In this document: in pieces, positions 1 to 64,000 of the stretch
Position numbering within the stretch: the first letter of the stretch is position 1
How the letters are laid out: each line of letters starts with the position of its first letter
Origin: Gammaproteobacteria bacterium
GTDB lineage: Bacteria; Pseudomonadota; Gammaproteobacteria; Tenderiales; Tenderiaceae
Direction: 5' to 3'
Assembly (NCBI GenBank): GCA_016200485.1
Contig: JACQEP010000024.1
Coordinates: forward strand, 62,001 to 126,000
Length of the DNA: 64,000 nucleotides
Notes under the pieces: generated by a model
Told to the model about the DNA's origin: nothing
Database searches by the model: none
The model's input: only the letters and a program-made list of their open reading frames with translations
Position numbers and translations under genes: made by a program

Positions 1-592
1 CGCCGGTCTGGACCCAGGGGGCGGCGCCATCGAGCGGGAAAAAGGTTCCGCTTAACAGGAACATGGGGGTTACCACTAGGGTGAAATAATAGAGGAAAAA
101 GTCATAACCCGGGGCCAGCGAGGTGACCACCAGGGCCATGGCGCCAAAACAGCACCCGAGCAAAAAGACGATCGGCAGCACCAGCAGCGCGGTCCAGCCA
201 TCGACCAAGCCCATGAGGGCAGCGACGATCAGGATGGCGGCGGAAGAAATGAGCGCCTTGGTTCCGGCCCAGATGATCTCGCCGATGAGGATGTCGGGCA
301 GGCTTAAGGGGGTGGCGAGCATGGCGTCCCAGGTGAGCTGGACTTTCATGCGGGTGAAGGCGGAATACATGCACTCGAAACTGGCGGTATTCATGGCGCT
401 GGCGCAGACGATGCCGGCGGCGAGGAAGGTGGCGTAGGACATGCCGTTCACCTCGCCGACAAAACTGCCCAGGCCGTAACCGAGGGCGAGTAAATACAGG
501 AATGGCTCGCCGAAGTTGCCGAGCAATGAGGGTATGGCCATGGTGCGCCAGACCAGGGCGTTACGATGCCAGACGGGGTACCAGTTAAACAT
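1..592 (-). CDS. ABC-2 type transporter permease, NodJ-like (partial, cut by left edge)
   Basis: The minus strand opens with ATG at 592 (MFNWYPVWHRNALVWRTM...) and reads through the left edge of the window without a stop, giving about 197 residues. The visible part has a short cytoplasmic start, then several long hydrophobic stretches separated by a charged loop (FTRMKVQLTWDAML), the pattern of ABC-2 membrane subunits such as NodJ. AAAGAG lies about eight bases before the ATG. It follows the ATPase gene on the same strand, so the two should form an exporter for an unknown substrate (lipid, polysaccharide or drug). The C-terminal part is outside the window. Confidence 0.8.
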   Translation of the reverse strand, partial: MFNWYPVWHRNALVWRTMAIPSLLGNFGEPFLYLLALGYGLGSFVGEVNGMSYATFLAAGIVCASAMNTASFECMYSAFTRMKVQLTWDAMLATPLSLPDILIGEIIWAGTKALISSAAILIVAALMGLVDGWTALLVLPIVFLLGCCFGAMALVVTSLAPGYDFFLYYFTLVVTPMFLLSGTFFPLDGAAPWVQTG

Positions 593-621
593 GCACCAAC
601 TCTTTCAAAACGGCAAAAAAC

Positions 622-728
622 CCAACGCGGAGACGCAAAGGCGCGGAGAAAAAACCAAACGAACGAATTTTCCGGTCAAACTGATAGATTCTTCTTTGCA
701 TCTCTGCGTCTTTGCGCCCTCTGCGTTT
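622..728. repeat. Inverted-repeat element, copy 1 (AACGCGGAGACGC family)
   Basis: The left arm (622-650) starts CCAACGCGGAGACGCAAAGG and the right arm (about 700-728) ends with its complement, CTTTGCGCCCTCTGCGTT. About 45 bases lie between them. It fills the gap between the ATPase stop and the permease start of one transcription unit. The same arms recur six more times in the window. Small reading frames across it are repeat artefacts. Confidence 0.8.
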
Positions 729-752
729 ACAAATATTCGCTTTGTCTCTGAA

Positions 753-1694
753 CTAAGCATCGCGCAGCTCCTTGCCAGTGAGCTTGAGGAAGACGTCTTC
801 CAGATTGGCGCGACGATGCAGGAAGTTCAGTCGCGGGTATTGTTGCAAGGAACGGAGCAAGGGGTGCTCGTCCTGGGCATAACAAAACACGGTTTCGCCG
901 ACGAACTCCATGCGCTGCGTTAGGGCGCGGCCATGATCGGCGCTCCATTGTTCGACGCCGGGGCCGTAGACTTCGATCACTTGGGGTTCGATATGGGCGC
1001 GAATCAGCGACTGCGGGCCGTCCTCGACCAGGATGCGGCCGTTGTCCATGATCGCCAGGCGATCACAGAGACGCTCAGCTTCATCCATGTAATGCGTGGT
1101 GAGGATCAGCGTTTTACCGGCAGCAAGCAATTCCCGCAACCGGCGCCAGATAAGTTGCCGCGCCTGAGGATCGAGGCCGGTGGTCGGCTCATCCAGAATC
1201 AGCAAGTCTGGATCGTTGACCAGGGCGCGCGCCAGCGTCAGACGTCGTTTCATGCCGCCGGACAAGGTGCCGATGCCGGCATCGGCCTTGTGTTCAAGCG
1301 CGGCGAATTGCAGCAGTTGCGGCAGGCGTTCGGCAATCTCCTTCGCCGGAATACCGAAATAACTGCCGTAGGTGCGCAGATTTTGGGTGACAGTGAAATC
1401 GGGATCGAGATTATCGGCCTGCGGCACGACACCCAGGCGGCGATGCATGAAGCGCGCGGCGTGCGGAATCGAATAACCGAGCACATTAAGCTCGCCACTT
1501 GTCGGCGGCGTGACGCCGAGCAGCATGCGCAAGGTCGTGGTCTTGCCGGCGCCGTTCGGACCTAACAAACCGAAACATTGGCCGCGACGCACGGTGAGAT
1601 CGACATTTGCGACCACATCGCGCTCGCCGTACCGCTTGCACAAGGCGCGCGCTTCGACCACCACTTCCGTTGGCGCTGCTGACAAGGCTTCCAC
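753..1694 (-). CDS. ABC transporter ATP-binding protein, NodI-like
   Basis: This 313-residue protein is a single nucleotide-binding domain. Walker A GPNGAGKT is at 45-52, the signature LSGGMKRR at 144-151 and Walker B LLILDEP at 164-170, followed by the switch region LILTTHYMDEAERLCDR. The last 90 residues resemble the C-terminal extension of NodI/DrrA-type ATPases. It would energise the ABC-2 permease encoded just downstream on the same strand. The start is GTG at 1694, two bases after the ferredoxin stop, so the genes are probably co-transcribed. The substrate cannot be read from sequence. Confidence 0.9.
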   Translation of the reverse strand: MEALSAAPTEVVVEARALCKRYGERDVVANVDLTVRRGQCFGLLGPNGAGKTTTLRMLLGVTPPTSGELNVLGYSIPHAARFMHRRLGVVPQADNLDPDFTVTQNLRTYGSYFGIPAKEIAERLPQLLQFAALEHKADAGIGTLSGGMKRRLTLARALVNDPDLLILDEPTTGLDPQARQLIWRRLRELLAAGKTLILTTHYMDEAERLCDRLAIMDNGRILVEDGPQSLIRAHIEPQVIEVYGPGVEQWSADHGRALTQRMEFVGETVFCYAQDEHPLLRSLQQYPRLNFLHRRANLEDVFLKLTGKELRDA

Positions 1695-1696
1695 GT

Positions 1697-2005
1697 TTAG
1701 ATTTTTAACCGGTCAACCGGCTGGCCATTAACCAGATGTTGGTCGATGATGTCGTCGATATCGTCCTTATCGACATAGGTGTACCAAGTACCTTCGGGAT
1801 AAACGACCATCACCGGACCTTCATCACAGCGATCCATACATCCGGCATTGTTGACGCGCACCTGACCCTTGCCGTTAAGGTTCAGCGCTTTGACACGCTT
1901 CTTGCAGTAATCGCGCATTTCTTGCGCCTTGTGATCCTGGCAGCAGGCCTGACCGTCATCGCGCTGATTGGTGCAGAAAAAGATATGATGCTGATAATAA
2001 GACAT
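1697..2005 (-). CDS. Thioredoxin-like [2Fe-2S] ferredoxin
   Basis: A 102-residue soluble protein of the thioredoxin-like ferredoxin family. The likely cluster ligands are C11, C21 or C22, C56 and C60 (FFCTNQRDDGQACC and NNAGCMDRCDEGP), matching the C-x(10-11)-C ... C-x3-C layout of the family. It is expected to be a cytoplasmic electron carrier; its partners are unknown. It heads the minus-strand unit with the ABC exporter genes and is divergent from the GlcF-like gene, with a 68-base shared promoter region. Confidence 0.85.
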   Translation of the reverse strand: MSYYQHHIFFCTNQRDDGQACCQDHKAQEMRDYCKKRVKALNLNGKGQVRVNNAGCMDRCDEGPVMVVYPEGTWYTYVDKDDIDDIIDQHLVNGQPVDRLKI

Positions 2006-2034
2006 GGTTCCCCCCGAACCGTGAATGACGGCGG

Positions 2035-2040
2035 TATAAT
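2035..2040 (+). promoter_or_regulatory. Possible -10 box upstream of the GlcF-like gene
   Basis: TATAAT occurs 34 bases before the TTG start at 2074, in the gap between the divergent ferredoxin and GlcF-like genes. No good TTGACA-like -35 box is present at 16-18 bases spacing, so the call rests on the -10 match and its position only. Confidence 0.35.
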
Positions 2041-2073
2041 AACAAAATCACTCACCCATTACCGAGCCATTGT

Positions 2074-3312
2074 TTGGACACCAAAACCTTCATCAAGATC
2101 GAGGCCGATCGCTGCGTAATGTGCGGATTATGCCTGCCGCATTGCCCGACCTACGCCAAAACCCGCAACGAGGCCGAGTCGCCGCGCGGACGTATATCGC
2201 TGATGAAGGCGCTGGCAACAGGCGACCTGCCACTGACGCCCAAACTGCAACAACATCTGGATAACTGCCTCCTGTGCCGCGCCTGCGAAAACAAATGTCC
2301 CTCGGGCGTGAATTATGGCGCCTTGATGGATGCCACCCGCGCGGAACTGGCTCCGCCGGCAGCAGTAAAAACCGCATTTGTGTCACTGGATCAACTGGCC
2401 ACCGATCGCACACGGCGTCAGCGCCTGAGCCGAGGACTCGCCTTGCTTGAAGGCAGTGGTTTGCGCGCGCTTGGCCGGGGGCTAGGCATCACCAAGCTAC
2501 TGGGCGTGAATCGGCTGGAGCAATTGGCGCCGAAGATGCGCGCGCTACATCCGTGGCAAAATTATTATCCTGCGGTGAGCGAAAAGTGTGGCGACGTGGC
2601 GCTGTTCACCGGTTGCTTCACCGAATTATTCGATCAACAAACGCTCGATGCTGCAATCAAGGTACTCACACATCTCGGTTATGGCGTGCATGTGCCGGCC
2701 ACGCAAACCTGTTGTGGCGCCTTGCATAGCCATAAAGGCGATAGCGATCGGGCACGGCAATTGGCGGAACAAAATCGCGCGGCATTTGCAGAGCTGAACA
2801 TCAGTGCCATCATTAGCACTGCCACTGGTTGCGGCGCACATCTGGGCGAATATGACCGGATATTGAACGGCGATAAATCGCTGGCGTTGCAAGTGCGTGA
2901 CATCAATCGTTTCCTGAATGAGATCGAGTGGCCCGCAACCATAAAACTACAACCGTTGGCGCAACGCGCAGCGGTGCACGATCCGTGCAGCCTTGTTAAT
3001 GTACTGAAAGGCGCACAACATCCTTATCAATTGCTGGCGAAGATCCCGCAACTCGAAGTCACGCCCCTGCCCGGCAACAATCGCTGTTGCGGCGCGGCGG
3101 GCAGCTACATGCTCGACCACCCAGCGATGGCGGATAGCTTGCGCGATGACAAAATTGCGGCGCTGCTTGAGCTCAAGCCTGATTTGCTGGTGACTTCAAA
3201 TATCGGCTGCGCCATGCATCTGGCGGCCGGAGCAAGACAGTCGGGATTAACACTGGAAGTGGTGCATCCGGTGATGTTGGTGGCGCGGCAGATTCAAATA
3301 CAATCCAGCTGA
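2074..3312 (+). CDS. glcF: GlcF-like (Fe-S)-binding oxidoreductase subunit
   Basis: The 412-residue protein has two 4Fe-4S motifs (C14-x2-C17-x2-C20-x3-C24 and C65-x2-C68-x2-C71-x3-C75) followed by two cysteine-rich CCG domains (QTCCGALH and NRCCGAAG). This is the architecture of the glycolate oxidase iron-sulfur subunit GlcF, which passes electrons from the flavin subunit GlcD/GlcE to quinone. No glcD or glcE lies beside it, so the partner dehydrogenase, and hence whether the substrate is glycolate, remain open. The start is taken as TTG at 2074 because no ATG or GTG in frame fits the N-terminus; the ribosome site is weak. Confidence 0.75.
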   Translation: MDTKTFIKIEADRCVMCGLCLPHCPTYAKTRNEAESPRGRISLMKALATGDLPLTPKLQQHLDNCLLCRACENKCPSGVNYGALMDATRAELAPPAAVKTAFVSLDQLATDRTRRQRLSRGLALLEGSGLRALGRGLGITKLLGVNRLEQLAPKMRALHPWQNYYPAVSEKCGDVALFTGCFTELFDQQTLDAAIKVLTHLGYGVHVPATQTCCGALHSHKGDSDRARQLAEQNRAAFAELNISAIISTATGCGAHLGEYDRILNGDKSLALQVRDINRFLNEIEWPATIKLQPLAQRAAVHDPCSLVNVLKGAQHPYQLLAKIPQLEVTPLPGNNRCCGAAGSYMLDHPAMADSLRDDKIAALLELKPDLLVTSNIGCAMHLAAGARQSGLTLEVVHPVMLVARQIQIQSS

Positions 3313-3332
3313 ATCGCCTGCGGCGATGGCTT

Positions 3333-3365
3333 GTCGGGTTACGGCTTCGCCTAACCCGACCTACA
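3333..3365. repeat. Palindromic GTCGGGTTA...TAACCCGAC repeat
   Basis: A hairpin-forming repeat (GTCGGGTTACGGC / GCCTAACCCGAC, then CTACA) between the GlcF-like gene and coq7. It belongs to the palindromic family also found at 4085, 26679, 26947 and 50563. It may act as an RNA-stabilising or terminating stem, but there is no clean T-run. Confidence 0.6.
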
Positions 3366-3414
3366 TCTATAATGTACGCTTTACCCTTTTGGCTTTTCGC
3401 TTTACTCTGTAGCT

Positions 3415-4053
3415 ATGCGCCACTACTCACCCATCGACCATTTGTTATTTAATGTGGACCAAGCGGTCCGCACTATCTTTGGGCAGCCGCAAATTACGGA
3501 ACGCCCCGACCCTGCCGCTGATGTGCCAGAAACGGAACTGTCAGATGCTGAACGCAAGCTGGCCGCAGGTTTGATGCGCGTTAATCACGCGGGCGAGGTG
3601 TCGGCTCAGGGCTTGTATCAGGGCCAGGCGTTGACGGCGCGCTTGCCTGAGGTGCGCGAAAAAATGGAACGCGCAGCGCTGGAAGAAAACGATCACCTCG
3701 CTTGGTGTGAGCGACGTGTGCACGAATTGGGTGAGCGTGTAAGCCTGCTTAATCCGTTTTGGTACGCGGGCTCGTTTGCCATCGGCGCCATCGCCGGCTT
3801 GGCGGGGGATAAGTGGAGTTTAGGTTTTGTCGCTGAGACCGAACATCAGGTCATCAAGCATCTCGACGACCACCTGGCACAGCTGCCGCCGCAGGATCAG
3901 AAGAGCCGCGTCATTGTCGAACAGATGAAGGTCGATGAAGCACATCACGCCACCGTCGCGTTAGAACACGGCGGCGCGCCGCTGCCGGAGCCGATCAAGA
4001 AGGTAATGGCGTTAACGTCGAAGGTGATGACGGAAACGGCGTTTAGGATTTAA
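3415..4053 (+). CDS. coq7: 3-demethoxyubiquinol 3-hydroxylase (Coq7/UbiF-type)
   Basis: A 212-residue di-iron carboxylate hydroxylase of ubiquinone biosynthesis that hydroxylates the demethoxyubiquinol ring at the membrane surface. The iron-binding signature is visible in both halves: an early Glu in [14 protein letters not shown] near 90-94, a Glu in [11 protein letters not shown] and DEAHH near the C-terminus. The hydrophobic stretch [16 protein letters not shown] is the membrane-contact helix. It is convergent with speD. The coq7-speD-osmC-crp neighbourhood is the same as in Pseudomonas. No strong ribosome site is visible before the ATG. Confidence 0.93.
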
Positions 4054-4084
4054 AACAAACTAGTGTCGCCGTTGGCGACGGCTT

Positions 4085-4120
4085 GGTGGGTTACGCCCTA
4101 CCGGGCTAACCCACCCTACA
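4085..4120. repeat. Palindromic GGTGGGTTA...TAACCCACC repeat
   Basis: GGTGGGTTACGCC pairs with GGGCTAACCCACC, followed by CTACA. It lies in the 80-base gap between the convergent coq7 and speD genes, where a stem-loop could end or protect both transcripts. Confidence 0.7.
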
Positions 4121-4133
4121 TTGATTACTGACT

Positions 4134-4946
4134 TTAAGACAACGCCCGCCGCAAGTTCCGGCCATAGAATATCTCGGCCATTTCCCGTGTCAGCCGCTGC
4201 TTGATGCTCTTGCACTCTTTCGCATCGAGATCATCAGAAACTACACCGAACAGATAATTGTCGAGGTCAAATTCCTTCAGGATCATCTTGGTGTGGAAGA
4301 TGTTTTCCTGATAGACATTGACGTCGATCATTTGATACATGTCCTTGAAATGACGCGGCAGATAGTTCTGGATCGAGCTGATCTTGTGGTCGATGAACAG
4401 TTTTTTGCCTTCGGTATCGCGGGTAAAACCGCGCACGCGGTAATCCATGATCACAATATCCGACTCAAAGGTATGAATCAGGTAGTTCAAGGCCTTCAGC
4501 GGTGAAATACGGCCGCAGGTAGAGACGTCGATGTCGGCACGGAAGGTACTGATGCCATCGTGCGGATGACTCTCGGGATAGGTGTGGACGGTAATGTGGC
4601 TTTTGTCGAGATGCGCGACCACGGTATCCGGCAGCGGCCCTGGTGCCTCGGTATTGGACAATCCCTTGGCAGAAATCGGCTCTTCCGAGATCAGCATGGT
4701 GACGCTGGCGCCCTGCGGATCGTAATCCTGATGGGCGACGTTAAGAACGTTGGCGCCGATGATGTCGGCAACGTCAGTCAGGATTTGGGTCAGTCGCTCG
4801 GCGTTATAGGCCTCATCTATATACTCGATGTATTCCATGCGCTGACGGCGCGTGGTCGCGTAGCAAATGTCATAGATGTTAAAACTGAGGCTCTTGGTGA
4901 GATTATTAAAGCCGTGCAGTTTATATTTCTTCGATGACTTGGCCAC
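4134..4946 (-). CDS. speD: S-adenosylmethionine decarboxylase proenzyme
   Basis: A pyruvoyl enzyme that makes decarboxylated SAM for spermidine synthesis. The N-terminal [20 protein letters not shown] and the rest are nearly collinear with E. coli SpeD. The self-cleavage site is K-S in [11 protein letters not shown] (Ser about 116), which yields the pyruvoyl group. I take GTG at 4946 as the start (270 residues): AGGAGG lies ten bases upstream and the protein then begins [12 protein letters not shown] as in relatives. An upstream in-frame start would add 12 unconserved residues. Confidence 0.95.
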
Positions 4947-4956
4947 GGGCGATCCG

Positions 4957-4962
4957 CCTCCT
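4957..4962 (-). promoter_or_regulatory. Ribosome binding site deciding the speD start
   Basis: AGGAGG on the minus strand, ten bases upstream of the GTG at 4946. It favours this start over the in-frame ATG at 4982, which would read straight through the site. Confidence 0.6.
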
Positions 4963-4998
4963 AAACCTGTTCCGATGCGCAAAGGGCGTGATTATCCA

Positions 4999-5409
4999 CT
5001 ATTTCGCCCCCTTGGGAAACACTATCGGCGGGTGGTTGATAATCTGGACCGAATTGCCGGCCGGGTCGAAGCAGTAAAAGCTGCGAGCACCGTCGCGATG
5101 GGTACGGGGCGCGGTCTTCATTTTCACGTCGTGGCCACGCAGAAAATCGAACCAGACGTCGACCTGTTCCGGCTCGTCGATGATAAATCCGATGTGGTCG
5201 AGTCGCTGGTCGCCGGAGAGGTCATAACCGGCGGGCGCCCGGTGCAGGGCCAGGTTGTCATTGCCGGAGGTGAGGTAAACGTTATCCTGATCGGGCCGCC
5301 ACTCGACCTGCATCCCCATCAGATCGACATAAAAATGCTCGCAGCCTTCAAGATCCGGGACGAACAAAGCGACATGCCGCATGCCGGAGGTCGGCTTGGG
5401 CTTAAGCAC
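4999..5409 (-). CDS. VOC (glyoxalase/dioxygenase fold) family protein
   Basis: About 136 residues with the vicinal-oxygen-chelate fold. Likely metal ligands are His in MRHVALFVPDLEGC, His in RLDHIGFIID and Glu/Asp in the C-terminal half (YCFDPAGNSVQIINH). Members include glyoxalases and extradiol dioxygenases; the substrate is not predictable. I place the start at GTG 5409, overlapping the OsmC stop and preceded by GGAGG at six bases; ATG at 5382 is the alternative. It is translationally coupled to the OsmC gene. Confidence 0.8.
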   Translation of the reverse strand: MLKPKPTSGMRHVALFVPDLEGCEHFYVDLMGMQVEWRPDQDNVYLTSGNDNLALHRAPAGYDLSGDQRLDHIGFIIDEPEQVDVWFDFLRGHDVKMKTAPRTHRDGARSFYCFDPAGNSVQIINHPPIVFPKGAK

Positions 5410-5833
5410 CGGCCACCTCCGCCTCACGGATCTCGAAGTCATGGGTGATTTTGGCGGTCTTGCCGAGCATGATCGAGGCCGAACAGTACTTTTCCGCTGA
5501 CAGCTCCACCGCCCGCGCTACAACATCGGCCTTGAGGCCATGGCCGGTGACAATGAAATGGAGGTGGATTTTGGTGAATACGTGCGGCACGGTCTCGGCC
5601 CGTTCGGCCTCCAGCTCGGCAACGCAATCAGTCACCGGATGCCGCCCCTTGCGCAGAATGTGGACCACGTCATAGGCGCTGCAGGCACCGGTGCCCATCA
5701 GCAGCAATTCCATCGGTCTGACACCCATATTGCGCCCGCCGCCGTCCGCCGGGCCGTCGATCACCACCGCATGGCCGCTGCCGGACTCGGCCACGAACAT
5801 GGCATTTTCCACCCACTTGATGCGCGCCTTCAT
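5402..5833 (-). CDS. OsmC family protein (YhfA-like)
   Basis: A 143-residue OsmC/Ohr-fold protein. The two redox cysteines are C51 (MGTGACSAYDV) and C117 (AEKYCSASIML). OsmC proteins reduce organic peroxides with these cysteines; the YhfA branch is less well characterised. Its position next to crp, transcribed divergently, is the same as in Pseudomonas and enterobacteria (yhfA-crp). The 106-base gap with crp should carry both promoters. Confidence 0.88.
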   Translation of the reverse strand: MKARIKWVENAMFVAESGSGHAVVIDGPADGGGRNMGVRPMELLLMGTGACSAYDVVHILRKGRHPVTDCVAELEAERAETVPHVFTKIHLHFIVTGHGLKADVVARAVELSAEKYCSASIMLGKTAKITHDFEIREAEVAGA

Positions 5834-5939
5834 TACCCGCTCCTTTGCTCGCCATCCAATGGCGCTAATAATAACTCAAACTAAGTGGGGGCAGGCCGAT
5901 ATATAAGGTTAGGACTTCACTTGCCAGGGATTCAATGCA

Positions 5940-6581
5940 ATGAGCCAAAGCAATAATACCCCTCTCAAGAAAAACCCCGCCATTGAGCGTTTTTTGAGCC
6001 GCTGCCACCGGCGGCGCTACCCCAACAAGGCGGTGATTATTTATGCCGGCGACATTCCGGACTCTCTCTATTACATCATTGAGGGCTCGGTCTCGGTCGT
6101 GGTCGAGGAAGAAGAGAAACGTGAAATGGTTCTTGCCTATCTCAACACAGGGGATTTCTTCGGTGAAATGGGCCTGTTCAGCACCACACCGCAACGCAGC
6201 GCCTGGATCCGGGCGCGCGGTCAAACCGAAGTCGCCGAGATCAGTTACGCCAGTTTCCGCCAAATGGCGATGGAAGACCCGGAGATCCTGTTTCAACTCG
6301 CCAGCCAGATGGCCGTACGGCTGCGCCGTACCTCAGGCATGGTGACCCGGCTGGCGTTCATGGACGTCAGCGGCCGCATTGCCCGCACCCTGCTCGATCT
6401 GACCAAGGAACCGGATGCCATGACTCACCCCGACGGCATGCAGATTCGTATCACTCGCCAGGAACTGGGGCGTATCGTTGGCTGCTCGCGTGAAATGGTC
6501 GGCCGCGTGCTAAAGAGCCTGGAGAATCAGAATCTGATCTCAGCGAAAGGCAAGACAATTGTGGTGCATGGAGCGAGATAA
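5940..6581 (+). CDS. crp: cAMP receptor protein (Crp/Vfr)
   Basis: A 213-residue global regulator. The N-terminal cyclic-nucleotide domain carries [10 protein letters not shown] and RSAW, including the Glu (about 76) and Arg-Ser (about 86-87) that contact cAMP in E. coli CRP. The C-terminal helix-turn-helix [20 protein letters not shown] (about 171-190) is almost the same as in CRP/Vfr, so the same TGTGA-type operator is expected. AGGGA lies about ten bases before the ATG. A perfect palindromic terminator follows. Vfr in Pseudomonas has the same neighbours. Confidence 0.95.
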
Positions 6582-6608
6582 GAGCGAACCCTTACCCAGA
6601 AAAAACCA

Positions 6609-6630
6609 AAGCCCGCTTAAGCGGGCTTTG
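6609..6630. terminator. Bidirectional intrinsic terminator between crp and the TraF-like gene
   Basis: A perfect 22-base palindrome: AAAGCCCGCTT followed by its exact complement AAGCGGGCTTT. On the minus strand it is followed by GGTTTTTT, on the plus strand by GTGTTTATAT. It sits between convergent genes and should stop both transcripts. Confidence 0.85.
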
Positions 6631-6665
6631 TGTTTATATTAACCCGACTTCCCCCTTTTAGGTTG

Positions 6666-7925
6666 TTAAAAACGGAATCCCAACTGCATGGAAAGCGCCG
6701 TTTCGTCGCCATTGGCACCGGCAGAAAAATCAAGATGCGCACCAAAAGGCGAGAAGCCTAAACCAATCGTTGGAATACTGTTCTTGCTGTTTTTCATATT
6801 GTGGCGATAGCCGATGCGCACTTGCATAAGATCGAACACATCCAGCTCGGCCCCCAATCCAATATATTGCGTCTTGCTATCAAAGCCCACTGGCTTATTT
6901 TCTTTGAGATCAACATCCAGCGCTACCGTACTCCAGTCATTGTTGTGCGACACTCCGGCGCGTAACTGCGGTTCGATTTTGATCTTTGACGGTGTCGGCG
7001 CTGTCAATCCAGGCGAGGCATAAGGCTGAGTCTCATAGTCTTTGCTAATCAGGTTTTTGGCGACAACGCCTGTTTTCCAGCCATTCTTGTAATCCTTGGC
7101 CAGGCCGACATCGAGATTGGCACCGGAATATTCCTTTTTGCCCTTACTGGCATCGAAGTTTGCGCTATTAACCCCGACCTTATAATCGAACGTGGTCACT
7201 TTGATATATTTGGGAGTAACCCCCACTGCCACGGGAGTGCCAAATAGATTAACTTCACGCGCCAAAGATAAACCCACCTCACTGATCACTGCACCACGCG
7301 CCTGAAGATTGGAGGTCAACTGACTAGACGTGATGGTATTACCAGTCAGCGCTACTGCATCACCACTCGCATTGATCATGGTTTGTAATGCTGTCTGATC
7401 TGCCGCCGTGACATCAAGTAAACCTCCGCCTACAGCCCATGCATCCGCAGTCAACGAAGCCCCGATCCGGCGACTCGGTATCCCCACCACAAAGCCAGCC
7501 ATTACCTCACCTTGCAGACTCTTGTTTGATAACTTGAGTAATTGTTTTAACAAGGCATCAGTGGCAGTCGCAACGGCCGTGGCATTAGGGTTGGTTGGGC
7601 TTGCCGTGAACGCTGCCACCGCGGCATTGAGATTAGTCTCGTAATTTCCATTTTGGTAATTATCAATTTCATCCAAAACTTTATCTGGATCATAGATTCG
7701 CGCCGCAACAATTGGCAGCTCCACAGCGAAATCCTCACCCTCTTTGGCCGCCGCCAGCAAGGCCGGATTCATTAAACCCGCATTGGCCGCCGTACCCGAG
7801 GCCACTCCGGTTCCCCCCATACCCAGCGAACGCGGGTCGATGGAATTGAACGGCAGCGCTGCCGCCTGGACTGAAAACAGCACCAAAAGAGAACTCATCC
7901 CTTTGATTAACATGGAGTTACGCAT
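6666..7925 (-). CDS. TraF-like outer-membrane protein (conjugal transfer TraF_2 family)
   Basis: A 419-residue exported protein. It starts with a signal peptide (MRNSMLIKGMSSLLVLFSVQAAA) followed by LPFNSIDPRSLGMGGTGVAS, the opening typical of the TraF_2/FadL-like barrel group. Alternating beta-strand sequence follows and it ends ...MQLGFRF, with the C-terminal Phe of outer-membrane beta-barrels. Despite the family name there are no conjugation genes nearby. It is probably a chromosomal envelope barrel of unknown cargo. It is a single gene, ended by the palindromic terminator at 6609. Confidence 0.75.
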   Translation of the reverse strand: MRNSMLIKGMSSLLVLFSVQAAALPFNSIDPRSLGMGGTGVASGTAANAGLMNPALLAAAKEGEDFAVELPIVAARIYDPDKVLDEIDNYQNGNYETNLNAAVAAFTASPTNPNATAVATATDALLKQLLKLSNKSLQGEVMAGFVVGIPSRRIGASLTADAWAVGGGLLDVTAADQTALQTMINASGDAVALTGNTITSSQLTSNLQARGAVISEVGLSLAREVNLFGTPVAVGVTPKYIKVTTFDYKVGVNSANFDASKGKKEYSGANLDVGLAKDYKNGWKTGVVAKNLISKDYETQPYASPGLTAPTPSKIKIEPQLRAGVSHNNDWSTVALDVDLKENKPVGFDSKTQYIGLGAELDVFDLMQVRIGYRHNMKNSKNSIPTIGLGFSPFGAHLDFSAGANGDETALSMQLGFRF

Positions 7926-8044
7926 AGTTATCCCTTCTTTTCTCTGCTTGCCTAAGTTGCATTGATTCGACCCGGCGCTCGGCCGCTACACGTTTGAAGT
8001 ATCGGCCACAGGACAAATCGCTTTAACGCGCAGGAAGGAATTAT

Positions 8045-8836
8045 TTAGACGAAAAACAGGCGCTTGAGCTCCGCGCCAGGATCAGGCGCCCGCATAAAGG
8101 CTTCGCCAACCAGGAAGGTGTTGACCTTGTGCTCGCGCATCAGCGCCACATCGGCGGCGACATGAATACCGCTCTCGGTCACCACGATGCGATCTCCCGG
8201 AATCCGTTCCAGTAAATCTATAGTCGCCTGTAATGAGGTTTCAAAAGTGCGCAGATTACGGTTGTTGATACCGATCAGGCGCAAAGGCAAGGCCAGCGCG
8301 CGTTCCAATTCAGCGGCATCATGCACCTCGATCAGCACATCCATCTTCAGACTCGCGGCTAATTGTGACAGCTCGCGCAACGCGGCATCATCCAATGCAG
8401 CGACGATCAACAAGATGCAATCCGCACACATCGCCCGCGCTTCGTAGATCTGATAAGGATCAATCATGAAATCCTTGCGCAACACCGGCAGCTCGCAGGC
8501 GGCACGCGCTTGTTTGAGATATTCTTCCGAGCCCTGGAAAAAATCGGCATCGGTCAACACTGACAGGCAGGCTGCGCCTGCCTGTGCGTAACTCCGTGCA
8601 ATCTCAGCCGGGCGAAAATCTTCGCGCAGCAGGCCCTTGCTCGGTGAAGCCTTCTTGATCTCGGCGATGACTGCCGATTCACCAAGGACTAATTTGTGTT
8701 CGATGGCCGCAACAAAACCTCGCGGCTTGACCATCTCTACAACACGCGCACTCAACTCACGCATATTGAGCCGAGCGCTGCGCTCGGCGATTTCTTCGGC
8801 CTTGCGCTTGAGTATTTTGTGGAGAATATCGTTCAT
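8045..8836 (-). CDS. trpC: Indole-3-glycerol phosphate synthase
   Basis: A monofunctional (beta/alpha)8 enzyme of tryptophan synthesis (about 263 residues); there is no fused TrpF domain. Key family segments are visible: [55 protein letters not shown] and [14 protein letters not shown] start it at ATG 8836 ([16 protein letters not shown]), as in homologues; an in-frame TTG at 8860 is unlikely. It is the last trp gene of the run, separated from trpD by a small secreted PsiF-like gene. Confidence 0.95.
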
Positions 8837-8908
8837 CGTTAAAAAATTTTGAATCAGCAATTCAACACAGACCGGAGCAATGTCTGTCCGGCCTGTATTG
8901 ATAAAACA

Positions 8909-9178
8909 CTAATTAGCAGCCGCGGTACCGTCAGCCACACACTTTTTCATAAAGCTATTCTTGGCCGCACCGGAGAGCTTCTTCTCCGCCGCTTTGGCTT
9001 CGCAACCAGCCTTAACCTCGATCGCCTTGAAGTCTTTCTCACACTTTTTCACAAAACTATTCTTGGCGGCACCTGCCAGTTTCTTTTCGGCAGCCTTGAC
9101 ATCACAGCCGCTATCCGCCGCCAGTGCCAGATTACATGCAAAAAGAGCCGCCACCGCAGCGATTACCAGTTTTTTCAT
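8909..9178 (-). CDS. PsiF repeat-containing secreted protein
   Basis: An 89-residue exported protein made of a signal peptide (MKKLVIAAVAALFACNLALA) and two PsiF repeats. Each repeat has the form C-x-x-K-A-A-E-K-K-L-(A/S)-G-A-A-K-N-S-F-(V/M)-K-K-C, so each carries a cysteine pair suited to a disulfide. Family members are small periplasmic proteins; E. coli PsiF is phosphate-starvation inducible and its role is unknown. The start is ATG 9178, with GGGGG seven bases upstream. It is an intruder between trpD and trpC on the same strand. Confidence 0.8.
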   Translation of the reverse strand: MKKLVIAAVAALFACNLALAADSGCDVKAAEKKLAGAAKNSFVKKCEKDFKAIEVKAGCEAKAAEKKLSGAAKNSFMKKCVADGTAAAN

Positions 9179-9260
9179 GTTCACACCCCCTGACGATAAA
9201 TGACACCACAGAACAGATAGGGCAAAGCTATATCGCGCTTATCTGTTCTACCTGACCACT

Positions 9261-10283
9261 CTATCCCTTAAAGAGCGCACAGCACTTAATTAGCTGATCC
9301 AATTTAGATTGAGCTGCACCCGAGGCAATGATTTCATTGGCCTTAACTACACCTTCCGCCAATGTCGGTGCCAATCCTGCCACATAAATTGCAGCCCCGG
9401 CATTAAGCGCAACGATATCACGCGCCGGACCTGTTTCGTTAGCAAACACGCGCTTGATCACCGCTAAACTTTCTTCGGCACTGGCAACCGCCAGCGCCTT
9501 TGCTTCGGCACGCTGAATGCCAAATTGCTCCGGGGTAATGGTATAAGTTTGCACAGAACCATTTTTTAGTTCAGCAATTTTGGTCGGCGCACAAACACTG
9601 ATCTCATCCATGCCGTCTTCTGCATGCACCACCATTACATGACGGCTGCCGAGCTTGGCCAAAACGTGCGCCAGAGGCTCCAGCCACTGGGCGCCAAACA
9701 CACCCAACACCTGATTCGGCGCGCCGGCGGGATTGGTGAGCGGCCCCAAGACATTGAACACGGTGCGCACACCCATCTCGCGCCGCGGGCCGATCGCGTG
9801 CTTCATCGCACTGTGATGCTGCGGCGCAAACATGAAACCAACACCGACCTGTTCAATGCACTGCGCCACTTGTTGCGGCGTCAGATTGAGATTGACACCC
9901 GCCGCCTCAAGCACATCAGCACTGCCTGACTTGCTTGAGACTGAACGATTACCATGCTTGGCCACACGCGCCCCGGCGGCGGCGGCAACAAAGGCACTGG
10001 CAGTGGAGATATTGAATGTCGCGGCCCCATCACCACCCGTGCCACAAGTATCGACCAGATGATCTGCTTTTACCGGTACTTTCGCCGCCAGCTCACGCAT
10101 CACACCGGCCGCAGCAGCAATCTCGTCGACGGTTTCGCCCTTCATCCGCAAACCGATCAGAAAACCACCGATCTGGGCGGGCGTTGCCGCGCCGGTCATG
10201 ATCAGACGCATGATGTCAGTCATTTCTGCTGCCGTCAGATTGCGGCGTTCTGTCACGGCTCGGATTGCAGCTGGCATGTCCAT
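9261..10283 (-). CDS. trpD: Anthranilate phosphoribosyltransferase
   Basis: A 340-residue enzyme that joins anthranilate to PRPP in tryptophan synthesis. The glycine-rich PRPP loop ([17 protein letters not shown]) is followed by the [19 protein letters not shown] segment and ANPQHHSA-like motif ([11 protein letters not shown]) of the family. The length is normal. Two ATGs (10283 and 10277) could serve as the start. Upstream, between trpG and trpD, lies an inverted-repeat element. Confidence 0.95.
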
Positions 10284-10310
10284 TATTCAATAATCCTTAC
10301 GATAGAAAAA

Positions 10311-10472
10311 ATCTCAACGCAGAGGCGCGGAGACGCAGAGGGCGCGGAGAATTCATTCATATAATGTCCTGCAATCATAACTCGATAGCTAACCGCTTTC
10401 TTTGTGCAACCGCCCAACCAACCCGATATCGCTTTTATCTCCTCTGCGACCTTTGCGCCTCCGCGTTAGATC
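10311..10472. repeat. Inverted-repeat element, copy 2
   Basis: The left arm is ATCTCAACGCAGAGGCGCGG and the right arm (10440-10472) is its near complement, ending CGCCTCCGCGTTAGAT. It occupies the gap between the trpG stop (10473) and trpD start (10283). The right arm touches the trpG stop codon. Confidence 0.8.
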
Positions 10473-11051
10473 TTATGTTCTCAAAAAGTTCTTTAACATC
10501 TCATGCCCATGCTGCGTCAAAATCGACTCAGGATGGAACTGCACACCCTCCACTGCCAATTCACGATGCCGCACGCCCATGATCTCGTCGACTTGACCGT
10601 CCGGCGACTGCGTCCAGGCAGTCATCTCCAAACAATCGGGCAAACTCGCACGCTCGATCACCAAGGAGTGATAACGGGTTGCTTCCAGTGGATTCGCCAG
10701 CCCCTTGAACACACCTTTATCCTGATGATAAATCTGCGACGTCTTGCCATGCATCACTTCGCGGGCGTGGACAATCTTGCCGCCAAAGGCCTGGCCGATA
10801 CTCTGATGCCCAAGGCAAACGCCCAGAATCGGAATCTTGCCGGCAAAGCGCTCAATCGTGGCGACTGAAACGCCGGCCTCATGCGGCGTACATGGCCCGG
10901 GTGAAATCACAATGTGCCGCGGCGCAAGCTGCTCGATCTGCTCCAGCGTGATCTCGTCATTACGATAGACGCGCACGTCTGCGCCCAGCTCGCCGAAATA
11001 TTGCACCAGGTTATAGGTAAAGGAATCGTAATTATCAATCATCAATAACAT
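10473..11051 (-). CDS. trpG: Anthranilate synthase component II / aminodeoxychorismate synthase glutamine amidotransferase
   Basis: A 192-residue class I glutamine amidotransferase that supplies ammonia to TrpE. The catalytic triad is visible: C79 in [11 protein letters not shown], and H173 and E175 in [10 protein letters not shown]. The oxyanion segment [11 protein letters not shown] is at 50-60. In this type of organism the same protein often also serves para-aminobenzoate synthase (PabA). It lies between trpE and trpD, separated from each by an inverted-repeat element. Confidence 0.95.
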
Positions 11052-11056
11052 AAGTA

Positions 11057-11522
11057 AAATCCAACGCGGAGACGCAGAGGCGCGGAGAAAATCAAAGATT
11101 ATTCGCGACCCGTTTTATTCCCGCCTTTAGTACCGGCACGTGAAAATTAATCAACAAACCCAGCCTCTTACCTGAAAGCCGCAAATAAGATAGCAATTGT
11201 GCTTCGTGTACGGCCAACAGCTTTTCCACCACTTTCAACTCAACGACAACCTTATCAGAAACCAGCATATCCATGCGATATGCCATATCAAATTCTAATC
11301 CTTTATATGACGCCTGTATTGGAGATTCTGTTGAGTTAAGAAATATTGCGTAGCTCAAGCTCTCGCGCCAAACAACGCTGATATACCGATTCCAGCAAAC
11401 CGGGGCCCAGAACTCGATGAACTTCGACTGCCGCACCGATAAGCTGTGTGGCAATGTCATTCTCATCCATTTTCTGGAAATCCTCCGCGAACTCCGCGCC
11501 TCCGTGTCTCCGCGTTGGATTT
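11057..11522. mobile_element. Inverted-repeat cassette carrying a GxxExxY nuclease gene (copy 3)
   Basis: The arms 11057-11090 and 11481-11522 share AAATCCAACGCGGAGAC and then GAGGCGCGGAG in inverted orientation, about 30 identical bases of 32. Between them sits only the GxxExxY gene: its best ATG is about ten bases inside one arm and its stop codon one to two bases before the other. The outer ends fall a few bases from the trpE stop and the trpG start. This is the layout of a mobile gene cassette; no target-site duplication could be defined. Confidence 0.65.
11092..11470 (-). pseudogene. GxxExxY family protein (PD-(D/E)XK-like), frameshifted
   Basis: Two frames together give the roughly 125-residue GxxExxY family. 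The first (from ATG 11470) reads [20 protein letters not shown] then [11 protein letters not shown], containing the G-x-x-E-x-x-Y motif, and stops at 11336. The second frame picks up near 11345 with YKGLEFDMAYRMDML and VVVELKVVEKLLAVHEAQLL, ending [23 protein letters not shown] single indel around 11338-11345 separates them. The family is related to PD-(D/E)XK nucleases, with the D...ELK residues present here. The frame upstream of ATG 11470 runs through the repeat arm ([11 protein letters not shown]), a common artefact. Confidence 0.8.
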
Positions 11523-13010
11523 TTAAATTCGATCAAGCCCCGCCTCCGCCATGGCTACGGCACGAAAAATCGCCCGCCCCTTATTCATGGTTTCTTCCCA
11601 TTCTTTTGCGGGAACGGAATCGGCAACCACGCCGGCACCCGCCTGGATATGCAGCTTACCGTCCTTAATGACTGCCGTGCGAATCGCAATTGCCGTATCC
11701 ATATTGCCGTTCCAACCGATGTAACCCACGGCGCCGCCATAGATGCCGCGCTTGACCGGCTCCAGCTCATCGATAATTTCCATGGCGCGAATCTTCGGCG
11801 CGCCCGATAGCGTTCCCGCCGGAAATGTCGCGCGCAAGACATCAACCGCCTGGATTCCCGGTTTGATGTGCCCAGTGACATTGGAAACAATGTGCATCAC
11901 ATGCGAATAGCGCTCGACTACCATTTGCTCGGTGACTTTCACCGTCCCTGTTTCCGCGACCCGACCCACATCATTGCGGCCCAGGTCGATCAACATCAAA
12001 TGTTCGGCACGTTCTTTGGGATCGGCGAGCAACTCCCTCTCCAGCGCTTTATCTTCGACATCATTTGCACCACGCGGCCGTGTACCGGCAATCGGCCTGA
12101 CGGTGACTTGCCCATCTTCCATCCGCGCCAATATCTCCGGCGAGGAGCCGACGACATGAAAATCATCCAGATTGAGATAAAACATATACGGTGACGGATT
12201 CAATCCGCGCAAGGCGCGATAAACGTCCAACGCTGCTGCATTCAGTGGAATCGACATGCGCTGCGACAACACTACCTGCATCGTGTCGCCTTCAAGGATG
12301 TAGTGCTTGATGCGATTAACGGCTTGCTCGAACTCTTCCTGCTTGAAGCGCGAAACAAAATCCGACTCCCGTACCTCACGCCGCGACCGTCCACCAGGCT
12401 GTGGCGGCACAGCTGATGCGCGCCGCAACTGGGCTACGATTTGATCAACACGCTGCTGCCCTTGATCATAAGCGCCGGGTACTGACGGATCAACATGCAC
12501 GACAACAGAAAGCCGGCCCCGCAGATTATCGAAAACCACCACTTCATCGGACACCAGCAACAAAATATCCGGCACCTGCAACTCATCATTCAGCTCGGCC
12601 TTATTCAGACGCGGCTCGATATAACGTACCGTGTCGTAGCCGAAATAACCGACCAGGCCGCCGGTAAAACGCGGCGCGCCCTCAATCTGTGGAATTTTGA
12701 ACTGCTCACGAAACGATTCAATCGCTGCCAAAGGATCTGGCGCCGAAGTGCTGCCGATGGTCTTCCCCTCGTGCTGCACCGTCATCTCATGGCCACGCAC
12801 CCGTAATACCGTACGACAGGGCAGGCCGATAATCGAGTAACGGCCCCACTTCTCGCCTCCCTCGACGGATTCAAAGAGATAGGAATAGGGCCCATTGGCC
12901 AATTTAAGATAGGCGCTGAGCGGAGTATCGAGATCCGCCAGCACTTCACGCATCACCGGGATGCGATTGTAACCCTCGGCCGCGAGGGCATTGAATTGTT
13001 CACGAGTCAT
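11523..13010 (-). CDS. trpE: Anthranilate synthase component I
   Basis: About 495 residues. The enzyme makes anthranilate from chorismate with ammonia from TrpG. The C-terminal chorismate-binding half is well preserved: [61 protein letters not shown] and [20 protein letters not shown]. The N-terminus has the LLES-type feedback region ([16 protein letters not shown]), so tryptophan inhibition is likely. I start at ATG 13010, with AAGG eight bases upstream; GTG 13019 is possible. No leader peptide or attenuator was recognised upstream. Confidence 0.95.
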
Positions 13011-13133
13011 GGTCATCACCTTACTGAACTGTCAGCCACAAGAAAGCATCAATCACACACGCGACAGCATGACCATCGCTCGTGGACTGGCTTGCTCAAG
13101 GATTGCTGGTTCGTAATATTGACCATCATTAGA

Positions 13134-13814
13134 TTACGCCGCTTTTTCAAATAATTTCTTCAATGCAAACAGGGAGTCAATCACTGCATCCGGCTTGGCA
13201 TCACGAATATCTTCACCGTGATTATAGCCGTAGGGCACGCACACTACCTGGAAACCTGCCGCACGCGCCGCCTGCACATCGTGCTGCGAATCTCCCACCA
13301 TCAGACATTCCTGCGGTGTCACACCCAATTTCTCGGCCGCGTAGAGCAAGGGCATCGGATCGGGCTTCTTCTTGGGCGTGGTATCACCGCTCACCACAAC
13401 ATCAAAATAAGAATATATCCCCAAATCTTTTAATAACGGCTCGGTAAACGCTGCTGCCTTATTGGTAACGCAGGCTCGCTTCAAGCCCACCGCCTTTAGA
13501 TATTGCAGCCCTTCGATCACACCCGGAAAAAGCTGGCTGCGCGCGCTGACATTCGCCGCATACAACTCCATATAGATAGGATAGGCCTTGGCAAATTCAG
13601 CGTCGGCAGGCTCGCCCCACAAGGTATCGGTCAAGGCACGACGCACCAGGCGCTCGACACCATTACCGACCCAGGTGCGTACCTTGTCTTCGCCCCACGG
13701 CGCACGGCCAATCGCCTTCATCATTTCATCGGCGCAATAGGCAAGATCCGGCACACTGTCGACCAGCGTGCCGTCCAGATCAATCACCACCAACTGCGGC
13801 TTACGCAACACCAT
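13134..13814 (-). CDS. gph: Phosphoglycolate phosphatase (HAD family)
   Basis: About 226 residues of a class IA HAD phosphatase. Motif I is VVIDLDGTLVDSVPDL, motif II VTNKAA, motif III the KKKPDP lysine and motif IV MVGDSQHDVQAARAAG. It hydrolyses 2-phosphoglycolate formed in DNA repair or by Rubisco. It is between rpe and trpE, the usual rpe-gph-trpE order. The start may be ATG 13814 or GTG 13826. Confidence 0.93.
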   Translation of the reverse strand: MVLRKPQLVVIDLDGTLVDSVPDLAYCADEMMKAIGRAPWGEDKVRTWVGNGVERLVRRALTDTLWGEPADAEFAKAYPIYMELYAANVSARSQLFPGVIEGLQYLKAVGLKRACVTNKAAAFTEPLLKDLGIYSYFDVVVSGDTTPKKKPDPMPLLYAAEKLGVTPQECLMVGDSQHDVQAARAAGFQVVCVPYGYNHGEDIRDAKPDAVIDSLFALKKLFEKAA

Positions 13815-13831
13815 ACCACTCAACACTGCGC

Positions 13832-14524
13832 TTAGTTGCCGGCTTTCGCCAGCTCGGCGCGCATGCCGGCCACCACGGTATTATAACGATGAGGATCGCT
13901 GTCTTTGCCCGCATTGAAAATCGCAGACCCGGCAACGAAGGTGTCAGCACCCGCGGCGGCGATTTCACGAATGTTGTCGGTCTTCACACCGCCATCGATT
14001 TCAAGCCGAATCTTGTAACCGCTCTCGTCGATCATCTTGCGCGCTTCGCGCAATTTGTTCAGCGTGGCGGGAATAAATTTCTGGCCGCCAAAACCAGGGT
14101 TAACCGACATCAACAGAATCATGTCGACCTTGTCCATCACATATTTCAGATGATCCAGGGGCGTTGCTGGATTGAATACCAGGCCAGATTTACAACCGCT
14201 TTCGCGAATCAATCCCAAACTACGATCAACATGCTCCGAAGCTTCGGGATGGAAGGTAATATAGGTAGCACCGGCCTTGGCAAAATCAGGAATGATCCGA
14301 TCCACTGGCTTGACCATCAAATGCACATCGATCGGCGCGGTGATGCCGTGATTGCGCAATGCCTCACACACCAGCGGACCGATGGTGAGATTGGGCACAT
14401 AATGGTTGTCCATGACATCGAAATGGACAATATCGGCGCCGGCAGCAAGTACATTTTTGACTTCTTCGCCCAGGCGAGCAAAGTCCGCCGACAGTATCGA
14501 AGGGGCGATTTTGTAATCTGACAT
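13832..14524 (-). CDS. rpe: Ribulose-phosphate 3-epimerase
   Basis: A 230-residue TIM-barrel enzyme interconverting ribulose 5-phosphate and xylulose 5-phosphate. Typical segments: [58 protein letters not shown] and [12 protein letters not shown], which include the metal-binding His and Asp residues. It is the first gene of the run leading into gph and trpE. The upstream gap holds a possible MITE. Confidence 0.96.
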
Positions 14525-14556
14525 GGTTTAGCCTCGTAAAATCTAACTTTGTTTAA

Positions 14557-14706
14557 TTTAGGGTACCTCTAAACATTCGGTCAAACCGATGACGACAAGG
14601 CACACGCGGGCGAGAAAGCGCAATTTACCGCAGTAAATGAGCATTTTGAGCCTGCTTGCCAACGCCACCAGCGCGGCTTTAGCGAATTTTTAGAGCTGCC
14701 CTAAAA
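14557..14706. repeat. Possible MITE (150 bp, imperfect terminal inverted repeats)
   Basis: The ends TTTAGGGTACCTCTAAACATTCG and (reverse complement of the right end) TTTTAGGGCAGCTCTAAAAATTCG match over most of 24 bases. The interior has no gene and includes GCAATTTACCGCAGTAAATGAGC. It lies in the 285-base gap upstream of rpe and before the divergent DUF3530 gene. Elements with GGG..CCTCTAAA ends are common as non-autonomous transposons; the parent IS is not identified. Confidence 0.55.
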
Positions 14707-14809
14707 ATCAAACCGGGTAAAGCACTTGCAGCAAATAGCCGCTAACTTTAACCGATTGGCGTAGATTTTTCACGCTGCCCCGGCAACTACCGCCCCCAGG
14801 GATCGACAA

Positions 14810-15733
14810 ATGGCTATAACCTATTGTTATAAAATAGAAAAATATAGACTTATTATAATCTTGGGACTAACCTTGAGCCTCTGGCACCCGCCGGGGGAAA
14901 CCGCCGAAACCACAGTACCTGCAAGCCCGGCCCCGAACCAGCCTTCCCACCCACTGCAAAAAACACTTGACCTCGGCGAGGGAATCTGGTTGCAAGCCGA
15001 GGGCAGCAAATTCTTTGCTATCTATACCGCCGACCAAAGCAACCGCCCCCAGGGCGGTGTAATCCTGCTTCCCGACACGAACACCCACCCTGACTGGCCT
15101 AGCGTCATCCATCCTTTGCGCCGCACCCTGCCTGAGCATGGCTGGGCGACACTGGCCATCGAGCTTCCGGCCGCCGATGACATACCTGCGCTCAGTCGTA
15201 ACCAAAAACAGACTCGGGGCCGCATCCTGGCCGCGATTGAACACTTCAAGAGCAACGGAATCAGCAACATCGCCTTGATCGGTTACGGTAGCGGCGCGTT
15301 GGCTGCCACCCACTTTCTCGCCACCACCCCTGAACACCCCATACGCGGCTTTGTCGCTGTCAGTCTCGGACAATACGATGACCTTGCCCCGGAATGGCGG
15401 GCAATTGCTCTACTCGAAAAAATCAGTGTGCCGATGCTCGATATTTTCGCTGAGCGCGATTTACTTGCCGTCACCGAAAGCGCTCCACTACGCGCGCTGG
15501 CCGCCAAACAATCCAGTGCCAGGGCGTCTCGCGACAAACAACTTGATCCATTCAAGCACGCAGGCATGGCCACCACCCCCAGCGCCCTGATCAAAGGCTA
15601 CGTCGTCTATCGCCAAGTACGTATCGCTGGCACCGATCACAGCTTTTCCAGTTCCAGCACAGCGCTCGTCAAGCGCATCCTCGGCTGGCTCAATCGCCAC
15701 GCAGCGGGCGTTGCGGTCAAGAGCGACGGCTAA
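14810..15733 (+). CDS. DUF3530 family alpha/beta-hydrolase-like protein
   Basis: A 307-residue protein with an N-terminal hydrophobic segment (YRLIIILGLTLSLW), so exported or membrane-anchored. The middle part has an alpha/beta hydrolase look: GGVILLPDTNTHPDW, then the nucleophile-elbow-like ALIGYGSGALAATHFL and a late HSF (AGTDHSFSS). In the elbow the residue between the glycines is Ser (G-Y-G-S-G). This matches DUF3530, a family without established function. It stands alone, with no clear operon partner. Confidence 0.7.
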   Translation: MAITYCYKIEKYRLIIILGLTLSLWHPPGETAETTVPASPAPNQPSHPLQKTLDLGEGIWLQAEGSKFFAIYTADQSNRPQGGVILLPDTNTHPDWPSVIHPLRRTLPEHGWATLAIELPAADDIPALSRNQKQTRGRILAAIEHFKSNGISNIALIGYGSGALAATHFLATTPEHPIRGFVAVSLGQYDDLAPEWRAIALLEKISVPMLDIFAERDLLAVTESAPLRALAAKQSSARASRDKQLDPFKHAGMATTPSALIKGYVVYRQVRIAGTDHSFSSSSTALVKRILGWLNRHAAGVAVKSDG

Positions 15734-15864
15734 TCTGCTTTTTAACTTTATCTTCTGCCCCCTCCCCCATTGCCAATCTTGAGGCAGTAATGATTTACTG
15801 CTATGAATAGGCGTTAGCACGAACCACTGTTTCGCTCATCCCAACTCGCTAATAAGGGAAACTT

Positions 15865-16539
15865 ATGAAACAACTTATCTATGGTCTTGCGATACTCGCA
15901 CCCATGTGTATTTCACATCAGGCATTAGCCAAAACCAAACCGCTTACCCTCAGTTATTCAGAAATCGCGCTCCGCTATGAGATGTTCTCGACCACGCTTT
16001 CCGGGACAACTCAAAACCTCAATGGCGGCGGCACCTATCTGGCCCTGTCTTATGATGCTTTCAAAAATGTCGCGATTAACCTCGATTATGGCAATGGCAC
16101 AGCCGATACCACCTACAAAAATAACAAGTGGGAACTTGATATCAAAAATGCCGCCAGCATCGGCGCGAGTTACCATACCCCGATTTACTACGATACCGAT
16201 CTTGTATTTGGCGCATCGATTTTAGGAGGCAAGACAACTCTCAAGGTAAATGGCAGCCCAGCCATCAACTCCAATAAAAATGGATATGGTGTAAATTTAG
16301 GCATTCGTTCTTTAGTTGCCAGGCATCTCGAACTAAACGCCAGCGCCGAGCTGACAAGGATTAAATCCGTTCACGTCATCAATCTAACCAATGTCCAAGC
16401 AGTTACTGAATACAACTCCAGCAGCAAACTGACGGTTGGCGGCGCCTATTACTTTACTAATCAAGTTTCAGCAGGACTCCATTATTCGGTTGACAGTGAC
16501 TCGCATAGCACTGTGTTCTCGATTTCCGCATATTATTAA
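15865..16539 (+). CDS. Outer-membrane beta-barrel protein of unknown function
   Basis: A 224-residue protein with a signal peptide (MKQLIYGLAILAPMCISHQALA) and alternating hydrophobic/polar beta strands (INLDYGNGTADTTY, SIGASYHTPIYYDTDLVFG, LTVGGAYYFTNQVSAGLHYS). It ends in ISAYY, an aromatic C-terminus suited to Bam-mediated assembly. The size fits an 8- or 10-strand barrel. AAGGGAAA precedes the ATG. No specific family was recognised. Confidence 0.6.
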   Translation: MKQLIYGLAILAPMCISHQALAKTKPLTLSYSEIALRYEMFSTTLSGTTQNLNGGGTYLALSYDAFKNVAINLDYGNGTADTTYKNNKWELDIKNAASIGASYHTPIYYDTDLVFGASILGGKTTLKVNGSPAINSNKNGYGVNLGIRSLVARHLELNASAELTRIKSVHVINLTNVQAVTEYNSSSKLTVGGAYYFTNQVSAGLHYSVDSDSHSTVFSISAYY

Positions 16540-16658
16540 TCTCTATGGGTGTAATTCCCCGCAGTTTGCTGCGAAAGATTGTAGGGGTGATTTTATTCAG
16601 AGGGTTACCTAGATACGGATTCACGAAGTCGCCTCTAACGACGTTAGCCGCACAAACA

Positions 16659-16686
16659 AAAAGGCGGGGTTCTCCCCCCGCCTTTT
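16659..16686. terminator. Bidirectional intrinsic terminator between the barrel gene and actF
   Basis: AAAAGGCGGGG pairs with CCCCGCCTTTT around a short loop. It is followed by CTTTG on the plus strand and TGTTTG on the minus strand. It marks the end of the act operon. Confidence 0.8.
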
Positions 16687-16711
16687 CTTTGATTCGACTA
16701 CTGAGTTCTGC

Positions 16712-17761
16712 TTACGCGCTGGTTTTGATCAACCCATAGCGGATCAATGAGTAACGCACCGCGAACCAGCATGCCGCAAAAACCGCCGCTGTCACCACAA
16801 TGTCCATAATCGAGGTCATTGGCAAGCGATAGTATTGCGGATCTACCGAACCCGAGATCCAGGTATAACGCTCAATCCAGGTGCCAATCACGATACTGAA
16901 TGCGACCATGACAATCACCGCTGGATTGTGACGATTAGGCGTAATCGCCAGCGTGCAGAAAGGAATGATGAACTTCAATGTCAGGAAGATCCACCACAAC
17001 GGCGCCAGCCCCTCGGTCATCATATGGAAATAGCGTGTCGTTTCATCTGGCAAGCGGCCATACCACATGATCAAGTACTGCGTGAAATACAGGTAAGTCC
17101 AGAGGATAGTCATCGCCAACATGAACTGAGCCATGAAGTTGAAGATATAACCTTCAAATGGTTTCGTTAAATTACGCGACCGCGCCAGGAAAAAGAGGAA
17201 GATGGTAAAAAATCCCAGGAACATATGGAAATTGCTCTGGAAATGGTAAGCGCCATAGCTCGCGCTGTGCCATCCAGCCATTTGTGTCATTTCAAAGTCC
17301 CAGGCCACCATTGTGCCGTATGTGAAATAGAAAAATGGAATCATCAATGCCACGTTGCGGAAACGACGCTGTGCCGCGTAGGAGCTATCGACCTCACTCT
17401 GATGCTGTAGCTTGATAAACAGCAAATACAAGCCAGCCACCACCAGGAAACCAATCACTTGACGTGCAATCAAGAAGGTTTGGTTATGCCAGCCAGACAT
17501 ATGATGCTCACCACTCTCACCGCCATGCTGTAATTGAGCAATCCAGGGGAAGGAAGCCTCTCCAGATGCCAGGATGATCAGCAACAACACAAAGGCGATC
17601 GGGAACAGAATCGCCAATGAGCAGGCCAGTTTACGTACCTGAAACCGCCATTGGCCATTCACCAAGTGCAACACTGCCGACAAAGTGACGCCGCCCAGCG
17701 CAAGATAGAGCACGAACAGAAAGTCCGTGATTACTACAGACCAGAAGCTGAAGTTTTCCAT
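16712..17761 (-). CDS. actF: Alternative complex III subunit ActF (NrfD-like membrane protein)
   Basis: A 349-residue polytopic protein with about nine or ten hydrophobic segments (DFLFVLYLALGGVTLSAVL, LAILFPIAFVLLLIILASG, FFTIFLFFLARS and others). It belongs to the NrfD/PsrC group and is the shorter of the two such subunits, as ActF is relative to ActC. In ACIII the NrfD subunits bind quinol and contain a proton path. It is the last gene of the operon, before a terminator. Confidence 0.88.
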   Translation of the reverse strand: MENFSFWSVVITDFLFVLYLALGGVTLSAVLHLVNGQWRFQVRKLACSLAILFPIAFVLLLIILASGEASFPWIAQLQHGGESGEHHMSGWHNQTFLIARQVIGFLVVAGLYLLFIKLQHQSEVDSSYAAQRRFRNVALMIPFFYFTYGTMVAWDFEMTQMAGWHSASYGAYHFQSNFHMFLGFFTIFLFFLARSRNLTKPFEGYIFNFMAQFMLAMTILWTYLYFTQYLIMWYGRLPDETTRYFHMMTEGLAPLWWIFLTLKFIIPFCTLAITPNRHNPAVIVMVAFSIVIGTWIERYTWISGSVDPQYYRLPMTSIMDIVVTAAVFAACWFAVRYSLIRYGLIKTSA

Positions 17762-17788
17762 ACTAATCCTCAGTCGCTACGAGTTGGA

Positions 17789-18343
17789 TTACTTGGATGC
17801 CGCCGCAGAGCGGGTGGCATCCTCTTGTTCTTTTACCAAACCGTGCTTGACGTAATTCACAACGTGCCAACGCTCCTCCACTGACAGGTCATTCGACCCA
17901 CGCGAAGTTGCATTTGCTCGTGGCACACCATAAGCCGGCATCACATAACTACCAAAGGTAATCGTACCCCACACCCAACCTTCGGTCAGCGTTTCCTGAA
18001 CATAACTGTCATTTAGCGGTATGGCGCCTATCTTGCCGCTCACTGGAGAATCAGCAGCACCCGTCAAACCATGGCATGCCGCACAATAAATCCGAAACAA
18101 ATCGCGCCCCTTTTTAAGTGACGCCGGGCTCACCGGGATCGGATTGGTTAGCGGTTTTGCTTCATCGCGGTTGGCAACCTTGGTTGGAATCCCTTGCACG
18201 GGTATCGAGCGCTCAGGAAACGGCGTCATCAACCCCTCTTGAGGCTTGATCGATGGCTGATTCATCATGTCCGTCGACCACGGCCAGGCAAAGGCCACGG
18301 ACGGCATCAAAATTGTGGCAGCGATTATTGCCCTTACTTTCAT
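17789..18343 (-). CDS. actE: Alternative complex III cytochrome c subunit ActE
   Basis: A 184-residue mono-haem cytochrome. Signal peptide MKVRAIIAATILMPSVAFA, one haem site CAACH, and a probable distal methionine in YVMPAYG. There is no lipobox at the cleavage site. In ACIII, ActE receives electrons from the pentahaem ActA and passes them to an oxidase or soluble carrier. Its ATG overlaps the actD stop (ATGA), indicating translational coupling. Confidence 0.9.
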   Translation of the reverse strand: MKVRAIIAATILMPSVAFAWPWSTDMMNQPSIKPQEGLMTPFPERSIPVQGIPTKVANRDEAKPLTNPIPVSPASLKKGRDLFRIYCAACHGLTGAADSPVSGKIGAIPLNDSYVQETLTEGWVWGTITFGSYVMPAYGVPRANATSRGSNDLSVEERWHVVNYVKHGLVKEQEDATRSAAASK

Positions 18344-18867
18344 GAAGCCACCTCTTCGCGAATTTCCAACACTTTATGTTGTTTGAACAATTCTTTTACC
18401 GGATTCAGATTTTTCTCATCCACTTCCAGCATCACACCAATCTGATCAAGGCTGACCTTTTCCGAGTAAAGCGGATGGCGACGGGTCATCATCCGGGCAC
18501 TGATCAAGAAACCCACCACCGTGAACAACACACCAAACAGAATCAGCAATTCATAGGTCAACACAATGTTTGACGGCAATGGCACCACTGGCTTTCCACC
18601 TTGTGGCTGCACCAGAAAAGTGGCCTGCGCCGAACTCAAAAACAGAAAGCCAAAGGTTGCGCCGAACAAAGCACCAAACAAGGTAAATTTAGGCACCGGC
18701 GAACCACGATCCCCCAGCACTTCTTCCACCTCCGGATGCTCGATTGGAGACTTCAAGGTGACATCGTCAACCGAAACCCCCGGAATTTTGTGATTACGGA
18801 TATCGGCGATGGCGGCAAATGCCTCCTCGAAATCCTTGAACAATCCCATGATGTGATAACGTCTCAT
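18340..18867 (-). CDS. actD: Alternative complex III subunit ActD (DUF3341)
   Basis: A 175-residue membrane protein. The N-terminal soluble part contains FKDFEEAFAAIADIRNHKIP and HPEVEEVLG, followed by two transmembrane helices (FTLFGALFGATFGFLFL and ELLILFGVLFTVVGFLI). This is the DUF3341 architecture diagnostic of ACIII. It binds no redox cofactor in characterised complexes. The start at 18867 has GGAG seven bases upstream. Confidence 0.92.
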   Translation of the reverse strand: MRRYHIMGLFKDFEEAFAAIADIRNHKIPGVSVDDVTLKSPIEHPEVEEVLGDRGSPVPKFTLFGALFGATFGFLFLSSAQATFLVQPQGGKPVVPLPSNIVLTYELLILFGVLFTVVGFLISARMMTRRHPLYSEKVSLDQIGVMLEVDEKNLNPVKELFKQHKVLEIREEVAS

Positions 18868-18869
18868 GT

Positions 18870-20297
18870 TTACGCTCCTTCTGTGCTCGGGTTCTGTCCA
18901 GGCTGCGGACTCCGCCCGGGTTGCGGATCGGTCGCACGGCGATGGAGTTCGACCGCGAAATCCGGACGATGTGCGCGACGGCGATGGAAGACCATTTCCT
19001 TCACTTCATACATCGAGACTGACGGGAACACCTTCACAAACACCAGGAACAACAAACCAAACCAACCAAAACTGCCGAAGACGATTGCCCATTGCACCAT
19101 GCTCGGCCAGTTGATATCCCAAGCGAAGGGTTCATAAGAAAGTGACAGCGTTGGCCCCACGATCATCCAGCGCTCCAGCCACATGCCGAGATTGAGCAGC
19201 AGCGAAACCACAAACATCGTTGGCAAGTGACGGCGCAGTTTCTCGAAGGCCAGGGCAAACGGCATGACTGAACCGCAGAACAACATCGTCCAGAAGAATG
19301 GCGCGTAAGGGCCATTGAACTTCCACAACAGCAGCTCTTTGGCGACTTGATCATGACCATACCAAGTAGCGGCAAACTCAACCAGATTCAGATAGCTCCA
19401 AACCATGGCGATGGCGAAGGTCAATTTACAAATTTTCTCCAGAATCGGAATCGTCATGTATTCCTCGAAACGGAAGAAGTAGCGCAAGATGATAAACAGC
19501 GTGATGATCGCCGCACAACCCGAGTAGAGAGCACCCGCAACGAAGTACGGTGGGAAGGTGGTGACATGCCAGCCCGGCATAATCGACATTGAAAAGTCAG
19601 CCGATACGATCGAGTGCACGGAGACTGCCAGCGGGATCAGGAAGCACGCCATCAACAGGTAAATCTTACGGAAGTGGCGCCATTGACGATCATCACCCTG
19701 CCATCCCAGCGACAGCACGGTATAAAGTTTCTGGCGCCAGCCACGGGCATTGTCGCGACAAATCGCCAAGTCAGGAATCATCCCTATGAACAGGAACAAG
19801 GCCGACGAGGTCAGATAGGTCGTGATCGCGAACGCATCCCACGACAGCGGCGAACGGAAGTTCGGCCAAATGCCACGGTCACTGACGTAGGGCAATACCC
19901 AGTACATATTCCAGACGCGACCCAAGTGAATGATGGGGAACAAACCCGCCGTCATCAACGAGAACGTTGTCATTGCCTCGGCGAACCGGTAAATCGGTTT
20001 ACGCCAGTCGGCATGCACGATGTGCAGAATCGCCGACAATAACGTTCCGGAATGGCTCATGCCGATCCAGAAAACGAAGGTGGCAATATAAAGCCCCCAC
20101 ATCTGCGGCCAACTTAAATTAGCCACACCAATGCCCGTTTGATATTGATAAATTTCGGCCACCACAGCGCAACTTACCATCGCTATGCACGTAGCAACCG
20201 CTATCCAATACCCAATGCGCGGATTTTCCATGCTTCGCAGCACATCCGCGTTAATCTTTGCCCACTCAATATTCTCGTTAATATCTTTTGTCTGCAT
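18870..20297 (-). CDS. actC: Alternative complex III subunit ActC (NrfD-like)
   Basis: A 475-residue integral membrane protein of the NrfD/PsrC family with about ten transmembrane helices. It includes the conserved-looking stretches HSGTLLSAILHIVHADWRKP, HLGRVWNMYWVLPY and SVHSIVSADFSMSIMPGWH. It is the quinol-oxidising membrane subunit in ACIII. The C-terminus carries a Pro/Arg-rich cytoplasmic tail (RRRAHRPDF...). It is followed after two bases by actD. Confidence 0.93.
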   Translation of the reverse strand: MQTKDINENIEWAKINADVLRSMENPRIGYWIAVATCIAMVSCAVVAEIYQYQTGIGVANLSWPQMWGLYIATFVFWIGMSHSGTLLSAILHIVHADWRKPIYRFAEAMTTFSLMTAGLFPIIHLGRVWNMYWVLPYVSDRGIWPNFRSPLSWDAFAITTYLTSSALFLFIGMIPDLAICRDNARGWRQKLYTVLSLGWQGDDRQWRHFRKIYLLMACFLIPLAVSVHSIVSADFSMSIMPGWHVTTFPPYFVAGALYSGCAAIITLFIILRYFFRFEEYMTIPILEKICKLTFAIAMVWSYLNLVEFAATWYGHDQVAKELLLWKFNGPYAPFFWTMLFCGSVMPFALAFEKLRRHLPTMFVVSLLLNLGMWLERWMIVGPTLSLSYEPFAWDINWPSMVQWAIVFGSFGWFGLLFLVFVKVFPSVSMYEVKEMVFHRRRAHRPDFAVELHRRATDPQPGRSPQPGQNPSTEGA

Positions 20298-20341
20298 AGG
20301 TCACACCAGTTGTTGTTTTGTATGCCCGAAAAAATTCGAGA

Positions 20342-21187
20342 TCAGACTTCCCGCACCCGTTCCAGATACAGAACCTTGGGATCGGTATTGAGACCTTCCA
20401 GAACACGATAACCACGCAAATCGCGATTGGCTTTGTGTTGTTCGGCCTTACCCAATTCCACCTGCTGAGCTTTCCACTTTTTACTGACCGCTGAGTCAGG
20501 ATTCAGCATGTCACCGAAGGTGATTGCCTTGGTCGGACAACTTTGAGCGCAGGCGGTATTGAATTCGCCATCTATGACTTTGCGGTTCTCAGCCCGCGCC
20601 GTATCTTTGGCGGTACGAATACGCTGCACACAGAAGGTGCACTTTTCCATTACGCCTTTATCGCGCACCGATAAATCGGGATTCAGCTGCATATGCAGCG
20701 GAGCGGGCCAGGAAGATTCGTAATAGGAATAAAAATTAAAATAACGCAGACGATAAGGGCAGTTATTGGAGCAATAACGCGAACCGATACAGCGGTTATA
20801 AACCTGCGCATTCAATCCGTCTGGCGTATGGTACGTCGCGGCCACCGGACATACCGGCTCACATGTCGCTGCATTACACTGCTGACACATCATCGGCAGG
20901 AAACTGGCGCCGCGCTCCTGAAAATCGCGGTCATCGCCACCGAGTTGCGGCTCGTCCCAGTAACGCTCGATACGCAACCAGTGCATTCCCTGATTTGACA
21001 GCATCTTGTCCTTGCCGACAACCGCCAGATTATTCTCGGCATAGCAGGCTACGGAACACGCGTTACAACCGATGCACTTGTTGAGGTCAATCGCCAGCCC
21101 CCACATGTGCTCGTATTTATGGAAACCGCCTTCTTCGTGGCCCTTGCGATACTTGGACCAGTCTCCGAGAAGATTCTTAAGCGACAT
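20342..21187 (-). CDS. actB2: Alternative complex III iron-sulfur subunit (ActB2 part)
   Basis: A 281-residue ferredoxin-like subunit, homologous to the C-terminal half of fused ActB. Cysteine groups are at 38/41/44/48, 101/104/109/113, 133/139/143, 183/186 and 213/217. The third group reads CIGSRYC, with Ser where a ligand Cys would be, as expected for the single [3Fe-4S] cluster of ACIII; the others should hold three [4Fe-4S] clusters. Its ATG overlaps the actB1 stop by 11 bases. It has no export signal and would be exported with the Tat-bearing ActB1. Confidence 0.9.
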   Translation of the reverse strand: MSLKNLLGDWSKYRKGHEEGGFHKYEHMWGLAIDLNKCIGCNACSVACYAENNLAVVGKDKMLSNQGMHWLRIERYWDEPQLGGDDRDFQERGASFLPMMCQQCNAATCEPVCPVAATYHTPDGLNAQVYNRCIGSRYCSNNCPYRLRYFNFYSYYESSWPAPLHMQLNPDLSVRDKGVMEKCTFCVQRIRTAKDTARAENRKVIDGEFNTACAQSCPTKAITFGDMLNPDSAVSKKWKAQQVELGKAEQHKANRDLRGYRVLEGLNTDPKVLYLERVREV

Positions 21188-23396
21188 TACTGCCTCCTTC
21201 GGTCTTTCTGAACACGTCTGCGGTTACGGTGCCGACCAAACGACGACCCGCCTGACGATCGCTACCGCCTAAGCGCGGCAATTGAGAAGATTTACCGGTC
21301 TTGGTGATTTTGACACGCGTGGCATGGGTCGCAATTTCGCCGGTTTTTTCATCCGTCACCGCACTCACAATCTTCAACGGATTGACGCCCCGCTTGCTGG
21401 CATAACGCCCATAATTTTCGTGACCTTGCCCCATGGGAACGGCAACGACTTCGGGGTGCACCCCCTTGAAGACATAGACCTGAGCCTCGATGGCGCCTTG
21501 ATCAGATTCGATGCGGATAAAGTCACCTTCCTTGACCCCCAGCTGTGCCGCAGTCTTCGGATGCAACTCAGCCCAGGAATCCCAATACACCTTGCTGACC
21601 TGATCCGGCGCTTCCTGCAACCAGGGCAGGTTGGCGTGACGGCCATCCCACAACCCAAGACGCGCCGAGGGCACGAGATGGAAAGGGAAATCGCTGGCGG
21701 CAGCGGCTGTTTTTTGCGTCAGATCCGGAACATTAGCCTTGAGCGCAGGCGCTGTCGTCGATACTTTGAGCAATCCCTTCTGCACGGTAGTGTCCCAGAA
21801 CTCGGCATCACTCTTGCCCTGCCTCAACCCCGCCGGCAATTGAGTCATGGCGTTGCGCAAATAGGCGTAATAATCGTCATAACGCTGATAGTCAGCGGCA
21901 TTGCGTTTTTTCAGCAGCGCCAACAGCACATCGCCAAAACTACGAGTTTCGGCATACAACGGCTGCATCAAGGGCTGTTGCATGCCCAACGTCATTTCCT
22001 GCGGTTGATACGCCGCAACCATTGTTCCCCAAGATTCATAGGGCGATGCCAATGGCAATACCACATCCGCCATTGCCGTTGTTTCATCGGCAAACAGGGT
22101 CAATGCAACTTTAAAATGAACCTTGGCCAGCTTGTCTGCGAACTTCATGTGCGCGGGCGCAGTAAAGACCGGGTTAGCCCCATAAATAAAGGCAACATCC
22201 AATGCCCCCTGATCCGCCAGTGCAGCAAAATCAGCCAGCGCCTTGCTACTGCCGCGTTTGGCCGTCAATTCCTTCACCGGGAAACCGCCGGAGGATTCAA
22301 TGGTTTGCCCCACGTTGCCCAGCAAAACATTGAGCATCATGATGGCAGCCGCGCTCTGATAACCATTGGCATGATCATGGGCTGAGGCACCCGACAACAC
22401 CAGACTCGGGCTGCGTTGTTTGAGATAAGTGGCAATCTTGACCACAGTATCACCGGCAACGCCCGTGATTTCGGTGACTTTATCTGGCGTATATTGTGCG
22501 ATGGCGTCACGCGCCGCCGCCGGCAGCCGCGAACCATCGACTTGATGCTTGGTCAGCAGCACATTGGCAATTCCCAGCGCCAACACGCCTTCCGTTCCCG
22601 GGCGAATGGCTACCCACAAATCTGAATTCGCACCGGTCAATGTCATCTTCGGCTCAACCGTGATCAACACCCCACGATCACCACTACGGAACCCGGCATA
22701 TTCATAAGTGAAATGAACTGGCGATACCCAGGTGCCCAGGAAATCAGCGCCGAAAGACAGAATCGCCTTGGCTTTATCGAAGCGATAACGTGGCACGGCT
22801 TCACCCAGCATCGCCTCGTTTACCGCTTCGGCAACGCGATTATTGATGACTTCATACACGAAATGATTTTTGGAACCGACGCTATCCTGCAATTTGGAGA
22901 GCAACGCAGCTTGATGGCCACTGACAGAACCCGTCAACCAGGCGGCACGATCACCCTTCACGGCACTGGTCTTTTCTTCCACCAACGCCCAGGCTTCATT
23001 CCATGAGACTTCAACAAGGCTGCCGTTTTTGCGCACCAACGGCTTGCTCAAGCGATCAGGGTTGTAATGCCCCTGCAATCCCGCCTGCCCCATCTGACAC
23101 AAACCACCCCAGTTGATCGCGGAATCGGGATTGCCTTCCACCTTAAGCAACCGGCCCTCACGAACACGGCCATGCACGCCGCATCCGGCACCACATTGCT
23201 GACAGGTCGAGGCGAACCACACACCCACCCCTGGGATTACATATTCTTCAGGCACCAGATAGGCAGCAACCTTTTCCTTGCCTTCTTCCAGCGTCACCGT
23301 GGTTGGCATATCGCAACCACTGAGGGCCGCCGCACTTGCGCCCCCAATCCCCATGAATTTTAGAAAGTCTCTGCGGTTTATTTCGTTACCACTCAT
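21177..23396 (-). CDS. actB1: Alternative complex III molybdopterin-oxidoreductase-like subunit (ActB1 part)
   Basis: A 739-residue protein of the DMSO-reductase fold. The N-terminus has a Tat motif (NRRDFLKF) and a lipobox-like ALSGC28, so it is exported folded and possibly lipidated. C65, C68, C72 and C100 form an exact CX2CX3CX27C set, the canonical proximal [4Fe-4S] motif of the superfamily. In most bacteria ActB is one fused protein; here the B1 and B2 parts are separate overlapping genes. ACIII normally has no molybdenum cofactor, so this is likely structural/electron-relay. Confidence 0.88.
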   Translation of the reverse strand: MSGNEINRRDFLKFMGIGGASAAALSGCDMPTTVTLEEGKEKVAAYLVPEEYVIPGVGVWFASTCQQCGAGCGVHGRVREGRLLKVEGNPDSAINWGGLCQMGQAGLQGHYNPDRLSKPLVRKNGSLVEVSWNEAWALVEEKTSAVKGDRAAWLTGSVSGHQAALLSKLQDSVGSKNHFVYEVINNRVAEAVNEAMLGEAVPRYRFDKAKAILSFGADFLGTWVSPVHFTYEYAGFRSGDRGVLITVEPKMTLTGANSDLWVAIRPGTEGVLALGIANVLLTKHQVDGSRLPAAARDAIAQYTPDKVTEITGVAGDTVVKIATYLKQRSPSLVLSGASAHDHANGYQSAAAIMMLNVLLGNVGQTIESSGGFPVKELTAKRGSSKALADFAALADQGALDVAFIYGANPVFTAPAHMKFADKLAKVHFKVALTLFADETTAMADVVLPLASPYESWGTMVAAYQPQEMTLGMQQPLMQPLYAETRSFGDVLLALLKKRNAADYQRYDDYYAYLRNAMTQLPAGLRQGKSDAEFWDTTVQKGLLKVSTTAPALKANVPDLTQKTAAAASDFPFHLVPSARLGLWDGRHANLPWLQEAPDQVSKVYWDSWAELHPKTAAQLGVKEGDFIRIESDQGAIEAQVYVFKGVHPEVVAVPMGQGHENYGRYASKRGVNPLKIVSAVTDEKTGEIATHATRVKITKTGKSSQLPRLGGSDRQAGRRLVGTVTADVFRKTEGGSNVA

Positions 23397-23453
23397 GACT
23401 CGTCATCCGAATTTTTGGTTAATCCCCGGCAGCCAACCAGCTCGCCGCCCCGA

Positions 23454-24089
23454 TTACTTATGACACTTCCAACAGTCGGAAGGCCCGCCATTTTTCTCAT
23501 GACAACGCACACAGAAACCCATGTTCAGCGGCTTGACCTTGTTGGCCACAGTCATTTTTTTGATATCGCCGTGACAGAAGGCGCAAACCTCTGACGCACG
23601 CGATACATCCATGCCTTCATTATCGAAAATAAAACGGCGCAGATGCTTTTCATGCGTGAAATGCACAAAGTCCGGGACGTCATGAACCTTGTTCCACTGC
23701 GGCGGTTCGTGCTTTTCCCAGTACTCGGTCAACTGCTTGATCCGCGGCTTGTCCGTGGCAATCACCGTGTGGCAACCCATGCACTTACTGGTCGGGGGAA
23801 TACCCGCAACCTTACTGCGACGCGCATAAGTATGACAGTACATGCAATTGATGCCGTTTTTATCCGCGTGGATGTCATGCGGGAATTCAATTGGCTGCGG
23901 CACCTTATCGCCCTTATGCTCGCCGACAGGCGGCACGGCATTAGGCACTTCCGCTTGCACATCCATCGCCATCGTAAACAGCGCCCCAGCCCCGAGACAT
24001 GCCATCATAAGCGCACGCATCCGTTGGCCAAACTGGCGTCCACGCCCAGCGACGGGCCGCTTAGAGTCAGAATAGTTACTCACCAACAT
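23454..24089 (-). CDS. actA: Alternative complex III pentahaem cytochrome c (ActA)
   Basis: A 211-residue exported or N-anchored cytochrome. A hydrophobic segment (ALMMACLGAGALFTMAM) ends at VQA. Five CxxCH haem sites follow: CMYCH, CMGCH, CAFCH, CVRCH and CWKCH. That number defines ActA. It accepts electrons from the iron-sulfur subunit and passes them towards ActE. It is the first gene of the act operon. Confidence 0.93.
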   Translation of the reverse strand: MLVSNYSDSKRPVAGRGRQFGQRMRALMMACLGAGALFTMAMDVQAEVPNAVPPVGEHKGDKVPQPIEFPHDIHADKNGINCMYCHTYARRSKVAGIPPTSKCMGCHTVIATDKPRIKQLTEYWEKHEPPQWNKVHDVPDFVHFTHEKHLRRFIFDNEGMDVSRASEVCAFCHGDIKKMTVANKVKPLNMGFCVRCHEKNGGPSDCWKCHK

Positions 24090-24590
24090 CTTGATCCTCG
24101 ATCAGTTACCAGATCCAAAAGGTCTTTTTGAATAAAAAACACTCGTCCGGCCAATTTCGCGCACGCACGAACACCGGTCGCAACAAACCATCATTCATCA
24201 AAGAATGGTTAGCCCAATCATCATGTCAACCAGAGAGGAAATTGAAAGCGGCCGCAAACACCACTTGATTGCGCATGCGCCGTTCCCTCGTCCGGTATCG
24301 CATACCTACTTGCCAGCACCTCTTAAATCTACAGTTTTGAACTGTTTTCCCCCAATTGCGCTGAATCGACCTTTATCCCTAACTATTGGCCGGATATCAG
24401 CAGCTGGCGCTAGCAAGCGTTCAAGCATCCTAGACCAGGACTACAGAAAATGTCAACGCTGAATAGTCAACTTTGCAAGTCAACTAGAAACACAAATTAT
24501 GTCGCCCAAAACTCTCTGGCATTCGGCCGGAAAAACTCGTTTTTATACGAGACATAACGGTTTATCTCACCAAACCACCAACCCCGTATT
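24090..24590. other. Intergenic region upstream of the act operon
   Basis: About 500 bases between actA and the nif3-like gene, both on the minus strand. It should carry the act promoter, but I could not pick -35/-10 boxes with confidence. The only clear structure is the nif3 terminator at 24532-24552. Short open frames here have no recognisable protein signal. Confidence 0.5.
24532..24552 (-). terminator. Intrinsic terminator after the nif3-like gene
   Basis: On the minus strand CTCGT and ACGAG form a 5-bp stem around ATAAAA, followed directly by TTTTTCC. It is 40 bases beyond the nif3-like stop codon. Confidence 0.6.
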
Positions 24591-25352
24591 TTATACAGGG
24601 TTATCAATATCAATAAAATGATGCTGCAACTGAAACTGCTCGGCAAGATGCTCGCCCAAGGCATGGACGCCATAACGTTCGGTCGCATGATGACCGGCTG
24701 CAAAATATTCAACCCCGGTCTCGCGCACCCAGTGTGTGGTGTATTCCGAAACTTCGCCACTGATAAACGCCTGCACCTCCAGCGCCTGCGCAGCCTCGAT
24801 ATAACTTTGCGCCGCGCCACTGCACCAGGCGACACGTTCAATCATCGCGTGTTGGCCGCCACTCAGATGCAATGGCGTACGCCCCAGACGCAATTCGATC
24901 TGCCGCCCCAGCGCCTCCGGCGTCATGGCATGCGGCAAGCGCCCATACATGCCGACCCCATCGCCTGACTCACCACCAAAACGTCCCTCAACCTCAAACC
25001 CAAACAAGTGCGCCAACTGCGCGTTGTTACCATATTGCTCATGCCCATCCAGCGGCAGGTGATAGGCCAGCAGGCTGACATCATGCTTCAGCAGTGCCGC
25101 CAAACGCCGGCGTTTGATGCCGGTGACCGGCGCGGGTTCGCCTTTCCAGAAAAAGCCGTGATGTACCAACAGCAGATCCGCCGCATCCGTCACCGCCGCA
25201 TCGATCAGAGCCTGACTGGCGCTGACACCGGTCACGATCCGCCGTACCTCGGGACGCCCTTCGACCTGCAATCCATTCGGACAATAATCGCGATAGCGCT
25301 CCACCGTCAGCAGCGAATCACAATAAGTCACCAATTCTTTCAAGGAGATCAT
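24591..25352 (-). CDS. Nif3-like dinuclear metal centre protein (YbgI family)
   Basis: A 253-residue protein with the conserved start of the family (YCPNGLQVEGRPEVRRIVTGVSAS) and the metal-binding His/Asp/Glu groups LLVHHGFFW, YHLPLDGHEQYGNN and the late FAAGHHATERYG. Nif3/YbgI proteins form hexameric rings with two metal ions per subunit. A role in GTP cyclohydrolase-like or folate reactions has been proposed, but the function is not settled. It is divergent from the degS-like protease, its usual neighbour in gammaproteobacteria. Confidence 0.9.
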   Translation of the reverse strand: MISLKELVTYCDSLLTVERYRDYCPNGLQVEGRPEVRRIVTGVSASQALIDAAVTDAADLLLVHHGFFWKGEPAPVTGIKRRRLAALLKHDVSLLAYHLPLDGHEQYGNNAQLAHLFGFEVEGRFGGESGDGVGMYGRLPHAMTPEALGRQIELRLGRTPLHLSGGQHAMIERVAWCSGAAQSYIEAAQALEVQAFISGEVSEYTTHWVRETGVEYFAAGHHATERYGVHALGEHLAEQFQLQHHFIDIDNPV

Positions 25353-25409
25353 GCAGTCCGCCTCCAGTTACGTTAAAATTTGTCCAACTTGAATTAGGGT
25401 ACAGCAACC

Positions 25410-26570
25410 ATGCAGATGCGCAAGGTAATCACATTCATCGTCGAAGCAGCGACAGCGGGACTCGCATTTTCGTTCGTACTCCTGCTTTTGTTCCGGCCCG
25501 AGACCTTTAGCCGGCCGACGGTTGAATTCCTTGAAGCCGCCTCGCCGGAACGGGTTAATGCCGCCTCGCTACCTGGCCTGATCTCTTACGCCCCGGCGGT
25601 GGAGAAGGCCGCGCCCGCTGTCGTGAACATCTATAGCCGCAAGGTTGTCGCCCAGCGCCAGCTCCCTTTTAACGATCCTTTTTTCCAGCGTTTTTTCGGT
25701 GACCGCCTGCCTGAACCACAACAACAAGTTCAAAACAGTCTTGGCTCCGGCGTGATCATTTCCAAGCAAGGGCATATCCTGACCAACAACCATGTCGTCG
25801 AAGGTGCGGACGAAATCGAAGTTGCACTGCACGATGGCCGCACCGCTGCCGCCAAGGTCGTAGGCACCGACCCCGAAAGCGATCTGGCGGTACTGAAGAT
25901 TGAAGCTCAGCAATTACCTGAAATTGTTATTGGACAGTCTGATTCGTTGCGCGTCGGTGATGTGGTGCTGGCCATCGGCAATCCCTTCGGCGTCGGCCAG
26001 ACGGTCACCAGCGGCATCGTCAGCGCCACTGGCCGCACGCATCTTGGCCTCAGTACCTTTGAAAACTTTATTCAGACCGACGCCGCCATTAATCCCGGCA
26101 ATTCCGGCGGCGCCTTGATCAACACTGCCGGCCAATTGATCGGCATCAACAGCGCAATCTTTTCCCAAAGCGGCGGCTCGCAAGGCATCGGCTTTGCGAT
26201 TCCGATGAGCATCGCCAAAGACGTCATGAAACAGATCATCGAGTTTGGCCATGCCTTGCGCGGCTGGCTGGGTGTCGAGGCGCAAGACCTGACGCCGGCG
26301 CTGGCTGAATCTTTTGGCCTCAAGGAGACCGCCGGCGCGATCATCGCCGGTGTTCAGGCAAACGGCCCGGCGGAAAAGGCAGGCTTGCGCCCAGGCGATA
26401 TTGTTGTGGAAGTGGCGAACACCAAGATTGCCGACAGCCGCGCCTTGATTAACGCCATTGCCAGCAACCCGCCGCGCAGCAAGCTGACAATTAAATTCCT
26501 GCGCGAAGGCAAAATTCAAAATGTGGATGTTACGGTGGGTGAACGGCCGACGCCGATGACGCGGCAATAA
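25410..26570 (+). CDS. degS: DegS/AlgW-type periplasmic serine protease
   Basis: A 386-residue trypsin-like protease with an N-terminal membrane anchor (ATAGLAFSFVLLLLF) and one PDZ domain (about 275-365). The catalytic triad is His in TNNHVVEG, Asp in SDLAVLKI and Ser in NPGNSGGALIN. One PDZ domain and an uncleaved anchor point to the DegS/AlgW group, which senses misfolded outer-membrane proteins and starts cleavage of the anti-sigma factor RseA/MucA, rather than to DegP. It is convergent with tatC. Confidence 0.9.
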   Translation: MQMRKVITFIVEAATAGLAFSFVLLLLFRPETFSRPTVEFLEAASPERVNAASLPGLISYAPAVEKAAPAVVNIYSRKVVAQRQLPFNDPFFQRFFGDRLPEPQQQVQNSLGSGVIISKQGHILTNNHVVEGADEIEVALHDGRTAAAKVVGTDPESDLAVLKIEAQQLPEIVIGQSDSLRVGDVVLAIGNPFGVGQTVTSGIVSATGRTHLGLSTFENFIQTDAAINPGNSGGALINTAGQLIGINSAIFSQSGGSQGIGFAIPMSIAKDVMKQIIEFGHALRGWLGVEAQDLTPALAESFGLKETAGAIIAGVQANGPAEKAGLRPGDIVVEVANTKIADSRALINAIASNPPRSKLTIKFLREGKIQNVDVTVGERPTPMTRQ

Positions 26571-26583
26571 TCAAACTGAATGA

Positions 26584-26607
26584 AAAACGGGGGCTGGAAT
26601 TACGCCC
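26584..26607 (+). terminator. Stem-loop after the degS-like gene
   Basis: CGGGGGC and GCCCCCG form a 7-bp GC stem about 15 bases after the stop codon. A T-run is missing, so termination would be weak or Rho-assisted. Confidence 0.4.
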
Positions 26608-26678
26608 CCGCTAATTCCACGTCCATTAATTCAGAACACCTTTTGATTCCCGCTGGGCATTATTAAAGAAGAATTTTG

Positions 26679-26717
26679 CAGGTCGGGTTAGACGCAAAGC
26701 GTCGTAACCCACCTACA
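26679..26717. repeat. Palindromic GGTCGGGTTA...GTAACCCACC repeat
   Basis: GGTCGGGTTAGACGC and GCGTCGTAACCCACC pair around AAA, flanked by CTACA. It belongs to the same family as 4085 and 26947 and lies between the convergent degS-like and tatC genes. Confidence 0.65.
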
Positions 26718-26866
26718 AAAAAATTAACCTCGTTTCTAATGCCAACTGGAATTACACCCCTAAGGCACCGGGCCGTCGTATCATTGGTTACAAATTCCGG
26801 GATTTTAATGCCGACGAGCTGGATTATATGTTGCTCTCGGGCAGTGATCGCATGGGAGTGAAATAG
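26709..26866 (+). pseudogene. Gene remnant without a start (3' end of an unidentified coding sequence)
   Basis: After the palindrome a frame without ATG runs for 52 codons and ends at TAG 26866. It reads ...NANWNYTPKAPGRRIIGYKF then RDFNADELDYMLLSGSDRMG. The composition looks like real protein rather than a random frame, and the piece begins exactly at a repeat. I do not recognise the family. It may be the tail of a gene lost by repeat-mediated deletion. Confidence 0.3.
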
Positions 26867-26946
26867 ATTCAGTGCGCAATAAAGATAAATTGACAGACTC
26901 GCAGGCACTTACTTAAAAAAACAGATGGTGTTGCTTCGCAATGCTT

Positions 26947-26982
26947 GGTGGGTTACGCAAAAAAACGCTAACCCACCCTACA
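26947..26982. repeat. Palindromic GGTGGGTTA...TAACCCACC repeat
   Basis: GGTGGGTTACG and CGCTAACCCACC pair around a run of A, followed by CTACA. It is the second copy in the degS-tatC convergent gap and could end the tatABC/his transcript on the minus strand. Confidence 0.7.
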
Positions 26983-27076
26983 TTTAGCTTGAGAACCACA
27001 GATTGGACAACCGGTTTTTTGCGTTGCCCACGCTACCTGGCTCCCAGAGCGAGAAGGAATGAATGGGGCAACCGCG

Positions 27077-27850
27077 CTATATTTTCTCTTCTTCCGCCGC
27101 AGAACCTTCTTTACTGCGCACCACAAAACGCGACACTAGCAGTCCGATCTCGAATAGCACCCACATCGGCACCGCCAGCATGAATTGGGACAGCACATCC
27201 GGCGGCGTGAAGATGGCGCCGACAACAAAACAGCCGACAATCACGTAACGCCGTGAGGCGGCCAGCTTCTCCGGGGTCACGAAGCCTGCATACACCGCTG
27301 CCACTGTTATTACCGGCACTTCAAACGCCAAGCCAAACGCCAGGAACATGGCGAGGACGAAATCCAGGTATTTCGAAATATCGGTCATCACCGCTACGCC
27401 CTGCGGCGCGGTAGCGACCATAAAACTGAACACCGTCGGGAATACCAGATAATAAGCAAACGCCATGCCGGTAAAAAACAAGGCCGTGCCGGACACCATT
27501 AATGGAAAAATGATGCGCCGTTCACGGCGATACAAACCCGGCGCGATGAAAGACCAGGCTTGATAAATCAAATACGGCAGGCTGAATGCAATTGCCACCA
27601 GAAAGGTTAACTTGAATGGCGCAATAAATGGGGATGCCACTTCGGTGGCGATCATGGTCGCCCCTGCGGGCATTTTATCCAGCATTGGTTGTGCCAGCAG
27701 CGCGTAGATATCCCGGGCAAACGGCGCCAGACAGAGAAACACAACTACCACTGCCACTACGCTGCGCAACAGGCGATTACGCAATTCGATCAGATGCGCA
27801 ATCAGCGGTTGCTGGGGGGGATAGGGTTTAGGATTTTTGGGTGGGTTCAT
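27077..27850 (-). CDS. tatC: Sec-independent protein translocase subunit TatC
   Basis: A 257-residue membrane protein with six transmembrane helices. The N-terminal LIAHLIELRNRLLRS is the signature cytoplasmic segment that binds the twin-arginine signal, and FIAPGLYRRERR is the conserved loop. It works with TatA and TatB to export folded proteins; the Tat-signalled ActB1 of this window is one probable client. Its start overlaps the tatB end by 23 bases. Confidence 0.96.
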   Translation of the reverse strand: MNPPKNPKPYPPQQPLIAHLIELRNRLLRSVVAVVVVFLCLAPFARDIYALLAQPMLDKMPAGATMIATEVASPFIAPFKLTFLVAIAFSLPYLIYQAWSFIAPGLYRRERRIIFPLMVSGTALFFTGMAFAYYLVFPTVFSFMVATAPQGVAVMTDISKYLDFVLAMFLAFGLAFEVPVITVAAVYAGFVTPEKLAASRRYVIVGCFVVGAIFTPPDVLSQFMLAVPMWVLFEIGLLVSRFVVRSKEGSAAEEEKI

Positions 27851-28223
27851 GCTTGTGATCGGATGACGTCACTACAGGAGATTGCGTCTGATCCGCAATT
27901 GAGGCTTGCGCCGACGTATCGGCATCCGAAGGCGTTGATGGCGCAGCACGACGCGGATCGTTATCCACCGGCAGCTCCATTTGCCGAGGATCCAGCATTT
28001 TGTGCAGTTCGGCGATGCGCGTTTCCTGCTCGATCTTGCGCTTGATTTCCTCCGCCTTTTCAACTTCGCGTTGAAACTCGGTTTTCACCGCACTGGCGAA
28101 CTGGCGCGCCTTGGATAGCGCCTGCGAGGCCTTGCGCACGAGGGTCGGGAATTCATCCGGCCCCACCACCAGCAAGGCGACAACGGCGATGACCAATATT
28201 TCCCAGAAGCCGACGTCAAACAT
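27828..28223 (-). CDS. tatB: Sec-independent protein translocase subunit TatB
   Basis: A 131-residue protein with one N-terminal helix (MFDVGFWEILVIAVVALLVVGPDEFPTLVRK), the FWEL-like start and GPDE/P hinge of TatB, then an amphipathic charged helix and a Ser/Thr-rich tail. It forms the receptor complex with TatC. It lies between tatA and tatC. Confidence 0.94.
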   Translation of the reverse strand: MFDVGFWEILVIAVVALLVVGPDEFPTLVRKASQALSKARQFASAVKTEFQREVEKAEEIKRKIEQETRIAELHKMLDPRQMELPVDNDPRRAAPSTPSDADTSAQASIADQTQSPVVTSSDHKHEPTQKS

Positions 28224-28235
28224 GGCTGGGGATCA

Positions 28236-28481
28236 TCAGGCGCGGTCTTTGTCCTTCACCTCGGACTTGGCGTCGATCACACGGCCTTCGTCCTTGCGCT
28301 CCATGACTTGGCGACCCTCATTTTCTTTGTCTTTATCGCCTTCTTTACCATTACTCATGGAATCACGAAAACCTTTGACGGCGCCACCAAGATCGCTACC
28401 AATCGTGCGTAGGCGTTTGGTGCCGAACAACAGCAACACAATCAACAACACTATCAATAAATGCCAGAGACTAAAGCCCAT
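28236..28481 (-). CDS. tatA: Sec-independent protein translocase subunit TatA
   Basis: An 81-residue protein: transmembrane helix ([20 protein letters not shown]), hinge, then the amphipathic helix [20 protein letters not shown] with the family's Phe-Gly and Gly-Phe features, and a charged tail. TatA polymerises to form the passage for folded substrates. It is separated from hisE by a 390-base gap with a transposon-like remnant. Confidence 0.95.
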
Positions 28482-28578
28482 CGTTCATTCTCCACTGCTG
28501 ATCCATCGCCATCGCGGCTGGATTAAATTCTGTTCGGAACGAACTGCCATTCGCTCCACCTGATACCCCTTCTCCCTC

Positions 28579-28821
28579 AGGGCATAGGTATCTACACAAG
28601 TCACGACGAGAAAGAACTACATGTATTCTGTCGCCGTCTTCAACCACCCCGTCCGCTTCGCGTCCACATCTCGCCCGGGGTGCGCGTGCACCCGTTCGTC
28701 GGGAAAAAGGTCCACTGGACCTTTTTCTATCCCTCCTCACCCTTATCCAAGGAGGGGTGGGGTGGTGGGCATAACGCCGAGTTGTGCCACGCTTTCCCAC
28801 AAGTGTAGATACCTATGCCCT
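28579..28821. mobile_element. Remnant or MITE with 19-bp perfect terminal inverted repeats
   Basis: AGGGCATAGGTATCTACAC at 28579-28597 is repeated exactly in inverted orientation at 28803-28821. The 243-base element is GC-rich, contains a further hairpin (AAAGGTCCA/TGGACCTTT near 28710) and no intact gene. It fills most of the gap between hisE and tatA. Such perfect ends suggest a recent non-autonomous element or a deleted IS. Confidence 0.6.
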
Positions 28822-28871
28822 CAGGAAGAAATGAGGGACAAAATTCCTGTTTTCGACTTCAGTAAAAACGC

Positions 28872-29195
28872 TTATTTCGGCGTACGTGACGCCTTTTCAT
28901 CAATACCGGAAAGACCAAAACGCCGCTCCAGCTCTTTCAATACCTCATCCGGATGCAGGCCTTGTTGCGCCAACAATACCAGGGTGTGAAACCATAAATC
29001 GGCGACTTCATACACAATCTGGCCACGATCGCCTGACTTGGCGGCGATTACCGTTTCAGTCGCTTCCTCGCCAATCTTTTTAAGAATGGCATCCAAACCT
29101 TTGGCATACAGACCGGCGACATAAGAGGAATCCGCTGCGGCCTGTTTGCGCTGTTCCAGCACCTGCGCCAATTGGCTGAGTACGTCTGCCGTCAC
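28872..29195 (-). CDS. hisE: Phosphoribosyl-ATP pyrophosphatase
   Basis: A 107-residue all-alpha MazG-like enzyme for the second step of histidine synthesis. It has the metal-binding helices [11 protein letters not shown] and [14 protein letters not shown]. The start is GTG 29195, overlapping the hisI stop. HisE and HisI are separate proteins here, as in Pseudomonas and unlike the fused E. coli HisIE. Confidence 0.93.
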
Positions 29196-29590
29196 GCGCC
29201 ACCTCGTGGATAAATCTGCGCCGGATCTTTGAGCACCGGCGCCACTTCACGCCAATTGCCGTTTTCCAGCCGCTTGAAGAAACAACTTTGGCGACCGGTA
29301 TGGCAGGCGATCCCGCCGACCTGCTCGATCTCCAGCAAAATCACATCTGCGTCGCAATCCAGGTAAATCCCCAGCACCCGCTGCACATGGCCGGATTCCT
29401 CGCCTTTGGGCCACAACTTGCCCCGCGAACGCGACCAGTATACAGCACGGCCTGTACTGACGGTGAGCGCCAGCGCCTCGCGATTCATCCAGGCAACCAT
29501 CAAGACCTTGCCGCTGCCGGTCTCCTGGGCGATCACCGGCACCAGGCCGTCGCTGGTCCAACTGATTTCATCCAACCACTTTTCTGACAT
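29192..29590 (-). CDS. hisI: Phosphoribosyl-AMP cyclohydrolase
   Basis: A 132-residue monofunctional cyclohydrolase. Metal-binding residues occur in [28 protein letters not shown] (Asp and Cys ligands), preceded by [18 protein letters not shown]. It opens the purine ring of phosphoribosyl-AMP, the third step of histidine synthesis. It is followed by hisE with a 4-base overlap. Confidence 0.95.
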
Positions 29591-29594
29591 AAGC

Positions 29595-30368
29595 CTAGAG
29601 CCTCACTTCGACACCACGCTCGGCCATATAGCGCTTAGCCTCGCCGACACTGTGCTGCCCGAAGTGAAAAATACTGGCCGCCAACACGGCATCGGCCTTA
29701 CCTTTGACCACGCCGTCGACCAAATGATCCAGGGTTCCGACGCCACCCGAGGCAATGACCGGCACATCAACCGCTTCGCTCACGGCCCGCGTCAGGGCCA
29801 GATCAAAACCATCGCGGGTACCGTCACGATCCATGCTGGTGAGCAGTATCTCACCGGCACCATAACTGACCATGCGCCGCGCCCATTCGATGGCATCCAG
29901 TCCCGTCGCCTTGCGGCCACCATGGGTAAATATCTCCCAGCGTTGCGGTTCGCCCGGTTTGCTCACGCACTTGGCATCAATGGCGACGACAATACATTGT
30001 GAGCCAAAAGATTCGGCGGCTTCACGCACGAATTCCGGGTTGGTGACTGCAGCGGTATTGATGCCCACCTTGTCGGCACCGGCATTCAACATGCGGCGGA
30101 TATCGGCGCGGCTGCGAATCCCGCCGCCGACGGTGAGTGGAATAAACACCTGGCTCGCGACTTCTTCGACGACATGGACCATGGTCTCACGCTCTTCGTG
30201 CGAGGCGGTGATATCGAGAAACACCAATTCATCGGCGCCTTCCTCGTTATAACGCTTAGCGATCTCAACGGGATCGCCCGCGTCGCGGATGCCGACAAAC
30301 TGCACGCCCTTGACGACGCGACCGCGATCGACATCAAGACAGGGAATAATGCGCTTGGCTAAACCCAT
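29595..30368 (-). CDS. hisF: Imidazole glycerol phosphate synthase cyclase subunit
   Basis: A 257-residue TIM barrel. It starts [20 protein letters not shown], with the catalytic Asp in CLDVD and the second in [14 protein letters not shown]. It works with HisH, which channels ammonia through the barrel. The ATG at 30368 follows the hisA stop after one base. A longer in-frame extension upstream is unconserved and rejected. Confidence 0.96.
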
Positions 30369-30369
30369 C

Positions 30370-31101
30370 TTAGTCTCTATTTGCCACTTTTTGTGCTTCA
30401 GCGAGATCGATCGTGCCTTCATACAAGGCGCGACCGAGAATGGCACCCATGATACCGTCGCCTTCGATCGCCTTCAGCGCGCGAATATCATCAAGATTGG
30501 TCACACCGCCGGAGGCAATCACGGGAATGGTAATCGCCTGCGCCAGGCGTCGCGTCGCTTCAACATTAACGCCCTGCATCATGCCGTCGCGGCTGATGTC
30601 GGTGTAGACAATCGCCTCAACGCCGTCACGCTCGAAGTGTTGCGCCAGATCGACCACATCATGATGCGACAATTTCGACCAGCCATCGATCGCGACCTTA
30701 CCGTCTTTGGCATCCAGGCCGACGATGATGTGGCCGGGAAATTCCGCGCACACATCGCCAACAAAATGCGGGACGTTCACAGCAGCGGTGCCGATGATCA
30801 CATAGCGGACCCCTGCCTCAAGATAGGTGTCGATTGTCTCTTCATCGCGGATGCCGCCGCCGATCTGGATCGGCAGCTCGGGAAAGGCCTTGGCGATATC
30901 GCGAACGACACCGGCATTCATCGGCTTGCCGGCAAATGCGCCATCAAGGTCGACGATATGCAAACGCCGGGCACCCGCCTCAACCCAACGTGCCGCCACG
31001 GCGACAGGATCATCGGAGAAGACAGTGTTATCTTCCATCCGTCCCTGCCGCAAGCGGACACACTTACCACCTTTGAGATCAATCGCGGGGATCAGTAACA
31101 T
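30370..31101 (-). CDS. hisA: Phosphoribosylformimino-5-aminoimidazole carboxamide ribotide isomerase
   Basis: A 243-residue TIM barrel with two-fold half-barrel symmetry. It starts [17 protein letters not shown], containing the catalytic Asp, with the second in [12 protein letters not shown]. It catalyses the Amadori isomerisation before HisF/HisH. It is separated from hisH by a 227-base gap holding an inverted-repeat element. Confidence 0.96.
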
Positions 31102-31146
31102 GACTAAGGTCTCTTGTTATCTTTCAAAATAAATTCAAAACCATCC

Positions 31147-31322
31147 ACCACAGAGGCACCGAGAGCACAGAGGATTCAAAAGTAAAAAATTCAACCACTT
31201 ATTCCAGACATGCAGCCTGTCTTGTCGATCAATACCTTCGCTATGACTCTGTGTACTCGGCAATTGCTCCATGCTTTGCCATACCTCGTGCATCCATGCA
31301 CTCGTCTGTGCCTCTGTGGTAA
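31147..31322. repeat. Inverted-repeat element, copy 4 (ACCACAGAGGC subtype)
   Basis: The left arm is ACCACAGAGGCACCGAGAGC and the right arm ends GTCTGTGCCTCTGTGGT. The interior contains a second repeat of about 50 bases shared with 50597-50645. It lies between hisH (stop 31329) and hisA (start 31101). Confidence 0.75.
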
Positions 31323-31328
31323 ACATTT

Positions 31329-31985
31329 CTAAAAAACTCCATTCCAACGCAAAAAATTGGAATATAGCTGCAAACCATCACGCGCGCTCTTTTCCGGATG
31401 GAACTGCGTGGCAAACACGTTTTTATGCGCCACTGCCGCCGCCAGACGGATACCATAATCGGTGGTCGCCGCTGCCACCGGCGTACCTTCGGCACGCACA
31501 CAATAACTGTGCACAAAATAGAAACGGCTATCCTGGGCGATCCCATCCCACAACGGATGCTGAATCGATTGGTGCACTTGATTCCAGCCCATGTGCGGCA
31601 CTTTCAGTCGTTCGCCGCGCGCATCGTGCAAATCATTGCCGATAAAGGTCACCTGGCCCGGCAACACGCCCAGACACGGTGTGCCACCATTTTCCTCGCT
31701 GAATTCCATCAATGCCTGCATGCCGACGCAGACGCCCAACAACGGTTTGCCGCTTGCCGCCACTTCACACACTACATGATCAAGACCGAGACGCGCCAGT
31801 TCATGCATGCAGTCGCGGATCGCACCCACACCCGGCAACACCACACGGTCGGCGGCCAGAATTTGCTTCGGATCGGAACTTACCAGCACTTGCGTGCCGC
31901 CAGCCGCCACCTTTTCCAGGGCCTTGGCCACGGAATGGAGATTGCCCATTCCGTAATCGATCACAGCGACGGTCATCAGGGTCAT
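31329..31985 (-). CDS. hisH: Imidazole glycerol phosphate synthase glutaminase subunit
   Basis: A 218-residue class I glutamine amidotransferase. The catalytic Cys is in [14 protein letters not shown] and the His-Glu pair in [14 protein letters not shown]. It starts [14 protein letters not shown], typical of HisH. ATG 31985 or 31976 could be used. It pairs with HisF. Confidence 0.95.
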
Positions 31986-32024
31986 AAGAAAGTAAAACTA
32001 TTATCGGTCCAGAGTGGCGTGGGC

Positions 32025-32618
32025 TTAAAGTGTCCCTTTGGTTGACGGCACGACGCCTTGCATGCGCGGATCGTGCTCCACAGCCATGCGCAACGCGCGG
32101 CCCAGCGCCTTAAAAATAGTCTCGGCGATGTGGTGTGCATTGCGGCCACGTAAAGCGTCAATGTGCAGCGTAATCTGGGCGTGATTCACCAGCCCTTGGA
32201 AAAATTCATAAAACAGATCGACATCGAAATCACCAATACGTGCCCGCGGAAAATCGGCGTGAAATTCCAGCCCCGGACGGCCGGAAAAATCCAGCACCAC
32301 CCGCGCCAGGGCCTCATCCAGCGGCACATAGGCATGGCCGTAGCGGCGTATGCCTTTTTTATCGCCGACGGCTTGCGCCAACGCCTGGCCGATCGTGATG
32401 CCGATATCTTCCACGGTATGATGGGCGTCGATGTGCAAATCACCCTTGGCGATGACAGTCAGATCAATCAAGCCATGACGCGCGACCTGATCCAACATGT
32501 GATCAAGAAAGGCAACACCGGTTTCAAAGCGGGATTGACCGCTGCCATCAAGATTAAGCGTGACCTCAATCTGCGTTTCCAGGGTATTGCGTTTTACTGC
32601 GGCCTTACGTTCCGCCAT
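32025..32618 (-). CDS. hisB: Imidazoleglycerol-phosphate dehydratase
   Basis: A 197-residue monofunctional dehydratase without the phosphatase domain of enterobacterial HisB. The manganese-binding repeats are [15 protein letters not shown] and [17 protein letters not shown], with [13 protein letters not shown] before them. ATG 32618 is chosen because GGAG sits six bases upstream and relatives start [14 protein letters not shown]. Confidence 0.96.
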
Positions 32619-32693
32619 TGCCGGCTCCATCGCCCGATAAATAAGTATTTGGTTTGTATAGGATACTCTGTTCGGGCCCCAGTTTGAAGGGAA

Positions 32694-33785
32694 TCACGCC
32701 CCTAACGCTCGCCCCAAGGCCGCAATAAAGGCCCGATTTTCCCCTGGCTTACCCACGGTGACCCGCAGGCAATCACGCAATAACGGGCTGCCGCCATCCA
32801 GGTTCTTGATCAGAATTCCTGTTGCCTTAAGCGCCGCGAACAATTCCCGGCCGCGCCCCGCAGGCGCCCGAAACAGGATGAAATTGGCGGCACTGGGGAA
32901 AACCTCCAGCCCCGGCAACTGCGCCAAAGCCTGTGCCAGCCGTTCGCGATCCTCGCGAATCTGCGCCGTCTGGCCGTCGAAGACATCGGCATAGGTCAGG
33001 GCGAATTCGGCGCTGACCTGGGTCAAGGTATTAATGTTATAGGGCAGACGCAGTTTGTCGAATTGTTCCAGCCAACCACGCGCCCCCACCAAAAAGCCGA
33101 GCCGCAATCCCGCCAGCCCCAACTTGGACAAGGTGCGCATCACTAACAGATTTTCATACTTGGCCAGGTGCGGCAGGAAACTCGCCTGGGCGAAGGGTGT
33201 ATAGGCTTCGTCCACCACTACCAGACCGGGGCTGGCCTCGATAATCTGGATGATTTCATCCTCACCGAACAAATTGCCGGTGGGATTATTGGGATAGGCC
33301 AGAAACACGACGGCGGGCTGATGCTGCTTGATCGCCGCCAGTATCGCCGGCATATCGAGCGTGAAATTCTCTGCCCGCAGCGGTACACCCACGTATTCCA
33401 TGCCGACAAAACCGGCGATCATGCGATACATGACAAAGGCGGGCTCCGGCGCCAATAGCTTGCGTCCCGGCGCTGCTACGGCCATGGCGATCAGCTGAAT
33501 GAGCTCATCCGAACCGTTGCCGAGCAAAATCTCAAATTGATCATCGATAGCATAAACATCTCGCAACCGATCTTTTAGGGCGCGAGCGCTGGGGTCGGGA
33601 TAACGGTTAACACTGACATCCTGCAGCAACTCAATCCAATCACCGCGCAAATAGGCGGGCCAGGTGTATGGATTCTCCATCGCATCCAATTTGATCATGT
33701 CGCGCGCATCGGGCACATGATAGGCATGCAGGGCGCGAATCTCGGGCCGCACCCATTGTTCGATTAATTTTTTAGTTAGCGTCAT
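32694..33785 (-). CDS. hisC: Histidinol-phosphate aminotransferase
   Basis: About 363 residues, fold-type I PLP enzyme. The Schiff-base lysine is in MRTLSKLGLAGLRLGFLVG, with YPNNPTGNLF (Asn contact to PLP) and VVDEAYTPFA (Asp/Tyr) before it. It transaminates imidazole acetol phosphate. The start is ATG 33785 (MTLTKKLIEQWVRPEIR). Confidence 0.95.
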   Translation of the reverse strand: MTLTKKLIEQWVRPEIRALHAYHVPDARDMIKLDAMENPYTWPAYLRGDWIELLQDVSVNRYPDPSARALKDRLRDVYAIDDQFEILLGNGSDELIQLIAMAVAAPGRKLLAPEPAFVMYRMIAGFVGMEYVGVPLRAENFTLDMPAILAAIKQHQPAVVFLAYPNNPTGNLFGEDEIIQIIEASPGLVVVDEAYTPFAQASFLPHLAKYENLLVMRTLSKLGLAGLRLGFLVGARGWLEQFDKLRLPYNINTLTQVSAEFALTYADVFDGQTAQIREDRERLAQALAQLPGLEVFPSAANFILFRAPAGRGRELFAALKATGILIKNLDGGSPLLRDCLRVTVGKPGENRAFIAALGRALGA

Positions 33786-33800
33786 AAAATAATAAACATT

Positions 33801-33906
33801 AACCACAGAGGCGCGGAGAGCGCAGGGTTTTTAAGACATTTGGAGTTGATAGCCTGCTGAAAGTTCTTATTAACACACCCTCTGCGTCCTCTGTGCCTCT
33901 GTGGTA
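33801..33906. repeat. Inverted-repeat element, copy 5 (ACCACAGAGGC subtype)
   Basis: The left arm AACCACAGAGGCGCGGAGAG is matched by the right arm TCCTCTGTGCCTCTGTGGTA (33877-33906). It fills the gap between hisD and hisC. Confidence 0.8.
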
Positions 33907-33911
33907 AATAA

Positions 33912-35219
33912 TTAATTCTTAATGCGGTACTCAGCCGATCTCGCGTGCGCGGTCAGTCCTTCACCGCGCGCCAGCACCGAGGCTGACTTACCCAGGAAAG
34001 AGGCGCCCGCCGCCGAACACTGAATCAGACTGGAACGTTTCTGGAAATCATACACACCGAGCGGTGATGAGAAGCGTGCGGTGCGTGAAGTCGGCAACAC
34101 ATGATTGGGGCCGGCACAATAATCACCAACCGCTTCGGCAGTGTAACGCCCCATAAAGATCGCGCCCGCGTGGCGAATGTTTTCCAACAATTCTTCCGGG
34201 TCATCCACCGACAATTCAAGATGCTCAGGCGCAACGTGATTCACGACCTTCGCCACCTCATCAATATCAGACACCTGAATCATGACGCCACGACGCCCCA
34301 GCGACTGACGAATAATGCCTTCACGCTCCATCTCCGGCAACAAGCGATCAATACTCGCCTGCACCTTGTCGAGAAATACGGCATCAGTACTCACCAGAAT
34401 CGACTGAGCATCTTCATCATGCTCAGCCTGTGAGAACAGATCCATCGCAATCCAGTCCGGATCGGTACGGCCATCACACACCACCAGAATTTCAGAAGGC
34501 CCAGCGATCATATCGATACCGACCGCACCGAAGACCATGCCTTTGGCCGTCGCAACATAGATATTGCCAGGACCGACGATTTTATCGACACGCGGCACCG
34601 TTTCCGTGCCATAGGCCAAGGCCGCGATTGCTTGCGCGCCACCGACAGCAAATACGCGATCGACGCCGACTATCGCCGCTGCTGCCAAGACCATGTCACT
34701 GACTTCACCACCCGGCGTTGGCACGACCATGATGATTTCGCCCACACCCGCGACCTTGGCGGGCACCGCATTCATCAATACCGAAGACGGATAGGACGCC
34801 TTGCCACCCGGAACATATAAACCCACGCGATCAAGCGCGGTTATCTTTTGCCCCAGCATCGTGCCATCCGGCTCGGTGTAAGACCAGGACTCGGCGCGCT
34901 GATGTTCGTGATACATAAACAGGCGTTGCGTGGAAAACTCCAAGGCCCTGCGCTGATCTTGCGGGATACGCGCCAAGGCCTCGCGCAAACGCTCGACCGG
35001 GATTTCCAACTCACGCACATCGCGCACCTGCATGCGATCAAAACGATTGGTGTATTCAATCAGCGCCGCGTCGCCGCGCTTGCGCACATTGGCGATAATC
35101 TCCCGTACGGTATTGGCCACTGCATCATCAGACACGCTATCCCATGCCAGCAGCGCATCCAGTTGCTGCCAGAAATTCTGATCCTGCGCATTAAGCCGCT
35201 TGATCGCTAAAGCGCTCAT
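33912..35219 (-). CDS. hisD: Histidinol dehydrogenase
   Basis: A 435-residue zinc enzyme for the last two steps of histidine synthesis. Signature stretches are [33 protein letters not shown], the metal/catalytic [29 protein letters not shown] and [20 protein letters not shown]. Length and ends are normal. It follows hisG after an inverted-repeat element. Confidence 0.96.
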
Positions 35220-35246
35220 TGATTCACCTCATAAAAAAACAAAAAA

Positions 35247-35333
35247 TCTAACGCAGAGACGCAGAGGCGCGGAGAAAAACTTTGAAATACGCATAAATTT
35301 TCGCCTTCCTCTGCGTCTCCGCGTTGGATCTTT
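35247..35333. repeat. Inverted-repeat element, copy 6
   Basis: ATCTAACGCAGAGACGCAGA at the left and CTCTGCGTCTCCGCGTTGGAT at the right, with only about 30 AT-rich bases between. It is the shortest and most symmetrical copy and lies between hisG and hisD. Confidence 0.8.
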
Positions 35334-35349
35334 TGCGTCTCTAGCCGCC

Positions 35350-35988
35350 CTATTTATCACGCTTGGCCACGGCCTGCGCGATCTTATCGACAAATGTCTT
35401 CACCAACGCGTGCTTCATTTTCATCGAGGCCTTATTCACAATCAGCCGCGAACTGATATCGGCGATATGTTCCAGCGGTTCCAGGCCATTGGCGCGCAAG
35501 GTATTACCGGTGTCGACGACATCGACGATGTGATCCGCAAGCCCCACTAACGGCGCCAGCTCCATTGAGCCATAAAGCTTGATGATCTCCGCCTGCTGGC
35601 CGCGGCTGGCAAAGTAGCGCTTGGTGGAATTGACATATTTAGTGGCAATGCGCGGCCGCACCCCTACAGGCTTACCCGGAAATCCGGCCACCATCAGCTT
35701 GCAGCGTGCAATTTTCAAATCCACCAACTCATACAAACCATCGCCTTCGTATTCCATCAGCACGTCTTTACCGGCAATGCCGATATCAGCGGCACCGTAA
35801 TCAACATACGTCGGCACGTCCGAGGCACGGATCAATACCAGCTTGACGTCGTCACGGGTGGTATCAAGAATCAGTTTACGACTGGTCTCCGGATCATCCA
35901 CCGGCACCACACCGGCCTCGGCCAGCAACGGCAGTGCATCCTTGAAAATGCGCCCCTTGGATATCGCGATGGTAATCCGATTAATCAC
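35350..35988 (-). CDS. hisG: ATP phosphoribosyltransferase, short form
   Basis: About 213 residues beginning [21 protein letters not shown]. It has the catalytic core ([44 protein letters not shown]) but lacks the C-terminal regulatory domain of long HisG. Short HisG works as a complex with the HisRS-like HisZ, which is not in this window. The start is GTG 35988 or GTG 35994, just after the murA stop; longer in-frame extensions lie within murA and are rejected. Confidence 0.93.
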
Positions 35989-36001
35989 GCTCACGCTTCC
36001 C

Positions 36002-37261
<1,260 letters not shown>

Positions 37262-37300
37262 TTAAATCAAGAAACTCTCATCAAGGCATGGCCGGGCCAA

Positions 37301-37338
37301 AAGGCGCGGGGGAACGGCATAGGATACCGGTTGTTGGG
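37301..37338. repeat. Direct repeat, copy A (flanks the AAA ATPase gene)
   Basis: AAGGCGCGGG, then ..CGGCATAGGA, then TACCGGTTGTTGG. A near-identical block occurs in the same orientation at 38710-38747, on the other side of the AAA ATPase gene. It lies 40-77 bases upstream of the murA start. Confidence 0.65.
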
Positions 37339-37472
37339 GCAATTTTGAACAGCGGGGAGTGGAATTTGAGGGAAGTGGTCAGCTTTGCGGTACTTTCAAA
37401 GTTACCTTGCATCCCATCAAAAAAACCAATCTTCCGAAATCGCAAAGCGGCCCCAGGGCAGTCGCTCGAAAA

Positions 37473-38633
37473 TCAAAACATTGTATTGAGCGCCGGTATC
37501 TTGACCGCCGGCCACGCCGTAACACGTTGCTCGATCGGATAATCGTCCCTGCCAGGGTAGATGACAAATGCTCTTTCGATTCCGAGATCGTCTAGCGCGT
37601 TCCAGAATCCCTTGCCTGGTTTTGGAGCGGCGCTGTATTTCACTTCCACAGCGACAGGGTCGCTCCGTCCTCGCAGCTTCAGCACCAGATCAAGCTCGGA
37701 ACCCGCTGACGTTCGATAGAATCCCACTTCAACCGGATCGAGCACCCCAATGACTTGTTCGATGACAAAACCTTCCCAGGAGGCACCGAGCGAAGGATGT
37801 CCCAACAAACTATCGAGCGTCTGGATATTTAACAACGCGTGCAGCAACCCGCTATCGCGCAGATATAAGCGCGGTGATTTGACCAGACGCTTGCCGGTAT
37901 TGGCATGCCAGGGCAGCAGGCGGCGCGCGATAAAGGCATCGCACAACAGATCAAGATAACGATTAGCCGTCTGGGGCGAAACATCCAAACTTCGCGCCAC
38001 GGTACTCGCATTCCACAACTGACCATGCCAATGCGCCAGCATCTGCCAGAAACGCCGCAAACTGTGCGCCGGGAGACGAAAACCGAGCGCTGGCACGTCC
38101 CGCTCCAAAAAGGTACGGACGAAGGCTTCGCGCCACTCGAATGACATCATGTCGTCGGCGGCCAGATAGCTGTTTGGAAAACCGCCCCGTATCCAAAGCC
38201 GCTCGACGGCGTTCGTACCGCCATCGATTTCACCCAACGCAAAGGGGCGCATTTCGAGATAGCGGATGCGCCCGGCCAAAGACTCAGACGAACGGTTAAT
38301 CAATTCGGGCGATGCCGAACCCAGCAGCAAAAAACGTCCTGGCTCACGGTGCTCATCCACCAGCGAACGCAACACCGGAAACAGTTCCGGCAGTTGCTGC
38401 ACTTCATCGAGAATGACCAATTTGTCCTTGCGGCCGGAAAGATACAGCTCCGGTTCTGCGATGCGCGCCCGATCCGAGGGGCGCTCAAGATCAAGGTATT
38501 CCGATCCCGGACACAAGCGCAGGAACTCACGCGCCAGCGTGGTCTTACCCACCTGTCGCGGCCCGATCAGAGCAACCACGGGAAAGCGACTCAACGCTTC
38601 CGTGAGATCCCTGGCTAATTGACGATCAATCAT
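37473..38633 (-). CDS. AAA ATPase with DUF4143 domain
   Basis: A 386-residue protein. The AAA_14 domain has Walker A GPRQVGKTT (about 24-32) and Walker B KLVILDEVQQL, then a sensor-like LLLGSASPEL. The DUF4143 C-terminal half ends in a PD-(D/E)XK-like block (GSELDLVLKLRG and VAVEVKYSA). Such proteins are frequent, patchily distributed and of unproved function; links to defence or mobile elements have been suggested. It is a single gene flanked by direct repeats between murA and the PhnD gene. Confidence 0.88.
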   Translation of the reverse strand: MIDRQLARDLTEALSRFPVVALIGPRQVGKTTLAREFLRLCPGSEYLDLERPSDRARIAEPELYLSGRKDKLVILDEVQQLPELFPVLRSLVDEHREPGRFLLLGSASPELINRSSESLAGRIRYLEMRPFALGEIDGGTNAVERLWIRGGFPNSYLAADDMMSFEWREAFVRTFLERDVPALGFRLPAHSLRRFWQMLAHWHGQLWNASTVARSLDVSPQTANRYLDLLCDAFIARRLLPWHANTGKRLVKSPRLYLRDSGLLHALLNIQTLDSLLGHPSLGASWEGFVIEQVIGVLDPVEVGFYRTSAGSELDLVLKLRGRSDPVAVEVKYSAAPKPGKGFWNALDDLGIERAFVIYPGRDDYPIEQRVTAWPAVKIPALNTMF

Positions 38634-38709
38634 CCTTGTAATTTATCCTACAAATGGACAAATTGCAAGGATAACGCCCTTTATCGTATCAGATACAGAA
38701 CCCGTCCCG

Positions 38710-38747
38710 AAGGCGCGGGAAACGCTATAGGATTACCGGTTGTTGGA
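38710..38747. repeat. Direct repeat, copy B
   Basis: AAGGCGCGGG, then AAACGCTATAGGAT, then TACCGGTTGTTGG. It is the partner of 37301-37338; similarity fades out about 12 bases further on. Confidence 0.65.
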
Positions 38748-38858
38748 GGGCTTTAGAACCTTAACCTGAGATCTCCGTCTCCTATGGGCGTTTCAACGCT
38801 ACCACTTCGTCCTGGCACCAATATGAAAAGTCCCTTGTTTACTACTAAAGATTAGTGT

Positions 38859-38870
38859 GGGGGGGGGGGG
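38859..38870 (+). repeat. Poly-G tract (about 12 G)
   Basis: A single uninterrupted G run after ATTAGTGT and before ACGATAG, about 155 bases upstream of the PhnD-like gene. Long G tracts are prone to slipped-strand mutation. Confidence 0.7.
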
Positions 38871-39026
38871 ACGATAGCTTCAGTGCATTCGTGTTGCTTC
38901 CTCATTAACCATCATCAAATATTGAAGAAATTTATTATGGGAATTGCATCTAAAAATGAGGCGCGGCGATTTTTCCAATTATAGTCCACCCCAATTATCA
39001 CCAAACTCTAGACGGAGAAACTCAAT

Positions 39027-39881
39027 ATGAACGTGAAAAAACTCATCATTAGCAGCGTTGCCGCCATGATACTAAGTGGTTCGGCGGTCATCGCCCAGGC
39101 CGATCAGTTCAAGCTGGTCATCATGCAGGATGATAAGGGTGCCGCTCAAAAATACGCCCCTCTCGCCGACTATCTCAAGACCAAGGGAGTCGACGTCACT
39201 TTGGTCGGCGCCCCTGATTATGTTAAGGCAGCACAGATGTTCGCTGCCGGGGAGGCCGACGGCATGTTTAGCGGCTCTGGCGTGGCGGGCACCATGATCA
39301 TCAAGGATTTGGCCACCCCGGTGGTGCGACCGGTGAGCAAGGAAGGCACCAGCACCTATTGGACCGTCGTGATCGCCCCGGCGGGTGCCGCCAAATTCAC
39401 TGGATCAGCCGATTATTTCGCCGGCAAAAAGGTCATGTTCGCCAGCCTCAGTTCCACTGGTGAAATCTTTTACCACTCATTGCCGGGCGCCAATACGGTC
39501 AAGACAACCATCATGAAGGCCGCCTCCCATGGGGCCGCCATCGATGCCCTGTCCAAGGGTGCCGCCGATGTGGCGATCGTCAAGAACCGGATTTGGGATA
39601 AGGAAAAGAGTAAGTATTCCAATCTGACTGTGGTAGGCGAGGACACCGGTGAAAACCCGGATAGCACTTTGATCGTATCCAAAAAAGCCAATGCAGATAC
39701 TGTCAAAAAAATCTCCAGCGCCTTGTTGGGCTTGAAGGGTGACAGTTCCGCCGGGGCCAATGCGGTACGTGATTCCTTAAACATTAAGGAGTACATCACC
39801 ACGACGACCGCCGATTTTAAACACAACTTGGAATTATTGAAGAAAGCGGGGATCGATGCCTCCTTCAAGTTCGCGTTTTAA
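39027..39881 (+). CDS. PhnD-like periplasmic substrate-binding protein
   Basis: A 284-residue protein with a signal peptide (MNVKKLIISSVAAMILSGSAVIAQA) and the PhnD/PtxB fold: KLVIMQDDKGAAQKYAPLADYLK, then AAQMFAAGEADGMFSGSGVAG and ALSKGAADVAIVKNRIWD. Family members bind phosphonate, phosphate, phosphite or related anions for ABC uptake, but no permease or ATPase genes follow. The next gene is a chemoreceptor, so this protein may instead deliver ligand to a sensor. The ATG has GGAG upstream. Confidence 0.8.
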   Translation: MNVKKLIISSVAAMILSGSAVIAQADQFKLVIMQDDKGAAQKYAPLADYLKTKGVDVTLVGAPDYVKAAQMFAAGEADGMFSGSGVAGTMIIKDLATPVVRPVSKEGTSTYWTVVIAPAGAAKFTGSADYFAGKKVMFASLSSTGEIFYHSLPGANTVKTTIMKAASHGAAIDALSKGAADVAIVKNRIWDKEKSKYSNLTVVGEDTGENPDSTLIVSKKANADTVKKISSALLGLKGDSSAGANAVRDSLNIKEYITTTTADFKHNLELLKKAGIDASFKFAF

Positions 39882-39896
39882 TTTAAGCCGAAAAAC

Positions 39897-39920
39897 AGGG
39901 GCGGCATGGGCCGCCCCTGC
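39897..39920 (+). terminator. GC-rich stem-loop between the PhnD-like and chemoreceptor genes
   Basis: CAGGGGCGGC and GCCGCCCCTG form a perfect 10-bp stem around ATGG, 16 bases after the PhnD-like stop. It lacks a T-run. It could reduce read-through so that the binding protein is made in excess of the receptor. Confidence 0.5.
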
Positions 39921-39944
39921 GGATAAACCCGGGAGAGAATGATA

Positions 39945-41447
39945 ATGAGCACGAGTTTCTCCAATAGCATCAGCAAGAAATTTCTGGCCCCGACACTGTT
40001 GTTGACCCTAGTGTCCCTGGTGGGATTGGGTGCGTTTCTGATCACCAGCAATAATGCGTCCATAGAGCAGACCATGGATAACAAATCCGGTGCCATGGCA
40101 AATTTGATGGCCCAGATCAGCGTGCCTTCTTACCAGAATTTCGACTTTCTCGCCTTGGAGCAACTGGTCAAGCAAATGGTCGCCGACCCGGAAGTGGAGT
40201 TTGCCGTATTTTATGATGCGCAAAAGAAATCCGTTACCAAAACCTCCGAAGAGAAGCAGGGGGACACCAATATAAAGATTTATGAGCGTGCCGTCAGCGG
40301 TGACGATAAGAAGGTGCTTGGTATGCTGCGCATCGGCTACAGCACCAAGGCCCTGCAAGATAACCTACGCCGTAACGTACTATTAGTCATCGGTGGAATT
40401 GTCATCGCCCTGATACTGATGAGCGTAGGTCTCATGATGCTGGTGCGCACGATTATCGTGCGGCGCGTGCAAGAGACCGTGGACATGATTAAGAACATCG
40501 GCGAGGGCGAGGGTGATCTGACCAAGCGGCTGACCGTTACCACAAGTGACGAAATTGGCGAACTGGGTAAGGGGTTCAACAAGTTTGTGGATAAGCTACA
40601 GACAATGATCAAGGATATCGGCGCAACGTCGGATCCGCTAACCAGGGCTTCCGACAGCATTGCCTCCGTATCCAATACCACCTTGCAGAATGTTGCCATG
40701 CAGCAGCAAAAGATAAACTCGGTCGCGACGGCCATGACCGAGATGGTGGCAACCGTGCAAAACTCGGCCCAAAGTGCCCTGGCTGCCGCAGATGCGGCGA
40801 AACGGGCCGACGCAGATTCCAGGCAAGGCCAGAAAGTGATTGATGAGTCCATCAAGGCGAGCAATCTGCTTGCCGAGGAGGTCCAACGCGCGGCAGAAGT
40901 CATAAACCGCCTTAGCAAAGATACAGACGATGTGGCTACAGTTCTCGACGTCATTAAAGGTATCGCCGAACAAACCAATCTGCTGGCCCTGAATGCTGCC
41001 ATTGAGGCAGCGCGCGCCGGTGAACAAGGCCGTGGCTTTGCTGTGGTGGCAGACGAGGTCAGAACACTGGCCCAGCGCACCCAGAACTCCACCCTGGAAA
41101 TTCAGCAAATCATTCAACGGCTCCAGTCAGCCGCCGGCGATGCTGTAACCGTCATGGAACGCGGAAAGCAACAAGCGGTGACAAGCGTCGGCAAGGCCGG
41201 AGTGGCGAATGACTCATTTACGCGCATCGCGGAGTCAATCGCCTCGATCTCGGATATGACGAATACCATCGCCAGCGCTGCTGAAGAACAATCTGCTGCC
41301 GCCGAAACTATCAATGCTGATGTGCTGATGATTAATGAAATGGTGAATAAAACTTCCGAGGATGCCAAGGTATCAAGTGAAAGCAGTCAAGAGATGGCTA
41401 AATTGTCAGTCAACCTAAAGTCTCTGGTGGGAAGATTTAGAACATAG
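39945..41447 (+). CDS. Methyl-accepting chemotaxis protein
   Basis: A 500-residue class transmembrane receptor. Helix 1 (about 10-30) is followed by a small periplasmic domain of about 105 residues, helix 2 ([22 protein letters not shown]), a HAMP domain ([20 protein letters not shown]...) and a long coiled coil. The signalling tip is [20 protein letters not shown] then [20 protein letters not shown], the highly conserved CheA/CheW contact. There is no C-terminal CheR/CheB pentapeptide. The start is ATG 39945, nine bases after GGGAG. It follows the PhnD-like gene by 63 bases and is probably co-transcribed. Confidence 0.92.
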
Positions 41448-41460
41448 TCACGCGCTCATC

Positions 41461-42459
41461 CTACTTATGGCCAGGACATTCCATAACTATGCAGCTTTTT
41501 TGCATTTCGGAGTTCATGGACGAATCCTCGATTTCTTCCAAGCTTTGTTGATACTCGGGATAATCCGGCGCTATAGCAACGGCACACTGCACCGCCTGAA
41601 TCGCAGCGGCAGAACACTGCGTAGCTTTGAGGGCATACGCCAGATTATTCCAGGCGGCGGCCTGCCTGTTATTGAGCGTGATCGCCTGACGAAAGGCGGC
41701 GATGGCGCTTTGATATTCACCTCGCGCGTAAGACGCGTTACCTAAACTCATCCAACCGAGCTCATGTTGTGGCCAGCGCTGCGTGGCGGCTTGATAGGCT
41801 TGATATGCCGCTTGTGCGTGGCCTGTTGTTTCGAGATCGTTCGCGGCCTGGAGATAGGTTAACGGCTGGGCGGTTGCCGGAATCCGCCCTGGCGGGACGA
41901 CAACAATGGCCCAGTGATGACTCCGCTGCCAGGTGCGTTCGAAGACTGAGAGCGGTGTGACCCAGCGCTGATAGGTACCCGAACGCAGAATGATCTCGCC
42001 GCGCGCCAGGTCATAACCGACCACTACGGCATAATGCCAGCGCGGCAACCAATCCAGCCCTACGTTTTGCAGCACCAGCACCGGATTGCCACCAGCGACT
42101 TCTGACAGCAAATCGGTCAACTCCGGCGCAAGTGGATAAACCAGCCGCTCATAACTGCGCGCGGCCGCCATCATTTCGACTTGCAGACTACCCTGTTTTG
42201 CCGGGACATAAACTGCTGCTACAAGCTGATCAGGAGTGACTTCAATTCGCTGTGCTGCCAGCACGGTGGCGAGCGCGGCCGGGCCACATTGATATTTTTC
42301 CTGCGGGAAGAATGGCGTTTCGGTCAGTTCAATGTGCGGCGGCAGCGACGGTGGAATTTCCTGTAGCTGCCGGGTTTGCGGCGGCGTGGCACAAGCTGCC
42401 AACATCGCACAAAAAAGAACGCCCGCAAACATGCGGGCGTATTGATAATACCAGGGCAA
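41461..42459 (-). CDS. PA2778-family C39-like cysteine peptidase with TPR repeats (lipoprotein)
   Basis: A 332-residue protein with a lipobox (GVLFCAMLAAC), a papain-like C39 domain in which the Cys is in QEKYQCGPAALATVLA and the His in WLPRWHYAVVVGYD, and C-terminal TPRs (GWMSLGNASYARGEYQSAIAAF, AWNNLAYALKA). It is always found with the small partner encoded next to it. The substrate is unknown; C39 domains usually cut after double glycine. The start may be TTG 42459, touching the upstream stop, or ATG 42435. Confidence 0.82.
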   Translation of the reverse strand: MPWYYQYARMFAGVLFCAMLAACATPPQTRQLQEIPPSLPPHIELTETPFFPQEKYQCGPAALATVLAAQRIEVTPDQLVAAVYVPAKQGSLQVEMMAAARSYERLVYPLAPELTDLLSEVAGGNPVLVLQNVGLDWLPRWHYAVVVGYDLARGEIILRSGTYQRWVTPLSVFERTWQRSHHWAIVVVPPGRIPATAQPLTYLQAANDLETTGHAQAAYQAYQAATQRWPQHELGWMSLGNASYARGEYQSAIAAFRQAITLNNRQAAAWNNLAYALKATQCSAAAIQAVQCAVAIAPDYPEYQQSLEEIEDSSMNSEMQKSCIVMECPGHK

Positions 42460-42855
42460 CTACCTCACCGGATGCACAAAGGGGAAGATATCGGTAGCGC
42501 CGATGATGTCGGTGAAGACAAAAACGAGAAACAGCAGCACTACAAGTCCCAGAATATCGCCACCGGCCGGGAGCTGCTCCAGACGTTGATTGAGTTCCGC
42601 GACCTGGGCATCGGTCAGATCGGCAACGCGTGCCTGTGCGGCAGCAGGATCGACACCCATTTTTATCAACCGTTGCTGTACATCACCACGATTTAGCCAC
42701 TGCGCCAATTGCGCGCGACTAAGCTGCTTGAGCTCGCTCTGCACCAGCTCCGGCGTGCTGACCATAGCAGCCTGTGCGGGCATGACGTTCAACCCGGTGA
42801 ATGACATACAAAGAAATAACGAAACCATTCGTTTACGTGTGGCGCTGTTCAACAT
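42460..42855 (-). CDS. PA2779-family small membrane protein
   Basis: About 131 residues: a signal peptide (VSLFLCMSFTGLNVMPAQA), a helical middle (LVQSELKQLSRAQLAQWLNRGDVQQRL then LTDAQVAELNQRLEQLPAGG) and a C-terminal transmembrane helix (ILGLVVLLFLVFVFTDIIG). This layout is that of PA2779, the obligate neighbour of the PA2778 peptidase. Since its helix is preceded by Gly-Gly (PAGGD), it may be the peptidase's substrate or partner; this is inference. ATG 42855 has GGAG six bases upstream. Confidence 0.78.
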   Translation of the reverse strand: MLNSATRKRMVSLFLCMSFTGLNVMPAQAAMVSTPELVQSELKQLSRAQLAQWLNRGDVQQRLIKMGVDPAAAQARVADLTDAQVAELNQRLEQLPAGGDILGLVVLLFLVFVFTDIIGATDIFPFVHPVR

Positions 42856-42905
42856 AAGCATCTCCGTTAATAAACATTAATACACATCTCATGATACGGC
42901 CGGAA

Positions 42906-43205
42906 TTACTCCAACGGCAACACCGCTTCCAAACCACTCACTCGCACCAAAGATAATAACTGGGCAGGCATCGCACGCAAACGCAGAGATCTCCCACGGT
43001 GCTGCGCTGCACGCATCCAACTCATCAATAAGGCCAAGCCGGCGCTGTCGCTGCGCTCGATGCCGCTCAAATCACAAATGACGGTGTCACCACTATTGAA
43101 CAGCACGTCTTCCTGATCACCCAGTATAGGGACGCTCTTGAAACTGAGTTCGCCCTCAAGGCGAAACTCACCTTCCGCCAGCCGCAGTAATTTCAGATCA
43201 CTCAC
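42906..43205 (-). CDS. mlaB: MlaB, STAS-domain subunit of the Mla phospholipid transporter
   Basis: A 99-residue STAS protein. The conserved Ser/Thr region is CDLSGIERSDSAGLALLMSW, with the DSAG motif seen in MlaB and anti-sigma antagonists. MlaB binds the MlaF ATPase on the cytoplasmic face of the MlaFEDB complex and is needed for its activity. Its ATG overlaps the mlaC stop. Confidence 0.88.
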   Translation of the reverse strand: MSDLKLLRLAEGEFRLEGELSFKSVPILGDQEDVLFNSGDTVICDLSGIERSDSAGLALLMSWMRAAQHRGRSLRLRAMPAQLLSLVRVSGLEAVLPLE

Positions 43206-43803
43206 GTCGAGCCTGTTTATTGCGGTCGACCAGGGTTTTGATCAGGCCATCGATATCGCCTTGACGCACTTCCTTGGCAAAAGTGGTGCGATAGTTGCTC
43301 ACCAGGCTGACGTTATCGATGATGACATCGAACACGATCCACTCGTTATCACGCTGATGCAGCCGGTAATCAATCGGGATCGGCAAACCACCGGGCTGCT
43401 CGACCTCGGTACGCACCGTGACTTCGGTATCCCCCTGATTCTGACGGAAGGGCAAATAGGTGAGCTTCTGGTCAGTATATTCATTCAACGATGTGGCATA
43501 GGTGCGCACCAGCAAGGTCCGGAACTCGCTGACAAAGGCCTTACGTTGCGCATCGGTCGCGCGTTTCCAGTTTTTGGCCAGCACCAGTTGCGACATGTAT
43601 TCAAAATCAAAATGCGGCAATACGATTTGCTGCACCAGATCATAAATCCGCTCAGGATTCTTTTTGATGACGTCGCGCTCCTCCTTGAGTTTGGCCAGCA
43701 TCTGCTTCGAGGTTTCCTGCACCAACTGATCCGGCGCTTGATTGGCCCAAACAGCCGAGGTAAAACCACAACTGAGCAATAACACCAACAGCAAATTTTT
43801 CAT
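43198..43803 (-). CDS. mlaC: MlaC, periplasmic phospholipid-binding protein
   Basis: A 201-residue exported protein (MKNLLLVLLLSCGFTSAVWA signal) of the Ttg2D/MlaC family. FDFEYMSQLVLAKNWKRAT and FVSEFRTLLVRTYATSLNEY are family segments. It ferries phospholipids between the outer-membrane MlaA and the inner-membrane MlaFEDB. Its ATG overlaps the stop of the TolC-like gene by four bases, and it overlaps mlaB by eight. Confidence 0.92.
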   Translation of the reverse strand: MKNLLLVLLLSCGFTSAVWANQAPDQLVQETSKQMLAKLKEERDVIKKNPERIYDLVQQIVLPHFDFEYMSQLVLAKNWKRATDAQRKAFVSEFRTLLVRTYATSLNEYTDQKLTYLPFRQNQGDTEVTVRTEVEQPGGLPIPIDYRLHQRDNEWIVFDVIIDNVSLVSNYRTTFAKEVRQGDIDGLIKTLVDRNKQARRE

Positions 43804-45152
43804 GGCAACGCTCCGCTGACGCTCTCCAACTGTGCGACATGCATATTGTATTCGAAAATCGTTTGCAAATAGTCGGTGGATGCCATCACATATCCCTGAA
43901 AGGCCATCATGATTTTCTCGGCCTTTTCCATTCCGGCCTCAAAATCGGTATAGGCGGCAATCATCCAGCGCCGCGACGAACGGCTGGCCTCTTCCAGATT
44001 TTGCACCGCCTGATAATAACCTTGAGTCTGATAATACTGTTCTGCCACCTGGAACGGGATACCTTGTCGCGCAAGACTGGACTTGGCAATCAGGGCGTTC
44101 AACTCAGCTTCGGCGGCCTGGGTCTTGGCGTCCTGCACGCCTTTGGTCCACGACCATTGCAAGCCGATCATCGGGCTCAAACCTATATCATTGAACGGAT
44201 CACTGATATAGGGATTGTCGAGGTGATCACGACCCGGCGTATAAGAAAGAAATCCGGAGACACCGGCGTAGAGATTGGGATTGGCCTCGGACTTGCTCGC
44301 CGCCACCAAGGATCGCCGCGCCCGCAGACCGGATGCAAGCTGTTTCATTTCCGGACGCTGCTCCAGCGCCAATTGCTGCAACTCGGGCAGCGCTGTGGCT
44401 GGCAATGCCACCGGCGACAAACGTTCATCGCTCACTTCCAGCGGCTGATCAAGACCAACGCCCGTCACGACTTTGAGCCCGCTCAGCGCCACCTGCTCCA
44501 AGGCTTCCGCCTGGGCGCGATACTTGGCCACCAGGGCGCGCCCCGACTGCAAGGCATACAGATCCATCTGCTTGACGTCGCCTTCGCCTTCATCCAACCA
44601 TTTTTCAACCAGTGCGATGACCTTATCGAGACGGCGCGCGACATCCTCCAATAAAAGACGACTGTCGCGGGCGGCAAGATAGCCGTAATAAGCACGCTTC
44701 ACATCCATGGCAGTGCTCGTCCGCTGCAAGCGCACATCCTGATCCTTGACCAGAATATTGGCCTGCGCTGCGTCTTCATAGTTTTCAATTTTGCCGAAGG
44801 TATTGAGCGGCTTGACCAGCGTCATTTTCAGATGAACCCAGGGCGAGATGTTATTAATATCATAACGATCATTACGCAATTGACACTGACCGGGATTACA
44901 AACACCGTCCTTGAAAATATTGCCTTCAACTTTTGGCGCCAAGGCTAAAAAGGTATTGGCATCGAGAATCCAGCCCTCATGCCCTTTGACCTCGGCCAAG
45001 GTGGCGCGCGCGACTTCAACAAATTGCCGCCGCTCTTCAATGCGCGGATCGGAATGCAGGGCACGATCAATCGCCTGCTCAAGATTTAGCGTCTCGGCCC
45101 GCACCGCAAACACGGGCAGCGCCAGCAACACGGTAAAGAACATCTGCCTCAC
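43800..45152 (-). CDS. TolC-family outer-membrane efflux protein inside the mla operon
   Basis: A 450-residue protein with a signal peptide (MRQMFFTVLLALPVFAVRA) and TolC-like repeats of coiled-coil helices (LNLEQAIDRALHSDPRIEERRQFVEVARATLAEVKG; AKTQAAEAELNALIAKSSLA). Beta-strand segments with aromatic residues lie between them. TolC proteins form trimeric outer-membrane channels. It is unusual that it lies between mlaD and mlaC with 4-base overlaps on both sides, so it is made together with them. It may provide an outer-membrane exit in place of, or alongside, MlaA. Confidence 0.88.
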   Translation of the reverse strand: MRQMFFTVLLALPVFAVRAETLNLEQAIDRALHSDPRIEERRQFVEVARATLAEVKGHEGWILDANTFLALAPKVEGNIFKDGVCNPGQCQLRNDRYDINNISPWVHLKMTLVKPLNTFGKIENYEDAAQANILVKDQDVRLQRTSTAMDVKRAYYGYLAARDSRLLLEDVARRLDKVIALVEKWLDEGEGDVKQMDLYALQSGRALVAKYRAQAEALEQVALSGLKVVTGVGLDQPLEVSDERLSPVALPATALPELQQLALEQRPEMKQLASGLRARRSLVAASKSEANPNLYAGVSGFLSYTPGRDHLDNPYISDPFNDIGLSPMIGLQWSWTKGVQDAKTQAAEAELNALIAKSSLARQGIPFQVAEQYYQTQGYYQAVQNLEEASRSSRRWMIAAYTDFEAGMEKAEKIMMAFQGYVMASTDYLQTIFEYNMHVAQLESVSGALP

Positions 45153-45637
45153 TCGGCGCTACCTTTGTCTTTGCTGCCACCCTCGGCCGTTTTAAACAGG
45201 AACTGACCGATCAATTGCTCCAGCACCAGCGCCGACTGAGTGATCTTGATCGAATCGTTGGCGCCCATGTATTTATCATCACCGCCCGGTTCCAGGGCGA
45301 TGTATTGTTCGCCCAACAGACCCGAAGTAAAAATGCTGGCCGAGGTATCTTTCGGCACATGGTTATATTGGCTGTTGATATTGAGTGTCACCACTGCTTC
45401 ATAGGTTCCGTTATCAAAGCCGATTTTTTCCACGCGCCCGATGCGCACGCCAGCCATGGTCACTGGCGCGCGCTCCTTAAGCCCACCGATATTATCGAAG
45501 CGCGCAATCAAAGGATAACCTGCCTGGTCATTGAAGGCGGCGAGATTGCTTACCTTCATCGCCAACACGAACAGAGCACCTAACCCTGCCGCCACAAAGA
45601 CCCCTACCGCTACTTCGATCGTCTTGCCTTGGAACAT
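45149..45637 (-). CDS. mlaD: MlaD, MCE-domain subunit
   Basis: A 162-residue protein with one N-terminal transmembrane helix (IEVAVGVFVAAGLGALFVLAM) and one MCE domain (YPLIARFDNIGGLKERAPVTMAGVRIGRVEKI; TSGLLGEQYIALEPGGDD). MlaD forms a hexameric ring that holds lipid at the inner membrane. ATG 45637 is chosen because GAGGAG lies seven bases upstream; the TTG at 45652 would read through that site. Confidence 0.94.
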   Translation of the reverse strand: MFQGKTIEVAVGVFVAAGLGALFVLAMKVSNLAAFNDQAGYPLIARFDNIGGLKERAPVTMAGVRIGRVEKIGFDNGTYEAVVTLNINSQYNHVPKDTSASIFTSGLLGEQYIALEPGGDDKYMGANDSIKITQSALVLEQLIGQFLFKTAEGGSKDKGSAE

Positions 45638-45648
45638 AAAGTCGCTCC

Positions 45649-46425
45649 TCAATCGAACATAAATGCCGTCAACATAAAATTTAAGCCCAGCACCGCCAAC
45701 GAGGTGTGCACTACAGTGCGCGTTGTCGCGCGGCTCACACCCTCCGATGTCGGCACCGCATCATAACCTTCAAACATCGCAATCCAGGCGGCGGCAAAGC
45801 CAAAGGCGATACTCTTGATCACGCCATTAACAACATCGTCATAAAAATCCACGCGTGCCTGTATCTGCGACCAAAACGCACCGTCATCGACACCCAACAA
45901 ACCGACGCCGACAAAATATCCGCCCATTACCCCCACCGCGCTGAAAATCGCCGCCAACAAAGGCAGGGACAATATCCCTGCGATAAAGCGTGGCACGATC
46001 ACCCGTTTCAGCGGATCGACCGCCATCATCTCCATGCCGGAGAGTTGTTCGGTGGCCTTCATCAATCCTATTTCGGCCGTGAGCGCCGATCCTGCACGCC
46101 CCGCAAACAACAATGCCGTCACCACCGGACCCAGCTCGCGCACCAGCGACAAGGCCACCATTACCCCCAGCGACTCCTCGGCGCCGAAATCGACCAAGGT
46201 ATTGTAACCCTGCAAGCCCAGCACCATACCGACAAAAATACCGGAAACGACAATAATCAGTAATGAGAGCACGCCGACCGAATACATCTGCTGGATCAGC
46301 AGACGTGGCCGCGGCAACAGGCTGGGCACGCCGGCCAGCACCTGCCACAAGAACAAATGGCCGCGCCCCAATCGCTCAAAAAAACTCAAGCCCGATCGCC
46401 CCAAATGGCGTAGGGCGCGAATCAC
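45649..46425 (-). CDS. mlaE: MlaE, permease of the Mla transporter
   Basis: A 258-residue membrane protein of the MlaE/Ttg2B family. Hallmarks are [69 protein letters not shown] and the C-terminal [14 protein letters not shown]. It is the core of the phospholipid ABC transporter. Its start overlaps the mlaF stop by four bases. Confidence 0.95.
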
Positions 46426-47255
46426 GCCTGCCCCCCTGCCAACAGATCGACGGCGTACTCAGGCGCGGGGTAATGAAAGGGCACGGGACCATCCGGTAGT
46501 CCCTGCAGAAACTGCTGCACCCAGGCTGAATCCGTGCGGCTTAATTCCTGCGGCGTACCCGCACCCACCACCTTGCCGTCTGACAATACATAGATGTAAT
46601 CGGCGATCGCCGCCGTTTCCTGCACATCATGGGAAACGATAATGCTCGTCAGGCCCAGCGCATCATTAAGCTTACGGATCAATTGTACCAGCACACCCAT
46701 TGAAATCGGGTCCTGACCGGTAAACGGCTCATCATACATGATCATCATCGGGTCTAGCGCAATCGCCCGCGCCAGCGCCACGCGCCGCGCCATGCCACCT
46801 GAAAGTTCGCTGGGCATCAGCGCGCGTGCGCCGCGCAGACCAACCGCTTCCAGTTTCATCAATACCAGATCACGAATCATCGCCTCGGACAATTTGGTGT
46901 GCTCGCGCAAGGGAAAAGCGACATTGTCAAAGACATTGATATCGGTCAGCAAGGCGCCACTTTGAAATAACATCCCCATCCGCTTGCGCAATTCGAACAG
47001 CTCGGTGCGCGATAAACGGTGGACATTATGGCCATCGACTTCAACACTACCCTTCGATGGCCGCAATTGACCGCCGATCAGCTTCAGCATTGTCGTCTTA
47101 CCGGTGCCGCTCGGCCCCATGATCGCCGTGATCTTGCCGCGACAGATATCAAGATCAACGCCGGAAAAAATCGCGCGCCCGCCGCGACTGAAGTGCATGT
47201 CGCGAACGCGGACCAGGACATCATTATTGCTGCCCGCCACCCTCAACCAATCCAT
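46422..47255 (-). CDS. mlaF: MlaF, ATPase of the Mla transporter
   Basis: A 277-residue ABC ATPase: Walker [10 protein letters not shown], signature [14 protein letters not shown], Walker [15 protein letters not shown] and the switch [14 protein letters not shown]. The C-terminal extension is the part that contacts MlaB in characterised complexes. It is the first gene of the mla operon in this window. Confidence 0.95.
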
Positions 47256-47273
47256 TCAGAACACAAAAATTTT

Positions 47274-47551
47274 CTATCCGGCACCATGCTGTAAATCCTG
47301 GATTATTTTCCGGAGCGCCTCAATGGCCTGCGGGTAACGATTAAAAAACTGCCCCCCGGTCTTGCGATCAATCTGCTTAAACTCTTCGCCCACCACAATC
47401 AGAATCATACAAATAGCATCTTTCCGATCGACACCATCCTCGGTAGCATCAAAATCCTCAGGGCATGATTAGTTGCAAACCGCCGGGGAATACGCTCCAG
47501 AGCTTCGACGCAGCTTTCCAACCGCTCGATCAACAATCTCTGATCATACAT
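47274..47551 (-). pseudogene. HepT-like (HEPN) toxin gene, frameshifted and truncated
   Basis: From ATG 47551 the frame reads MYDQRLLIERLESCVEALER then IPRRFATNHA and shifts. The other frame continues EDFDATEDGVDRKDAICMIL, IVVGEEFKQIDRKTGGQFFN and RYPQAIEALRKIIQDL before TAG at 47274. Together they match the HepT/DUF86 family, with a one-base deletion near 47460. The RX4HXY catalytic motif of HEPN toxins is absent, because the sequence diverges after RYPQ. The start overlaps the upstream MNT gene. It is probably inactive. Confidence 0.65.
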
Positions 47552-47849
47552 AAACCGCTTCCTTCTCTATCCGCACGCGCAACTTTGGATTCGTCAGTCC
47601 GCGCAACTGCAAAACATCCACAGGATGTTCCAGCAATGCTTCCAGATCCTGTTTCAAGAGAACCGTTTTAAACAGATTAGGCTCATCAGTTTCGAAAACA
47701 ACGTCCACATCGCTTTCAGGCGTTGCCTCATTGCGGGCATACGACCCAAAGTAACCCAAAGCACGCAAGCGGTACTCCGCGCCATGTTGCTCTTTGAACG
47801 CCTTCAGCAGGACACGGAGTTGCTCAGGCTTCAAAACCGTACGCTCCAT
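47544..47849 (-). CDS. MNT-domain nucleotidyltransferase antitoxin (MntA-like), copy 1
   Basis: About 101 residues from ATG 47849 (MERTVLKPEQLRVLLKAF). The minimal nucleotidyltransferase motif is GYFGSYARNEATPESDVDVV, i.e. GS-x10-DxD. MntA proteins neutralise HepT by AMP-adding its active-site tyrosine. Its partner here is the broken hepT just downstream. A long in-frame extension upstream is not conserved. Confidence 0.85.
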   Translation of the reverse strand: MERTVLKPEQLRVLLKAFKEQHGAEYRLRALGYFGSYARNEATPESDVDVVFETDEPNLFKTVLLKQDLEALLEHPVDVLQLRGLTNPKLRVRIEKEAVYV

Positions 47850-47895
47850 TAACGCAAAGCCTCTATCATCTTTTTTATGGTCACAGACAATGACC

Positions 47896-48219
47896 CTACC
47901 TCGTGAGTACATATCCAAAACACCTGTCGGCATCAACATCAAAGTAATGATGGGCAATGATGTCCCTGAATCCCATCGCACCTTTCCAGTCAGTCCCGGG
48001 ATATTGCGAAAGCAACGTACCACCGGTGATTTTATCCAGATTTTTCAACGCTTCGCCGATAGCCATAAAAAGCATGCACAAACCATCCAGTTTTTCCATG
48101 CCCGATGGCGTGCCGGTAAAATCCTCTACTTTTTGAATCTGCACGGAACGGCTTTTGATCTTTTCCAGCGCCTCATCAATTTGCTCGAGAATAGCCAGCG
48201 CGAGGGCACGATCAAACAT
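47896..48219 (-). CDS. HepT-like HEPN ribonuclease toxin, copy 2
   Basis: A 107-residue helical protein. The C-terminal half has MGFRDIIAHHYFDVD, the RX4HXY motif (R-DIIA-H-H-Y) of HEPN toxins, and the segment GMEKLDGLCMLFMAIGEALK typical of DUF86. It should cut or inactivate RNA unless AMP-modified by its MNT partner, whose gene overlaps its start by eight bases. Confidence 0.88.
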   Translation of the reverse strand: MFDRALALAILEQIDEALEKIKSRSVQIQKVEDFTGTPSGMEKLDGLCMLFMAIGEALKNLDKITGGTLLSQYPGTDWKGAMGFRDIIAHHYFDVDADRCFGYVLTR

Positions 48220-48502
48220 AGATGCCTTCCTTTTCGATACGCGCCTTTAAGAAGGGATTCATCTTTTCGCGAACCCGGACAATATCCACATGCGCGTGAA
48301 CCCGCGCCTCAATGTCTTCTTTGACATGCACCAGCACAAAGGGATCTGGCGTTTTCGTCTTGACGCAGACGTCAACATCGCTCTTCTCCCCCGCCTCATC
48401 GCGGGCAACCGAGCCAAATATTCCAATCTCAAGAATGCCGTATTTTTCCCCATAATCCCGCTTGAACTCGCGCAAGATGGCAAGAACGCTATCTCTTTTC
48501 AT
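48212..48502 (-). CDS. MNT-domain nucleotidyltransferase antitoxin (MntA-like), copy 2
   Basis: About 96 residues from ATG 48502 (MKRDSVLAILREFKRDYG). The motif is GIFGSVARDEAGEKSDVDVC (GS-x10-DxD). It precedes hepT copy 2 with an 8-base overlap, the standard antitoxin-first order. The upstream in-frame extension (MVSERGWRFLW...) is rejected as unconserved. Confidence 0.87.
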   Translation of the reverse strand: MKRDSVLAILREFKRDYGEKYGILEIGIFGSVARDEAGEKSDVDVCVKTKTPDPFVLVHVKEDIEARVHAHVDIVRVREKMNPFLKARIEKEGIYV

Positions 48503-48545
48503 GACCAACCTCCGATACAATCGCCACAAAAATCGCCATCCCCTC

Positions 48546-49898
48546 TCACTCACCACCGACCATCATCCGCTCGATGAGAATCGAACCCGTATGCACATTA
48601 CCACGATGATCGACATCCTTACCCACAGCAACAATACCTTTGAACATATCACGCAAATTGCCGGCAACGGTAATCTCTTCCACGGGATATTGAATCTCGC
48701 CATTCTCGACCCAGAATCCGGCGGCACCGCGTGAATAATCGCCGGTGACGATGTTGGCGCCATGGCCCATCATTTCAGTAATGACCAGACCAGAGCCCAT
48801 TTCACGACACAGCGCCGCGAAATCAAGCGCCCCAGTGTCAACAAACACATTGCGTGTGCCGCCGGCATTGCCTGTGCTTTGCAGGCCAAGACGACGTGCG
48901 GCGTAGCTATCGAGCGTATAGGTTTGCACCCTGCCTTGCGTGACCAGATCACGATCCACCGTTGCCACGCCTTCACGATCAAAGGCCGCGCTGTTATTCG
49001 CGCGCGGCAGGCGCGGCCGTTCGTAAACATGAATGAATTCAGGAAACACTTGCTGACCAAGGCTATCGAGTAAAAATGTCGTCTTGCGGTATTGAGCACC
49101 GCCTCGTACCGCCGCGAGATAACTGCTGATCAAACTACCGGCGATTTCAGCGGCAAAGATCACAGGCACTTCTTGTGTCTTCAAACGACGTGCCCCCAGC
49201 CGTTGCAGGGTACGCTGTGCGGCCATGCGCCCCACATCCGATGGCGCTTCCAGTTCCTGTGCCAGGCGTGACGAGCTATACCAATAATCACGCTGCATAT
49301 TTTCGCCTTCGCGGCCAATCACGGCGCAACTCAGGCTATGATGCGTACCGCCATAGGCACCGATAAATCCGTGGCTGTTGCCATAGACACGATAGGCCTG
49401 ATGGCTGCTGACGCTAGCGCCCTCGGAATTGTCGATGCGTGAATCGTATTCGCGGGCTGCATTTTCACAGATCAACCCCACATCAATCGCCTGCTCCGGC
49501 GTCAGATCCCAGGGATGAGACAGATCAAGATCCGGGATATCCTTGGCCATCAGCTCGGCCGCGGCCAAGCCCGAGTAACTATCCTCGGCGGTATATTTGG
49601 CAATCCGGCACGCGGCGGCCACCGTATCATTCAACGCGTCGGAGGCAAAATCCGAGCTGCTGGCCGAACCCTTGCGCTGGCCAAAATAAACCGTCACGCC
49701 CAGACCTTTGTCATGGGTATGCTCGATGGTCTCGACCTCGCCCAACCGCACATTCACTGCCAAACCAGCTTCGATACTGACAGCCGCCTCGGCGGCGGTG
49801 GCCCCCTGGGCCTTGGCGGCGGCCAAAATCTCCGCCACTACCGATTCCAGCTTGTCGCGGGTAAACACCGAATTTTTAATCACTGGCGCCTGCGCCAT
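48546..49898 (-). CDS. pmbA: Metalloprotease subunit PmbA/TldE
   Basis: A 450-residue TldE. With TldD it forms a heterodimeric zinc protease that processes peptides such as microcin B17 and unfolded proteins. Visible family segments are SSSDFASDALNDTV, LDSYAARRLGLQSTGNAGGTRN and GHGANIVTGDYSRGAAGFWVENGEI. It lacks the HExxxH site, as expected, because that belongs to TldD. It is divergent from darP. Confidence 0.94.
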   Translation of the reverse strand: MAQAPVIKNSVFTRDKLESVVAEILAAAKAQGATAAEAAVSIEAGLAVNVRLGEVETIEHTHDKGLGVTVYFGQRKGSASSSDFASDALNDTVAAACRIAKYTAEDSYSGLAAAELMAKDIPDLDLSHPWDLTPEQAIDVGLICENAAREYDSRIDNSEGASVSSHQAYRVYGNSHGFIGAYGGTHHSLSCAVIGREGENMQRDYWYSSSRLAQELEAPSDVGRMAAQRTLQRLGARRLKTQEVPVIFAAEIAGSLISSYLAAVRGGAQYRKTTFLLDSLGQQVFPEFIHVYERPRLPRANNSAAFDREGVATVDRDLVTQGRVQTYTLDSYAARRLGLQSTGNAGGTRNVFVDTGALDFAALCREMGSGLVITEMMGHGANIVTGDYSRGAAGFWVENGEIQYPVEEITVAGNLRDMFKGIVAVGKDVDHRGNVHTGSILIERMMVGGE

Positions 49899-49959
49899 AC
49901 TCCTCCATCCCTATCCGTTGTAAACTCTCACCTATTCAACCATGAAAAGCCTGTGACCG

Positions 49960-50493
49960 ATGCACGACCACGACGATGATGCCTTTGATCACGATGGTGA
50001 TCTTAGCGAACCTAAAAGCCGTTCCCAACTCAAGCGCGAGTCGGAGGGCTTGCAGGATCTGGGTACTGTGCTGGTCAAAATGTCCGCCTCCGATCTCGCC
50101 AAGGTACCCTTACCTGATCAATTGGCCGACGCCGTTCATCACGCCCGCAGTATCAGCAGTCACAGCGCCCTGCGCCGCCAGATGCAATACATCGGCAAGC
50201 TGATGCGCCGGGTCGACGCCGACCCTATCCGTGAAGCCGTCGACTCCATTCGCCACTGCGGCCAGCAATCCGCCGCCAACTATCACCGCATCGAACGCTG
50301 GCGTGACCGCCTGCTTGCCGAAGGGGATGATGCTCTCACCCAATTCCTCAACGAATATCCGCATGCCGAACGACAGCGCTTACGGCAACTCGTCGTTAAT
50401 GCCGCCAAAGAGCGCAACCAGAACCAGCCTCCAAAATCCGCCCGCACCTTGTTTCGCTATTTGCGCGAGCTGATCGAACACCCCGCAGAATAA
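49960..50493 (+). CDS. darP: Ribosome-associated protein DarP (YjgA/DUF615)
   Basis: A 177-residue helical basic protein. After an acidic start (MHDHDDDAFDHDGDLSEPKS) it contains SRSQLKRESEGLQDLGTVLV and LRRQMQYIGKLMRRVDADPI, which mark DUF615. DarP binds 50S precursors and helps 50S subunit assembly. It is divergent from pmbA, the pmbA-yjgA pairing usual in gammaproteobacteria, and convergent with tldD. Confidence 0.93.
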   Translation: MHDHDDDAFDHDGDLSEPKSRSQLKRESEGLQDLGTVLVKMSASDLAKVPLPDQLADAVHHARSISSHSALRRQMQYIGKLMRRVDADPIREAVDSIRHCGQQSAANYHRIERWRDRLLAEGDDALTQFLNEYPHAERQRLRQLVVNAAKERNQNQPPKSARTLFRYLRELIEHPAE

Positions 50494-50562
50494 ACTGCGC
50501 CTTCAAAAACAAGTTGTGTTGCTGCGCAAGAGCCTGCCCCGCGAAGCGCTTTGGGCACGCTT

Positions 50563-50593
50563 GGTGGGTTACGCAAAAATCGCTAACCCACCC
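50563..50593. repeat. Palindromic GGTGGGTTA...TAACCCACC repeat
   Basis: GGTGGGTTACG and CGCTAACCCACC pair around AAAAAT. It lies in the 156-base gap between the convergent darP and tldD genes. The rest of the gap holds GC-rich imperfect repeats (50520-50560) and a copy of the 50-base repeat at 50597. Confidence 0.7.
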
Positions 50594-50596
50594 TCG

Positions 50597-50645
50597 GCAA
50601 CTGCTCCCTGCGTTGCACTACCTCGTGCATCCATGCACTCGTACA
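50597..50645. repeat. About 50-bp dispersed repeat (copy 2; copy 1 at 31258-31306)
   Basis: CGGCAACTGCTCCCTGCGTT continuing to ACCTCGTGCATCCATGCACT; the two copies differ at about six positions. The end includes the near-palindrome GTGCATCCATGCAC. Copy 1 is embedded in inverted-repeat element 4. Confidence 0.65.
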
Positions 50646-50649
50646 TTTA

Positions 50650-52086
50650 TTAATTGGTACCACCCACCGTCAAACCGTCCACCTTCAGCGTCGGTTGGCC
50701 GACGCCCACCGGTACACTCTGCCCATCTTTGCCGCAGGTGCCGACACCTTCATCCAATTTGAGATCGTTACCGACCATCGTCACTCGCGTCAACACATCC
50801 GGGCCATTGCCAATCAGTGTCGCACCCTTGACCGGATAACTTACCTTACCGTTTTCGATCAAATACGCCTCACTGGCGGAGAATACAAATTTGCCGGAAG
50901 TAATATCCACCTGACCGCCGCCGAAATTCACGGCATACAAACCATAATCAACGGACGCAATAATTTCTTCCGGTGTGTGCTTGCCCGGCAACATATAGGT
51001 ATTGGTCATGCGTGGCAGCGGCAGATGCGCATAAGATTCGCGACGACCGTTACCGGTCACCGACACACCCATCAGGCGCGCATTGAGTTTGTCCTGCATG
51101 TAACCTTTGAGTACACCGCTCTCGATCAGCATCGTACATTGCGACGGCGTGCCCTCATCGTCGAGATTGAGCGAACCGCGCCGCTGCGGCAAGGTGCCGT
51201 CATCGACCACGGTGCATAATGGCGAAGCGACTTTTTCGCCGATGCGTCCGGAAAATGCCGAGGTTCCCTTGCGATTGAAATCGCCTTCCAGACCGTGACC
51301 GATCGCTTCATGCAGCAACACGCCGGGCCAGCCAGGGCCCAGCACTACCTTCATTGTTCCGGCAGGCGCGGGCCGCGCACCAAGATTCACCAACGCCTGA
51401 CGCACGGCTTCACGCGCATAAGAAAGCGCGCGATCCTGTTCGGTGAAAAAGCGATAATCAAGCCGCGCACCACCCCCGGACGAACCTTGTTCGCGACGGC
51501 CTTTTTCTTCAACAACGACAGACACACTCAATCGCACCAGTGGCCGCACATCCGCCGCCAGCGTGCCATCGCTGCCCACCACCAGTATCACTTGATGCGA
51601 ACCGGCAAGACTGACCATCACTTGCGTGACACGGGGATCCTGGCGTCGCGCCTCGGCATCCACCGCTTCCAGCAAGGCGACTTTGTCGGCCTCAGGAATG
51701 CTGTCGAAAGGGGCGTCGGCGCCATACAACGCGCGCGGCTGACTCGCCGTCCACGCCTGTACCCGCCCTTGCTGCCCGGCACGCGCAATCGCACGCGCAC
51801 TAATCGCTGCCTCTTCCAACGCTGGCAGATATATCTCATCGGAGTAGGCAAAACCGGTTTTTTCACCGCTGATGGCGCGCACACCGACACCACGTTCGAT
51901 GCTGTAACCGCCTTCTTTGACGATGCTATCCTCGAGCGACCAGGATTCATAGCGATTGCTTTCGAAAAAGAGATCGGCATTGTCAATGGCGTGTCCCATT
52001 ACACCGCTCAATACTTTTTCCAATTGGGATTCGCTGATCCCCGCCGGGGCTAAAATCAGATCACGTGCAAATGCTAAATTTGTCAT
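50650..52086 (-). CDS. tldD: Metalloprotease TldD
   Basis: About 478 residues. The zinc site is [20 protein letters not shown] (HE-x3-H) with the third ligand Cys in [17 protein letters not shown]. It pairs with PmbA/TldE. ATG 52086 ([14 protein letters not shown]) is preferred over GTG 52104. It follows the nitrilase-family gene on the same strand. Confidence 0.95.
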
Positions 52087-52105
52087 ATAAATATCAGGGC
52101 CCACA

Positions 52106-52930
52106 TCAACGGCAATGCAGTCGCCGGTGGTATAAACAAGGAAGATTACGGCGGAAATTAGTTAAACGCCGTTTACCGAATTCTGCCAGCACAACACCCG
52201 AACCGCGCGGCAGACGATCCAAAACCACGCCCCAAGGATCGACGATCATGCTATCGCCATGCGTTTCACGGCCATTGACATGATATCCACCTTGGGCAGC
52301 GGCAATGACATAACAAAGATTTTCGATCGCGCGCGCCCGCACCAATACTTCCCAGTGGGCACGGCCAGTGATTGCAGTAAATGCTGCGGGCAAGGCCAGA
52401 ATCTCCATCCCCTGATCCACCAGCGCCCGGAATAATTCCGGAAACCGCAAGTCGTAACATACCGCCAAACCAAGCCGCCCAAAGGGAGTGTCGACCACAA
52501 CCGGTTGGTCGCCGGGTTCGATTGTCTCCGACTCGGTATATTTTTCGCCCGACTCTTCGATTCTGACATCGAACAAATGAATCTTGTCATAACGCGCGAT
52601 CCGCTGCCCATGATCGTCATACAACAAACACGCAGCACGAACCTTGTTATCTATTTTTGAGGCCAGCGGAATCGTGCCGCCAATGATCCATATTTGATGC
52701 CGTGCCGCTTGTTGCGCCAGAAAATCCTGAATCGGTCCCTGGCCATCGGTTTCGCGCACCGCGATCTTGTCCTGCTCGGTCATGCCCATGATCGCGAAAT
52801 TCTCGGGCAATACGATCATCTTGGCCTTGGCTTCGACCGCTGAACTGATCAAGCGGCCCGCCTCGAGCAAATTAGCCTGCACATTCGGCCCGGAGGCCAT
52901 CTGAACAGCCGCAAAACGATTACGAACCAT
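52106..52930 (-). CDS. Carbon-nitrogen hydrolase (Nit1/omega-amidase-like)
   Basis: A 274-residue nitrilase-superfamily enzyme with the Glu-Lys-Cys triad: Glu in [11 protein letters not shown], Lys in YDKIHLFDV and Cys in [15 protein letters not shown]. Its N-terminus ([21 protein letters not shown]) and its place between yhdP and tldD match the Nit1/deaminated-glutathione amidase group, a metabolite-repair enzyme. The exact amide is not certain. Confidence 0.88.
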
Positions 52931-52955
52931 GGCAACTCCCTAGGGCCTGTTAACG

Positions 52956-53327
52956 CTACTTCCCTTTAACGTTCAAGGGATCAGTCGTGACTGACTCCAA
53001 TAAAACTTCAACCGCATCGTCGTGCGCATAGTCGGCACGCCGCTCAATTCTGTCCGAGGCTACCCCCAGTGACACCAACCACCCTTGCATTTCGCCCGCC
53101 CAGAGCTCGCCTGACTCGGTCGCAGGATGACTTATCCGCAGCCGCGCTTCACCTTCTGCATCAAGATAGGCACGCACCACTTTTCCCAGGGATTCCAACT
53201 TGATCATGGTTTCGCCATGACGCGGATTCATCCAAAATTCGGCACCGACCACCGCCGTCACCGGCTCGGCAGCCGTCACCGACATCGCGAACATCACACT
53301 GGCAAAAAAAATCATGGCCTTCATCAA
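52956..53327 (-). CDS. Small exported protein of unknown function
   Basis: A 123-residue protein with a signal peptide (MKAMIFFASVMFAMSVTAAEP). The mature part (VVGAEFWMNPRHGETMIKLE; ARLRISHPATESGELWAGEM) faintly recalls the second half of an OmpA-like domain, with residues spaced like a peptidoglycan-binding loop, but it is too short to be sure. It lies between yhdP and the nitrilase gene on the same strand. Confidence 0.55.
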   Translation of the reverse strand: MMKAMIFFASVMFAMSVTAAEPVTAVVGAEFWMNPRHGETMIKLESLGKVVRAYLDAEGEARLRISHPATESGELWAGEMQGWLVSLGVASDRIERRADYAHDDAVEVLLESVTTDPLNVKGK

Positions 53328-53426
53328 GAGTTAGAATACCATTATCCGCACTGTTTTGATTGCCCCTGACTCCAAAAGAACCCGCTAACGGCCTGCTGAA
53401 AAGCGCGCTGCATCCCCTCAAGGCTG

Positions 53427-56400
53427 TTAATTTGGCATCCCCTCCAGCAGTGGTGGTGCCGGTTCTTGCGGTAATACATCCCCTTGGCGCTTGATCACAG
53501 GCGCATCCCAGCTACCGGTAATCGAATAATGAATTTCACTCGCCTCGGCAATCCTGGATTTGAACAGTTTTTCAGCCAGCAGGACCGCAGCCCCCACCCC
53601 CAAACCACCCGCGACCACCCCCACCAACGGCAAGCCCGTGCTCACGTGCGGCATGACCACCACCTGCTGATCATAATCACGCGCATCCAATCCCACCCGC
53701 CCCTGCATCGTGACCTTTGCTGCAGGACCATCCAGCACAAAATCCTGAATTACCGCATTACCATCCTCGATTTCAAACCCACCACGCATGTAATCGAAAC
53801 TAAACCCCTTACTAAAGAAGTCACGAAAATCCAGCGTCAATCGGCGCGGCAAAGCCTGAATACTCAACAACCCAAAGAGCCGGCCAGCGCCAGGTTCCAC
53901 TTCCAGCAACGATCCATCGTTGACATCAAAGCGCATGGTGCCTTCCATGCGCTTCACGTCCGGCTCAAAAATCGGCCCCGGCCAGCGTAAGCTGATCTGC
54001 CCCCTACCTTCACCTTTACGCACAGCCGAGTTGTACCCTAGACCGCCGAGGACACTACCCAAATCTCTAATCTCCAGATCGACATCCAGCGCCGAGGTGT
54101 GCGTCTTGCCCACACGATTCCAGGAGCCACCTGCCTTCAGACTCGCGTGCTCGCTATTCAACTCCAGGGTATTGATCAGTAAACCATTGGCGCGCGGCTC
54201 GGTCATCAGTGTCAACTTGCCTAAATCACTCTCACCATAAAAAAGGTGCTCACTGTTGATGCGCAAAGGCGGCAACTTGCGCGGATCTGCCTTTTCAGCG
54301 AGCCGACCTGGACCCGGCTTACCGGAGATTTTGGACTTTTGATCCCCATACTCAGAGTCTCTCGGCAATTGTAAACGGCTGAGATTCATCTCCAGGGTTT
54401 GGCCTGTTTTTTGCGGTATGCTGATCTTGCCTGCCAATTGTTTGCTATCGACATTGGCAATCCATACCCCCTGTATCTTCTCCATTTCGGCAGTGACATC
54501 GTTAAACTGCATATCCCCAAGTTTTGCGACTCCCGCCTTTAATGCAACCTGGTTCAATTCCACTGACGATTCCGTATCTGCGACCTTTTTCGGCGCTGCC
54601 TCCATAAACGCATTGACCACAGGCATCCAATCCTTATCACTGATTGAATTAAACTCGCCCGCTATCCGTATTCCAGGATTCTTCGGTAACTGCGCGCGCT
54701 CACCGACACGCACATCGCCTCTCCGTAACTGAAGCTCACCTGACTTTGTAGGCTCCAAACTAAACAGTGCCGACAGTAACATTTCGCCGTAATCGACCTG
54801 CCAGGTTGAGTTATTCGCCATGAAGCGTCCACGCACCGTCAGCGGTGTACGCATCGCATTGGACTTTGCCAATGGCGCAGGCAAACGCACCGCGGTACCT
54901 GTCAAATTGGAACTCACCTTTAATGTTGATTCGGGTTGATCGCCACTAATAGCCAACTTCAACTCGGCCTGCCATGGACTGCCACCTTCCATAAATCCAA
55001 AAATTGGAATAAAGGAAAAACGCTGCGCCAATTCTGCATAACGGCTATCGCCTTGGGCACGAAACACGAGATAGCGAGATTTTTTGTTCGACTGCGTGCT
55101 AATCGCCATCCGCGTCGGCTGGCCAAGGACAACACCCTCCAGGCGCTTTGACTCGATTCCTGACTCGCTAAAATGCAACGCACCATTCACCTGAGCCGAG
55201 TCGACCGAGTAATTCGGCATGGTCAATGCGGCGTCCTTTAACGTCACATCGCCGGACACCAGCACCTTGCCATCGCCCTCCAACGGCACTTTCAGTCCGA
55301 GCAACAACTGCGCCGAACCCGCCGTCGTCGCCTGATCAAAGGCGCCCCCTAAAATCATTTCTCGCAACGGACTTTCGCGCAGATAACGCATCACAGTAGG
55401 CACCGAACTTTCCGCCTGCCCGTTAAGTTCTAATGCAGACTTGCCTTTGAAGTCCGCGATTTTGACGTCGACATCATGCACGTTGGCATCAAATATCCTG
55501 GCCTGCTTTCCATGCACCTTCATGCCAGTGCCGGTGAATGTTAAATCGGCAGCGATCTCTTCAATACGCGGCCAACCTTCACCATGATCCAGAGCGGTAT
55601 CCTTGGCCGCAAATTGCACTTCAAACAGGCCCGAACCGTCGGCAAATGGAAACTGCCGCAATGGCCCTTTCATACGCAACGTGCCCGCCGGAATCAAACC
55701 TTTCACCAGCGCACGATCCAACCAGCTCACCAGCGATGGCGACATAATCCCTACCGGTAGATAACGTCCTGCCTGCGCTACATTTCCGTCCTGGAACGCC
55801 GCCGCCACATCCACCGTTGGCGAGGCATCTCCAGCGGGCACAAATACATGACCATTGAGCATGGCTTCAATATCGTCATTGCTCGCAGCTACCTGACGCA
55901 GATCGACATGCCAACCATCCTCCTGTTTGGCCCAGGCGATACGCCCTTGCGCAGACTTGATCGGCAAATCTCCACGAAACAGATCAACGGTTTTTACGGC
56001 CACATCGGTTGCTTTTAGATCAACCACGCCAGAATCTTGACTTGCATTAATCTCGGCATCCACACCCTTTAGGCCTGGAATTTTGCGCCAAGGCGAGGTA
56101 CTGACATTATCCAGCGCTGCCCGCAGATATAGCGCGGGTTTGTTTTCTGTCTTTTGCCAACGCAGCATCACATCCCGTAATACCCCACTCGGAGCCAAGG
56201 CCGTCAATGTCTCTTTTGCTTCGGGATTCAACCCTGGCGCCATTTGAACCCATGACACCAGATCATTGATCTGAAACTGATTGACAGCGACCTCCGTCGC
56301 AGAAACATTTTCTGCCGTCTGCTCCACTGCCAAATGTGCCCGCACATCCGGCCAGATACGACCCGCATGTGTTACACGCAGGCGGTCAACCTCCAAGTCC

Positions 56401-57356
56401 CATCCGCTGTCCTTGTGCTTCCACACAAATTCAGCATTGACCTGCGGGATCCGATCGACATGCTCGGCCTCATTTTCAACAGCAACGGCAAAATCCAAAT
56501 CGTGAACCCCGACCCGGCCTCGCAGCTCGCTCATCGCCGCCGAGCGCCACAGCCCCCACATTTCGACATCCGCCAACCCGTGGCGAATTGAAAATCTTTG
56601 ATCCCCAAGCTCACGCGAAATATAATCCAGCGCCAAATCGTTGGACTTAAAATAGTAATTCACCAGCCAATCGCGAGGTGCCTCGCCTTGACGCTCAAAC
56701 TCAACCGCCAGATCAAGACCACGCCCCAATTGGCTGGGCAAATTCAAACGCCCCGTCAGGCGGCTTTTCTGTCCATCATTACGCAACAACAGATTTACAT
56801 CAGAAAATGTCCATGACTGGTTATCACGCTGACGATCGACAAAATGCAAAGTACTGCGCTCCGCCGCCAACGTTCCCTGACGCCACACCCAACGCAGGAT
56901 TTCTTCGACATCCAATGGCTTCTTGTCATCCTTTAACTTGACGCCCACCACTTCAAACTCGCCGTCTTCCTTACGAATCACCGTGATCTCGGCACCCACC
57001 ACTGTGAGCTTGCCAAAATCGGGCTGCCAGGATCGCAGACTGGACCACAAATTGAGATCAATGCGCGCCTCGGAAAATCCCAGCATAGGTTGCGAGGTCG
57101 CGTGATCAAGGATATGAACTGTTTTCAAATCTAGACGTGGACCAAACCCATGCCAACTAAGATCGAAATCTGCGATAGTGACCTTTTCATGTAACCGTTC
57201 GCTCAGTACCGCCTCGATTTGGGGACGATAGCCTTCCAATTGCGGCAGCACGACACGGGCCACCGTCAACATCAACGCGAGCAAAAGCATTGCCGCTATC
57301 GACCAAAATCGACTATGACGGATTAACTCCCGTTTTATCGCTGTCCAAACTTCCAT
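53427..57356 (-). CDS. yhdP: YhdP family AsmA-like envelope protein
   Basis: A 1309-residue protein: one N-terminal transmembrane helix (FWSIAAMLLLALMLTVARVVL), a very long periplasmic beta-rich region and a C-terminal AsmA_2-like domain (GRGQISLRWPGPIFEPDVKR; LLSIQALPRRLTLDFRDFFS). YhdP, TamB and YdbH are thought to be bridge-like grooves that move phospholipids to the outer membrane. The length is typical. It lies beside rng as in Pseudomonas and E. coli. Confidence 0.93.
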   Translation of the reverse strand: MEVWTAIKRELIRHSRFWSIAAMLLLALMLTVARVVLPQLEGYRPQIEAVLSERLHEKVTIADFDLSWHGFGPRLDLKTVHILDHATSQPMLGFSEARIDLNLWSSLRSWQPDFGKLTVVGAEITVIRKEDGEFEVVGVKLKDDKKPLDVEEILRWVWRQGTLAAERSTLHFVDRQRDNQSWTFSDVNLLLRNDGQKSRLTGRLNLPSQLGRGLDLAVEFERQGEAPRDWLVNYYFKSNDLALDYISRELGDQRFSIRHGLADVEMWGLWRSAAMSELRGRVGVHDLDFAVAVENEAEHVDRIPQVNAEFVWKHKDSGWDLEVDRLRVTHAGRIWPDVRAHLAVEQTAENVSATEVAVNQFQINDLVSWVQMAPGLNPEAKETLTALAPSGVLRDVMLRWQKTENKPALYLRAALDNVSTSPWRKIPGLKGVDAEINASQDSGVVDLKATDVAVKTVDLFRGDLPIKSAQGRIAWAKQEDGWHVDLRQVAASNDDIEAMLNGHVFVPAGDASPTVDVAAAFQDGNVAQAGRYLPVGIMSPSLVSWLDRALVKGLIPAGTLRMKGPLRQFPFADGSGLFEVQFAAKDTALDHGEGWPRIEEIAADLTFTGTGMKVHGKQARIFDANVHDVDVKIADFKGKSALELNGQAESSVPTVMRYLRESPLREMILGGAFDQATTAGSAQLLLGLKVPLEGDGKVLVSGDVTLKDAALTMPNYSVDSAQVNGALHFSESGIESKRLEGVVLGQPTRMAISTQSNKKSRYLVFRAQGDSRYAELAQRFSFIPIFGFMEGGSPWQAELKLAISGDQPESTLKVSSNLTGTAVRLPAPLAKSNAMRTPLTVRGRFMANNSTWQVDYGEMLLSALFSLEPTKSGELQLRRGDVRVGERAQLPKNPGIRIAGEFNSISDKDWMPVVNAFMEAAPKKVADTESSVELNQVALKAGVAKLGDMQFNDVTAEMEKIQGVWIANVDSKQLAGKISIPQKTGQTLEMNLSRLQLPRDSEYGDQKSKISGKPGPGRLAEKADPRKLPPLRINSEHLFYGESDLGKLTLMTEPRANGLLINTLELNSEHASLKAGGSWNRVGKTHTSALDVDLEIRDLGSVLGGLGYNSAVRKGEGRGQISLRWPGPIFEPDVKRMEGTMRFDVNDGSLLEVEPGAGRLFGLLSIQALPRRLTLDFRDFFSKGFSFDYMRGGFEIEDGNAVIQDFVLDGPAAKVTMQGRVGLDARDYDQQVVVMPHVSTGLPLVGVVAGGLGVGAAVLLAEKLFKSRIAEASEIHYSITGSWDAPVIKRQGDVLPQEPAPPLLEGMPN

Positions 57357-57409
57357 AGCTACTATTCTTGAAACTCAATAAGACCTGACACGATCATGAA
57401 TCAAGCGGA

Positions 57410-58882
57410 TCACACCATCACCACGTCGAATTGCTCTTGCGAATACAGCGCCTCGACCTGAAGCTTGATGGGCTTGCCGATAAACTCCTCCAGCTCGGCC
57501 AGACTGGTGGATTCCTCATCCAGCAGCAAATCGATCACATCCTGCGCTGCCAATACCAAGTATTGTTGTGCATCGTACTGCCGCGCCTCACGCAGAATCT
57601 CGCGAAAAATCTCATAGCATACCGTTTCCGGAGTCTTGAGCGTTCCTCGCCCGGCACAGGCAGGACACGGCTCGCACAACACCCGCTCCAGGCTTTCGCG
57701 TGTCCGCTTGCGCGTCATCTCCACCAGCCCCAGCGCCGATACTTCGGTAATATTGCTACGCGCCCGATCGCGCTCCAGATTTTTTTCCAGCGATCGCAAC
57801 ACCTGCCGTTTGTGTTCTTCCTCCACCATATCGATGAAATCGATAATGATGATGCCGCCAAGATTGCGCAGCCGCAGCTGGCGGGCAATGGACTGGGTTG
57901 CCTCCAGATTGGTCTTGAATATGGTTTCTTCGAGATTGCGATGCCCGACAAAGGCACCGGTATTGACATCCACCGTGGCCATCGCCTCGGTCTGATCGAT
58001 AATCAAATAGCCGCCCGACTTAAGATTCACCCTGCGCTCAAGCGCCTTTTGAATCTCGTCCTCAACGCCATACAAATCAAAAATCGGCCGCTCGCCCGGA
58101 TAATGCTCAACTTTATTGACCATTTCCGGCATGAATTGTTCGGCAAAATGATGCACACGACGCGTCGTGCTCCGCGAATCAATCCGGATTTTCTCGACTT
58201 CATCATCGACAAGGTCGCGCAGCGTGCGCAACACCAGCGGTAGATCCTCGTGGATGATATGACTCGCCGCTACGGTAGCGGCGCGTTTCTGCACCGATTC
58301 CCACAGCTTATTAAGAAAGACGGTATCCGCACGGATTGCCTCAAACGGCGCCTCTTCAGCGGCCGTCCGGGCGATGAATCCCCCGGCCGTCCCTGCTTGC
58401 ATCAACGATTCCAATGCCTGACGCAATCGATTTCGCTCGCCTTCATTTTCAATCTTCAGCGATACACCGGTATGAAACACATTCGGGGTAAATACCAGAA
58501 ACCGTGATGGCATGGTGATATGCGTCGTTAACCGCGCCCCCTTGGTGCCCAGCGGATCCTTGATCACCTGCACCATCAACTCCTGCCCCTCGTGCAAGAG
58601 ATGGGTGATACTTTCTGTTTTATTATTGACCGGGCCAACGTCATCGCCATTAATGGGCGCAACCACATCGGAGGCATGCAAAAATGCCGCCCGCTCCAGG
58701 CCAATATCGACAAAAGCCGCCTGCATTCCGGGCAGCACCCGCTACACCTTGCCTTTATAGATATTGCCTACCAGGCCACGTTTGCGCTCACGCTCAACGA
58801 TGACCTCTTGCAAGACGCCATTTTCCACCACGGCCACGCGCGTTTCGCGCGGCGTTACATTCATCAGGATTTCTGTGCTCAT
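57410..58882 (-). pseudogene. rng: Ribonuclease G with an in-frame amber codon
   Basis: Translation from ATG 58882 gives MSTEILMNVTPRETRVAVVE... to NIYKGKV, then TAG at 58744-58742 (codon 47), then RVLPGMQAAFVDIGLERAAF and 430 further collinear residues. Total length would be 490, against 489 in E. coli RNase G. The catalytic part is intact (IIIIDFIDMVEE, VDVNTGAFVG, CEPCPACAGRG zinc-link). RNase G trims 16S rRNA and mRNA ends. CAG to TAG is the simplest change. GTG at 58738 could restart translation, but the S1 domain would lose its first strands. Confidence 0.85.
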
Positions 58883-58885
58883 CGC

Positions 58886-59485
58886 CTACCAACTTCCAGA
58901 AATATCGATTTCGAATTCTTGCATCAACTCCGCCGTTTCAAATAATGGCAGGCCCATCACCCCGGAAAAACTGCCTTCAAGGTGCTGAATAAAAATCGCG
59001 GCATATCCCTGAATACCATAGCCACCCGCCTTGTCGGCGGGCTCACCGGTTTGCCAGTAGGCCTGACATTCGGCATCGTCAATCTGTCTGAAGCTAACGC
59101 TACTGATACTCAGACGTGTGGCCGCATGCTCAAGATCTTCAGGGTCAACCAACGCCACGGCGGTCAGCACTTGATGGGAACGACCCGCCAGGCGCTGCAA
59201 CATCGCGATGCCATCGACCTGATCGCGTGGTTTACCAAGAATTTGACCATCAAGCACCACTGAGGTATCCGCCCCCAACACCGGCAGCTTTCTTGTCGTC
59301 AGCCGTGAAGCCCCGGCGCGCGCCTTGGCCAAGGCCATCCTGATGACATAGACTTCCGGCGCTTCAGAGGGCAAGGGATTTTCATCAACCTCCGCCGCGA
59401 TGATCTCGTGGACAACACCAATCTGGGACAGCAGCTCGCGCCGTCTTGGGGATTGAGACGCCAAATAAATCAGAGGGTTGCTCAT
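58886..59485 (-). CDS. maf: Maf family nucleoside triphosphate pyrophosphatase (YhdE)
   Basis: About 199 residues from ATG 59485 (MSNPLIYLASQSPRRRELLS). The SxSPRR motif, the AEVDE(N) segment, LPVLGADTSVVLDGQILGKP and GYGIQGYAAIFIQHLEGSFS mark dTTP/UTP pyrophosphatases, which clean up non-canonical nucleotides. It stops three bases before the rng start, so the two are coupled. Confidence 0.94.
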   Translation of the reverse strand: MSNPLIYLASQSPRRRELLSQIGVVHEIIAAEVDENPLPSEAPEVYVIRMALAKARAGASRLTTRKLPVLGADTSVVLDGQILGKPRDQVDGIAMLQRLAGRSHQVLTAVALVDPEDLEHAATRLSISSVSFRQIDDAECQAYWQTGEPADKAGGYGIQGYAAIFIQHLEGSFSGVMGLPLFETAELMQEFEIDISGSW

Positions 59486-59542
59486 ATCATGCAAGATACT
59501 AGTCCGAGCCAGAAAGGGCAATTGCCCGCACTTTAAATTAAC

Positions 59543-60013
59543 TTACTCGCGATGATAAGGATGTCCCTGCAGCAAACTCCAGGCACGATAGAGCTGTTCC
59601 GCAAGCAACACTCGCACCAGGGGATGCGGCAGCGTAAGATTCGATAACGACCACTGCTGCACAGCAGTTTCCTTGCATGATGGCGACAAACCATCCGGTC
59701 CCCCGACGAGCAACGCAATGTCGTACCCCGCTTGCAGCCAATCACCCAACTGACCGCTAAGCTGCTGCGTTGTCCATGGCTTGCCGCGCTCATCCAAGGC
59801 AATCACATGGGTGCCGCGAGGAATAGCCGCCAGCATCCGCTCGCCTTCTTCGGTTATCGCACGTTGAATGTCGGCACCTTTGGTACGGCGCCCGGCAGGA
59901 ATTTCGATAAGCTGCAAACTACAGCTAGGTGGCAGACGTTTACTATATTCCTGATAACCCCGCTCCACCCAATCGGGCATGCGCTGGCCGACGGCGATCA
60001 GGTGAATACGCAT
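59543..60013 (-). CDS. rlmH: 23S rRNA (pseudouridine1915-N3)-methyltransferase
   Basis: A 156-residue SPOUT-class methyltransferase. The knot region is [12 protein letters not shown] and the C-terminus [20 protein letters not shown] ... GHPYHRE is nearly invariant in the family. It modifies helix 69 of 23S rRNA. It follows rsfS on the same strand after an inverted-repeat element. Confidence 0.96.
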
Positions 60014-60032
60014 TATTCAGAAACCCAATATT

Positions 60033-60170
60033 GAACCACAGAGGCACAGAGAACACAGAGGGGATTCATAATTATGTTATACAAATTCCAGCACCCATCC
60101 AAGATTAATCCACATCCGCTTTACCCAATTGAAATTTTATTTTTCTCTGTGTCTCCGTGCCTCTGTGGTG
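60033..60170. repeat. Inverted-repeat element, copy 7 (ACCACAGAGGC subtype)
   Basis: Left arm GAACCACAGAGGCACAGAGA, right arm TCTCTGTGTCTCCGTGCCTC then TGTGG. It lies between rsfS and rlmH. Confidence 0.8.
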
Positions 60171-60182
60171 AAAAATTCAATA

Positions 60183-60530
60183 TTACCCGGCAACCGCGCG
60201 ATCAACCCCCGGCGCCCACAGTTTTTCCAGTTGGTAAAAATCACGCGCCCGCGGCAACATCACATGCACAACCACATCGACCAGATCCACCAACACCCAT
60301 TCACCGGCTTGTTCACCCTCAACACCGAACGGTGGCTGACCATTCTTTTTGGCCTGTTCGATAACATTATCTGACAACGCCTTCACATGGCGATCAGAAT
60401 TACCGCTGGCAATGACCATAAAGTCCGTCACTCCGGTCTTGCCACGCACATCGACCACTTTAATATCGACCGCCTTGACATCTTCCAGCGCGGCAACCAC
60501 GATGTCTTTTATCTTTTCACTATCACTCAT
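60183..60530 (-). CDS. rsfS: Ribosomal silencing factor RsfS
   Basis: A 115-residue protein from ATG 60530 (MSDSEKIKDIVVAALEDVKA). Family features are TDFMVIASGNSDRHVKALSD and WVLVDLVDVVVHVM. RsfS binds L14 of the large subunit and blocks subunit joining in starvation. An in-frame extension upstream runs through a repeat (HPNPPPAKGRE) and is rejected. Confidence 0.95.
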   Translation of the reverse strand: MSDSEKIKDIVVAALEDVKAVDIKVVDVRGKTGVTDFMVIASGNSDRHVKALSDNVIEQAKKNGQPPFGVEGEQAGEWVLVDLVDVVVHVMLPRARDFYQLEKLWAPGVDRAVAG

Positions 60531-60544
60531 CACTTCCTCCTCTA

Positions 60545-60650
60545 TAGTTTCCCTCCCCTTTGCAGGGGGAGGGTTAGGGTGGGGATAGACTGCTTGGGCA
60601 TTTCCAAACATTTACCCCATCCCTGCCTTTCCCCCTGAGAGGGGGAAGGG
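60545..60650. repeat. C/G-rich inverted repeat (CCCTCCCC...GGGGGAGGG type)
   Basis: CCCTCCCCTTTGCAGGGGGAGGG, then a second block CTTTCCCCCTGAGAGGGGGA. Two nested hairpins fill the gap between nadD and rsfS. A related CTTATCCAAGGAGGGGTGGG motif occurs inside the element at 28579-28821. Confidence 0.6.
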
Positions 60651-60667
60651 GTTATTACGCCGCACAT

Positions 60668-61297
60668 CTAATAGCGATAGATATTTTCCCGCTCGATATA
60701 CAACCTGACCGCTTCCGGCAGCAAAAAATGAATATCTCGCCTGGCGCGCACCGCCTCACGAATCGTGGTCGCGGAAATATCCAATTGAGTTACCGCTTGA
60801 AAATAAATCAGCCCGGCAGCAGAGCTACGCAATGCTGATGGATCCTCGCTACGACAACGATTCACCAGGTTGACCACTCCCCCATGCTCCGGCAAACGTG
60901 AGCCAGGACGGGTGGTCACCACAACATGCGCCAACTCAATTATTCGCTGCCATTGATGCCAGCGATCAAAACCAAGAAAAGCATCCAGACCCAGAATCAA
61001 GCACAGCGGCTTCTTGCCTTGTTCTTCGCGCAACGAGGCTAGCGTATCCACCATGTAAGAAGGGCCGGATCGTTGCAATTCACGCTGATCAATAACGCAA
61101 CCCGGCACGTTTTCCAATGCCAGTTGCAACATCGACAAACGCTGACTTGCGCTTGCTACTGGAACGCCACGATGCGGCGGCACATTGCAGGGAATAAAAC
61201 GCAGCTCGTCCAGCGCCAAGGCTTGCTTCACTTCCAGTGCTGGCCGTAAATGGCCAAAGTGAACGGGATCGAAAGTGCCGCCGAAAATACCTAACAT
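60668..61297 (-). CDS. nadD: Nicotinate-nucleotide adenylyltransferase
   Basis: A 209-residue nucleotidyltransferase of NAD synthesis. GIFGGTFDPVHFGHLRPALE carries the (H/T)xGH adenylyl site, and DISATTIREAVRARRD the ISSTxIR motif near the C-terminus. It precedes rsfS-rlmH, the normal order. Confidence 0.96.
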   Translation of the reverse strand: MLGIFGGTFDPVHFGHLRPALEVKQALALDELRFIPCNVPPHRGVPVASASQRLSMLQLALENVPGCVIDQRELQRSGPSYMVDTLASLREEQGKKPLCLILGLDAFLGFDRWHQWQRIIELAHVVVTTRPGSRLPEHGGVVNLVNRCRSEDPSALRSSAAGLIYFQAVTQLDISATTIREAVRARRDIHFLLPEAVRLYIERENIYRY

Positions 61298-61351
61298 AAT
61301 TCCAACATACGCAGTGCGCGGCTTAACACCATGCTCTTGACGCTCGCATCA

Positions 61352-62611
61352 TCACTGCCTGATCTGCCCATTTCCCAGCACCACGAATTTCTGCGAGGTT
61401 AGCCCTTCCAAGCCCACGGGACCGCGCACATGAAATTTGTCGGTGCTGATGCCGATTTCGGCACCCAAACCATACTCAAAACCATCGGCAAAGCGCGTTG
61501 AGGCATTGACCATCACCGAACTGGAATCGACTTCACGCAGGAAGCGCCGTGCCTTGGTGTAATTCTCGGTAACAATCGCTTCGGTGTGATTGGAACCATA
61601 CATCGCGATGTGATCCATCGCTTCATCAAGATCTTTCACCACGCGGATCGACAAAATCGGCGCCAGATATTCGGTATGCCAATCTTCTTCGGTCGCGGGC
61701 TTGGCATAGGAAATCAAGCGGCACGTGGTCGCGCAACCGCGCAATTCCACACCTTTTTCCCGATACATGCCGCACAACTCGGGCAACACCTGCTCGGCCA
61801 CACCTTCGGCCACCAGCAGCGTCTCCATCGCATTGCAGACACCGTAACGATGCGTCTTAGCATTGAAGGCGATTTGCAGCGCCTTCTCCAGATCGGCCTC
61901 GTCATCGATATAAACATGACAAATGCCGTGCAGATGTTTTATCACCGGCACGCGCGCCTCGGCGCTGATGCGCTCGATCAGCCCCTTGCCGCCGCGCGGA
62001 ATGATCACATCCACATATTCCGGCATCGCGACCAAACGACCGACCGCCGCGCGATCAGCCGTCTCGATCACCTGCACCGCATCGGCGGGCAGACCGGCCT
62101 TTTCCAGCCCCGCGTGAATACAACGGGCGATGGCCTGATTGGAATGCAGCGCCTCCGACCCGCCGCGCAGAATCGCGGCGTTGCCCGACTTCAAACACAG
62201 CGCCGCCGCATCAGCGGTCACATTCGGACGCGACTCATAAATAATCCCGACAACCCCCAGCGGCACCCGCATCTTGCCCACCTGAATCCCCGAAGGGCGA
62301 TAGGCCAGATCCGAAATCTCACCGACCGGATCGGGCAGCGCCATGATCTGGCGAATCCCCTCCGTCATCCCGGCGATCACCTTAGGCGTCAATTCCAGCC
62401 GGTCCAGCAGCGCCGCATCCAGCCCGTTCTTGCGCCCAGCCGCCATATCCTTAACGTTGGCCGCCAGTACCCCCGCCTCATCCGCCTCGATGGCCACCGC
62501 AATCGCCTCCAACGCCGCATTTTTCAGCTTCGTCTCCGCGCGGCTCATCGCTCGCGCAGCAGCACGGGCCTGGCGGCCGACACGGGTCATATATTCAATT
62601 ACGTCACTCAT
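61352..62611 (-). CDS. proA: Glutamate-5-semialdehyde dehydrogenase (gamma-glutamyl phosphate reductase)
   Basis: A 419-residue enzyme of proline synthesis. The catalytic Cys is in [34 protein letters not shown] and [13 protein letters not shown] are cofactor-binding segments. ATG 62611 ([20 protein letters not shown]) is chosen; a 51-residue upstream extension is not conserved. It begins the proA-nadD-rsfS-rlmH run. Confidence 0.96.
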
Positions 62612-63199
62612 GGTTCGGTACCGGGTTGAATCCGTTAGCCCCAATAGAGGGGTGAAAGGGGGTATTTTAGCAATACCTGGGGGTGCTGTCCTGTTGGGGG
62701 TGTTTTCGGGCCGGTTGAGCCCGACTTTGGCCTGCGAAAGGGGTTGCTGAAAGTGATGGCTCACCGGTTTGCAGCCGGTGTTGAGCCTTTCGTTTTATTT
62801 ATCAACTGGGATACCGATTTCGGCCAAAAGTGGAATTATATGTAGGTTGGCGCTGAGCGCTCTTTGCGAAGCCCAACATGGCTGCATGGATTGAAGAAAC
62901 GTTGGGCTTCGTACCGCAGCCCATATATGGTCTCCTCCCGTTTTGCAAGACACCGTACACACTCTGACAGGGACAGGATTGCTTCCATATATCCGGCCTA
63001 TTGACGAAGAAGTTACTCCTCTGGCCTCGATGTGGTCTGCGCGTATCGTCCTAATCAACCTACCGGCTTTCAACAGCCTTCGGGCTTAACAGGTTTTCAA
63101 TACGCTGGTCTTACCTGTGGTGTCATCATGGTTACGCTATCTTCGCAATCGTCGGCAGGTCTACCTCTTTAACTTTTTCCGCTATAACGCTATTGCATC
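62612..63199. other. Non-coding region between proA and the IS110-type transposase
   Basis: 588 bases without a gene. 62839-62912 is a REP-like palindrome (below). About 62920-63199 is the transposase-proximal flank, with several short stems on the minus strand, for instance AAGCCCGAAGGCTGTTGAAAGCCGGT near 63070. This is where an IS1111-type element would encode its guide RNA. Exact IS ends could not be placed; CCATATAT repeats near 62922 and 62986 are candidates. Confidence 0.5.
62839..62912. repeat. REP-like palindrome beside the IS
   Basis: CGAAGCCCAAC (about 62869) and GTTGGGCTTCG (about 62901) are perfect inverted complements around ATGGCTGCATGGATTGAAG, preceded by TGTAGGTTGG. It lies next to the probable IS end. 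Confidence 0.6.
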
Positions 63200-64000
63200 T
63201 TATGCTGGGCAATACTCTGTTTTATTACGCAACAGCGCCCACCCCATACGGGCAAGCTTGTTGGCCAATGCGACAGCCGCTTTATTTGTACCGCGTCGCT
63301 CACGGATGCGGTTGATCCAGCGGCTGAGACTGTCGTCTTTATTCTTGGCATAAATCACGACGCTACGCGCTCCGTGGATCAACAGGCTTCGCAGGTACTT
63401 GTCGCCTCGTTTGCTGATCCCTAGCAATACATCCTTGCCGCCACTTGAGTGCTGTCGTGGTACCAGTCCAAGAGAGGCAGAGACATCTCGGCCTCGTTTG
63501 AAAGCGCTGCCATCGCCTATCGCACTGGCAAACACACTCGAAACAATGGGGCCAAATCCAGGCAGCGCTTGTAATCGACGCATTTGCTCGTTCTGGCGAC
63601 TATGTAACTCAACCTGTCGCGTGTAGTAATCAATGTGCTTTTCCAATTCACCGAGCTGCTCATACCCCTGTGCCAGCAGCGCCCTGAATCTGTCACTCAA
63701 TCCATTTTCGGCATCTTCCAGTAGCTCTGGGATACCACGTCTCACCGCTGCTACTCCTTTGTTCATGACGATACCGTATTCCGCGACTAATGCCCGCATC
63801 TGGTTACAGAGCGCTGTCCGCTCTTTGACGCGTTGCTGCCGTAGTCGGTGCAACGCCTGAATATCCTGCTGCTCCTCTGTCTTGACACCAACAAACCGCA
63901 TCCCTGGCCTTGTCGCTGCCTCGGCAATGGCACGAGCATCGTTGTAATCGTTCTTGTTGCCCTTCACATAGGGCTTCACAAATTGCGGTGGAATCAATTT
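63200..64000 (-). mobile_element. IS110 family (IS1111 group) transposase, partial at the right edge
   Basis: At least 265 residues of the transposase, with the N-terminus outside the window. KGNKNDYNDARAIAEAATRP belongs to the DEDD RuvC-like domain. LQALPGFGPIVSSVFASAIG then DGSAFKRGRDVSASLGLVPR and GISKRGDKYLRSLLIHGARS form the C-terminal transposase domain with its catalytic serine region. The wording ISKRGD..LRSLLIHGAR is typical of the IS1111 branch. The reading frame is intact as far as visible, so the element may be active. Confidence 0.9.

Follow-up and report, generated by a model that had tools for sequence, protein, structure and literature searches.

In Proteobacteria, MlaA is taken to be the gate of the Mla system at the outer membrane. 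The question raised by the present locus is what a TolC-family channel gene does inside a mla operon, and whether it stands there in relation to MlaA. The stretch of DNA analysed (64,000 nucleotides, hereafter the window) contains a complete mlaF-mlaE-mlaD-tolC-mlaC-mlaB operon according to open reading frames and profile matches, with the following parts:

46422-47255, minus strand: mlaF, ABC ATPase of 277 aa (NCBIfam PRK11831 MlaF at 2.4e-123 and 410.7 bits, below the cut-off of 441; operon position)
45649-46425, minus strand: mlaE, permease of 258 aa (NCBIfam perm_MlaE_1, 419.8 bits, cut-off 315)
45149-45652, minus strand: mlaD, short single-MCE protein of at most 167 aa (TIGR04430 OM_asym_MlaD, 189.2 bits, cut-off 135)
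43800-45152, minus strand: mla-linked TolC-family outer-membrane protein of 450 aa (PF02321, OEP, 1.1e-25; AlphaFold2 pLDDT 86; VIA Z 27-28)
43198-43803, minus strand: mlaC, periplasmic lipid carrier of 201 aa (PF05494, 1.3e-60; kin to solved MlaC structures)
42906-43205, minus strand: mlaB, STAS protein of 99 aa (PF13466, 6.8e-19; NCBIfam mlaB_1 below cut-off)

The NCBIfam scores of MlaF, MlaC and MlaB lie under their cut-offs, and these identities are backed by Pfam and operon position. A gene with the MlaD domain PF02470 precedes tolC and the PF05494 gene follows it, which upholds the initial annotation in placing a full-length TolC-family reading frame between mlaD and mlaC. The source genome (3.06 Mb, 25 contigs) is rated 100% complete, and the short MlaD is the only MCE protein found in it. 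Just upstream of mlaF, a HepT-like gene lies between two nucleotidyltransferase genes (47544-48556, minus strand), which together look like a toxin-antitoxin cluster of the HEPN-MNT type. Two TldD/PmbA-type genes (50650-52104 and 48546-49898) and a gene for YhdP, of the AsmA-like family (53427-57356, minus strand), also lie no more than about 10 kb from mlaF; YhdP is linked to phospholipid transport. Directly downstream of mlaB, genes for a PA2779-family protein (DUF6627) and a PA2778-family C39 peptidase are found (41461-42861, minus strand).

The tolC/mlaC junction is ATGA, a firm overlap of 4 bases, while the mlaD/tolC junction reads GTGAGGCAGATG, where a GTG start yields a 4-base overlap (GTGA) and the ATG nine bases downstream a 5-base gap. 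Of the 4-base overlaps that had been described on both sides of tolC, the one with mlaC therefore stands, and the one with mlaD holds only with the GTG start. The further claim of stoichiometric production with MlaD and MlaC does not follow: TolC is trimeric and MlaD hexameric, and gene overlap alone fixes no ratios. For MlaD, the ATG that follows GAGGAG, 15 bases into the called reading frame, is a likelier start than the called TTG, so that an overlap of mlaE and mlaD is not required.

The recurrence of the arrangement was determined in several genome samples, which overlap (as seen from identical MlaA coordinates in G006/G057 and in G003/G084) and whose counts are not additive. Among 56 genomes of relatives, counting the window's own, 15 carry the mla-linked TolC (E up to 1e-20); mlaD precedes tolC in all 15, and mlaC follows it in 14, while the remaining locus breaks off within tolC. 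A GTDB genome scan yielded 218 relatives, the best 80 of which were kept as loci. In these best 80 of 218, mlaC adjoins tolC in 79 (counted at L047 from a tblastn match alone), the exception, L048, ending at a contig end, and mlaD lies upstream in 74, so the insertion of tolC into mla operons that was to be surveyed turns out to be recurrent. Spacing was measured with start codons set mechanically as the farthest upstream. It equals -4 in 58 of the 78 loci where tolC-mlaC could be measured and in 42 of 74 for mlaD-tolC; 70 of 78 and 68 of 74, respectively, are spaced by 20 bases or fewer (best 80 of 218 relatives). Among the closest TolC relatives in named records are those of a Candidatus Tenderia MAG and of further Gammaproteobacteria MAGs, and MAGs of Thiobacillus, Sulfuricella and Sulfurimicrobium are among the named carriers (same best 80 of 218).

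In a class sample of 377 genomes, each at least 95% complete, 45 carry the mla-linked TolC family, spread over 17 family groups; all 45 match at 1e-142 or better, and with a limit of 1e-40 the sole other match was a second copy, at 1e-58. In a phylum sample there are 5 carriers among 397 genomes, three of them in another class with the order mlaFED-tolC-C. Since the arrangement is common to 17 family groups and another class, chance insertion of tolC is rejected. As a separate observation, one genome (G451) carries, besides a normal mla-tolC operon, a second and divergent tolC (L196, 6219-8240) beside a weakly matching mlaC-like gene and large open reading frames.

The encoded protein has the TolC fold. 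PF02321 is matched in two stretches, corresponding to two copies of OEP, and the AlphaFold2 model matches solved TolC, OprN and CusC along almost its entire length (VIA Z about 25-28; Foldseek), the best VIA Z values of 27-28 being obtained against TolC and OprN structures. The N-terminus resembles a signal peptide and has no lipobox cysteine. In E. coli TolC the second tip motif is G-T/S-x4-D-V/L-L. At the second helix-turn tip the mla-linked family has RRWM...DFEAG...AEKI instead of the canonical G-T-x4-D-V-L; the RRW...DFEAG-type motif is present in 77 of 79 family members from the best 80 of 218 relatives, and the canonical pattern G-T/S-x4-D-V/L-L, taken from the canonical TolC of the same genome, in none of these 79. 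The source genome encodes three other full-length TolC-family members, one of which has the canonical tip. By fold and sequence the mla-linked protein is a real TolC, yet neither the cell's general TolC nor, at its tip, an adaptor-docked TolC of the canonical kind. Judged by mean entropy, the tips are no more conserved than the rest of the protein (alignment of 79 of the 80 loci plus the window, one locus below 400 aa being left out), so that the tip argument is one of motif only.

Other positions concern the opposite end of the channel. In a loop that we take to be extracellular by homology with TolC topology (residues 87-92 of the window protein), 48 of 80 rows have two cysteines or more and no row has just one (best 80 of 218), a pairing that suggests a disulfide. 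Near-invariant residues in the loops of the extracellular mouth include G77, D95, R308 and D318. Lipidation of the family was considered as well and is not clear, a cysteine near the mature start occurring in just 16 of 80 rows (best 80 of 218 relatives).

The absence of mlaA, noted for the window in the initial annotation, extends to the whole source genome: there are no PF04333 matches in this complete assembly, and the same search was positive in the E. coli and Caulobacter controls. Within the class sample MlaA is present in 311 of 377 genomes, that is in 5 of 45 with mla-linked TolC versus 306 of 332 without it (Fisher p 8e-31, from a test that is uncorrected for relatedness and hence overstates significance); the supposition that mla-tolC genomes lack MlaA thus holds for most of them. 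The same picture is obtained for the genomes of the best 80 of 218 loci, with MlaA in 8 of 79 (5/49 plus 3/30), and for the 56 relatives, with MlaA in 3 of 15 genomes with TolC, one as a sub-threshold fragment, versus 35 of 41 without. Four single-contig genomes (G044, G312, G378 and G434) have the mla-linked TolC and no MlaA, so absence is not due to missing assembly there; an MlaA overlooked through fragmentation is ruled out for these genomes and for the complete source genome. A normal mlaA elsewhere combined with an erratic occurrence of tolC in related mla operons is not what was encountered.

The exceptions are heterogeneous. In G163, of the class sample, MlaA sits in an additional mla operon that has E, D and C genes of its own, and the other coexistence cases examined have an orphan MlaA. 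The MlaA proteins of genomes with both genes form three clusters; a common MlaA neighbourhood was sought in these genomes and rejected, the context being alike in pairs of close relatives only. Conversely, 26 of 377 class-sample genomes have neither TolC nor MlaA, and 8 of those keep canonical mlaFED loci, which means that absence of MlaA alone demands no substitute. For a tree of mlaFE, 107 of 125 labelled loci had mlaF and mlaE complete and adjacent, and 102 rows were left upon removal of near-duplicates. This tree calls for at least 11 changes in TolC and 20 in MlaA; the tree-based sign test is underpowered, with 2 independent contrasts on well-supported branches only and a median p of 0.5. 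In 6 of 31 MlaA-only loci examined mlaC was not found, and mlaB directly follows mlaD (L161, L170, L174, L212, L224 and L229).

Which Mla component is the tightest partner of the mla-linked TolC can be read from the loci where the operon is broken up: it is MlaC rather than MlaD. Six genomes (G097, G130, G132, G133, G134, taken as G308, and G376) have the tolC-mlaC pair alone, with mlaFED and mlaB gone, and no MCE protein was found anywhere in them; the loci L103 and L197 represent the same tolC. On well-supported branches of the TolC tree the MCE-free pair has at least two independent origins. As far as the contig extends, murA-, hisG- and hisD-like genes follow these pairs. On the opposite flank the larger MCE-free lineage has a FabA-like gene, to which the longer loci add kdsD-, lptC- and lptA-like genes, and L066 has a histidine kinase. 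A family-mate of these carriers, G221, keeps the whole operon at the same place, which makes a loss of mlaFED and mlaB in the others the simplest account. A further genome of the same group, G433 (L152), was found to have MlaA and to lack mla-linked TolC, MlaE and MCE protein altogether.

The link to mlaC is also kept in one lineage, that of G117 and G255, where two inserted genes (2.2 kb) part mlaD from tolC and the tolC-mlaC overlap is retained. Mirror-tree partial correlations over 71 complete operons (94 TolC rows entered the same analysis) are 0.41 for TolC-MlaC, 0.27 for TolC-MlaD and 0.17 for TolC-MlaE. TolC-type and MlaA-type MlaC proteins differ very little. A TolC-specific MlaC surface was looked for, and no clear new docking surface emerged; since only two positions are group-specific (Q131 and I139), such a surface is not claimed.

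Compared with the E. coli system (MlaFEDB-MlaC-MlaA/OmpC), the window has mlaF, E, D, C and B in the same order, a short MlaD and a retained MlaC, and differs in that MlaA, alone of the six components, was not found genome-wide and that a TolC-family channel gene lies between mlaD and mlaC. According to excerpts from PMC10719372, E. coli MlaC is recruited by the acidic C-terminal tail helix of MlaA and docks beneath MlaA, and excerpts from PMC10245069 describe overlapping binding sites for MlaA and MlaD on MlaC. The nearest precedent in the sections consulted is Veillonella parvula, with mlaEFD-tolC-tamB, no MlaC and an elongated MlaD that has its own barrel (Grasekamp 2023, PMC10665443). It shares a tolC homologue adjoining mla genes and the absence of MlaA; unlike in the window, tolC there follows the mla set, whereas here MlaD (at most 167 aa) is short, without the coil and barrel, and MlaC is present, its gene coupled to tolC. 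Brucella Mpc, a Mla-Pqi chimera with a PqiC-like lipoprotein, a needle-like MCE protein and no MlaC according to the part of PMC12436622 drawn upon, likewise combines a Mla-like ABC core with an outer-membrane component other than MlaA, but the only MCE protein of the window genome is the short MlaD and not a needle. With the TolC/OprM/CusC outer-membrane factors the mla-linked protein has in common its fold (Z about 25-28) and PF02321; it departs from their canonical members by an operon that has no adaptor and serves lipid transport, and by the replaced tip motif. In the portion used of a 2017 survey of the surroundings of MCE genes, the text mentions MlaA, DUF330, Tol and STAS genes and does not mention TolC (PMC5561183), and the corresponding portions of PMC7790496 and PMC11784454 have nothing on a mla-linked TolC in Proteobacteria. 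Beyond Veillonella, the mlaD-tolC-mlaC arrangement was not found in topical searches of the open-licence literature of PubMed Central, and it may still have been published.

At the gene level, a conserved Mla variant with a TolC-family protein and mostly no MlaA is firmly established. Given gene content, operon position, TolC fold, near-exclusion with MlaA, linkage to mlaC and altered tip, we consider it rather probable that MlaA has been replaced by a non-orthologous protein, a dedicated member of the TolC family that serves in its place as the outer-membrane dock of MlaC; for the mechanism of this replacement the inference is well supported. MlaFEDB would reside in the inner membrane, MlaC would ferry phospholipid across the periplasm, and at the outer membrane MlaC would dock on the TolC trimer, probably at its periplasmic tip, for lipid exchange. 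TolC-type MlaC is otherwise ordinary and should therefore still shuttle phospholipid to and from MlaFEDB. The direction is assumed to be retrograde by analogy with E. coli Mla. Docking of MlaC and passage of phospholipid are the inferred parts, and the weakest step is the latter, because it is hard to see where lipid would get into a TolC barrel that is closed at its sides; entry through the extracellular mouth, with its near-invariant loop residues, is only a suggestion.

The MCE-free pairs lead to a wider reading, which we put forward tentatively: tolC-mlaC may form a self-sufficient outer-membrane module for lipid exchange, an adaptor-free and pump-free TolC with a soluble lipid carrier as partner, that would normally feed MlaFEDB in MlaA's place and in at least two MCE-less lineages would use another inner-membrane partner or diffusion alone.

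The flow could also run outwards, MlaFEDB loading MlaC and MlaC passing a lipid or hydrophobic compound to TolC for release, whereby recycling would have become efflux. To our knowledge TolC channels described so far export, and Ttg2/Mla homologues were named for toluene tolerance. Anterograde movement into MlaC in vitro without ATP is likewise reported in excerpts from PMC11289387. Against this, the conservation of MlaC is the ordinary MlaC pattern, near-exclusion with MlaA points to a function that the two proteins share, and the MCE-free pairs have no known energised loader, so that we regard export as unlikely.

A continuous conduit of TolC and the MlaD ring across the envelope, with MlaC as adaptor or by-passed, would account for the mlaD-tolC-mlaC adjacency and close spacing, and the pairing of a six-fold MlaD with a three-fold TolC is reminiscent of tripartite pumps. 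The MlaD reading frame is short (median 157 aa in 73 loci), without a long helical needle, and MlaC is retained, for which reason a direct MlaD-TolC conduit is less supported; moreover, the tolC-mlaC pair outlives the loss of MlaD, and the solved E. coli MlaC:MlaD complexes, as given in parts of PMC11289387, stop at 1:6 and 2:6, short of a full ring. The initial annotation had favoured a trans-envelope route tied to Mla through MlaD, periplasm and TolC: the conserved position and the prevailing absence of MlaA agree with its general part, and its specific path, which we hold to be improbable, is at odds with the short MlaD, with mlaC beside tolC in 79 of 80 loci (best 80 of 218) and with the MCE-free pairs.

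That an ordinary efflux TolC is merely co-transcribed with mla by chance and serves other pumps draws on the promiscuity of TolC proteins and on the indirect nature of the evidence for a TolC-Mla interaction, and is very doubtful in view of a position kept over 17 family groups and another class, an operon without adaptor or pump gene, other TolC-family genes in the same genome including one with the canonical tip, the lack of the canonical tip pattern in 79 of 79 members (from the best 80 of 218), and the anticorrelation with MlaA.

Replacement of MlaA by a dedicated TolC-family protein remains the reading we prefer. A channel family known from efflux seems to have assumed MlaA's role in about one eighth of the sampled genomes of the class (45/377). 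If true, TolC would gain a role in lipid transport without adaptor or pump, and these organisms would show, as an experiment of nature, which step of Mla depends on MlaA, in which direction transport runs and how a lipid gate in the outer membrane may be constructed without a lipoprotein.
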